DNA of 33,969 nt from a bacterium. GTDB lineage: Bacteria > Patescibacteriota > Minisyncoccia > Ryanbacterales > GWA2-47-10b. The position numbers and the translations under genes were made by a program. Positions 1 to 33,969 of this stretch are shown here, piece by piece. The notes beneath the pieces are model-generated. The model made no database searches. It saw nothing but the letters and a program-made list of their open reading frames with translations, and was not told the origin of the DNA. Positions within the stretch are counted from its first letter, which is position 1. Each line of letters begins with the position of its first letter. Location of the stretch: positions 1 to 33,969 of the forward strand of contig JAQBTR010000009.1 in assembly GCA_027624915.1 (NCBI GenBank). Direction: 5' to 3'.

Positions 1-224
1 GGACTTGGGACGGCCAGGATGGTCAAAAAAAGAATCGTACGGAGATAATCGTTGAGCAGATGCAGATGGGCCCACGTGGCTCAGGCACTGGATCAACTTC
101 AGGAAGTGGACAATCAGCGACTCCACCAGCAGCACAAGCACCAACAACCGCAAAAAATGAAGTCGAAACTATCCAATATCCTCAAGATGAGGGAGAAATA
201 AACCCAGATGAAATCCCATTCTAA
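1..224 (+). CDS. ssb: Single-stranded DNA-binding protein, C-terminal part
   Basis: Partial at the left edge; the reading frame starts at base 3. The first visible residues (TWDGQDGQKKNRTEIIVEQM) match the last beta strands of the SSB OB fold. A flexible Gly/Ser/Pro/Gln-rich linker follows, and the protein ends in the acidic tip DEIPF, which in SSB recruits replication and repair partners. SSB coats single-stranded DNA during replication and repair. The stop overlaps the start of rpsR by 17 nt. This fits the common bacterial order rpsF-ssb-rpsR, with rpsF presumably just outside the window, and suggests translational coupling. Confidence 0.93.
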   Translation, partial: TWDGQDGQKKNRTEIIVEQMQMGPRGSGTGSTSGSGQSATPPAAQAPTTAKNEVETIQYPQDEGEINPDEIPF

Positions 225-477
225 TCTAAAAAATAATAAGAATCGCCGAACTAATCGACGACCGATAGCTGTTAAACCAAAGCAGTGCCAGTTTTGTACC
301 ACAAATACAAAACTTATTGACTACAAAGACCGAGATACACTTAAACCATTTATGAGCCCACAGGCTCGTATACAGGGCCGAAAGCGAACTGGTCTTTGTG
401 CTCTACATCAACGTCAGCTTGGCTCTGCAATCAAGAGAGGTCGTATCATGGGTGTTGTTCCGTTTACACTCAGATAA
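208..477 (+). CDS. rpsR: 30S ribosomal protein S18
   Basis: An 89-residue basic protein with the S18 core: the YKDRDTLKPFMSPQARI stretch, then RKRTGLCALHQRQLGSAIKRGR and a C-terminal MGVVPFTLR. It also has a CQFC pair near residues 27-30, seen in zinc-binding S18 variants. S18 binds S6 on the platform of the small subunit. The ATG lies inside the 3' end of ssb, so its translation is probably coupled. A strong terminator follows 35 nt after the stop, ending the operon. Confidence 0.96.
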   Translation: MKSHSNLKNNKNRRTNRRPIAVKPKQCQFCTTNTKLIDYKDRDTLKPFMSPQARIQGRKRTGLCALHQRQLGSAIKRGRIMGVVPFTLR

Positions 478-511
478 CTACAGACTTCGATACTCACCAA
501 GCTCTAAGCCT

Positions 512-546
512 CAAAACACCCCGTTGAATAACGGGGCGTTTTGTTT
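512..546 (+). terminator. Intrinsic terminator after ssb-rpsR
   Basis: A 14-bp stem (CAAAACACCCCGTT pairing with AACGGGGCGTTTTG, one mismatch) closes a GAAT loop and runs into TTTTGTTTT. It ends the ribosomal operon before the next, independently expressed gene. Confidence 0.9.
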
Positions 547-578
547 TAGTGTGACAAAAGATGATCTAGGAGGAATAT

Positions 579-1772
579 ATGAAATGCCTATTCATTCCCA
601 TTTTATTGGGAGTGCTGGGATGCTCTCCCCTACAAAGACCTCAACACATTGACACAACGGCGCCCTCTGGCCCCCCTGATATAAGAGAAGGAATGCTCGC
701 AGAAGAAGAGATTAAGCGGCAAGCCCTTATATTACTCCAAAAGGAGACTGTTAAAGCCTACGGCAAGCGAAGAGTGTGTGGCTCTCACCATGGTAGAGAA
801 ATCGCCCTTGTGGCAATCTCACCAACAACTCAAGAATTTGAAGTTGTAAAAATTGGTATCTGTTTTCGTTATCCAGAAAGACTAGATGTCCTTACACTCG
901 GATATTCTGTCGAGTGGACAGAGGGACGTGGTATAACGCGGTTCTCATTTAAAATCGTTAATGATGCTACTGGGGAGCGACTCATACTCATCGCCGGCAA
1001 ACACTGGATGCACGAATCTCAATCAGAAGAAATTTATTTCCCCTACTCAGACGATATCCTAACTGATAAAATCGTCGAGCGTGGAGCAAACTTTTTTTTA
1101 CGGGCAATTCGAGAAGCACAACTCGAACTCTGTGCGCTACAAGTTAAGTCACAAGCATACCCTGAGAAAAGACTTTGCCAAGTGTTTCCAGACGAGCTCA
1201 TCTTTAACATCGCGCTGATTGAGCAGATTGATGACGAAGAGTTTTTTGGTGTATGCCCTGATGCTCAAGATGTACACCCAGAAAATCAGATTTTCAATAG
1301 TTGCGCTGAATATAGTATCTATAAAGCACTCGTGCACTATGCTCAAAATCGTGAACGAGCTTTCTCGTTTGTTTCATCTCGCGCGGGAGCACGTGGGGCA
1401 ATGCAATTTATGCGCCGTTCGTACCACATGACAAGATTTCTCTACCCCGATGCTAATCTGGATGCAGACTATGCTAGAGGAATGCGAGATTTGAACAATG
1501 GGATTAAAGCGGCTGTTTGTCTTCTCGACTACTACCTGTCTCTTATGCCACAGGGTGCCATCGCTCTTTTTAGTAAAGACCCACGCACGGCAGGAATCTA
1601 TCCTATCGTCGCCTATAATGGAGGTCCTAGTAAGGCTAAGTGTCTATATAGAAGAAACTGTTCTATACGAAACAAGGAGTCTCTTGGATACCAAGCTAAA
1701 TATAAAGCTGCCTGGGATATAATCGACATGTTTGTAATCCAGAGATTGCAAATAGCGATGCTATCATACTGA
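579..1772 (+). CDS. Lipoprotein with lytic-transglycosylase-like (SLT) domain
   Basis: 397 residues. The start is set by a strong Shine-Dalgarno AGGAGGA at 568-574, 4 nt before the ATG. The N-terminus is a short lipoprotein signal ending in VLGC, with Cys15 the predicted lipidated residue. Residues about 40-235 are unrecognised. Residues about 245-375 resemble the lysozyme-like SLT fold: E259 lies upstream of SSRAGARGAMQFM, followed by a helical segment and AYNGGP at 345-350, where SLT proteins have AYNAGP. Such enzymes cleave the peptidoglycan glycan backbone. The Glu-to-GA spacing is one residue shorter than in classical SLT domains, so activity is inferred. The gene stands alone between two terminators. 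Expected location: the envelope, acting on the cell's own wall or a host's. Confidence 0.72.
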   Translation: MKCLFIPILLGVLGCSPLQRPQHIDTTAPSGPPDIREGMLAEEEIKRQALILLQKETVKAYGKRRVCGSHHGREIALVAISPTTQEFEVVKIGICFRYPERLDVLTLGYSVEWTEGRGITRFSFKIVNDATGERLILIAGKHWMHESQSEEIYFPYSDDILTDKIVERGANFFLRAIREAQLELCALQVKSQAYPEKRLCQVFPDELIFNIALIEQIDDEEFFGVCPDAQDVHPENQIFNSCAEYSIYKALVHYAQNRERAFSFVSSRAGARGAMQFMRRSYHMTRFLYPDANLDADYARGMRDLNNGIKAAVCLLDYYLSLMPQGAIALFSKDPRTAGIYPIVAYNGGPSKAKCLYRRNCSIRNKESLGYQAKYKAAWDIIDMFVIQRLQIAMLSY

Positions 1773-1797
1773 CCCCGCCTAAGCGGGGTCTTTTTTT
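1771..1797 (+). terminator. Intrinsic terminator of the SLT-like lipoprotein gene
   Basis: GACCCCGC / GCGGGGTC stem with a short loop and seven T residues. The stem's first bases are part of the stop codon. Confidence 0.92.
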
Positions 1798-1804
1798 AAA
1801 CCCT

Positions 1805-1828
1805 ATAAAAAACACCCTAATTGGGTGT
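1805..1828 (-). terminator. Terminator of the minus-strand lipoprotein gene
   Basis: On the minus strand CACCCAATTAGGGTG is a short hairpin followed by TTTTTTAT. It lies directly downstream of the stop at 1835 and back-to-back with the plus-strand terminator at 1771. Confidence 0.75.
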
Positions 1829-1834
1829 CGTTTC

Positions 1835-2698
1835 TTATCCGCAATAATCATGTATTGCTTCTGTTGTTTGTGGCAATTTTGCGTTGAAGCCCTCTTCGCC
1901 AGTCAGGATATAATGCATTGAACCTACGACATATGGAAGCTCATTCGCCACCTCATATATCTGTCTCGCATTTTGTGCGACCTCACTGTCCGTAAAGTCA
2001 TCGTAGACGTCGCTGTGGTCATCGCTAAATGCCCGTGGTATGACAATGACGGGTAAGTTTGACCCATTATGAACGCGCTCTATGCGATCCCTCGTTATAG
2101 ACTTATTCCCAGCCTTTTTGTCATAAAACAAAAGTCCGCGATGTGTAGTCCCTGGCGGGACACATGAAGAGTCAAAGAAGTAATACATGAAAAAACCAAG
2201 CTCGGGAAACTCACCTCTCAACGTAGAAACGACCTTCTCTATCTTGCTCGTAGCTACATTGTTGAAGTCGGGCTCATCAAGATAAAACCCCTTAAACCTG
2301 TCACGATAGTTGTGGCATGCCCTAACATCTCGAATAAGTTCGTCGAGAAATAAATCTAACTCACTAGAGTTTCTCCCCTTGTCAAGATCCATGTAGATGT
2401 AGGCCTTCACGCCATTGCCACTTGTCTCAAGCTGATGACACAGTTCAGTAACATCATGGTCATATTCGATAATGGTTGTCCCCCATGTAGAAAACTCCTG
2501 AAGCTCATCATCACTCAACTTAAGCGTATATGCGCCGCACCACGGCTTGGTATCGGGGGCTCGAGTAACATTCGATATCTGCTGACGACCCCATCCTGGC
2601 TCGCCACAGCCAAAACTTTCACCCTCATAATTATCGTTACCTCCACCACCTCCACAGGAAATGATGAAAAGAAGCGCAACAAGTCCTACGTATCTCAT
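1835..2698 (-). CDS. Lipoprotein with probable TIM-barrel (glycosidase-like) fold
   Basis: 287 residues from the ATG at 2698. I prefer this start over an upstream one at 2722 because GGAGGTC lies about 6 nt before it and the signal peptide then begins properly. The signal ends in FIISC, followed by five glycines, a typical surface-lipoprotein tether. The mature part has alternating hydrophobic strands, including KAYIYMDLDKG, FKGFYLDEPDF and GFFMYYFFDSS. A strand ending in Asp-Glu-Pro is common at the active end of glycosyl-hydrolase-type TIM barrels, so a carbohydrate-active or carbohydrate-binding role is inferred, not shown. Several Cys residues may form disulfides. I do not recognise the family. 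Confidence 0.6.
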   Translation of the reverse strand: MRYVGLVALLFIISCGGGGGNDNYEGESFGCGEPGWGRQQISNVTRAPDTKPWCGAYTLKLSDDELQEFSTWGTTIIEYDHDVTELCHQLETSGNGVKAYIYMDLDKGRNSSELDLFLDELIRDVRACHNYRDRFKGFYLDEPDFNNVATSKIEKVVSTLRGEFPELGFFMYYFFDSSCVPPGTTHRGLLFYDKKAGNKSITRDRIERVHNGSNLPVIVIPRAFSDDHSDVYDDFTDSEVAQNARQIYEVANELPYVVGSMHYILTGEEGFNAKLPQTTEAIHDYCG

Positions 2699-2792
2699 TG
2701 TAAGACCTCCAACTAACGCCACTATCTAAATTAAAACTAACACCCGCTCTTACACGTCACAATCTTTGGGTGTGCTTAACGGCCCCCAATGA

Positions 2793-2821
2793 TTGCCAAA
2801 GGGCTTATTTTCAGCTATTAT
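2793..2821 (+). promoter_or_regulatory. Promoter of tRNA-Ile
   Basis: A -35 TTGCCA (2793-2798), 17-nt spacer and -10 TATTAT (2816-2821), followed about 37 nt later by the tRNA. The leader contains a small hairpin (TTTGGGCT / AGCCCTCAAA, 2831-2850). Confidence 0.65.
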
Positions 2822-2858
2822 GTACGTACTTTGGGCTTTGAGCCCTCAAATCTAATAT

Positions 2859-2932
2859 GGGCGTGTAGCTCAGCTGGTTAGAGCACTCCACTGATAATGG
2901 AGAGGTCGGAGGTTCGAGTCCCCCCATGCCCA
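2859..2932 (+). tRNA. tRNA-Ile (GAT anticodon)
   Basis: A complete cloverleaf: acceptor GGGCGTG/CATGCCC, D stem GCTC/GAGC, anticodon stem CTCCA/TGGAG with loop CTGATAA (anticodon GAT), T loop TTCGAGT. The CCA end is not encoded. The middle pair of the T stem (GGAGG against CCCCC) is an A-C mismatch. This tRNA often sits in the 16S-23S spacer. Here it is a single gene with its own promoter and terminator, on the opposite strand about 3.2 kb from the 16S gene. Confidence 0.97.
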
Positions 2933-2937
2933 CTGAT

Positions 2938-2993
2938 AAAAAAGAAAGAGTAGCCCTATGATGTAATGCTCATAGGGCTACTCTTTCTTTTTT
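2938..2993. terminator. Long bidirectional terminator after tRNA-Ile
   Basis: A perfect 24-bp stem (AAAAAAGAAAGAGTAGCCCT... against its complement) with an 8-nt loop and T-rich ends on both strands. It isolates the tRNA from the next gene. Confidence 0.92.
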
Positions 2994-3053
2994 AATTTTG
3001 CTAACCTGAGTGAATGTATCCTGGCTTTTGGAAAACAAAAATAGGAGGTAGTC

Positions 3054-4028
3054 ATGAGTAACGAACACAAAGTATTTGATATAAAAAAAATGTACGACGA
3101 TATACGCACAGGAAATCGTCTCTCCACTCGTTATGGTGAACTTATTAACTTCCACGGTATTGGAGACCTTACAGTTTACAACGCCACACCACCTGTGTGG
3201 TTAAAGTTATTTGGAAAAACTGAAAGGGTAATCATTGGACGTGTTGAGCACAAAGCGTTGTGGGCGCAATCATGTGTGAGAATTTTTAAAAGAATTAATG
3301 ATAACAATTATGTCCTTATTGATAGTATTAATCCTATTGCTATAAATGATGTCCCACCTGAATGTTCAATTGAAGACCCATCAGTAGTGACCATCGAAGG
3401 AGAAATCTTCCTTTCAGTTGTTACGGCAACTAAAAACACCATAGAAACACGATACTACCGAGGTAGTGACTTAAATAATCTTACATTTTTTACTAGTGTC
3501 GACGGTAAAGATAGTCGAGTATGCCCCCTTGATAACGGGCGCATCCTCTGGACACCTCGCCCGAAAGGCAAAATCGGCGGCTTGGGCAACATAGCTTATG
3601 TCGAACTTGATTCAATTGAACAACTTGCATCTGTATCGTGGAATGACGCAAAAATAATTAAGGGGCTATTCTCTGTTGACACATGGGGTGGTGTGAATGA
3701 GTTACACTTTAATCCGAAAAAACCGGCGCATATTGGCGCAGTATGTCACCTTGCGTTTAAAGATGAACTTGGCCTTGTGTATTTTATATGCTGGATAATT
3801 ATTGATCGCGACTCCCATTTGATAAAAGATGTCATTCCTTTGGCAATCCGAGAGGATTTTCCAAACGCCGGTGAAAAACGATCTGATCTACGACGAGTTG
3901 CTTTCGGAACAGGAGTTGAATTTGTGAACAATTCCCAAGCTCGCCTCCATGCTGGATTAAGTAATTTGTGTCAGGGGTGGACACCAGTGTCACTCAATCA
4001 AAATCAAGTTCTTAGTTTTTACTCATAG
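3054..4028 (+). CDS. DUF1861-family beta-propeller protein, glycosidase-like
   Basis: 324 residues. The start follows AGGAGGT (3043-3049) with a 4-nt gap. Motifs characteristic of the DUF1861 family, as I recall it, appear in order: VYNATPPV, VIIGRVEH, IEDPSVVTIEGEIFLS, YYRGSDLNNLTFF, GRILWTPRPKGKIGG, DTWGGVNELHF. The repeated strand-turn pattern is that of a five-bladed propeller like GH32/43/130 enzymes, with acidic residues (IEDPS, NEL) where those enzymes act on sugars. Catalytic function is not established for the family. There is no signal peptide, so it is probably cytoplasmic. It stands alone after the tRNA terminator and looks like an accessory gene. Confidence 0.78.
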   Translation: MSNEHKVFDIKKMYDDIRTGNRLSTRYGELINFHGIGDLTVYNATPPVWLKLFGKTERVIIGRVEHKALWAQSCVRIFKRINDNNYVLIDSINPIAINDVPPECSIEDPSVVTIEGEIFLSVVTATKNTIETRYYRGSDLNNLTFFTSVDGKDSRVCPLDNGRILWTPRPKGKIGGLGNIAYVELDSIEQLASVSWNDAKIIKGLFSVDTWGGVNELHFNPKKPAHIGAVCHLAFKDELGLVYFICWIIIDRDSHLIKDVIPLAIREDFPNAGEKRSDLRRVAFGTGVEFVNNSQARLHAGLSNLCQGWTPVSLNQNQVLSFYS

Positions 4029-4300
4029 CCATAAGCGACACTTATAGCTAAGAAGTGTGTTTCTTTGATCATTTTTTCTGCAAAGCTGACGAAATAATTC
4101 AATGACTGCATGATTCACACCTAATAGTCTTTCCTCGCCCCAATTGTACCGCTCCATCTAAAAAGTGCCAAAAAATACATGAGATACTTAATTTTTGTTA
4201 AAACTATAATAATTTTCTTTTAAAAATCCTTGAAGTACTACCCCCCCCAACAAAAATCAAATAGTGAAATCCCAGCAGAATTAGAAAATAAAGGGCCTAG
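4029..4300. other. AT-rich convergent intergenic region
   Basis: No gene seen. It holds a weak hairpin followed by T-rich sequence (ACACTT/AAGTGT near 4038-4063) that could end the DUF1861 gene, and a run of eight C at 4241-4248. Just inside the 3' end of the minus-strand gene, AGCTACAT/ATGTAGCT can form another hairpin. Confidence 0.5.
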
Positions 4301-5200
4301 CTACATAACCCATGTAGCTCCAAATACTAACATCAAAAAGATTACGACCGCGCCAATTGCCATATAAATTTTGAGCCATTTTCGTACATGAAGAGCATAC
4401 TCACCATCAAGAACTTGCTCACCCTTAATTGCACGCAGTGCTTTGTATATCGAAAACATGTAGATAATACTCAACGGTGTCATAATAAATGTTTGAAATG
4501 CTATGCTGAGAAGTCCTGAAAATCCGCCAGTCACTGATGAACTCACACCCACGGCAAGAAAACCTGAATTAATAACGGTTATCGCAACAAGCCCCAAAAG
4601 AATAGCTACCAGTAATACAAGACCTATAAAAAGCATCTTTACAAAGATCTGGCCAAGATAATCTTTGGCTAGTAACCAACTACCCATAAGAACATCCATG
4701 CCGCGTTTACCCTCTACAATTACCATGTAACTGGTGAACGTAAGATAAATAGCCGTCAAAACCCCAGGAATAATGAGAAGTACGAATCCACCCATAACCG
4801 CAAGTTGCTGTAACAGCAAAACAAAAACAAAGGCCCATAAGAACTTGGCAGACCTGCTATATATGTGTGTCGTGCCCTCTTCCTGTTTCGCTATATAAAG
4901 AACAATGGCAATGCCAACAATGAAGCTAACAACAAAAAGAATTAAAGTGAGTGTGCCTAGGGCTACTTTTTCTACCGTTGGGTTCGAAAAGGTTACAAAA
5001 TCTAACAGCAAAATTGCTACATTAAGCAAGAATAGTGGCATCACAATTGATGCGAACGCCCTGTAGTGATTTTTATAAAAATCCCAAGCTTGCCAAAAAA
5101 ACTCTTTGGATGTAGATAGTCTAGCTGTCTCTAGTGGTGAAAGTGGTGGTACTGGAACCATCGTTGGATCGCTGCTAGGTTGTTGATTTTGTTGTTCCAT
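4301..5200 (-). CDS. Multipass membrane protein of unknown function
   Basis: 299 residues. A Pro/Gln-rich cytoplasmic N-terminus (about 30 residues) is followed by an amphipathic stretch (FFWQAWDFYKNHYRAF). Some seven hydrophobic segments follow, near 49-70, 80-104, 119-140, 141-163, 183-213, 226-252 and 275-297. The LLIIPGVLTAIYLTF segment recalls YciC/DUF975-like membrane proteins, but I cannot assign a family. It is divergently transcribed from the pilin gene at 5230. A perfect TATAAT on the minus strand (5214-5219) lies 13 nt before the ATG, implying a leader of only a few bases and no Shine-Dalgarno. Confidence 0.75.
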   Translation of the reverse strand: MEQQNQQPSSDPTMVPVPPLSPLETARLSTSKEFFWQAWDFYKNHYRAFASIVMPLFLLNVAILLLDFVTFSNPTVEKVALGTLTLILFVVSFIVGIAIVLYIAKQEEGTTHIYSRSAKFLWAFVFVLLLQQLAVMGGFVLLIIPGVLTAIYLTFTSYMVIVEGKRGMDVLMGSWLLAKDYLGQIFVKMLFIGLVLLVAILLGLVAITVINSGFLAVGVSSSVTGGFSGLLSIAFQTFIMTPLSIIYMFSIYKALRAIKGEQVLDGEYALHVRKWLKIYMAIGAVVIFLMLVFGATWVM

Positions 5201-5221
5201 AGATTACATCTTTATTATACA
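5192..5221. promoter_or_regulatory. Overlapping divergent promoters
   Basis: Minus strand: -10 TATAAT at 5214-5219 for the membrane protein. Plus strand: TTGTTC (5192-5197), 18 nt, TATACA (5216-5221), placing the start of transcription at or next to the pilin ATG (5230). The two -10 boxes overlap, so the promoters should compete. Confidence 0.45.
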
Positions 5222-5229
5222 CTATAGCT

Positions 5230-5754
5230 ATGAAGAAAGGTTTTACCCTTATTGAACTTCTTGTTGTGATATCTATTGTCACACTCCTCACGGCTATACT
5301 ATCTGATGGATTTGGTAACTCACGCGAGAAGTCGCGTGTTATAAAACGGATCTCTCACCTACGCGAAATGAGAAGTGCTCTAGAACTCTACAATACAAAA
5401 TACTCGCACTACCCAAACACTCTCAATGGTGTTCGTCATGACTGTCTAGCTCCATCACCAAAGCCAGATGACTATGTGGCAGATCTAGTATCTGGAAAGC
5501 CTTTTGTACCAGAATTCTTCCCAGAACTACAACATGACCCACTCAACGAATCCTGTTCTATAAGTACAGGTGGCTACTACTACGCATACCGGTCTAACGG
5601 TACTGACTATAAACTCTGGGGACCCTATAAACCCGGTGGTAGTATGGAAAGTTGCAATCGTGGCTTTGATATAGGCTTTGGAGACCCTCAGCGCCCCTGT
5701 GGCGGAGGCGACGAAGGCTGGGCAGTATTTACCCCTGGAGCTGTCACCTGGTAA
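5230..5754 (+). CDS. Type IV pilin-like prepilin
   Basis: 174 residues beginning with a class III prepilin signal: MKKG followed by FTLIELLVVISIVTLLTAIL. Cleavage is expected after Gly4, with Glu5 of the mature protein present. The hydrophobic helix runs into an amphipathic coil (SREKSRVIKRISHLREMRSA) and a short Cys-containing C-terminal domain ending in GWAVFTPGAVTW, like GspG/PilA pseudopilins. It would be assembled into a pilus or pilus-like fibre for attachment or DNA uptake. No assembly ATPase or prepilin peptidase is in this window. There is no Shine-Dalgarno; the transcript is probably leaderless. A second pilin of similar design lies at 8380. Confidence 0.85.
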   Translation: MKKGFTLIELLVVISIVTLLTAILSDGFGNSREKSRVIKRISHLREMRSALELYNTKYSHYPNTLNGVRHDCLAPSPKPDDYVADLVSGKPFVPEFFPELQHDPLNESCSISTGGYYYAYRSNGTDYKLWGPYKPGGSMESCNRGFDIGFGDPQRPCGGGDEGWAVFTPGAVTW

Positions 5755-5755
5755 A

Positions 5756-5792
5756 CAAACAAAAAACCGCCCATAGGGCGGTTTTTTGTTTG
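5756..5792. terminator. Bidirectional terminator between pilin and DUF5679 genes
   Basis: A perfect 17-bp stem (CAAACAAAAAACCGCCC and its complement) around an ATA loop, T-rich on both strands. It serves the pilin gene and the convergent zinc-ribbon gene. Confidence 0.93.
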
Positions 5793-5794
5793 TG

Positions 5795-5956
5795 TTATTT
5801 TTTGGCCTTTCCAAGGATTTTGTACATCCCTGTGTCGCATACTGTGCACTTACCTTTTGCGGCAAGCATACCGGTTTTCATCGTGACCTCTTCTACTTCC
5901 TTCATTTCACGATTCTCCTTGCACTTCATGCAACGACCTGTAACTTTATCATCCAT
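5795..5956 (-). CDS. Small zinc-ribbon protein (DUF5679-like)
   Basis: 53 residues from the ATG at 5956. The upstream in-frame extension has no domain character. Two knuckles, C9-x2-C12 and C37-x2-C40, flank a charged hairpin (KENREMKEVEEVTMKTGM), and the tail is basic, which matches the DUF5679 layout. The function is unknown; nucleic-acid or ribosome binding is plausible given its place just downstream of the 16S gene on the same strand. A perfect TATAAT (5963-5968) lies 6 nt before the ATG, so the gene probably has its own leaderless transcript. Confidence 0.75.
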   Translation of the reverse strand: MDDKVTGRCMKCKENREMKEVEEVTMKTGMLAAKGKCTVCDTGMYKILGKAKK

Positions 5957-5962
5957 GTCGTT

Positions 5963-5968
5963 ATTATA
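5963..5968 (-). promoter_or_regulatory. -10 box of the DUF5679 gene (leaderless)
   Basis: TATAAT with 6 nt to the ATG. No convincing -35 is seen at 17 nt. Confidence 0.45.
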
Positions 5969-6130
5969 TACTACTAAAGCAAATGTTGGAAAATAGAGTT
6001 TCCGCCAAAGATAGATCGTGATTTGAAAGCCTCCACGATCAACAGCTAATCGCCTTATTTTATAAGGCAAACCGACCTCGTAAGTGTGTTTTTAGATATC
6101 CCCAGGGGGTTACCTAAGAACAAAAATCCT

Positions 6131-7669
<1,539 letters not shown>

Positions 7670-7912
7670 GATGCTAGTCCAAATGACTAGAACCAGATGA
7701 AAATTCAAATTGGCTATTGAGGCGTCAAATTTGAACGCCCCAAACATAATTACCTTTGACGGAAACTCTAGTTTCCAAGATTAGAGTATAACTTATACTC
7801 TTTTACTTTTTCTTAATTGCTCGCACGATATGTCTAAATTAGACACACGTAATTAGCTCATAAGTTTAATTTATAGATGCTATATTTAGTATATAATTTT
7901 CAACGAACATTT

Positions 7913-8072
7913 AGACCTCTTTTCAAATAATTTTTTCGCTAAAATCTCCTCATTTAGGCTACAACTCGTTAAAAATCTCTCACCAATACCTACGGCATTA
8001 AGCTCAAGATTGTTAACTTCGTTTCGCTCAAAATGAAAATATTTTAATCGAAATCCTATTTTTAAAAGGTCT
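7913..8072. repeat. Family-B palindromic element, copy B1 (in the 16S leader)
   Basis: Arms AGACCTCTTTTCAAATAA (7913-7930) and the partly complementary CGAAATCC...TTTTTAAAAGGTCT (8049-8072). The apex 7957-8033 shares GGCTACAACTCGTTAAAAAT and TTGTTAACTTCGTTTCGCTC with the other B copies. Confidence 0.75.
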
Positions 8073-8254
8073 GGTCTAAAAAGAAAATCGGGTTACTTAA
8101 ACTAAGTCTTTCAGCTTAGAAATAAACTGTTTCAACGTCGCTCGCACACTATGCCCGCAAGCGGTCATCTGTACTCGCTAGTTGAAATAAACCCGCGATT
8201 GTCTTCATGGGGACAAAAACAATCGCGGATTTACTTTAGATTATCAATTGTGGT

Positions 8255-8272
8255 TTAATTTCCTGTATCCAT
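8255..8272 (-). CDS. Possible 5-codon leader peptide in the 16S leader
   Basis: ATG GAT ACA GGA AAT TAA encodes MDTGN. It is preceded by a perfect AAGGAGGT (8280-8287) with 7-nt spacing, the best Shine-Dalgarno in the window, about 10 nt after the predicted start of transcription. It could be a translated control element or a ribosome-binding decoy in the rRNA leader. It is too short to judge by coding statistics. Confidence 0.3.
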   Translation of the reverse strand: MDTGN

Positions 8273-8303
8273 ATGATTTACCTCCTTATTTGTTACTGGG
8301 GAC

Positions 8304-8332
8304 AGTATAGCGCCCCTACTACTACTAGTCAA
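8304..8332 (-). promoter_or_regulatory. 16S rRNA promoter
   Basis: On the minus strand: -35 TTGACT (8327-8332), exactly 17 nt, -10 TATACT (8304-8309), with initiation near 8297. It lies inside a strong hairpin (GCCCCTAGTAGTAC / CTAGTAGTAGTAGGGGC, 8312-8346) that could also act on transcripts arriving from the upstream pilin gene. Confidence 0.8.
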
Positions 8333-8379
8333 GTACTACTAGGGGCCAAAAAGCTCTTATTTTAAGCCATTTTTTAGCT

Positions 8380-8925
8380 TTATTCGGCAAATACCGTGAC
8401 CCAATGAGCACTGCCCATATTGCATGGATCTGGGTTCTCATATCTACCATCTCCTCCCTCAAACTGGCCTATAAGCAAAACAGCTCTGACGGTACCGTTA
8501 TTGGGGCATGAAGGTGTGAGCCCTGTCGTCCCCTTGTAGTACCCAAAAAGAAAATTAGCATTATTAAGCGGATCTACTGGTATATCAGAATTCATAAATG
8601 GAACTAGGGCGTTCATGAAAGTTCCGACATTAGAACAATCGAACCCTATGCTACCTGTTGGTGCTCCAATGGGTACTAGAACAGGTGGACAAAGCGGATC
8701 TGCTGAATCATCATCGGAAACAGGATAGATGCCATACGTCGTGTTGTAAAGCTCCATCGCATTTATTATCTGACGCATACTCGAGAGCCTACGAGAGTCC
8801 CTTGCCTTTTCGCGTGCGAGACTCATGCTCGTAAACATTATTGATGACAAAACACCAATAATCGATATTGTCACAAGAAGTTCAATTAGCGTAAACCCAG
8901 CATTTTTATTATGTATCTTGTTCAA
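8380..8925 (-). CDS. Type IV pilin-like prepilin
   Basis: 181 residues. The leader MNKIHNKNAG is followed by FTLIELLVTISIIGVLSSIM, the conserved prepilin motif with cleavage after Gly and Glu at mature position 5. The helix continues into SLAREKARDSRRLSSMRQI. The C-terminal domain has several Cys and the sugar- or calcium-loop-like stretch GQFEGGDGRYENPDPC. It shares its architecture with the pilin at 5230 and is probably a fibre or minor pilin subunit. Its ATG overlaps the stop of the upstream GH1 gene by 4 nt, so the two are translationally coupled. Confidence 0.86.
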   Translation of the reverse strand: MNKIHNKNAGFTLIELLVTISIIGVLSSIMFTSMSLAREKARDSRRLSSMRQIINAMELYNTTYGIYPVSDDDSADPLCPPVLVPIGAPTGSIGFDCSNVGTFMNALVPFMNSDIPVDPLNNANFLFGYYKGTTGLTPSCPNNGTVRAVLLIGQFEGGDGRYENPDPCNMGSAHWVTVFAE

Positions 8926-10010
8926 GAGTCCTCATTGTGCGCCTCCAATAATTCCTTATATACATATGAGCTCTTACGTATTCTTCTTTCCATGGTAACA
9001 TAATCAACTTCTATAAGACCAAAACGTTTGGAAAACCCATGTGCCCATTCAAAGTTATCCAAAAGCGACCAATAAAAGTACCCTCGCAAATCAATGCCAC
9101 TATCTTTGGCCACCAGCATCTGAGTTATATGATCTCGTATATACTTGCCTCTTTTTTCATCTTTTTCATCAGCTATACCGTTTTCTAGTACATACACAGG
9201 CTTTTGATACTCAGTAACGCCCATAAGCACCTCTCTAAACCCCTCAGGGTCTATAGACCACCCCATATCAGTTTTGTCTCCGGTCTCACGATCAGAAAAA
9301 TAGTAATTAACACCGACAAAATCTTGAGAGTCATGTATCCGACGAAAGAACCAGTGGTTCCAAAAATAGTCTTTGAGCTTAGACTTTGAAAAATAGATTA
9401 GGTTTTGTGTTATGCCAACCTGTACCGCTGGTAGATGCGCGTGTATAAACTGATAGGCCTGCTTGTGTGCTTTTACTAGATTAAAGTTTGCCTTAATAAG
9501 ATTTCTTATACTCTTTTTGCCTGGTGGCCAATCAGCGTTGTAATACCCATGAATCGTGTATACATTCGGCTCGTTGAGCGTCACCCAAAATCGTACATTA
9601 GGGATTACGCCTATCACACGCTCAACAAATCGTAAAAAATCGTCCACAGCAGTATCTGCTGTCCACCCACCCTTGTCACGAAACCAAGTTGGTACTGTCC
9701 AATGCCACAGGGTTACAAATGGTTCTAGATTTCGCTCATGCAAAGCTGCAACCACATTTTTGTAATGCTCGAGTGCTACCTCATCAAACTCCCCTTCACG
9801 TGGCTCAATACGCGACCATTCAATCGAAAAACGATGTGCGTTGTGGCCAAGTTCTTGTGCCAAATCAAAGTCGTCTTTGTAGAGTCGGTAATGTTCGGCG
9901 GCTCGTCCTGATTGTTCGAGTTTGCGCTCGATTTCAAACTCTGACCAATCATTATGATTGCCACCCTCTACTTGATGTGCGGATGTAGCCGCGCCCCAAA
10001 AAAATTTCAT
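8922..10010 (-). CDS. Family 1 glycoside hydrolase (beta-glucosidase-like)
   Basis: 362 residues from the ATG at 10010. An in-frame TTG at 10025 would add five residues, but neither start has a Shine-Dalgarno. GH1 hallmarks in order: FFWGAATSAHQVEG at the N-terminus, RFSIEWSRIEP, the acid/base Glu in TLNEP (E147), GVNYYFSD, the nucleophile Glu in VLENG (E276), and the closing YWSLLDNFEWAHGF. The reaction is retaining hydrolysis of beta-linked glucose, galactose or related sugars. It is about 80-100 residues shorter than typical GH1 enzymes, mainly between strands 4 and 6, yet both catalytic residues remain. There is no signal peptide. It follows trmD directly and is coupled to the pilin gene. 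Confidence 0.93.
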   Translation of the reverse strand: MKFFWGAATSAHQVEGGNHNDWSEFEIERKLEQSGRAAEHYRLYKDDFDLAQELGHNAHRFSIEWSRIEPREGEFDEVALEHYKNVVAALHERNLEPFVTLWHWTVPTWFRDKGGWTADTAVDDFLRFVERVIGVIPNVRFWVTLNEPNVYTIHGYYNADWPPGKKSIRNLIKANFNLVKAHKQAYQFIHAHLPAVQVGITQNLIYFSKSKLKDYFWNHWFFRRIHDSQDFVGVNYYFSDRETGDKTDMGWSIDPEGFREVLMGVTEYQKPVYVLENGIADEKDEKRGKYIRDHITQMLVAKDSGIDLRGYFYWSLLDNFEWAHGFSKRFGLIEVDYVTMERRIRKSSYVYKELLEAHNEDS

Positions 10011-10025
10011 AGAAAACGGACGCAA

Positions 10026-10670
10026 CTATTTCTTATGCTTGCGTCTCCATTCCTCTATTTTAGCATGATTGCCAGATGCAAGCTCGCTTGGTACTGAATA
10101 TCTCTTTTTTTTGTATGTGAATACTTCTGGTCGTGTGTACACTGGAACACCAACTCCATCTCGATTTTCTTCGAGAGAGTCACTTTTGCCAAGTACACCC
10201 TTTATTTGACGAGCTATAGAATCTACCATAACAAGTGCTGGTAACTCGCCTCCAGTCAAAACATAGTCTCCAATAGAAATCTCCTCGGCTTTTAGGGCTT
10301 TTTTAACGCGCTCATCTATACCTTCATAATGGCCTGCAATTAATATCAAATGGTTATATTTTTTGGTGTAACCTAGGGCAAGCTTATTGGTAAAAACCTT
10401 GCCGGCTGCTGATGTAATAATCACACGGGGTTTTGAGCCCTTGCGCTTAATACTGTCATACGCCTTGAGGATTGGCTCGGCCTTCATGACCATACCGGGA
10501 CCTCCACCGTATACCCTGTCATCAGCCGTATTGTGCTTGTCCTTGGTAAACTTTCGTATATCAATTACCTCTACCTTAATCTTGCCATTTTTTTGGGCAC
10601 GCTTAAGAATCGACTCGCCTACGTACGCGCCAACTATATCTGGAAACAATGTAAGAATAGTAAATCGCAT
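10026..10670 (-). CDS. trmD: tRNA (guanine-37-N1)-methyltransferase
   Basis: 214 residues, full domain set. The N-terminus MRFTILTLFPDIV, the DDRVYGGGPGMVM loop (50-62), GHYEGIDERV (113-122) and the SPOUT trefoil-knot segment ISIGDYVLTGGELPALVM (about 131-148) are all present. It methylates G37 of tRNAs from S-adenosylmethionine, preventing +1 frameshifts. It is slightly short at the C-terminus compared with the 240-250 usual in model bacteria. It lies in the order rpsP-khpA-trmD known from other bacteria, but rimM, normally just before trmD, is absent and a terminator separates it from khpA. Confidence 0.97.
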   Translation of the reverse strand: MRFTILTLFPDIVGAYVGESILKRAQKNGKIKVEVIDIRKFTKDKHNTADDRVYGGGPGMVMKAEPILKAYDSIKRKGSKPRVIITSAAGKVFTNKLALGYTKKYNHLILIAGHYEGIDERVKKALKAEEISIGDYVLTGGELPALVMVDSIARQIKGVLGKSDSLEENRDGVGVPVYTRPEVFTYKKKRYSVPSELASGNHAKIEEWRRKHKK

Positions 10671-10689
10671 ATATTCTATCTTAACAAAT

Positions 10690-10721
10690 AAAACCCCTCC
10701 AATGTATATTTAAGGGGTTTT
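10690..10721 (-). terminator. Terminator or attenuator between khpA and trmD
   Basis: AAAACCCCT pairs with AGGGGTTTT, followed by ATTTG on the minus strand. The tract after it is short, so partial read-through into trmD is possible. Confidence 0.6.
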
Positions 10722-10737
10722 ATTATTTTGATTTCGA

Positions 10738-11082
10738 TTAAAGGTTTAGGTCACCCAAATCATCCATCACGTTCTTTACTTCTTCGGCTGGTGCTGAAGC
10801 TTCTGCCTCAGCGCGTGGTGCGCGTCGTTCACTTCCTTCTGGTTCTTCAATCTTGAGAGTCACGCGTGCGTTGTGCTTCATGCCAACAACACGGAGGAGT
10901 GTTCGTAAAGCCTTGGCAGTATTTCCGTTACGACCGATTACCTGTCCCATATTCTCAGGGTGTACGTGAAGGGTTAACAAGACACCCATCTCGTCTACCT
11001 TTCGAGCGATCTTAACGTCGTCAGGATTGTCTACTAAAGACTTAACCACGAACTCGAGAAACTGCTGATCTGCATCTGTCAT
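10738..11082 (-). CDS. khpA: KH-domain RNA-binding protein KhpA
   Basis: 114 residues. A single type II KH domain spans about 1-78, with the GRNG loop at 50-53 (VIGRNGNTAKALRTLL) that contacts RNA. A low-complexity Ala/Glu tail follows (EAEASAPAEEVKNVMDDLGD). KhpA, usually with KhpB, binds many RNAs and affects cell division and length in Gram-positive bacteria. It lies between rpsP and trmD as in many bacteria, though separated from rpsP by the ASCH gene and two palindromes. It has its own promoter (11130-11159). Confidence 0.92.
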   Translation of the reverse strand: MTDADQQFLEFVVKSLVDNPDDVKIARKVDEMGVLLTLHVHPENMGQVIGRNGNTAKALRTLLRVVGMKHNARVTLKIEEPEGSERRAPRAEAEASAPAEEVKNVMDDLGDLNL

Positions 11083-11129
11083 GATTTTTTCTTTACGGTA
11101 AATGGTAAGTAGCGACCTTTGCTATGGCT

Positions 11130-11159
11130 GTATTATGGCAGAAAATATAGATATTTCAA
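11130..11159 (-). promoter_or_regulatory. Promoter of khpA
   Basis: TTGAAA (11154-11159), 18 nt, TAATAC (11130-11135) on the minus strand, about 47 nt before the ATG. Confidence 0.5.
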
Positions 11160-11164
11160 GTATT

Positions 11165-11190
11165 AAAAAAGCCCACTTGTACGGGCTTGA
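11165..11190 (-). terminator. Terminator downstream of the ASCH gene and its palindrome
   Basis: On the minus strand AAGCCCGTACAAGTGGGCTT forms a hairpin running into TTTT. It ends transcription before the khpA promoter. Confidence 0.8.
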
Positions 11191-11210
11191 GCGTGTCCAA
11201 CAACCTCATT

Positions 11211-11335
11211 CCTGCTTGAAATGTCCCGGATCTCGGCTACGACTTGCTAAAAATTCCTCAGAAGATCTTCTGATATTCCTCAAAATTTTTAACTTCGTCT
11301 CGCTCGAGACCAGAACATTTCACCTCGAAAGCAGG
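11211..11335. repeat. Family-B palindromic element, copy B2
   Basis: The arms CCTGCTT+GAAATGT (11211-11224) pair with ACATTTC...AAGCAGG (11315-11335), which carries a 7-nt bulge. The conserved apex runs from GGCTACGACTTGCTAAAAAT to TTTTTAACTTCGTCTCGCTC (11235-11305) and contains the small palindrome GAAGATCTTC. It sits 15 nt past the stop of the ASCH gene. Confidence 0.8.
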
Positions 11336-11349
11336 CTGTCGAATCCACT

Positions 11350-11730
11350 CTAATCTTCTTCTGTATGTTCATTTATGGCTACTACTGGTGTCTCTGCGAT
11401 ACGTAGTACCTCATAACGTATGACGGCGCAAATATCTTCCTCGTTCAACTCTGGATAGTACTTCCTGAGACCGTCAAGAGCAGCGCTCGCATTTGTGTAC
11501 CCGTCTTCTTCGGCGTCTTTTGTCGCAAGCATATAGAATGGGACGGTTGTGACATTCTCCAAAACTCGAAGAAGCACCGTGAGACCGTCTTCAAACTCAC
11601 CTATAATAATTTCACTCATTTTGAAATCGTGAGTTCCTTTGCGAAATCTACGAAGAGTTATTTTCTTTTCGCCCAGCAATACTGGCCCCATGAGGCCCTT
11701 ACTAAACAAAAGATGTCTTAGTTCCGACAT
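11350..11730 (-). CDS. ASCH-domain (PUA-like) protein
   Basis: 126 residues. The pattern matches ASCH domains: an N-terminal strand-helix with GEKKITLRRF (the GxKxxTxR motif lining the groove), a central beta core (IIIGEFEDGLTVLLRVLENVTTVPF), and a C-terminal ALDGLRKYYPELNEEDICAVIRYEVL. ASCH domains bind RNA or modified nucleosides, and some are ribonucleases or coactivators; the specific role is unknown here. The gene lies in the rpsP-khpA interval and is bracketed by two copies of the family-B palindrome, which suggests it arrived as a unit. The sequence before the ATG, TCCAGGAGGACAC, contains a Shine-Dalgarno, unlike its ribosomal neighbours. Confidence 0.8.
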   Translation of the reverse strand: MSELRHLLFSKGLMGPVLLGEKKITLRRFRKGTHDFKMSEIIIGEFEDGLTVLLRVLENVTTVPFYMLATKDAEEDGYTNASAALDGLRKYYPELNEEDICAVIRYEVLRIAETPVVAINEHTEED

Positions 11731-11750
11731 GTGTCCTCCTGGAGCCTATC

Positions 11751-11895
11751 TGAAAACCTCATTCCGGCTCCACATTTCCTGAATTTTGGCTGCAGCTTGT
11801 CAAAAATGCTTCAAAATATCTCCTGATATTCTTCAACATTTTTAACTTCACCTCGCTCAAAATTCAGGAAATGTGTCCTCGAAAGCAGGTTTTCA
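11751..11895. repeat. Family-B palindromic element, copy B3
   Basis: Outer arms TGAAAACCT / AGGTTTTCA (11751-11759, 11887-11895); inner perfect 18-bp arms CACATTTCCTGAATTTTG (11771-11788) and complement (11858-11875). The conserved apex runs from GGCTGCAGCTTGTCAAAAAT to TTTTTAACTTCACCTCGCTC. Confidence 0.88.
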
Positions 11896-11960
11896 CACAA
11901 GCTCTAGCACATTCTGCCGCGAACAATACCACAAAACAAAAATATCTACAATCCTGCAGA

Positions 11961-12055
11961 AAAAAAATAAACTATCGTTTTTACACTTCCGACTGAAGAC
12001 CCTGTGTCCCCACTAATTGGCGAATGTCGTGCATAAAATGATAGTTTGTTTTTTT
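11961..12055. repeat. Family-C hairpin, copy C1 (after rpsP)
   Basis: 21-nt arms (AAAAAAATAAACTATCGTTTT against AAAATGATAGTTTGTTTTTTT; 19 pairs plus two mismatches) enclose a 53-nt apex. On the minus strand it starts 5 nt after the rpsP stop and ends in a run of T, so it can also work as the rpsP terminator. The apex matches that of copy C2. Confidence 0.88.
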
Positions 12056-12060
12056 GGATG

Positions 12061-12492
12061 TTATGTTGCTGGTACCTCTACTTTTTCTTCCTCCTTTGGT
12101 TTTTCCTCTTTAGCTTCTTCTTGCTCAGTCTCCTCTGTTGATTCTTCCGCCGAATTTCCGTCGGGAGATTTTGCGGATGAATCTGCCTTTGGCTCTTCTA
12201 CTGGAGCCTCTGCCTTAGCTTTCATTTTCTTAGAAATCTTGGTCTTTTCCTTTGGCTTCCAGTCTGAGCCTCGCTTCATGAGATGTTCAACTGTCTCAGA
12301 CTTCTGTGCACCTACCTTTGTCCAGTGTTTGATACGGTCAGTCTTGAGCTCGAGCTCTTTTGAACGTGGATTATAGTGTCCTACGATTTCCTGAACTTTT
12401 GCACTCTTAGGGCCTCGGTGAGACTCAACAATAACGACCCTATAGGTAGGGGCGTGCTTCTTTCCGATGCGTTGTAATCGAATCTTCAACAT
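12061..12492 (-). CDS. rpsP: 30S ribosomal protein S16
   Basis: 143 residues. The S16 fold occupies about 1-85 (MLKIRLQRIGKKHAPTYRVV, then VGHYNPRSKELELKTDRIKHW). It is followed by a long Lys/Glu/Pro-rich low-complexity tail not needed for the fold, seen in several CPR ribosomal proteins. S16 is needed for small-subunit assembly. A strong promoter ends 6 nt before the ATG, so the mRNA should be leaderless. The gene is followed by hairpin C1. Confidence 0.96.
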   Translation of the reverse strand: MLKIRLQRIGKKHAPTYRVVIVESHRGPKSAKVQEIVGHYNPRSKELELKTDRIKHWTKVGAQKSETVEHLMKRGSDWKPKEKTKISKKMKAKAEAPVEEPKADSSAKSPDGNSAEESTEETEQEEAKEEKPKEEEKVEVPAT

Positions 12493-12498
12493 GGCGTG

Positions 12499-12527
12499 AT
12501 TTTAGCTTAAAAATTGCCTATAGTCAA
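12499..12527 (-). promoter_or_regulatory. rpsP promoter (leaderless start)
   Basis: TTGACT (12522-12527), 17 nt, TAAAAT (12499-12504), then six bases and the ATG. The -35 box abuts the smc stop codon. Confidence 0.75.
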
Positions 12528-14657
12528 CTATTTCGCGAATTCCGCAGCCTGGCCGAATTTGAGGCTTAGAAGTTTGGAAATACCCTCTCCACTCATTGTT
12601 ACACCGTAGAGTACTCCGGCCTCTGCCATAGTTGTTCGGTTATGTGTAATTACCACAAGTTGAGTCTTGGTTGAGAGATCCTTAAGAAGATCCGCGTATC
12701 GCTGGCTATTTGCCTCATCGAGGGCTGCATCAGTCTCATCAAGTACCAGGAATGGGGGTGGATGGACAGCAGACATCGCAAACAAAAGGGCAATTGAAGT
12801 AAGCGCTCGCTCGCCCCCAGAAAGCATATCTAAGCTTTTTAGTCGCTTCTTTGGTATATCCAAATCAATATCTACACCACCACCTTCTTCTTCTCCTTCT
12901 TCGTTTGTTACTGGCTCAACATATATCAAAAGCGCCTTGCCACCACCAAAAACATCATTAAAGAACTTTTGAAATTCTTTGTTGATATTATCAAGTCCCA
13001 GGCGAAATTCTTTGTGGAGCTTTTCATCAAGTTCGTGCATTAAGTCGGCCAAAGACTTCTCTGCCTTTTTAAGATCTGCGAGCTCGGTCGACAAAAATTC
13101 ATCTCTTTTTTTGGTTTCTTTATATTCATCAACCACACCACCATCAATGCCACCCGCCTCTTCAAGCTTTATTCTTAGGCGTTCGATATCACGATGTAGA
13201 CTCTGACGCTCTTTGTCGGTTCCAAACATATTGGCATCTTTTTGTGGCTCATGTTTGATATTGAGGTCTTTTACAAAATTTGCGAGCTCCTCATCGCGCT
13301 CCTTGTATTTTGATTCTGAAAATTCAATTTCTCGTAGCTGCTCGCGAACTGATTCGAGCTCGTGTTCGTGTGAACGTAATTTTTGCTCACGCTCACGCAA
13401 ATCTGAAAGCATGTCCTCTCGCATCAGACCACCCTCTTCTCTCTCTGACTGAACAACTGAGAGTGAACGTTCAATCTGAGCTAATTGAGTTAGCAATAAT
13501 TGCTTCTTGGCGCCAAGTGGATTGTCCCCGCCTCCACCCTGAGTCTTGTCACCTGCGCATAGCTTACCCAAACCCTCAAGTTTGACCTTTACATCCTTGA
13601 GGCCAGACTTGAGTGCCTCAAAGCTTTCTTGTTGCATCAAGTTGTCTACGAAGCTAACAGCCTCCTTAAGCTCACGCATAAACACAGATAGTGAGATAGA
13701 ACCGCTTGTGTTGTGGGTCTCAGCTGTTAGAGCACCCTCTATTCGTCCAAGTTCGCGGTTAAGACTCTTATGTCGGTCTTCGAGTTCGCTAAGCTTTCCG
13801 TGTATATCTTCACGTGCCTTAACACCAGAAAATTCCTGCTCAGCTGTTTGAATTTCTTTGTTGAGAACTGCAATTGCATCTTCTAGTTCTTTTTTTGTTT
13901 TGGCGAGCGGCTCCTTGTCTTTGTTATGCTCACCCTTCAAAGAATTAATTGTCGCCGTTTCACGATCTACATATTCTTTAATCTTCTTATTCAAATCTAC
14001 TCGGTACTCCTCAAATGCCTTCATTTTCTCTGCTTGCTGTGAGAGATATGTAAGATGTGGTGTTACCTCGCGACGTTGTGCTTCAACTTGCTTTACGTTG
14101 TTTTCAGTTTCTGTAAGTTTTTTTGAAGCATCCTTTTTCTTCAAATGGAATTCTTTGAGTCCTAGAGCCTCCTCAATCATTTCTTGTCGCTCGGCAGGTG
14201 TTGCCCAAAGAATTCGATCAACCTCACCCTGAGATATAATGTGATGCTGCGTGGACCCAATACCGACACGACTCAAAAGCTCAAATATATCCTTGAGTCT
14301 TACAACGGAACTGTTCAAAAGATATTCGTTTGTGCCATCACGCAAGACACGGCGACCAAACACAACCTCATCAAATTCGTATGGAAACTGCTTGCTCGAA
14401 TTATCAAAAACTAGTTTTACCTCAGCCTTACCAAGGCGAGATGCTTTGTCCGAACCATTAAAAATAAGGTCCTCTCCGCGTTTACCACGAAGGGATTTCA
14501 TAGATTGTTCACCAAGCACCCACCGTATACCTTCGGCAACGTTAGACTTGCCCGAACCATTAGGGCCTACAATGGCTGTTACATCAGAGGGAAATTCAAA
14601 CGTCGTTGTTTTACCAAACGATTTAAAACCTGAAAGAACGAGCTTTTTTAGCAACAT
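12528..14657 (-). CDS. smc: Short chromosome-segregation SMC-type ATPase lacking a canonical hinge
   Basis: 709 residues against about 1,180 in model SMCs. The N-terminal head has Walker A GPNGSGKSN (31-39) and Q-loop SQGEVDRIL (142-150). A first coiled coil spans about 165-310. The middle (about 311-390) has a short helical stretch and the linker TQGGGGDNPLG, with none of the usual 120-residue hinge. A returning coiled coil (about 385-555) leads to the C-terminal head with signature LSGGERAL (612-619), Walker B FLVLDE (636-641) and the D-loop. SMC dimers organise and segregate chromosomes. The gene follows rnc by 3 nt, the known rnc-smc order. All ATPase motifs are intact, so the shortness looks like real remodelling rather than a broken gene. 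Confidence 0.88.
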   Translation of the reverse strand: MLLKKLVLSGFKSFGKTTTFEFPSDVTAIVGPNGSGKSNVAEGIRWVLGEQSMKSLRGKRGEDLIFNGSDKASRLGKAEVKLVFDNSSKQFPYEFDEVVFGRRVLRDGTNEYLLNSSVVRLKDIFELLSRVGIGSTQHHIISQGEVDRILWATPAERQEMIEEALGLKEFHLKKKDASKKLTETENNVKQVEAQRREVTPHLTYLSQQAEKMKAFEEYRVDLNKKIKEYVDRETATINSLKGEHNKDKEPLAKTKKELEDAIAVLNKEIQTAEQEFSGVKAREDIHGKLSELEDRHKSLNRELGRIEGALTAETHNTSGSISLSVFMRELKEAVSFVDNLMQQESFEALKSGLKDVKVKLEGLGKLCAGDKTQGGGGDNPLGAKKQLLLTQLAQIERSLSVVQSEREEGGLMREDMLSDLREREQKLRSHEHELESVREQLREIEFSESKYKERDEELANFVKDLNIKHEPQKDANMFGTDKERQSLHRDIERLRIKLEEAGGIDGGVVDEYKETKKRDEFLSTELADLKKAEKSLADLMHELDEKLHKEFRLGLDNINKEFQKFFNDVFGGGKALLIYVEPVTNEEGEEEGGGVDIDLDIPKKRLKSLDMLSGGERALTSIALLFAMSAVHPPPFLVLDETDAALDEANSQRYADLLKDLSTKTQLVVITHNRTTMAEAGVLYGVTMSGEGISKLLSLKFGQAAEFAK

Positions 14658-14660
14658 ATG

Positions 14661-15353
14661 CTACTTCCAACCCCTCTTCTCAATTGCTGCCTCCGCGGCC
14701 TTTTCTTCGGCTTCTTGCTTTGATAGACCATTGCCGCGTCCTACCTGTTCTTTACCAAGAAAAACTCCTACTTCGAAGAGCTTTTCGTGGTCTGGCCCTG
14801 ATTCGCCTAACACCCTATACGTTGGTGTGACACCTTCTTGTTCTTGAGCTTCTTCCTGTAACATACTCTTTGGATCCTTCCAGAGTTTATGCTCAACAAC
14901 TTCGTCCACCTTTACCAAAATAGTTTTTGCAATAAATTCTTCGCATGACTTGTGTCCCTGATCAAGATACAACGCGCCAACAAAAGCTTCGTACGCATTA
15001 GCCAAGATGTAACTGCGAGCGCGTCCCGTATCTTTCTTTTCACCTCGACTCAAAAGCATAAAGTCATTCAATCCGATTTCACCAGCGGCTTGTGCAAGTG
15101 TATCGCCATTAACGAGAGCTGCTCGTAGTGAGGTTAACTCTCCCTCTGGCTTTTCTGGATACTTTTTATATAAAGCGGCAGTTACTACCAACTCCAAAAC
15201 AGCGTCTCCCAAAAATTCGAGACGCTCATTATGCCCAAGCCTAAACGATGGGTTTTCATTCAAATATGACCTGTGTGTTAAGGCCTGCAATAAATAGTCT
15301 TTATCCTTAAATGTGATTCCTAATTTCTTTTCTAGGTCGTCTGTTTCAATCAT
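14661..15353 (-). CDS. rnc: Ribonuclease III
   Basis: 230 residues. The catalytic domain carries the RNase III signature NERLEFLGDAVLELVV (about 41-56), and a second acidic cluster lies in ANAYEAFVGALYLDQG. The C-terminal double-stranded-RNA-binding domain (about 158-228) ends in GNGLSKQEAEEKAAEAAIEK. It cuts double-stranded RNA, including rRNA precursors, and could act on the many long hairpins in this genome. It sits between the nusB fusion (10-nt gap) and smc (3-nt gap) in one operon. Confidence 0.97.
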   Translation of the reverse strand: MIETDDLEKKLGITFKDKDYLLQALTHRSYLNENPSFRLGHNERLEFLGDAVLELVVTAALYKKYPEKPEGELTSLRAALVNGDTLAQAAGEIGLNDFMLLSRGEKKDTGRARSYILANAYEAFVGALYLDQGHKSCEEFIAKTILVKVDEVVEHKLWKDPKSMLQEEAQEQEGVTPTYRVLGESGPDHEKLFEVGVFLGKEQVGRGNGLSKQEAEEKAAEAAIEKRGWK

Positions 15354-15363
15354 GATGTAATTG

Positions 15364-16224
15364 TTAAAGTTTTTTGAATATTTTTCGGATATCGTCGTAC
15401 ATCTTAAGATTGGGAAGGTCTTTCAGATTAAACCACTTGGTTTCAATAAGCCCTCCAGATTCTTTAAGATGTAAAGCTTCCTGTTTTGTAGATCCTCGAT
15501 AATATACTACTCGACGTCGTACAGCACCCGCCTCTGGGTCGTGTGCAACATATTGATTCTCACAGAGCTGGTCTTTGAGCTCTAGCTCCTTAAGGCCGAT
15601 TTCTTGCATAACAGCACGCTTGGCGCCCTCCTCATCTGATTCTTTTTCTTGAATACGTCCCTTTGGAAGGGTCCAATATCCAAATACATCATGTACCAAG
15701 GCTACTCTATCGCCATTCAAAACCACAACGCCAGCCCTACGCTCAATTGGCATCTCTTCCAACTCCTCATCCGAATACTTTTTGGATGTTTCATTCTTTC
15801 CTGGCTCGCCCATCTCACGATATACGGTACCAAGTACGCCGTTTACAAAGCGACCAGAATTGCCACCACCAAATGTTTTGGCTAGTTCGATAGCTTCGTT
15901 AATTGCTACCTTTGGAGGAACTTCCTTATAGTTACCAAACAAAAGCTCAAAGAGTCCAATACGAAGAACATTTCGATCAACGACAGCAATTTGGGCCAGT
16001 GGCCACTCTGGTGCTGCGTTTTCTATAATCGAATCGATTTCTTTGCGCTTTTTTAGTACATTTTTGACAAGTGAATCAACAAACTCTTTGTCCTCAAAGC
16101 CAGGACCAAATTCTTCGATGATGCGCTCAATAATTGAGTCTATCTCCTTATTGTCTTGCCCTCTAAAGTCCCATTCGTAAAGGGACTGCATTGAGAGAGA
16201 CCGCGCGAGATGTCGTGATGCCAT
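15364..16224 (-). CDS. nusB: NusB antitermination factor fused to a Nudix domain
   Basis: 286 residues with two domains. Residues 1-138 are NusB: SRHLARSLSMQSLYEWDF, VVDRNVLRIGLFELLF, PKVAINEAIELAKTFGGGNSGRFVNGVLG. NusB works with S10 on boxA RNA in rRNA antitermination and maturation. Residues about 160-286 are Nudix-like, with AGVVVLNGDRVALV, YWTLPKGRI and a Nudix box at 189-211. In that box Gly189, Glu195, Arg203, Glu208 and Gly210 are kept. The Glu expected after the Arg is Ala204, and the first Glu of the EE pair is Gln207, so hydrolase activity may be lost or altered. It is first in an operon with rnc and smc. A true fusion is supported by one uninterrupted frame with no internal start site. 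Confidence 0.9.
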   Translation of the reverse strand: MASRHLARSLSMQSLYEWDFRGQDNKEIDSIIERIIEEFGPGFEDKEFVDSLVKNVLKKRKEIDSIIENAAPEWPLAQIAVVDRNVLRIGLFELLFGNYKEVPPKVAINEAIELAKTFGGGNSGRFVNGVLGTVYREMGEPGKNETSKKYSDEELEEMPIERRAGVVVLNGDRVALVHDVFGYWTLPKGRIQEKESDEEGAKRAVMQEIGLKELELKDQLCENQYVAHDPEAGAVRRRVVYYRGSTKQEALHLKESGGLIETKWFNLKDLPNLKMYDDIRKIFKKL

Positions 16225-16291
16225 ATATATTTGAAAGAACTACTTAAGGTTGTCGTGTGCTTTTATTAAATTAATTTTGTGAAGCACTAGA

Positions 16292-16573
16292 TTATTTTTT
16301 TGATAGGGCCTCGGCATCTAACGGCTTGTTAGACTGCGCTTCAGCCTCCTGGGCCTGAAGCTCCTTTTGCTTTAGCTTTTTCTCCTTTTTATTAAGTTTT
16401 TTAAGCACATCAATTACCTGACGTCCCTGATATTTGCCACAGTTTTGGCAAATAGTATGAGGACGAATCGTAGTTGCACAATGAGGACATAGTGAAAGAC
16501 CCTCGGCCTTGAGACCGTGGTGTGAGCGGCGGTTTCCGGTGTGAGACCGAGTATGTCGCATTCGTACTGTCAT
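16292..16573 (-). CDS. rpmF: 50S ribosomal protein L32
   Basis: 93 residues from the ATG at 16573; an upstream in-frame extension lacks L32 character. The N-terminus MTVRMRHTRSHTGNRRSHHG is L32-like, followed by a zinc ribbon with C29-x2-C32 and C42-x2-C45 and GKYQGRQVIDV. A Lys/Gln/Glu tail of about 35 residues extends the usual 57-60. L32 binds 23S rRNA near the exit region. The gene is divergent from the RNA gene at 16660; a possible promoter (TTGTAT, 17 nt, TAATTT) again places the start of transcription at the ATG. Confidence 0.93.
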   Translation of the reverse strand: MTVRMRHTRSHTGNRRSHHGLKAEGLSLCPHCATTIRPHTICQNCGKYQGRQVIDVLKKLNKKEKKLKQKELQAQEAEAQSNKPLDAEALSKK

Positions 16574-16624
16574 ACAAGCTAAATTAGCACCAATAGGCCT
16601 AGAATACAAGGGTTTTGGGGTGGC

Positions 16625-16653
16625 TTGACAGATATAGATGGTCATGCTACAAT
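16625..16653 (+). promoter_or_regulatory. Strong promoter of the long structured RNA
   Basis: A perfect -35 TTGACA (16625-16630), 17 nt, -10 TACAAT (16648-16653). It is the closest match to the housekeeping consensus in the window. No open reading frame with a ribosome-binding site follows. Confidence 0.85.
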
Positions 16654-16659
16654 GCGCAA

Positions 16660-17532
16660 GCACTTTGAAAAAAGTTTATAGACAAGGAGAGGGTCATAGC
16701 TGGACACATCAAGTCGAAGGGGCCCAGCCACCGTGTCGATGGTATGGAGCTTCGGCGCCGTCCGCCCTCTCCCCCTCGGGCCGCCACCCATTTGGCTGGC
16801 TACACCCGACCATAAATCCCTTGACGTGTCCGAGCGCTTGCGCTACGGTACACGTCGGACCTGAGGATCGTCCCGCTGGCGACCTCTACAAAAGCCCAGA
16901 TGGGCAAAGGAGCAAGTAAATGCATGACCCGCCGACCGGTCTGAGAGAAGAAATTGTAAGATACTGCTCGATCGTCACCTCGGCTCGCGGCCGGCCTACC
17001 TCGTCCTGACGAACGAGACCGGCGCCCGCGAAGTGATTGTCAACTGGTACCGCACCGCTCTGGTCGGTGTATGGACAGAGGGCTGACCACAAAAAGCAAA
17101 CACCAAGTGGAAAAAGGAGTTCCGATGATCCTCCACCGAATGCGGTTCGACCGTACCAAGGAGGCAGTACCGGAGCATCCACCGTAACTGGCTAGGCACA
17201 AGGCCTTGGAGCTGAGTGTCAATCAATGGTGAAACAAGCCGTATAAAGAAGCGGCGGAGAGGAAGGTGAAGATCCCCCACGAGACTGGGAAAGCTTGAAA
17301 AAATTCAAGCCCAACTGGAAACGTGGCATCCGCACTCGGGTACAAACCGAGCAACCCAATAAGTTAACTGTAGCGATAGCTGCAACTGAGGGTGAAGCGG
17401 AGGGGCTGGCCGCGTGGCTGCCGACCTCAAAGACCCCTACAAGCGTGCAGCGCACGCAGACCGACAGGGGCGGTCACCGAGCGGGGAGACGACGCGCATC
17501 AGCGCCGAGTCTCCCCGCTCATTTCTTTTTTT
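16660..17532 (+). ncRNA. Unidentified long structured RNA, about 870 nt
   Basis: A non-coding unit bounded by a consensus promoter and a strong terminator. It is much more GC-rich than its neighbours, and its reading frames are short, overlapping and domainless. Helices I can pair by eye include GGACACATCAAG (16702-16713) with CTTGACGTGTCC (16820-16831), CCAGCCA/TGGCTGG (16724-16730, 16793-16799), GGAGAGGG/CCCTCTCC (16686-16693, 16765-16772; crosses the first two, a possible pseudoknot), GCCC/GGGC (16894-16905), CGGTTCGACCG (17143-17153), GCTTGAA/TTCAAGC (17293-17310), CTCGG/CCGAG (17335-17351), GCGTGC/GCACGC (17443-17457), GACCG/CGGTC (17459-17475). I find none of the conserved blocks of RNase P RNA, tmRNA, SRP RNA, 6S RNA, rRNA or a group II domain V. 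It may be a new class or a divergent member of a known giant RNA class. Confidence 0.7.
17479..17532 (+). terminator. Main terminator of the structured RNA
   Basis: A perfect 12-bp GC-rich stem GAGCGGGGAGAC / GTCTCCCCGCTC with an 18-nt loop containing a further small stem, followed by ATTTCTTTTTTT. Confidence 0.92.
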
Positions 17533-17555
17533 ACAGCCATATTGGCTGTTTTTTG
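17533..17555 (+). terminator. Second, tandem terminator
   Basis: ACAGCCA TAT TGGCTGT followed by TTTTTG, directly after the first terminator. Tandem terminators suggest a heavily transcribed unit. Confidence 0.85.
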
Positions 17556-17574
17556 TTACAACGTATTAGACCTC

Positions 17575-17602
17575 TTTACAAAACCGGTCTATGTAGTATG
17601 GT
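17575..17602 (+). promoter_or_regulatory. Probable promoter of the lipoprotein gene at 17647
   Basis: TTTACA (17575-17580), 16 nt, TATGGT (17597-17602). The 5' UTR begins with a hairpin (TTTGC GACTT / AAGTC GCAAA, 17604-17631). Confidence 0.45.
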
Positions 17603-17646
17603 GTTTGCGGACTTGCCGATAAGTCGGCAAACGGATTGGAGAACAC

Positions 17647-18210
17647 GTGAAGAAAACAGTGGCGATTCTATTCGCACTTATTCTCGGATGTGGTGGAGGA
17701 GGTGGATCATCGGATGGCAACAACATGCCGCCGCCAGAGTCTACACCAACACCCGAACTCACTCTCGTCAGTGTCATCGATCATGGAGCTGGCTGGGACA
17801 TCGTCGATCAAGCAGATGACTGCACTCCAAGCTCTTACGGCGTAGAAGACGTTGGTGGTGTCATTGGATGGGCAGTTATCACCGACGACTGTCACTCAAT
17901 CACCGTTGAACAAAATACCGTCGAGTACGTGGATGGCGACGAAGACATCCATATCCGATTCTTTCATGACGACCTCTCCATCCCATTCGGGACGACGGGC
18001 GTACCGGAAGATCCGGTTGCTACCGTATGGATTTCAGTCAATGGCGTTGAAGTCTGGCGTACGCTCTACCCCATCCCAAGTGGATTTACGATCGATGAAA
18101 TCACGGTACAAGCACCACAGAGCTTTCAAGTCGGAAGCCCAATCCAAATACATGTCGAAAATCACGGCGACAACGAGTATGCACTACTCGAGGTTGGCGT
18201 ATACAGATAA
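17647..18210 (+). CDS. Small lipoprotein, probable beta-sandwich, unknown function
   Basis: 187 residues, GTG start with GGAGA 5 nt upstream. The signal MKKTVAILFALILGC ends in a lipobox, followed by five glycines and a Ser/Pro/Thr tether (to about residue 38). The remaining 150 residues are strand-rich with acidic turns (VEYVDGDEDIHIRFF, PVATVWISVNGVEVWRTLY, IQIHVENHGDNEYALLEVGV), like an Ig or carbohydrate-binding-type sandwich. No family recognised. The Cys-Gly5 tether matches the lipoprotein at 1835. Its third-codon positions look more GC-rich than those of neighbouring core genes, and it lies just downstream of the structured RNA, so the two may share a history. Confidence 0.7.
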   Translation: MKKTVAILFALILGCGGGGGSSDGNNMPPPESTPTPELTLVSVIDHGAGWDIVDQADDCTPSSYGVEDVGGVIGWAVITDDCHSITVEQNTVEYVDGDEDIHIRFFHDDLSIPFGTTGVPEDPVATVWISVNGVEVWRTLYPIPSGFTIDEITVQAPQSFQVGSPIQIHVENHGDNEYALLEVGVYR

Positions 18211-18239
18211 CCCCCCAGAGCAATACTCTGGGGGTTTTT
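18211..18239 (+). terminator. Terminator of the 17647 lipoprotein gene
   Basis: CCCCCCAGAG / CTCTGGGGG stem with a CAATA loop and TTTTTA, starting immediately after the stop codon. Confidence 0.92.
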
Positions 18240-18251
18240 ATATGCAAAAAC

Positions 18252-18338
18252 AAGACAAGTGTTATTTTTAAGCTTCTGACTGAGCGTTCCAGACTACAAC
18301 TCTATGGCTTAGGTCGCGCACAAAATAACACTTGTCTT
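18252..18338. repeat. Family-C hairpin, copy C2 (after rnhB)
   Basis: A perfect 17-bp stem AAGACAAGTGTTATTTT / AAAATAACACTTGTCTT enclosing a 53-nt apex (18269-18321). The apex is the same length as in copy C1 and aligns with it without gaps at 29 of 53 positions, including CTTCtGACTGA and GTCGcGCA, while the arms are unrelated. It starts 4 nt past the rnhB stop on the minus strand. Confidence 0.88.
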
Positions 18339-18342
18339 TGTC

Positions 18343-18909
18343 TTAAATAATTCTCGTACAAAACGACGCACGATGCATATCAGATAGTCCATGTTTTTTT
18401 ATGGCTTCCATATGTATCTTGGTCCCGTATCCTTTGTGACGAGCAAAACCATATTGAGGATACTTGGAATCTACCTCAACCATCATTCGGTCACGCGTTA
18501 CTTTTGCAACGACCGAAGCGGCCGCAATAAGTGGTTCTTTTTCATCACCCTTGATAATCGTGTATTGTTTATATTTTTTAGGAGCCATAAGACCTCCATC
18601 CAATAAAACAGTTGCAGTCTCCTCGTCCCATTTGGTCAAAAGATTTCTAATGGCACGCTTTGCAGTTTTGCTAATTCCTGTTTTATCGATTTCTTTATTT
18701 GAAATGCAAACTCGATAAAATGTCCCATGTTTTTTTATAAACCGAAACCACTCCTCACGTTTTTTTGGTGTGAGTTTTTTGGAATCGCGAATCCCCTTTA
18801 ATTGTTCATTGGTCAAGCCCGAAACGGCTGCCAAAACCATGGGTCCAGCCAGTGGTCCTCGCCCAACCTCATCAATACCTACAAATACGCGTTTTGCATT
18901 GCTCTGCAT
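18343..18909 (-). CDS. rnhB: Ribonuclease HII
   Basis: 188 residues. The catalytic motif GIDEVGRGPLAGP (Asp13, Glu14), IRDSKKLTPKKRE, the third carboxylate in LLDGG (Asp104) and the VVAKVTRDRMM helix (Asp140) are all present. The enzyme cuts the RNA strand of RNA-DNA hybrids and single ribonucleotides in DNA. Length is normal. It is transcribed divergently from dnaE across a large palindrome, and ends at hairpin C2. Confidence 0.96.
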   Translation of the reverse strand: MQSNAKRVFVGIDEVGRGPLAGPMVLAAVSGLTNEQLKGIRDSKKLTPKKREEWFRFIKKHGTFYRVCISNKEIDKTGISKTAKRAIRNLLTKWDEETATVLLDGGLMAPKKYKQYTIIKGDEKEPLIAAASVVAKVTRDRMMVEVDSKYPQYGFARHKGYGTKIHMEAIKKHGLSDMHRASFCTRII

Positions 18910-18915
18910 ATATTA

Positions 18916-19139
18916 AGCCTACTTCCAAATATCATTTCTATCAAAACCCCAAAATTTTAACTGTGACTTTGTTTCCCTGCGAAGAATTTCTCTGAGCAGT
19001 AGGAAACAAGAAATGCCCTTTGTGGTGCAACCTGTTAACATTTTATCACCAGATACTCCGTATATACATCTAAAATGTTAACTGCGTTTCGTCCAAAATT
19101 TAACCCTTTTGATTACAAAAGCACATTTGGAAATAGGCT
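18916..19139. repeat. Large palindrome between rnhB and dnaE, with a family-D stem
   Basis: Outer arms AGCCTACTTCCAAAT (18916-18930) and ATTTGGAAATAGGCT (19125-19139), followed inward by ATCAAAA / TTTTGAT. Inside lie the D stem TTGTTTCC/GGAAACAA (18969-18976, 19002-19009) and TTAACATTTTA/TAAAATGTTAA (about 19034-19082). The D stem and its flanks (GTGACTTT, CTTTGTGGTG) recur at 32585-32641. Confidence 0.78.
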
Positions 19140-19154
19140 CTTTTAAGGTAACAT
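19127..19154 (+). promoter_or_regulatory. Candidate dnaE promoter (leaderless)
   Basis: TTGGAA (19127-19132), 16 nt, TAACAT (19149-19154), 8 nt before the preferred ATG. Confidence 0.35.
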
Positions 19155-19162
19155 CAGTTTAT

Positions 19163-22100
19163 ATGAAGCCCAAGTTCGTCCACCTGCATACCCATAGTCA
19201 CTACTCACTCCTGGACGGCCTCTCCAAGATCGACGCGCTTGTAGATAAGGCTTTGGAGCTCGAAATGCCCGCGTTGGCTCTCACCGACCACGGCAACCTT
19301 TATGGTGCAATTGAGTTCTACCAAAAAGCCAAGAAAAAGGACCTCAAACCAATACTTGGAGTTGAGGCGTACGTGGCTCGTCGCGGACTCAAGGACCGAG
19401 TGCACGGAATTGATAACAAACGCTATCACTTAATCCTGCTCGCCAAAAATAATGCAGGTTGGAAAAACCTAATCAAACTTGTAACCATCTCGAACCTCGA
19501 AGGCTTCTATTATAAGCCGAGAATTGACCACGAAGTATTACGAAAACACTCGGAAGGAATTATCGCCCTTTCCGCTTGCATGGGTGGCGAAATACCGCGA
19601 GCACTTTTGTCGAGCGAACACGAACGTGCCGAAGAATTAGTAAACATCTATCAAGATATTTTTGGTAAGGAAAACTTTTATATAGAAATATCGCATCATC
19701 CAAATATCCCAAACCATGAAAAACTCATGGGTCAGCTCAAAGACTTAGCAAAGAAAATGGATGCGCCTCTGGTTGCAACTCAAGACATTCATTATACAAA
19801 CAAGGATGATGGTCCAGCACAAGACGTATTGATTGCGGTTCAGACAAACAGACGACTGGACGACGAAGATCGCCTCACCATGAAAAGCGATAACTACTCA
19901 TTCTCGACTGCCGAAGAAATGGAAGAGATATTTAAAGATGTACCCGAGGCCATAAGCAATACCATAAAAATTGCTGAGCAATGTAACGTAGATATCAAGC
20001 TTGGTGTAACTCAACTCCCGGAGTTTCCCTTGCCAGAGGGCAAAACCGCCGAAGCATATCTAGATGAACTCTCACACAAAAAACTTCTCGAACGTTATAA
20101 AAACCCAGACAAAGCCACAAAAGAACGGCTTGAGTATGAACTTGGAGTTATTGAAAAATCAGGATTTACTGAATACTTTTTGATTGTTCAAGACTTTATT
20201 AACTGGGCCAAAGAGCAAAAAATTGTGGTAGGTCCCGGTCGCGGATCTGGTGCGGGATCTATTGTGGCCTACGTGCTTGGTATTACAAACATTGATCCAA
20301 TACACTACAACCTTCTTTTTGAGCGTTTTATGAACCCGGAACGTATTAGCCCACCGGACTTTGATATTGATCTTGCTGATACCCGACGAGATGAAGTTAT
20401 TGATTATGTTGCAGAAAAGTATGGTCGTGACCATGTAGCTCAAATCATCACATTCGGAACAATGGCGGCTCGTGCAGCGATTAGAGATGCCGCTCGCGCA
20501 CTTGGCAAGCCGTTGGACCTCGCCGACAGACTTGCAAAAATGATTCCATTTAACCCGAACCAAGGGCACAAAGAAGACTACTTACAAGAGTGTCTAGAAA
20601 AGGTTCCGGAGTTCGCAGATATATACAAGAGTGAGACTGATGCGAAAGAAATTATTGATGCTGCCAAAAAACTAGAAGGAGTTGTACGCCATGCTTCCAC
20701 CCACGCTTGTGCCGTTGTGATTACCAAAGACCCATTGTCAGAACAAGTGCCACTCCAGTATGCAACGGGACGTGAAGAATCGGGAGATGCAAAAGAATCT
20801 ATTGTGACACAATTCGAAATGCATGCTATCGAAGACTTAGGTCTTTTGAAGGTGGACTTTCTTGGCCTATCGAACCTTTCAACAATTGAGGAAACTCTCA
20901 AGAGGATTAAAAAGCTACATAACAAAGAAATAGATATAGACACCATAGACATAGCAGATACAAAAACATACAAAACTCTAGCTGAGGGTCGTACAGTCGG
21001 TGTGTTCCAACTAGAAAGCGCTGGCATGACACGGTACTTAAAAGAGCTCAAGCCGACCGATATAGAGGACGTGATTGCTATGATTTCACTCTATCGCCCA
21101 GGAACGCTAGACGCTGGTATGATCCCTCATTATATAGATCGCAAGCATGGCAAAGAAGAAGTGGCTTACTTACACCCAAAACTTGAAACTGTTCTCAAAA
21201 ATACATATGGAATTATGATCTACCAAGAGCAGCTCATGCAGGCCGCACAAGCCTTGGCCGGGTTTACACTCCCTCAAGCAGACACGCTACGAAAAGCAGT
21301 TGGTAAAAAAATTAGAAAACTTTTAAACGAACAAAAAGAACGGCTCATAGCAGGGATCATAAAAGAGACTGGTTCGGAACGTGTAGCACAAGAATTTTGG
21401 ACGTTGGTCGAACCCTTCGCCAGGTACGGATTTAATCGTTCGCATGCCGCCGCCTATGCAACTATCGCCTACCAAACAGCATGGCTTAAGACGCATTACC
21501 CTACCGAATTTTTCTGTTCACTACTTAACTCGGCTGAAAAAAATATCGAGCGACTCGCCTTTCTCTTAGGGATTGCAATTGGTGAAGGCATCACCATCTT
21601 GCCACCCGATGTTAATGAATCGCGCGCAAGGTTTGCAGTTACCTCTGACAAAACAATCAGGTTTGGTCTCGCATCAATAAAAAACGTAGGGCACAATGTT
21701 GTATCGGCAATTATCGAAGAACGAGACAACGCCGGCAAATACGACACGGTAAGTAATTTCGTTGAACGTATCTGGTCCAAGGACCTTAATCGTCGTTCAC
21801 TCGATTCGCTTATCAAATCTGGGGCCATGGATATATTTGGCGAACGAAATAAGCTTTTGTTTAATCTCCAGACAATTATTGATCACTCCAAACACGCTCA
21901 TGCACAAGGACAAGACCAAGACTCACTTTTTGGCCTTATGGATGACAAGTCTTCCATCCCAGCGCTCCAACTCGATGTAACTGACTCTGCAACACAGGCT
22001 GAAAAACTAAAGTGGGAAAAAGAATTGTTGGGATTGTATGTATCTGGCCACCCTCTCGATAATCTTCAAGATATTTCTGCAAAAACAATCCCCATCAGGG

Positions 22101-22375
22101 ACCTCAAAGATGGCCGTGCGCGACGTAATGTGAAGGTGGTTTGTATGCTTGGCATGGTAAAGCGCATACTTACGAAAAAGGGAGAACCTATGGTATTCTT
22201 GAAAATACAGGACAAAACAGACGAAATCGAAGGTGTCGCCTTTCCCTCTATATATAAGACGCATGGCCACATGCTCGAGGCCGACAAATTTTACTTAATT
22301 ACCGGCAAAGTGAACGATCGAAATGGCGTACCAAGTTTCGTCTGCGACGACTTTCAAGTACTAGAGACTTCATGA
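19163..22375 (+). CDS. dnaE: DNA polymerase III alpha subunit
   Basis: 1,070 residues from the ATG at 19163. I prefer this to an in-frame start at 19109, which lies inside the palindrome and adds non-homologous residues. Domains in order: PHP (KFVHLHTHSHYSLLDG, ALTDHGNLYGAIEFY, ATQDIHYTN); polymerase palm with PGRGSGAGSIVAYVL and the catalytic acidic cluster PPDFDIDLAD (about 396-405); fingers and tandem helix-hairpin-helix (FNRSHAAAYATIAYQTAWLK); and a C-terminal OB domain (VKVVCMLGMVKRILTKKGEP). This is the replicative chain-elongating polymerase; the intact PHP histidines may support proofreading. Its TGA stop overlaps the ATG of the next gene by 4 nt, forming an operon with a membrane protein and thrS. 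Confidence 0.97.
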   Translation: MKPKFVHLHTHSHYSLLDGLSKIDALVDKALELEMPALALTDHGNLYGAIEFYQKAKKKDLKPILGVEAYVARRGLKDRVHGIDNKRYHLILLAKNNAGWKNLIKLVTISNLEGFYYKPRIDHEVLRKHSEGIIALSACMGGEIPRALLSSEHERAEELVNIYQDIFGKENFYIEISHHPNIPNHEKLMGQLKDLAKKMDAPLVATQDIHYTNKDDGPAQDVLIAVQTNRRLDDEDRLTMKSDNYSFSTAEEMEEIFKDVPEAISNTIKIAEQCNVDIKLGVTQLPEFPLPEGKTAEAYLDELSHKKLLERYKNPDKATKERLEYELGVIEKSGFTEYFLIVQDFINWAKEQKIVVGPGRGSGAGSIVAYVLGITNIDPIHYNLLFERFMNPERISPPDFDIDLADTRRDEVIDYVAEKYGRDHVAQIITFGTMAARAAIRDAARALGKPLDLADRLAKMIPFNPNQGHKEDYLQECLEKVPEFADIYKSETDAKEIIDAAKKLEGVVRHASTHACAVVITKDPLSEQVPLQYATGREESGDAKESIVTQFEMHAIEDLGLLKVDFLGLSNLSTIEETLKRIKKLHNKEIDIDTIDIADTKTYKTLAEGRTVGVFQLESAGMTRYLKELKPTDIEDVIAMISLYRPGTLDAGMIPHYIDRKHGKEEVAYLHPKLETVLKNTYGIMIYQEQLMQAAQALAGFTLPQADTLRKAVGKKIRKLLNEQKERLIAGIIKETGSERVAQEFWTLVEPFARYGFNRSHAAAYATIAYQTAWLKTHYPTEFFCSLLNSAEKNIERLAFLLGIAIGEGITILPPDVNESRARFAVTSDKTIRFGLASIKNVGHNVVSAIIEERDNAGKYDTVSNFVERIWSKDLNRRSLDSLIKSGAMDIFGERNKLLFNLQTIIDHSKHAHAQGQDQDSLFGLMDDKSSIPALQLDVTDSATQAEKLKWEKELLGLYVSGHPLDNLQDISAKTIPIRDLKDGRARRNVKVVCMLGMVKRILTKKGEPMVFLKIQDKTDEIEGVAFPSIYKTHGHMLEADKFYLITGKVNDRNGVPSFVCDDFQVLETS

Positions 22376-22713
22376 GTACAGCTACAAAAACTCTCATACT
22401 TATTTTTATCACTCTTGTCATGGGCTATATAAGCGCAAATATATCCTATTGTCCTGGAATAGATTTGACACAAGATCAAGGAATAGAGCCTTTTCTGGGG
22501 GCAACTAGTACTTTTGTATCATGCCGCAATGTTATTATACTTGCCTCTATACACGCAATTATAATATTTGTTTTTCAAGTTTTAGTTTTTGTGATCCTTA
22601 AACTATTTAAAATACAAAACGCATATATATACTCGATCATAATTGCCATTATCTTCTCCTTACTTATGCCAAAAATCAGCTCTTATATTTTAAATCTGCT
22701 TACATTGGGCTAA
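22372..22713 (+). CDS. Small membrane protein, unknown function
   Basis: 113 residues with three hydrophobic helices, near 5-24, 53-80 and 84-110. The loop between the first two carries two Cys (YCPGIDL and FVSCRN). No family recognised. The ATG overlaps the dnaE stop (ATGA), and thrS starts 4 nt after its stop, so it is translationally coupled inside a housekeeping operon. The codons are more AT-rich than those of its neighbours, as is common for hydrophobic proteins. Confidence 0.75.
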   Translation: MSTATKTLILIFITLVMGYISANISYCPGIDLTQDQGIEPFLGATSTFVSCRNVIILASIHAIIIFVFQVLVFVILKLFKIQNAYIYSIIIAIIFSLLMPKISSYILNLLTLG

Positions 22714-22717
22714 TAAA

Positions 22718-24457
22718 ATGTCAGACCACGAACCAACAAAACTCGAAAAAAAGCGACACTCACTCGCCCATCTTTTAGCTATGGCGGTTTTGAAGAAATA
22801 TCCTAACGCGAAACTTGGTATTGGCCCTACGATAGATAACGGATTTTATTACGACTTTGATATTGGTGGCGCGTTTAAAGATGGTGATATCAAAGAATTT
22901 CAAAAGACAGTCAAAAAACTCATAGGCCAAAAACTTGAGACTACGGGTAAGGAAGTTTCCGAAGAAGAGGCCAAAGAAATGTTTAAAGATCAGCCGTTCA
23001 AACTTGATCTTATCGATGAATATGCAAAAGAGGGCCGCACACTCACGGCTTACACGACTGGTGACTTTACAGACCTCTGTCGTGGAGGTCACGTTGATAA
23101 TACTTCCGAGATAGAAGCGGATGCTTTGAAGCTAACAACGATTGCCGGCGCCTATTGGCGTGGAGACGAAAAGAACGCACAACTACAACGAATCTATGGA
23201 ATCGCATTTGATACTCAAAAAGAACTCAAAGAATATGAGGCAATGCTGGTTGAGGCCAAAAAACGAGACCATCGTAAACTTGGTCGTGACTTAGACCTCT
23301 TTGTATTTTCAGAACTAATAGGCCCTGGGCTCCCTCTTTGGACACCAAAGGGAACGATTGTACGAAACTTGCTTGATAACAAAGTATGGGAAATGCGTAA
23401 GGCGCGTGGGTACATGCAAGTAGACATCCCCCACATCACCAAAAAAGACCTTTACGAAAAAAGTGGTCACTGGGAAAAGTTCTCCGATGAGCTGTTCCGT
23501 ATCAAAACTCGTGAGGACCATGAGTTTGCACTCAAACCAATGAACTGCCCGCATCACACTCAAATCTATGACAGAAAGCCTCATAGCTACAAAGAGCTTC
23601 CTGTACGTTATGCAAACACAACAAAAGTATACAGAGACGAGCAAACTGGTGAACTAGCTGGCCTCACACGCGTACGCTCTATCACTCAAGACGATGCTCA
23701 TGTCTTTTGTCGTACCAATCAAGCTCAGGACGAAATGGGCAAGATATGGGACATTATTGAAGAATTTTATGGACTCTTTGGTTTTGGGCTTCAGGTAAGA
23801 TTATCACTTCACGATCCCAAGGAGAGTGCAAAATACCTAGGGACCGAAGACTCTTGGGATTCTGCCGAAGGACAACTCCGTAGTCTAGTTAAAGCAAGAA
23901 AGGTAAATGCCGAAGAAGCTTTGGGTGAAGCCGCCATGTACGGACCAAAGATAGATTTTGTTGCAAAAGACTCTCTTGGACGAACATGGCAAGTAGCGAC
24001 CATCCAACTCGACCTTAACCAACCTGAGCGCTTTGACCTGAACTGCATCAATGAAAAAGGTGAGAAGGAACGTATTGTTATGATCCATGCGGCCATAATG
24101 GGTTCTATCGAGCGATTTATGGCAACGCTCATCGAACACCTTGGTGGCGCATTCCCCTACTGGTTAGCACCGGTTCAAGTTCGCATTCTTACAGTGAACG
24201 ATAAAGTGAGTGACTACGCACGAGAAGTTATGGCTGAACTTGAGAAAAATAATGTGCGTGTAGAAATCGACGAACGAAATGAATCTATCAACAAAAAAGT
24301 TCGCGAAGGTGATATTCAAAAAATCCCATACCTCATGGTACTTGGAGATAAGGAAGCAAAAGACAAAACAATAAGCGCTCGCTGTTGGCGTGATAAAGAA
24401 ACAAAATCTGGCACTCTAGAAAAATTCCTCACCGAAGCCGGATCATCTGACAAGTAG
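22718..24457 (+). CDS. thrS: Threonyl-tRNA synthetase lacking the TGS domain
   Basis: 579 residues. It begins directly at the editing domain (RHSLAHLLAMAVLKKYPNA, with the HxxxH motif, and CRGGHVDNT). The class II catalytic core follows: GLPLWTPKGTIVRNLL, the zinc-ligand region MNCPHH, FRDEQTGE-like YRDEQTGELAGL, and QLDLNQPERF. The anticodon-binding domain is at the C-terminus (YWLAPVQVRILTVND). The 60-65-residue N-terminal TGS domain of longer ThrRS is absent, as in several reduced genomes. It charges tRNA-Thr and hydrolyses Ser-tRNA-Thr. Last gene of the dnaE operon. Confidence 0.97.
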   Translation: MSDHEPTKLEKKRHSLAHLLAMAVLKKYPNAKLGIGPTIDNGFYYDFDIGGAFKDGDIKEFQKTVKKLIGQKLETTGKEVSEEEAKEMFKDQPFKLDLIDEYAKEGRTLTAYTTGDFTDLCRGGHVDNTSEIEADALKLTTIAGAYWRGDEKNAQLQRIYGIAFDTQKELKEYEAMLVEAKKRDHRKLGRDLDLFVFSELIGPGLPLWTPKGTIVRNLLDNKVWEMRKARGYMQVDIPHITKKDLYEKSGHWEKFSDELFRIKTREDHEFALKPMNCPHHTQIYDRKPHSYKELPVRYANTTKVYRDEQTGELAGLTRVRSITQDDAHVFCRTNQAQDEMGKIWDIIEEFYGLFGFGLQVRLSLHDPKESAKYLGTEDSWDSAEGQLRSLVKARKVNAEEALGEAAMYGPKIDFVAKDSLGRTWQVATIQLDLNQPERFDLNCINEKGEKERIVMIHAAIMGSIERFMATLIEHLGGAFPYWLAPVQVRILTVNDKVSDYAREVMAELEKNNVRVEIDERNESINKKVREGDIQKIPYLMVLGDKEAKDKTISARCWRDKETKSGTLEKFLTEAGSSDK

Positions 24458-24510
24458 ATTCTACCCAGTAAATAAGGTACCCTTGTGACACTATGATAGT
24501 TGTGATGCCG

Positions 24511-24663
24511 TTGTGCTTCTACTACGATATATCGTAGTAGAAGCACAATATCTAATTCGTCCAAAACAATTAACTATCATATATGATAGTTAGGGTTAAA
24601 TTCTTTATCTACAATTTTGCAACAAATTTCCTTAACTATGATACATCATAGTTAAGGAAATTT
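24511..24663. repeat. Cluster of three near-perfect palindromes after thrS
   Basis: A perfect 38-nt palindrome at 24511-24548 (TTGTGCTTCTACTACGATA and its complement), a perfect 22-nt one at 24571-24592 (TAACTATCATA and complement), and 19-nt arms with a 2-nt centre at 24624-24663 (AAATTTCCTTAACTATGAT). The element AACTATsATA recurs in the last two, and ACTATGATAGT occurs just before the first. None is followed by a clear T-tract. The rest of 24458-24720 shows no gene. Confidence 0.9.
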
Positions 24664-24720
24664 TAAAAGTATGAAATTTTTGATTTGTAATTATTCGTAA
24701 TGAATTATTTTAAAAAAAGA

Positions 24721-24747
24721 ACCCCCGGAATTCCGGGGGTTTTTATT
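24721..24747. terminator. Bidirectional terminator between thrS and LysM gene
   Basis: ACCCCCGGAATTCCGGGGGT, a self-complementary stem preceded by AAAAAAAGA and followed by TTTTATT. It overlaps the stop of the minus-strand gene. Confidence 0.9.
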
Positions 24748-25354
24748 GACTCCTACGACGTACCATCGCAACAACTATTGCGACGACTACCGCTACGCCA
24801 ACAATGAAAAACCAGTTAGGCGTCAGAGAGGGGTCACGAGCTTTTCGTGCAGTCGAGGCTTTAAACATATCCTTGTGGCTAGTCTGCATCTCAGCCTTCA
24901 GTGTAGAGAGTTGCGAACGAGCTGAATCTCGTTCGCCTTCGGCGCGTTCTGCTCTTTGTGAGGCTGCATCACGCTCAGCTACTACTCGATCAAACTCATC
25001 AGTAACTCCCTGTACTGCATGATTTGCATGAGAAAGCCTTTCTTCCAATCCAGCGATTTTCAAATCCGTAACATCATTCCTTATATCTGAAAGGTCATGT
25101 AAGAGATTTGCTGTTTTCTCACTGTCCCAAGGAGACTCTGGAATTGTGACCATCTCACCCTCACGAACGCGATCAATATTGAGATTAGGGTTGGCCGCTT
25201 GGATATCTTCGAGAACCCGTTCTCTCAGATCCCAACTATCTGCCGTTAACCCAAAAAGGGTTTCACCTTCAGCTATCACATGTTCTTGTGAGGCTAGAGT
25301 ATTTGTTGGAAATAGTATGATGAAGTACAGTAACAAAGCGCCTAGAAGTCGCAT
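24743..25354 (-). CDS. LysM-domain protein with coiled coil and C-terminal membrane anchor
   Basis: 203 residues. Signal peptide MRLLGALLLYFIILFPTNTLAS; LysM-like domain at about 24-72 (HVIAEGETLFGL, IQAANPNLN, REGEMVTIP), which binds peptidoglycan glycans. A coiled coil with repeated ERDxA/ERAEGERD heptads spans about 90-155, and the C-terminal helix WFFIVGVAVVVAIVVAMV is followed by RRRSQ on the cytoplasmic side. The protein probably bridges the wall and the membrane. The start is supported by AAAGGAGA on the minus strand with 6-nt spacing. Divergent from miaA. Confidence 0.8.
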   Translation of the reverse strand: MRLLGALLLYFIILFPTNTLASQEHVIAEGETLFGLTADSWDLRERVLEDIQAANPNLNIDRVREGEMVTIPESPWDSEKTANLLHDLSDIRNDVTDLKIAGLEERLSHANHAVQGVTDEFDRVVAERDAASQRAERAEGERDSARSQLSTLKAEMQTSHKDMFKASTARKARDPSLTPNWFFIVGVAVVVAIVVAMVRRRSQ

Positions 25355-25391
25355 TGAATGTCTCCTTTCGTGTCCTTAGATACCCTACACC

Positions 25392-26231
25392 ATGCCAAAA
25401 AATACTTCAAACGAACTCCTAGTAATAATAGGACCTACCGCATCTGGCAAAACAAAGGCGGCAATTAAACTTGCCCGAAAATTAAAAACTGAGATTATCT
25501 CAGCTGATTCACGACAAATCTACAAAGGCCTTGATATAGGGACTGCCAAGGCAACCAAAAAAGAAATGGCTAGTGTCCCACATCATTGTATAGATATAGT
25601 AAGCCCTAAAAAAATATTTACGGCGAACGACTTTCAAAAATGTGCAGACAAGGCAATTAAAGCAATTGGCAAAAAAAGTAAGATACCGATTGTTGTTGGT
25701 GGTACAGGGTTTTATATCGAAGCGCTCTTATATGAAGGGTCTACAGCCTCGGTGGACGCCGATTGGAAATTACGTGCCAGGCTCGAAAAAAAAACGACCA
25801 AACAACTTGTGGCGCAACTAAAAAAACTTGATCCAAAGCGTGCCAAAAACATTGATCAACAAAATCGTCGTCGCTTGATACGAGCGATTGAAATTGTTAA
25901 AGCTACTGGAAAACCAGTTCCTGCCATAAAACGAAGGGTGCGATATAATTACAAAATTATCTCACTCGATCCCTCACCAGAAACATTAAAGAAAAATATA
26001 ACCAAGCGAACTCGTCAAATGCTCAAGCGTGGACTCTTGGCTGAAGTAAAACGCGTCTCAAAAGCTCTTTCTAAAAAACGAATGGCAGAACTCGGATTCG
26101 AATATAAATACCCAGCCTTATATCTGGCAGGCGAAATCTCAAAAACTGAAATGATAGAAAAAATAAACACAGAAAATTGGCGCTACGCCAAACGCCAGTT
26201 AACGTGGTTTAAAAAATATCTAACCCACTAA
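25392..26231 (+). CDS. miaA: tRNA dimethylallyltransferase
   Basis: 279 residues. P-loop GPTASGKT (14-21), SADSRQIYKGLDIGTAK, VPHHCID, VVGGTGFYIEALL and the C-terminal NTENWRYAKRQLTWFKK are MiaA landmarks. It transfers a dimethylallyl group to N6 of A37 in tRNAs reading UNN codons. It is shorter than the 300-316 usual, mostly in the swinging insertion domain. No Shine-Dalgarno precedes the ATG. Palindrome A1 begins at the stop codon. With trmD this gives two position-37 tRNA modification genes in the window. Confidence 0.96.
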   Translation: MPKNTSNELLVIIGPTASGKTKAAIKLARKLKTEIISADSRQIYKGLDIGTAKATKKEMASVPHHCIDIVSPKKIFTANDFQKCADKAIKAIGKKSKIPIVVGGTGFYIEALLYEGSTASVDADWKLRARLEKKTTKQLVAQLKKLDPKRAKNIDQQNRRRLIRAIEIVKATGKPVPAIKRRVRYNYKIISLDPSPETLKKNITKRTRQMLKRGLLAEVKRVSKALSKKRMAELGFEYKYPALYLAGEISKTEMIEKINTENWRYAKRQLTWFKKYLTH

Positions 26232-26318
26232 AAGTACACCACTCTCTTCACTCATTCTCGTTCCTCCGAGGTTGAAGCTCTTAGCTTCAAAAACCGTTCA
26301 AGAAAGTGATGCACTTTT
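26230..26318. repeat. Family-A hairpin, copy A1 (after miaA)
   Basis: 19-nt arms (AAAAGTACACCACTCTCTT and AAGAAAGTGATGCACTTTT, 16 of 19 paired) starting in the miaA stop codon. The 44-nt apex 26251-26294 is nearly identical (38 of 44) to that of copy A2 and contains two mini-hairpins, CTCG/CGAG and TGAAGCT/AGCTTCA. It ends in TTTTT. Confidence 0.9.
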
Positions 26319-26346
26319 TGTCTTAAACTGACGATAAAGTAGCGGT

Positions 26347-26464
26347 TTTGTAGTAGTGGCGAACGGGTTATGAGGCTGTAGCGGGCATGGTTCCGTAGGA
26401 GAGCGAAAGCCGAGTCCCTGAGCGAGCACGCTGGGCGAGCGAGGAAAGTGAGCCGTACTACAAA
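26347..26464. repeat. Large hairpin abutting the gatB stop
   Basis: Arms TTTGTAGTA (26347-26355) and TACTACAAA (26456-26464), continued by GGC/GCC, enclose a GC-rich apex of about 90 nt with several GAGCGA-type repeats. It begins on the base next to the gatB stop codon. No second copy of this apex seen in the window. Confidence 0.65.
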
Positions 26465-27919
26465 TTAGCTCCCAAGCTCTTTTAATAAAATCTTACGAAT
26501 AGCCTCTGGGTTGCCTTTGCCGCGCATGCCCTTCATGGTCATGCCAACCATAAACTGAAGTGCATTTGTTTTTCCTTCTTTATATTCTTTAACTGCCTTT
26601 TCATTTTGTGCAATTACCACGCGTACCGCCTCCTCCAAGGCTCCCACATCGGTTGTCTGGAATATGTCTTTATCTTTTGCGATCTCTGTTGGATCTCCCC
26701 CGTTTGTAACCATATGTGCCAAAAGATCCTTGGCTCCGCGTGAAGAAATCTTTTTTGTAGTGATAAGAGTTATGAGTTCAGCAAGATTCTCGGCATCCAT
26801 CTTCATATCACCAAATATTACCCCCGCCTCGTCTAGTGCACGAACCATGTCTGACAACATGTAATTACGTAAAAGTTTATAAGCCCCATCTGAATCGGCG
26901 CCCTCAGTCGACAGCCATTCCTTAAGCTCACTTGCGGCACTCTCATAAAATTCTGATAACTCTTTGTTGCGCACAAAGATTTCTATGGCCTCATCGTCAA
27001 TATTAAACTGCTCTTTAAAGCGTTTTCGCTTGGCAGCAGGCAACTCTGGCACTTGGGTCTTTAGTTCATCGCGAATACTTGCAATCTCAAGCCGTGGCAG
27101 ATCTGGGTCTGGAAAATAACGGTAATCATGTGCCGACTCCTTGATTCTCTGCATAACAGTTTCCTGCTTATTGTCATCCCAACCACGAGTTTGCTGTTCT
27201 ACTTTTTCACCATTTTCGAGAAGTGCCTTCTGTCGTTCTACTTCAAACTCAATTGCCTTCTCGACATTTTTAAATGAGTTAATGTTCTTTAACTCAACCT
27301 TGGTTCCAAGCTCTTGAGTGCCAACTGGTCTAATTGAAACATTAGCCTCTACTCTCATTTCCCCTTTATCCATGCGTGCCTTGGAAGCTCCTGCATACTG
27401 AAAGATGAGCTGTAATTCTTCGGCGGCCTCTCGCGCCTCTTGGGCACTTCGCATATCTGGTTCTGTAACAAGCTCCATGAGCGGGACTCCTGCACGATTA
27501 AAATCAACGAGTGAATTGCCCTCTTTGTCGTGTACAGAGCTTGCCGTATCTTCTTCAAGATGAACTCGTGTAATACGAATGTCTTTGCCAGATGAAATCT
27601 TAATCAAACCCTTTTCAACAAGGGGCAAATCGTACTGCGAAATTTGGTATCCCTTAGGCAAGTCTGGATAAAAATAGTTTTTGCGATCAAACTTACTTGA
27701 GTCAGGAATGGTTGCGCCAAGCGCGTGTCCGACCATAATAACGCGTCGCACAGCCTCCATATTGGCGGCTGGCAACGTTCCTGGATGCCCCATACAAACT
27801 GGACAGATATTAGTGTTTGGGATTGTCTCTTCAGGATTATTGGGCGAACTGCAAAACATCTTGCTACGAGTGGCAAGTTCAGAGTGAATTTCAAGACCAA
27901 TCACCGTCTCATATTCCAT
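26465..27919 (-). CDS. gatB: Asp-tRNA(Asn)/Glu-tRNA(Gln) amidotransferase subunit B
   Basis: 484 residues from the ATG at 27919, where homology starts (MEYETVIGLEIHSELATRSK); a TTG six codons upstream is less likely. The GatB signature (MFCSSPN, CPVCMGHPGTLP with its zinc Cys pair, RKNYFYPDLPKGYQISQYD, DFNRAGVPLMELVTEPD) and the C-terminal YqeY-like tail (TNALQFMVGMTMKGMRGKGNP) are complete. It binds misacylated tRNA and phosphorylates its side chain during transamidation. GatA and GatC are not nearby. Divergent from efp with a 46-nt intergenic region. Confidence 0.97.
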   Translation of the reverse strand: MEYETVIGLEIHSELATRSKMFCSSPNNPEETIPNTNICPVCMGHPGTLPAANMEAVRRVIMVGHALGATIPDSSKFDRKNYFYPDLPKGYQISQYDLPLVEKGLIKISSGKDIRITRVHLEEDTASSVHDKEGNSLVDFNRAGVPLMELVTEPDMRSAQEAREAAEELQLIFQYAGASKARMDKGEMRVEANVSIRPVGTQELGTKVELKNINSFKNVEKAIEFEVERQKALLENGEKVEQQTRGWDDNKQETVMQRIKESAHDYRYFPDPDLPRLEIASIRDELKTQVPELPAAKRKRFKEQFNIDDEAIEIFVRNKELSEFYESAASELKEWLSTEGADSDGAYKLLRNYMLSDMVRALDEAGVIFGDMKMDAENLAELITLITTKKISSRGAKDLLAHMVTNGGDPTEIAKDKDIFQTTDVGALEEAVRVVIAQNEKAVKEYKEGKTNALQFMVGMTMKGMRGKGNPEAIRKILLKELGS

Positions 27920-27929
27920 GGGAACAGTA

Positions 27930-27958
27930 TTGCACAATTGTCATTTTTCGGCTATATT
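27930..27958 (+). promoter_or_regulatory. efp promoter (leaderless start)
   Basis: TTGCAC (27930-27935), 17 nt, TATATT (27953-27958), then seven bases and the ATG. Confidence 0.65.
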
Positions 27959-27965
27959 TGAGTCC

Positions 27966-28535
27966 ATGTTAAGTTACTCTGAACTTCGCGCTGGCATAAT
28001 ATTTGTACTTGATGGAGAGCCATACAAGGTTCTTGAATATAACTTCTTGCGGAAACAACAGCGTAAACCAGTTGCTCAAACCAAAATAAAAAGCTTAAAA
28101 ACTGGCAAGGTAGCAAATAAAACCTTTCACCAAAATGAGTCTTTTGAAGAAGCAATCATAGAAAAGAAACCTGCAAAATATCTATACAGCGGCAAGGGTG
28201 AATACTGGTTCCATAAAGCAGGCAGCCCAAAGGATAGATTTAAGCTTGAAGAAGACGCTGTTAGTGATGTTGCAAAATGGCTCAAGCCAAACATGGAGGT
28301 AGAAATGGATCTCTTTGACGATAAAATAATTGGTATCGAGGTTCCAATTAAAATGGAATTTAAAGTAATTGAGGCGCCACCCAACGTTAAGGGAGATTCT
28401 TCTACTGGTGGCAACAAAGAAGTTGTCATTGAAACTGGCGCAAAAGTAACTGTCCCGATGTTTATAAATCAAGATGATATCATCCGTATAAACACAACGA
28501 CTGGCCTCTACGCTGAGCGCGCAGAAAAGAACTAA
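27966..28535 (+). CDS. efp: Elongation factor P
   Basis: 189 residues from the ATG at 27966; the upstream in-frame extension (27918) would cover the promoter and the gatB start. Three beta-barrel domains are visible: the KOW-like N-terminal one (ELRAGIIFVLDGEPYKVLEY), the central OB domain, and the C-terminal one ending in GAKVTVPMFINQDDIIRINT. EF-P relieves ribosome stalling at polyproline. The domain I loop reads RKQQRKP instead of PGKG, so the Lys normally beta-lysylated is replaced by Gln by alignment, although flanking Lys residues remain. I recall this loop from Parcubacteria EF-P sequences. Hairpin A2 begins in the stop codon. Confidence 0.96.
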   Translation: MLSYSELRAGIIFVLDGEPYKVLEYNFLRKQQRKPVAQTKIKSLKTGKVANKTFHQNESFEEAIIEKKPAKYLYSGKGEYWFHKAGSPKDRFKLEEDAVSDVAKWLKPNMEVEMDLFDDKIIGIEVPIKMEFKVIEAPPNVKGDSSTGGNKEVVIETGAKVTVPMFINQDDIIRINTTTGLYAERAEKN

Positions 28536-28625
28536 AAAAGTAATTATAGTCTATTTACTCATTCTCGTTCCTCCGAGACTGAAGCTTCCACCTTCAAAAA
28601 CTATATAGACTATATTACTTTTTTT
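28534..28625. repeat. Family-A hairpin, copy A2 (after efp)
   Basis: Arms AAAAAAGTAATTATAGTCTA (28534-28553 and onward) and the complementary stretch ending TATATTACTTTTTT (28602-28625), one bulge. The apex 28558-28601 is the same as in copy A1 at 38 of 44 positions. The A/T-rich arm sequence is unrelated to A1. T-run at the end on the plus strand, so it can serve as the efp terminator. Confidence 0.9.
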
Positions 28626-28641
28626 AAATAACCGGTTTTAT

Positions 28642-30477
28642 TTAGAACTTGACGATCTGGCCTGGGTCCATACCACCAGGACGTTCTGATGTTATTTCCT
28701 TTTTTGGTCGTTCTTCTCCTCTTCGTTCGTTTTTAAAAGATCTGACCAATGGTTTTTCTTGTTGATTATTTCCAAGAGCCTTTTGCAGGGCACTCTTAAG
28801 ACCGGATACATTGGGTGCACGACGAGCCTTAAGGTCGCTTAATGATACCTTTGGAGCGTGTTCAACTCTCTTTGCCACAAACTCTCCAGCCTCAATCTCT
28901 GGCGCCTTATTAGGTGTTGGATGCGGTGGCTTTTTGACTATTTCCTTTTCATCTGTGTCTTTTGCTGTTGGCTTTGGAAGTTCGCCACGTTGTGCTTTTT
29001 TGAGACAATCTTCACAGTAGACTGGGCGTCTAGGATCTGGCTTGAAGTTAATGTGGCTTATCTTGCCACAGTTAGAACAATTAATCATAAAGGTCTCTTT
29101 TGATTCCTTTCGTGGCTCAGCTGGCTTTCTATCATATGAGGGTTTTTTATTGCCACCACTGTTGAGTGTGCCCGCCGCTAGTGGTGCTGCCCACTCGTCT
29201 ACTTCCTTTTCTACATCAGCTCTATTTCTTGAATAGTGCTTACGGGTATAATCTCTAACAACCTCCTCCGAAACATTTTCACCCTCAGCAGGTTGTGCGG
29301 CAGTCGTCATAGCAGAAAAAGGGCGTGACCTAACGCCATTTACCATAAGCTTTATATAGATATGATAGTTCGGGAGATTTACCAAGTCCTGAATCTCAAA
29401 TTCTGGTGTAAACTCTTTTTCTAGAAACTCTGCATCAGCCGCACCAACACGCAAAGTAATCATCGTTCCCACGTTGCCAAACACAGCATCTCTAACTGCA
29501 GTTGTTGTATCAGTAACCAGCTGCCCTATATACTGGTGAGCCAAGGTTATACTCAAACGATACTTTCGCGCCTCCGATAAAATATTAGCAAAAGAATCTG
29601 TCGCAAAGTTTTGGAACTCATCTACATATAAATAGAAATCTTTACGTTCTGTCTCTGGAAGGCGAACGCGCTCCATGGCTGCCAACTGAATTTTAGTAAT
29701 CATCATAGCGCCCAAGAGTCTTGCATTGTCTTCACCAACTCGCCCCTTTGCAACGTTAACCAAAAGAATCTTGCGTTGATTCATTATTTCACCAACATTG
29801 ATTGAACTTTTTGACTGTCCTACGATATTACGAATTATTGGACTAGAGAGAAACTGTCCTACCTTGTTTTGAATCGGCACAATAGCCTCTGAACGGAGTC
29901 TGTCAGTATATCCCTCATACTCTTGTGTCCAGAAAGCCCTAACGACAGGATCTTTAATATTAGAGACGACTTTTTCACGATATGACTTGTCTACCAAGAT
30001 ACGTGATATACCAAGGAGTGTTGAACCTGGTGTATCCAAGAGCGCCAAAATACAATTACTCAAAATGTACTCCATACGGGCAGACCATACATTTGCCCAG
30101 ATCTTTGTAAAAATCCCCATGAGGTCAGACGCAACTAAGTGCTTGTACGCGGGATCGGTTACTTCAAGAACATTAAATCCAATAGGATACTCCATATCAA
30201 CTGGATTAAAATAAACAACATCCTTCACGCGATTTGCTGGAATCGCTTCCAAAACGTCTTCAACGAAACCACCATGGGGATCAACAATAGCCAAGCCCTC
30301 TCCGTTTGCTATGTCTTGCCATGCCATATTCTTAAGCAGGTTAGATTTACCGGTACCAGTCTGACCTATAACATATACATGTTGAAATCGATCGTCTGAT
30401 TTAATACCAAAAGTTCTGTCGCTCCCACGAAAGTTAGTCTTAGCAAAATATACGGTATTATCTCTACGCTCGTTCAT
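28642..30477 (-). CDS. TraG/HerA-like AAA+ ATPase with C-terminal zinc ribbon
   Basis: 611 residues. Walker A GQTGTGKS (38-45) follows FQHVYVI. Then GLAIVDPHG, the VVYFNPVD motif, Walker B FYLYVDEF (281-288) with NFATDSFANILSEARKY, and a sensor-like AHQYIGQL match type IV secretion DNA-binding ATPases (TraG/VirD4/DUF87). Residues about 465-495 form a zinc ribbon (C467, C470, C488, C491) with GKISHINFKPDPRRPVYC, a module frequent in CPR proteins. The tail is charged. No transmembrane helix is present; membrane partners are probably the next two genes. An extended -10 (TGATATAAT) 7 nt before the ATG suggests a leaderless transcript. Confidence 0.88.
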   Translation of the reverse strand: MNERRDNTVYFAKTNFRGSDRTFGIKSDDRFQHVYVIGQTGTGKSNLLKNMAWQDIANGEGLAIVDPHGGFVEDVLEAIPANRVKDVVYFNPVDMEYPIGFNVLEVTDPAYKHLVASDLMGIFTKIWANVWSARMEYILSNCILALLDTPGSTLLGISRILVDKSYREKVVSNIKDPVVRAFWTQEYEGYTDRLRSEAIVPIQNKVGQFLSSPIIRNIVGQSKSSINVGEIMNQRKILLVNVAKGRVGEDNARLLGAMMITKIQLAAMERVRLPETERKDFYLYVDEFQNFATDSFANILSEARKYRLSITLAHQYIGQLVTDTTTAVRDAVFGNVGTMITLRVGAADAEFLEKEFTPEFEIQDLVNLPNYHIYIKLMVNGVRSRPFSAMTTAAQPAEGENVSEEVVRDYTRKHYSRNRADVEKEVDEWAAPLAAGTLNSGGNKKPSYDRKPAEPRKESKETFMINCSNCGKISHINFKPDPRRPVYCEDCLKKAQRGELPKPTAKDTDEKEIVKKPPHPTPNKAPEIEAGEFVAKRVEHAPKVSLSDLKARRAPNVSGLKSALQKALGNNQQEKPLVRSFKNERRGEERPKKEITSERPGGMDPGQIVKF

Positions 30478-30484
30478 ATTAATT

Positions 30485-30490
30485 ATTATA
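30485..30490 (-). promoter_or_regulatory. Extended -10 of the ATPase gene (leaderless)
   Basis: TGA-TATAAT on the minus strand, seven bases before the ATG at 30477. Two hairpins (TCACAAGCT/AGCTTGTGA and GGTTTTAG/CTAAAACC, about 30491-30552) lie between it and the upstream gene. Confidence 0.5.
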
Positions 30491-30559
30491 TCACAAGCTC
30501 AACTGAAGCTTGTGACGGTTTTAGGTGAGCTATGCGAGTCCCAACTAAAACCTATTCTA

Positions 30560-31180
30560 TTAGATAAGCTCTAACTCCCTGAGCGCACTCTCATACTGCT
30601 CAATTGCATACACGGCATCCATATATACGATTTTCTTCTTTGTACCATGGGCAATTTCATTTCGTAATTTGTGAGCATCCCAAAGATTGTTTGCGGCCTT
30701 AAAATTAGGATTTGATATATATTTCATACGGTCAGCCATGGTATCACCAGGTATTTTTAAGTGCATAAGGGCGTCATCCATGAGTGCATCTGCTTCAATG
30801 ATTATTATCTTTGCATCGTCATCCCCCGCACTCTCAAGTCGCTCTCTCATCTTGACCCATTTTTCGGTATACGCTGGTTTTTGATCACCTTCTTTCTCTA
30901 GTATTTCCTCTGTCTCTTTTGTTGGTTGCAAACGTGGTTGAAGACGACCCGCAAGGACCGCCACATACAATATCCCTATAATTGCCGCGGCCGTTATGAT
31001 GCCCGACAAAACCTTAGCGACTATCACAAATCTATTATAGTACGAGACTGCTGTTGAAAGAGCGAAACCATCAATAACAAATAAGTACATTTGATATCCA
31101 ATCGCAACAAGCACAAATAGCAAAAGTACCAACTCAATAGGAAAGTGTATCTTTGCTCTGTTGTCTGATGCGTCAGCCAT
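30560..31180 (-). CDS. Two-helix membrane protein with HEPN-like C-terminal domain
   Basis: 206 residues. Transmembrane helices near 13-36 and 52-78; a charged linker; then a helical cytoplasmic domain (about 105-206) containing LRNEIAHG (172-179). The R-x4-H spacing (Arg173, His178) with surrounding helices is the HEPN pattern, found in ribonucleases and in non-catalytic substrate-binding domains. The function here is unknown. The start overlaps the stop of the upstream gene by 1 nt (TAATG), so the two are coupled; the ATPase follows downstream on the same strand. Confidence 0.72.
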   Translation of the reverse strand: MADASDNRAKIHFPIELVLLLFVLVAIGYQMYLFVIDGFALSTAVSYYNRFVIVAKVLSGIITAAAIIGILYVAVLAGRLQPRLQPTKETEEILEKEGDQKPAYTEKWVKMRERLESAGDDDAKIIIIEADALMDDALMHLKIPGDTMADRMKYISNPNFKAANNLWDAHKLRNEIAHGTKKKIVYMDAVYAIEQYESALRELELI

Positions 31181-32460
31181 TATTCTTTTTCTTTTTGATA
31201 CATATTAAGCCCTGTTGGGGGTGCCACCTTCTTAGATGGAACACGATCAATAAGCTGACTCGTCATAACTATTCTGGTTGGCGGATGATAGAGAGTGGCT
31301 AGTTCCTCAGTATTAAGCACGAAGAGCTCTGGCGTAAAATCAAAGTGAAGTGGTGAAGAAGAAATAAACCGACTTACACCACTCTCTTGAGGCATATTAC
31401 GCTTTCGATAGTTGTAAAGCATACGACGCTTACGTGTCTCAACACGCTTCTTCGTGAAAAAGTACGGGAAATACGTCCATTTAGTATCCGTTGAGGTTTT
31501 AAAGTTTCTACCGAATGAGTTTAGATTTTGTGATGAATATTGATTGAGCGACGCCATAACGCTACGCCGAGCAAAGTCTTTATTCATTATTGTCTTCTTG
31601 GCGACGTAAATATATCTAATCGTTGTCTCAAAACCTGGTTTTGAAATATTATTTTCAACAGCCTTAATAAGATCGGTCTCACCTGGAGTCTTCTGTGAAC
31701 GCTCTTTCTTCTCACTTCCATCTGAACCCTTGGTGACAACAGTCCCCTTCTCACGCAATTCCTCAACAAACTTCTCTCCACGCTCCTTCCACTTATCATC
31801 CGCAGGACGAATAAGTATTTGCATCATGAGATTTTCACCAGCCGTACATCTGGCAAATACCTCAAGAAGTCCTGCAATAGGATCAAGAGCAAATGCATCT
31901 TCTAGATTTTCAAACTCTAGATACGAACGAATTGGCAATGGGTCTTCTTTACGTAACTTCATTTCAGCGCCCCAAAGATCAAACTTATTATGATACAGAT
32001 TATCGAGTGTATCAGGAAAACTATTTATGTAATCCTCCTCCACCTCCTCAATATCAATCATTGGGTAGTTCGCATACAGATTAGCAATTACTATACGCTT
32101 ATGTTCTTCAGGAAGTCGAATGAATAAATGAATATCTCCTTCAAGACTAACAACCTCGAGACTAAACCACTTGGATACCTCTCCATTTTGATACTTATCT
32201 AAAAAATCCCCAGCTTGATTGCTAAGAGTATGAAGCGCAGTTAAAAACTGCTCCATCGCTTTTGGGCTTTTATCTACCTCTCGAGGAATCTTTAGTTCCA
32301 AAAGTGACCACTTTATATTAAGTTTATAGAGATTTTGTTTATACGAAAGCCAGACCGTTATAAAGACGGATACAGAAAGTGGTACGGACCAGACCCACCA
32401 AAAACGAAGGACTATTCCGTAAAACTCAGAAAGTGGTCCAAAAAGTTCTAAAAAGGGCAT
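31180..32460 (-). CDS. Membrane-anchored partner protein of the ATPase module
   Basis: 426 residues. One or two hydrophobic segments near 8-42 anchor a large cytoplasmic part. This has mixed alpha/beta repeats (WSLLELKIPREVDKSPKAMEQ, VVSLEGDIHLFIRLPEEHKR, PIAGLLEVFARCTAGENLMMQILIRPADD), a charged linker with KKERSQKT, and a conserved-looking TKWTYFPYFFTKKRVETRKRR. The C-terminus reads FDFTPELFVLNTEELATLYHPPT. I recall similar proteins encoded beside HerA/TraG-like ATPases in CPR genomes but cannot name the family with certainty. It may couple the ATPase to the membrane or a pore. Confidence 0.65.
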   Translation of the reverse strand: MPFLELFGPLSEFYGIVLRFWWVWSVPLSVSVFITVWLSYKQNLYKLNIKWSLLELKIPREVDKSPKAMEQFLTALHTLSNQAGDFLDKYQNGEVSKWFSLEVVSLEGDIHLFIRLPEEHKRIVIANLYANYPMIDIEEVEEDYINSFPDTLDNLYHNKFDLWGAEMKLRKEDPLPIRSYLEFENLEDAFALDPIAGLLEVFARCTAGENLMMQILIRPADDKWKERGEKFVEELREKGTVVTKGSDGSEKKERSQKTPGETDLIKAVENNISKPGFETTIRYIYVAKKTIMNKDFARRSVMASLNQYSSQNLNSFGRNFKTSTDTKWTYFPYFFTKKRVETRKRRMLYNYRKRNMPQESGVSRFISSSPLHFDFTPELFVLNTEELATLYHPPTRIVMTSQLIDRVPSKKVAPPTGLNMYQKEKE

Positions 32461-32481
32461 GTTTGTGTAGAGCTTAATGCC

Positions 32482-32678
32482 TCATATCATTAGCACTAAA
32501 GTTTCCATTATTTTAACTGCGTCTTGGTAAAAACTTCTCACCAATACTTCCAGCATTAACCTCGAAATTTTTACCTTCGACTCGTGACTTTATTTCCCTG
32601 CGAGGAACGAGCAAACGGAAATAAGAAATACTCTTGTGGTGTTCTAAAATAATGAAAATTCGTTAGGCAATGATATGA
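32482..32678. repeat. Large nested palindrome with family-B and family-D parts (copy B4)
   Basis: Outer arms TCATATCATT / AATGATATGA (32482-32491, 32669-32678); inner CATTATTTTA / TAAAATAATG (32506-32515, 32645-32654). Inside are a diverged B apex (about 32516-32583) and a D stem TTATTTCC/GGAAATAA (32590-32597, 32617-32624), which differs from the 18.97 kb copy by a compensating base pair. It ends 11 nt past the stop of the regulator gene at 32690. Confidence 0.82.
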
Positions 32679-32689
32679 ACCACTAATCT

Positions 32690-33724
32690 CTATGATACAA
32701 GGGTATATGTGCCGTCGTCCAATGATTTAAATATTTTCTTGTTCTGAAGATTGATAAAGACTGTACTTGGCTTTACCTGTCGAATCTGAGATACCTCAGA
32801 TAGAATGTTTTCGCGAGTCATGGCGCCCTTATCTTTGATAAGACGTACGAGTACGTCTTTTACAAATCCAGGTTCATATCCCCAATCACGAAGTGCATAC
32901 AAACCACGCCCAACGAGAACAAATCGTTTATCCTTGATAAGCTCATTGTGTACGGTTTGTACGTGAACAGAACGATTCGTAAAATCGTTAATCCGCTCCG
33001 CAATCTTACGAAAGTGAAGTGGTTCACCCGAACGACTAAGTGCTACAAATGCACTCTCGCGCATACCACGAGGTCGTACGAATGGTGAATTAATGTGTCC
33101 ATATTCGTTCAAAATATTCTTCTCAATTGACTTAGTAAGACCAACATACGTTGAGAGAACTGCTGCTCGAACATCTGAAACACCAGCATCTCGCAAGCAA
33201 ACTGCCAAGTTTGTGTGCAATTCGTTCTCTTTCAAAACCTCGTTAGAGCCATCCAATCCCTTGGTAAAGGCAACTAAAGCTCCCTCAATTTTCTCTACTG
33301 GTGCATCATCAGTGTGCCAACGAAGGTCGAAGTTCTCATCTGCCTTGCGCTTTGAAATGCCATCTGTAAGATCCAAAAACAAGACAAGTACTTTCTTGTC
33401 CTTTACTGAAGCTAGATCAGCGTGCTCTAAAAGCTCAGACTCTGATACTACTCCACCGAGGCGAACCACCATATCAATAAGAGCTGACGCGTACAGTGCT
33501 CCCTCTGCAAAAACAGGAGATTTCTTGATGCGACGACGTGCGTCATTTTCGATCTGTCGTACGCGCTCTCGAGTAATACCTTCTTTCTTTCCTATAGCCT
33601 CAAGCGTTAGGGTTGAAGCCAAACCAATACCATACCGTTGTTTGAGAATGGTACGAGCGCGCGAAGGAAGCTCCCCAAGGAGCTTCGTTGCATGCCTCTC
33701 AAATGTGTTGAAAACATTAACCAT
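32690..33724 (-). CDS. Sigma-region-4-like / HARE-HTH transcription regulator
   Basis: 344 residues. Residues about 15-68 match sigma-70 region 4 (ELPSRARTILKQRYGIG, TLEAIGKKEGITRERVRQIE), the helix-turn-helix that reads -35 boxes. No regions 2 or 3 are present, so it is not a full sigma factor. The middle (about 75-210) is helical and unassigned. Residues about 219-280 resemble a HARE-HTH/RpoE-delta winged helix (AFVALSRSGEPLHFRKIAERI, FVLVGRGLYALRDWGY), and a further winged helix closes the protein. It probably contacts RNA polymerase or promoter DNA. No Shine-Dalgarno. Confidence 0.8.
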   Translation of the reverse strand: MVNVFNTFERHATKLLGELPSRARTILKQRYGIGLASTLTLEAIGKKEGITRERVRQIENDARRRIKKSPVFAEGALYASALIDMVVRLGGVVSESELLEHADLASVKDKKVLVLFLDLTDGISKRKADENFDLRWHTDDAPVEKIEGALVAFTKGLDGSNEVLKENELHTNLAVCLRDAGVSDVRAAVLSTYVGLTKSIEKNILNEYGHINSPFVRPRGMRESAFVALSRSGEPLHFRKIAERINDFTNRSVHVQTVHNELIKDKRFVLVGRGLYALRDWGYEPGFVKDVLVRLIKDKGAMTRENILSEVSQIRQVKPSTVFINLQNKKIFKSLDDGTYTLVS

Positions 33725-33748
33725 TTCAGTGTTTCTTTAACGTGTCTT

Positions 33749-33777
33749 AATGTACCATATATGTCAAAAAGAATCAA
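33749..33777 (-). promoter_or_regulatory. Promoter of the sigma-4/HARE regulator
   Basis: TTGATT (33772-33777), 17 nt, extended -10 TGG-TACATT (TACATT at 33749-33754). The -35 overlaps the end of the rodA-like gene; a leader of about 18 nt follows. Confidence 0.55.
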
Positions 33778-33969
33778 GTGGTGTCAATTCGGATACCTCT
33801 ATGGCTTTCAAGGCTGAAGATCTAATAGCGATTGACTCCAAAACACCTAATATTGCCATGAGTGTAATCAAAAGCGACCCACCATAACTCATAAATGGGA
33901 GCCCAATACCGGTTATAGGCAAAAGACCCAAATTCAGACCCACGTGGATAGCTATCGGACCAACCAAAA
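33764..33969 (-). CDS. rodA: SEDS-family peptidoglycan polymerase (RodA/FtsW), C-terminal fragment
   Basis: Only the last 67 or so residues are in the window; the gene continues past the right edge. IAIHVGLNLGLLPITGIGLPFMSYGGSLLITLMAILGVL is the conserved end of SEDS proteins (G-LLPVTG-PLPF-SYGGS), with the final two membrane helices and a short cytoplasmic tail. SEDS proteins polymerise glycan strands from lipid II. The GLNLGLLPITGI form fits RodA slightly better than FtsW, but the fragment cannot decide. Confidence 0.85.
   Translation of the reverse strand, partial: LVGPIAIHVGLNLGLLPITGIGLPFMSYGGSLLITLMAILGVLESIAIRSSALKAIEVSELTPLDSF

Follow-up and report, generated by a model that had tools for sequence, protein, structure and literature searches.

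A lineage-specific, GC-rich predicted transcript of about 870 nt between rpmF and rnhB of a Ryanbacterales genome is a candidate accessory RNA

Between the genes rpmF and rnhB of a bacterium of the order Ryanbacterales (Patescibacteriota) lies a GC-rich stretch of DNA, 16625-17555, which, judged by its signals, is naturally read as a separate and well-bounded transcription unit. The explanation that we favor, tentatively and at somewhat less than even chances, is an accessory, lineage-specific transcript, either noncoding or of dual function, which was gained at a variable site. A close rival, ranked second, is the mRNA of short peptides or a decayed protein gene. All positions refer to the window, the whole analyzed stretch of 33,969 nt (contig JAQBTR010000009.1 of assembly GCA_027624915.1), unless another contig is named. 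The genome to which the window belongs comprises 839 kb in 31 contigs with an estimated completeness of 98.6%. The features of the locus are:

16292..16573, minus strand: rpmF (L32), the left border of the variable site
16625..16653, plus strand: sigma-70 promoter, TTGACA, 17-nt spacer and TACAAT (11 of 12 matches), with TG ahead of the second hexamer
16656..17535, plus strand: predicted transcript of about 870-880 nt without a credible long ORF (by hexamer score, periodicity, and Rfam)
about 16740..16890, plus strand: predicted 5′ structured island (local z of −2.5 to −3.9)
16909..17009, plus strand: Shine-Dalgarno (SD) sequence AAGGAG and 29-codon ORF (ATG at 16920, MHDPPTGLREEIVRYCSIVTSARGRPTSS), a possible short peptide
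17114..17187, plus strand: SD sequence AAGGAG and 20-codon ORF (ATG at 17125, MILHRMRFDRTKEAVPEHPP), a possible short peptide
17277..17401, plus strand: predicted 3′ structured domain of one long interrupted hairpin and one three-way junction
17479..17531, plus strand: intrinsic terminator 1, a hairpin (17479-17520) with 19-nt GC-rich arms and a 4-nt loop, followed by a T run
17533..17555, plus strand: intrinsic terminator 2, a hairpin (17533-17549) with the stem ACAGCCA/TGGCTGT, followed by TTTTTT
17647..18210, plus strand: lipoprotein-like gene (GC content 51%) with its own promoter-like site (17575-17602) and terminator (18212-18234)
18343..18909, minus strand: rnhB (RNase HII), the right border of the variable site

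The interval between rpmF and rnhB spans about 1.8 kb, has a higher GC content than its surroundings and contains the GC-rich unit and the lipoprotein-like gene. The promoter with its 17-nt spacer and the tandem terminators, which had been described in an initial annotation, were borne out at 16625-16653, 17479-17520, and 17533-17549, and the ends of the predicted transcript were deduced from them. The local fold of terminator 1 has a z-score of −5.7. The GC content of the unit is 57.5%, compared to 36-46% in the genes just upstream. If known RNAs and inspected protein genes are excluded, the unit is the longest strongly GC-rich gap in the readable genome, which comprises nearly all of the sequence (contig C12 and four small contigs were read as N). 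Furthermore, an inverted repeat of 28 nt (82%), its arms 53 nt apart, is located between the terminator of the lipoprotein-like gene and rnhB (18241-18268/18322-18349); it may be terminator-like or the remnant of a mobile element.

The description of the unit as about 870 nt of GC-rich sequence without a credible ORF also held. With a hexamer model trained on the own genome, its ORFs score negative or at most 5.8, compared to 56.5 for the lipoprotein-like gene and 473 for dnaE, and the unit as a whole has no three-base periodicity (P = 0.23; lipoprotein-like gene z = 18). Pfam had no match for the translations of the unit, and PHROGs had none that was convincing. Within 700 nt of the promoter, no SD-headed coding ORF reaches 30 codons. 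Both SD/ATG pairs listed above are properly spaced, and as many occur together in 0.4% of shuffled sequences (P = 0.004). The ORF at 16920 has no three-base periodicity of its own. In another frame, a stretch of about 30 codons at about 16995-17088 reads PAYLVLTNETGAREVIVNWYRTALVGVWTEG with a third-position GC content of about 80%, counted from the sequence; its periodicity is borderline (P = 0.08), and some windows of 17000-17299 reach P = 0.02-0.06.

In the readable genome, 32 promoter sites match the consensus in at least 11 of 12 positions, that of the unit among them. Others of the 32 belong to rRNA, RNase P RNA and tmRNA and to many small, often GC-rich (about 50%), SD-headed orphan protein genes, and most of the other strong promoters with GC-rich DNA downstream drive small proteins. 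Since these orphan genes carry both features, promoter strength and GC content are not in themselves arguments for an RNA gene. The unit is set apart from such loci by its missing SD-headed ORF of at least 30 codons. Six of them (C5:9658 and, on the reverse strand, C7:37452, C8:3017, C17:89262, C29:1267, and C30:2233), with near-consensus promoters and SD-headed orphan small proteins and often GC-rich, look like a recognizable class of accessory genes of this small genome. In addition, at C29:8863-9600 a perfect promoter is followed by a tRNA gene and two stretches which repeat pieces of the 3′ part of this tRNA.

Searches of the unit against Rfam, with the gathering threshold and, over 16500-17700, with E ≤ 10, gave only chance matches; the latter search had none to OLE, GOLLD, or ROOL. 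RNase P RNA had no Rfam match in the window, and the genome's own copy is located at C24:13503-14037. For tmRNA, both ARAGORN and Rfam were negative over the unit, and the tmRNA of the genome was found at C13:87617-87959. Group I and group II introns, 6S RNA and SRP RNA were not found over the unit with Rfam either, so that the initial statement that it belongs to none of these families was confirmed by the search which had been proposed for it. The 23S rRNA with its group I intron and the 5S rRNA were recognized elsewhere in the genome, and the recognition of this intron shows that the Rfam search works here. The 16S rRNA gene stands alone in the window (6133-7669, minus strand), the 23S and 5S rRNA genes being on another contig (L053), where the 23S match spans 4.7 kb, with two tRNA genes lying inside it besides the group I intron. 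Away from the 23S rRNA gene, an intergenic stretch of 91 nt on contig C24 (L100 11375-11465) matches positions 2125-2216 of 23S rRNA with 59.7 bits. It is probably the L1 stalk region and may represent a leader that binds L1, or else a fragment.

The predicted structure of the unit exceeds that of shuffled sequences only modestly. The whole unit folds with a z-score of −3.0 (20 shuffles), or −1.5 without the terminator. Averaged over windows of 130 nt, z is −0.84 for the unit, compared to −3.0 for RNase P RNA, −2.0 for tmRNA, −0.85 for 16S rRNA and +0.1 for dnaE of the same genome. In a coarser scan, its mean local z of −0.96 fell below every value from 27 whole-unit shuffles (−0.60 to +0.79), and its best single windows were within the range of the shuffles. 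Most of the unit folds like shuffled sequence or worse, with positive z-scores for windows starting at 16896-17016. The 5′ island reached a z-score of about −4.5 in the coarser scan. For the 3′ domain the minimum-energy structure equals the centroid, and its z-score of −5.06 is optimistic, because the borders were picked after the fold had been seen. A single-sequence covariance model of this domain gave only chance-level matches outside the window in 384 genomes, the two best being the reverse strand of tRNA-Asn genes. Similarly, when two pieces of the domain were used as exact patterns to scan viral contigs, the two matches were due to chance, and one lay within a tRNA gene.

Two helices had initially been paired by eye. 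The long-range helix 16702-16713/16820-16831 has a predicted pairing probability of 0.00, as a local hairpin of the 5′ island outcompetes it, and such a helix occurs within 120 nt in 5% and at any distance in 37% of shuffles. The helix 16686-16693/16765-16772 is predicted with a probability of 0.97-0.98, although 8-bp helices of such a span occur about once per shuffle. The pseudoknot suggested from these pairings needs both helices and is thus unsupported.

The lipoprotein-like gene, which had been proposed as a partner of the RNA, is a unit separate from the predicted transcript by virtue of its own promoter-like site and is itself lineage-specific. In its predicted pairing with the RNA it ranks 57th among 827 genes, which is at chance level (P = 0.12 against shuffles), so that the proposal found no support. 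The antisense pairing between unit and gene, 17 nt at 88%, is unexceptional and was set aside. A base-pairing scan of gene starts had no clearly prominent match, and its top match was inspected and judged to be chance. Ranking by long-duplex energy was uninformative, because unrealistic duplexes were built.

When relatives were searched as suggested at the outset, none of four family members and nine further genomes of the order had a DNA homologue of the unit, and none turned up among the 384 genomes searched for the class or the 380 searched for the phylum, two counts in which the genome of the window itself is included. Collections of phages and plasmids and the remainder of the own genome were likewise negative. 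All of these DNA searches gave chance matches of at most 20-38 nt. Since no homologue was found, there is no covariation for the unit. A scan of genome contigs with rnhB led to one distant locus. Conservation of the neighborhood smc-rnc-nusB-rpmF-rnhB-dnaE is sufficient to identify the site in relatives. Of the four family members, G001 and G002 have rpmF and rnhB about 50 bp apart without an insert, whereas the contig of G004 ends before the site. In G008, two reverse-strand protein genes are located there, and in G009 a gene for an ATPase, which, judged from sequence features only, resembles those of type IV pili or type II secretion. The adjacency of the two genes in some relatives and the different cargo in others make this a variable insertion site. 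Because no known RNA and nothing in the relatives matched, the unit looks recently gained and, as far as the searched collections show, lineage-specific.

The fourth family member, G003, carries an insert of 1.3 kb at the site (L037 4123-5350) in the same orientation as in the window; G002 belongs to the same genus. The insert holds two ORF-poor units, the first of about 685 nt with a perfect 12/12 promoter (TTGACA-17-TATAAT), 60% GC, strong hairpins and a hairpin terminator, the second with the promoter TTTACA-17-TATGAT, about 290 nt and a terminator. The first unit folds with a z-score of −7.7, terminator hairpin included, and has no ORF of at least 60 codons on that strand; a 30-codon ORF has significant periodicity (P = 0.0015). 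Neither stretch has an Rfam match near any gathering score. Past the promoter there is no nucleotide similarity to the window unit, the covariance model of the 3′ domain found no match in G003, and the best match between the translated units is within chance. A frameshift joining the ORF at 16920 to the PAYLVLTNETGAREVIVNWYRTALVGVWTEG frame would give a peptide of 56 residues with a weak likeness (TNETG/TNNTG) to the small ORF that comes first in the G003 unit; with P = 0.0075, uncorrected for the choices made, this likeness is a lead and no result. The 18-mer CTCAAAATAAGGCTTTTT is found just upstream of two perfect promoters, C8:3039 (minus strand, next to the promoter at C8:3017) and L037:4086 (plus strand, next to the G003 promoter). 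These are its only two copies in the sequence examined, and it is regarded as a curiosity.

The unit could well be one of the GC-rich accessory genes, either as the mRNA of very short peptides or as a protein gene in decay, broken by a frameshift near 16990. We consider this a serious possibility, if a less probable one than an accessory transcript. The paired SD-headed ORFs, the GC-rich third positions of the PAYLVLTNETGAREVIVNWYRTALVGVWTEG frame with its borderline periodicity, the frameshift-joined likeness to the small ORF of G003 and the many orphan genes of about 50% GC, whose similar loci encode small proteins behind near-consensus promoters and SD sequences, all favor it, and the last of these also speaks against an accessory RNA, as do the shuffle-like folding of most of the unit and the single best windows of the scan, which do not exceed those of shuffles. 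However, the hexamer scores are low, Pfam, PHROGs and the translated G003 comparison gave nothing convincing, the 3′ domain folds far beyond shuffles, and an intact promoter with terminators is unexpected for an old pseudogene.

It is improbable that the insert is functionless, a mobile or foreign leftover whose promoter and terminators are incidental or only insulate the neighbors. Foreign composition, a variable site, no homologue and mostly shuffle-like folding would agree with this. Against it, the near-consensus promoter and the two terminators match the GC-rich block in register, and about 83% of the genome is coding even with the masked contigs counted in. A gene for a transposase or an integrase was not seen, nor was a clear target duplication. 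Equally unlikely is a positionally conserved, fast-evolving large RNA gene, present in at least two genera (window genome and G003) and diverged past recognition. The place, orientation, promoter, size, GC content and fold of the G003 unit, which has no long ORF, point in this direction; against it stand the lack of similarity past the promoter and of a covariance-model match, the missing insert in G001 and G002, the protein genes at the site in other relatives and the periodic 30-codon ORF of G003 itself. Slightly more doubtful still is a new kind of large bacterial RNA at rpmF-rnhB in several genera, in which promoter, size, GC content and density of folding would persist and the sequence would change too quickly for homology searches. 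The initial suggestion of an important, undescribed class like OLE, GOLLD, or ROOL is not upheld, given the absence from the sampled relatives, the adjacent flanking genes in close relatives and the small excess of structure.

The accessory transcript, which remains our preferred explanation, is favored by the intact promoter and tandem terminators, the noncoding hexamer scores and overall periodicity, the missing Rfam family together with the location of RNase P RNA and tmRNA elsewhere, the fold of the 3′ domain and the mean local z, the SD/ATG pairs, the adjacency of rpmF and rnhB in G001 and G002 and the lack of DNA homologues in the searched collections. For it, the following course can be proposed. 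The unit would have been gained at the variable rpmF-rnhB site. Its own near-consensus promoter would drive an RNA of about 870 nt which ends at the tandem terminators and is most likely itself the product. Its predicted folded domains (about 16740-16890 and 17277-17401) would flank a less folded middle from which the two SD-headed ORFs of 29 and 20 codons may be translated. Because these ORFs sit between two folded domains, a dual-function RNA is possible, that is, a structured regulatory RNA, presumably acting in trans, which is also translated into short peptides.

Dual-function RNAs of the RNAIII type in Staphylococcus, with a length of about 514 nt, are long, independently transcribed and structured, and have a very short SD-headed ORF and a strong terminator. 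The unit resembles them as a long separate predicted transcript with SD-headed short ORFs and a strong terminator. However, it has no sequence or family relation to them, is longer (870 nt) and its translation and regulatory role are predictions. The loci of GC-rich small genes in the own genome (e.g., C5:9658, C8:3017 reverse, and C17:89262 reverse) share with it the near-consensus promoter, a GC content of at least about 50%, SD sequences and orphan status, but they encode recognizable small proteins and the unit does not. OLE, GOLLD, and ROOL, which are represented in Rfam, are families of many members with dense structure (see also PMC12286853). They are similar to the unit in size range, in forming a separate unit and in the lack of a long ORF, whereas for the unit itself neither a relative nor an Rfam match was found, and its folding is confined to two islands. 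The discovery of structured RNAs from long GC-rich intergenic regions relies on homologues and covariation (PMC8723152; PMC8632094; PMC11109978); the unit is likewise long GC-rich intergenic DNA in a genome of lower GC content, but here both are absent.

As an independent transcript, noncoding or of dual function, the unit would be unusually long for so small a genome, provided that it is transcribed. It would then also indicate that the variable insertion site in these bacteria holds RNA-like cargo beside protein cargo. In this genome, moreover, high GC content behind a strong promoter is not enough to identify a structured RNA, as a set of orphan small-protein genes shares this signature.

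Follow-up and report, generated by a model that had tools for sequence, protein, structure and literature searches.

The two hairpins that follow miaA and efp in the window, the 33,969-nucleotide stretch of a Ryanbacterales genome analysed here, are members of an uncatalogued family of small repeats with three hairpins each, which appears to have spread among ultra-small bacteria with its core fixed and another stem at nearly every site. The element is repeated, keeps a common fold, occurs patchily and is absent from orthologous sites, and we think it probable that this is a mobile DNA element of Patescibacteria, small and non-autonomous, which works like a Rickettsia palindromic element. Its mobility is suggested by the patchiness, the copy number and the near-identical cores found within a genome. 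No Rfam family matches the element at the gathering score, and the openly available literature (most subscription papers lay outside this search) describes no such element in Patescibacteria or Parcubacteria.

The copies in the window and their neighbouring genes, named from reading of the translations, are listed below; model R1 is a covariance model built from the seven short copies of this genome and model R2 a covariance model of the long form.

25392-26231, plus strand: miaA ORF, upstream of copy 1
26230-26318, plus strand: short copy 1, 3′ of miaA (model R1, 91.5 bits), with P1 arms 26230-26248 and 26300-26318, P2 at about 26257-26270 and P3 at about 26272-26290
26251-26294, plus strand: conserved apex (core) of copy 1, from direct reading and repeat search
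26347-26464, minus strand: tentative diverged full-length relative, tail-to-tail with copy 1 (model R2, weak match, E 0.03-0.05)
26465-27937, minus strand: gatB-like ORF, convergent with miaA
27966-28535, plus strand: efp ORF, upstream of copy 2 (start picked by homology; ORF listed from 27918)
28534-28624, plus strand: short copy 2, 3′ of efp, with A/T-rich P1 arms and the core as in copy 1 (model R1, 76.9 bits)
28558-28601, plus strand: conserved apex (core) of copy 2, from direct reading and repeat search

Direct reading of the sequence bears out the first-pass annotation in most of what it said of these two hairpins. The apices are identical at 38 of 44 positions, and the repeat search extends the match to 26243-26294 and 28550-28601 at 85%; the flanking arms differ between the copies, as the description of swapped stems had it; both left arms start within the TAA of the upstream ORF (26229-26231 and 28533-28535); and both right arms lead into a T-run. 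Pairing is predicted between 26230-26248 and, roughly, 26300-26318 in copy 1, and between 28534-28557 and 28602-28624 in copy 2, with folding z-scores of −2.9 to −7.4 and at most two of 200 shuffles folding equally well. Each element folds well whichever strand is read; for copy 1 the minus strand gives the better fold, since its mismatched P1 positions are A-C on the plus strand but G-U on the minus. The suggestion that several of the six apex differences fall in small loops or swap within pairs held only in part: one pair is compensated (alignment columns 56-80, G-C to A-U), but the differences are mostly non-compensatory, and one of them breaks a P3 pair in copy 2.

A genome-wide search for a 20-nt core had been proposed, with confinement to these two places counting against a wider family. 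The literal 20-mer does occur only at the two window sites, but this test would have misled, because the length of P2 varies among copies; exact and mismatch-only pattern searches were rejected as too strict for the same reason, whereas a gapped search finds more copies. BLAST with the whole element gave five further short copies in this genome (E values from 6.6e-15 to 2.5e-7), and the gapped search gave seven short copies in all, to which model R2 added two full-length ones and the weakly matching, diverged copy at 26347-26464, which has the sequence variant CTTTCCTCG..CCCAGCG..CTCAGGG..ACCATGCC..AACCCG. All seven short copies have the arrangement TTCACTCATTCTC-P2-GAGGTTGAAGCTnnnAGCTTCAAAAACCGTTCA in common, with small changes, and differ in their outer stems. 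One follows miaA, one follows efp, one separates uvrA from uvrC, others precede recA, dnaX and a leuA-like gene (names again from translations), and one is on contig C17; the two full-length and seven short copies occupy unrelated loci. The uvrA/uvrC copy (L083) stands between divergent genes and has no T-run, the recA, dnaX and leuA-like copies stand upstream of the gene within gaps between codirectional genes, and the tail-to-tail arrangement recurs on C17 and in L053. Since the genome holds five more short copies, and the covariation described below exceeds that of shuffles and slid controls, chance is excluded as the source of the likeness between the two window hairpins.

The fold is a three-way junction in which the helices P1, P2 and P3 covary strongly and the junction bases hardly vary. 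Outermost is P1, a stem of about 17-28 bp, which encloses P2, with its 3-nt bulge, and then P3; a full-length copy measures about 125 nt, including 14 nt of each arm, and the short forms have a reduced P3. At 24 of the 34 predicted pairs both sides have changed in some sequences with pairing kept; the covariation score is 0.498, whereas shuffles give 0.179 and slid controls no more than 0.133, and the covariation lies above all 500 shuffles. Most junction positions are conserved at 91-100%, and because these are among the best conserved positions of the element, they may form a protein-binding site, as had been supposed for the apex.

Searches with R1 turned up longer relatives in other families of the class. 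Common to them are P1, CTCATTCTCG, a P2 whose loop is CCAGC, CTCCGAGG, a long P3 bulged by ACCATGC, and, ahead of the right arm, AATCCG. With R2, the element was found in seven of a 379-genome sample of the phylum, that is, in six besides this genome. One of them, G492, has about 23 within 480 kb, every one in a second short form; short forms appear to have multiplied separately in this genome and in G492. Among genomes of the window's family, the four others searched gave no copy with R1; close relatives of this species, sought for an empty site, were absent among the genomes searched (best EFP 57%); and viral contigs gave two pattern matches, neither with the element's fold. Weak matches at L075, L078 and L061:3355 lack the core motif and were judged spurious. 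In one copy of G152 (L079:2633-2755) the distal hairpin of P3 has the orientation opposite to that in other copies, its opposite strand matching model positions 53-96.

In relatives, the element also lies in frame within genes, in both orientations: in MiaA (three genomes), UvrC, an Elp3-like protein and a glycosyltransferase. The clearest case is the Elp3-like gene, in which G089 has 56 residues where four orthologues have a nine-residue linker, a gain of 47 codons; this 141-nt gain is compatible with both arms being new, or with one arm having been copied from the other. The UvrC insert is present in G091 and missing in its congener G070. Similarly, G647, a congener syntenic with G492, lacks both the core and the palindrome at the 5015 and 15373/15541 loci (the comparison leaves out the 11809 locus, which has no alignment to G647), although it may have lost them there. 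The flanks of filled and empty sites are too diverged to define the borders of insertion. MiaA was rejected as an empty-site test; its loop is a hotspot, occupied in relatives by other repeats or variable sequence. Reading frames are open through the element more often than in shuffles (2.6 of six, compared with 1.2 of six).

Arms and core evolve separately. In this genome the arms are 38% identical (shuffles: mean 28%, maximum 37%), compared with 85% for the core. In G492, one arm type recurs in several copies at different places, even with the same outer flanks, while others have unrelated arms, which indicates that the stems travel with the element at least sometimes, yet are often replaced or rewritten; nearly all G492 copies are close to perfect pairing in their stems. 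An RNA helix selected on one strand should favour G-U pairs on that strand. Over all scored copies, P1 contains 32 G-U and 41 A-C pairs (four and six, respectively, in G492, where the misregistered P3 wobble count is left aside), and because G-U is no commoner than A-C, upkeep of the stem as a single RNA strand is argued against; the counts fit pairing at the DNA level, or the neutral decay of initially perfect palindromes, and prove neither. Three G492 copies (L195:850-952, L244:17624-17726 and L237:14634-14737) have a palindrome, CCTGCCTGCCGGCAGGCAGG, inserted in the P1-P2 junction, an observation that counts in favour of a mobile element.

For a mobile element of this kind, we envisage insertion of the unit into gaps between genes and at times, in frame, into genes themselves, where it would add about 50 codons. 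A trans-acting protein would recognise the conserved unpaired bases in a DNA hairpin or cruciform, and P1 would stay paired, or be rewritten, at the DNA level, by fold-back template switching or by exchange of hairpin arms. The more specific proposal, a mobile DNA three-way junction whose core is recognised and whose outer stem is regenerated by these routes, mostly to a near-perfect palindrome at each site, is offered tentatively, as a possibility well short of an even chance.

The first-pass annotation had taken the two hairpins to be intrinsic terminators carrying a conserved cargo loop, the stem ending transcription and the apex binding a protein or being processed in the 3′ untranslated region. 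The conserved apex in swapped stems stands, and the window copies, which run from a stop codon to a T-run, may well terminate transcription. Most copies of this genome have an A-rich left and a T-rich right arm, and those at gene ends with T-runs probably act as terminators also; in other genomes, many copies have a stop codon no more than about 35 nt upstream. A stem followed by a T-run is, however, lacking in the uvrA/uvrC copy, in G434 (stems of 21-28 bp), in G152 and in the in-gene copies. Copies in divergent promoter regions, without T-runs, or in frame within genes in both orientations, and orthologues and congeners that lack the element, argue that it is not mainly a terminator, and the stems show no excess of G-U. 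As a family, these elements do not behave like terminators, the terminator-like position being one address among several, and we regard this explanation as unlikely to account for it.

Nor do we give much credence to the view that only the core moves, hopping into loops of long hairpins or terminators that were there before it, so that the stems belong to the target. The arms in this genome do resemble local terminators; plain perfect hairpins with loops of 3-10 nt, and other large 'cargo' loops in long stems, are present here; and the palindrome nested in the junction of the three G492 copies would suit such hopping. Against it, the congener G647 has no palindrome waiting at the syntenic sites, the arms and outer flanks shared by separate G492 copies point to stems that move too, and the Elp3-like empty sites consist of a 27-nt linker only.

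An immobile structured RNA with a host function, a cis-regulator or small RNA selected at each site, would explain the strong covariation and the near-invariant junction bases. In the codirectional gaps of G492, 11 copies are sense and five antisense, a modest bias (on crude gene calls) that may point to an effect on transcripts or to a preference in insertion. A comparison of the gene neighbours of the copies gave no consistent partner gene, however, and the patchy occurrence, the in-frame presence in unrelated genes and the frequency of A-C mismatches, as common as G-U, make a host RNA improbable. The small palindromic form, and some tail-to-tail pairs like those of BIMEs, suggest a repeat of REP or retro-element type that a Y1 (RAYT) transposase or else a reverse transcriptase mobilises, but this is very improbable, as the Y1 transposase (PF01797) and reverse transcriptase (PF00078) are both absent from seven element-carrying genomes (this genome, G492, G101, G035, G152, G089 and G208). 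Their absence from this genome and from G492 means that the usual REP or retro-element helpers fail to explain the spread; a mobilising helper could possibly come from another cell. A group II intron or other retro-element was also rejected, there being no reverse transcriptase in the hosts and no match to the group II intron family.

Other repeats and hairpins also occur. A second repeat family in the window (7952-8026, 11186-11305, 11739-11907 and 32468-32692), GAGCGARRCGAAGTTAAAAAT..ATTTTTAACRAGTNGTAGC on the minus strand, likewise sits within long stems that vary. Long hairpins, perfectly paired over 17-25 bp and with loops of only 3-8 nt, none of which is expected from shuffled sequence, lie at 2937-2994, 5755-5793, 24511-24548 and 24624-24663. 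G101 (L199, L200 and L201) has five copies of a hairpin, CCAGGTAGTAGAAATTCGAC..GTCGAATTTTCACTACCTGG, with loops of 90-103 nt. An in-frame peptide, LAQRDGASRAIxQQxNMR, in UvrC (L066, in G091), MiaA (L118 and L119) and several other large ORFs suggests further in-frame repeat families.

Among known systems, the closest kind is the Rickettsia palindromic element, repeats of about 150 bp found in frame in unrelated genes and between genes (PMC10969869). The present element is likewise a palindromic repeat of roughly 100-150 bp, both in frame in unrelated coding genes and intergenic, and the likeness is one of kind; here, in a different phylum, a three-way junction combines a fixed unpaired core with outer stems that differ among copies. 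MITEs are small and non-autonomous with terminal inverted repeats, and the pneumococcal SPRITE is terminator-like (PMC10969869, PMC3049150); our element is likewise small and non-autonomous with terminal inverted repeats, but these are not conserved among copies, arms being shared by some G492 copies only, and no parent transposon or target-site duplication was found with flanks as diverged as these. REP and BIME elements with RAYT (Y1) transposases are short, mostly intergenic palindromes (PMC3733652), sometimes paired in opposite orientation as here; the present element is larger, its fold is branched, and the Y1 transposase is absent from this genome and from the richest host. The window copies share with intrinsic (Rho-independent) terminators a long stem and T-run at gene ends, but the conserved part is a branched loop, and many copies have no T-run or lie inside genes.

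In-frame palindromic repeats have been known mainly from Rickettsia, and a comparable family is now seen in a streamlined, deep-branching phylum, where it bears on how conserved proteins absorb some 50 extra residues. A long hairpin at the end of a gene in these genomes is not necessarily an ordinary terminator. The separate evolution of core and stems provides a testable case of how such repeats spread, and, if stems are indeed rewritten, this would be an undescribed route for repeats to spread in Patescibacteria.
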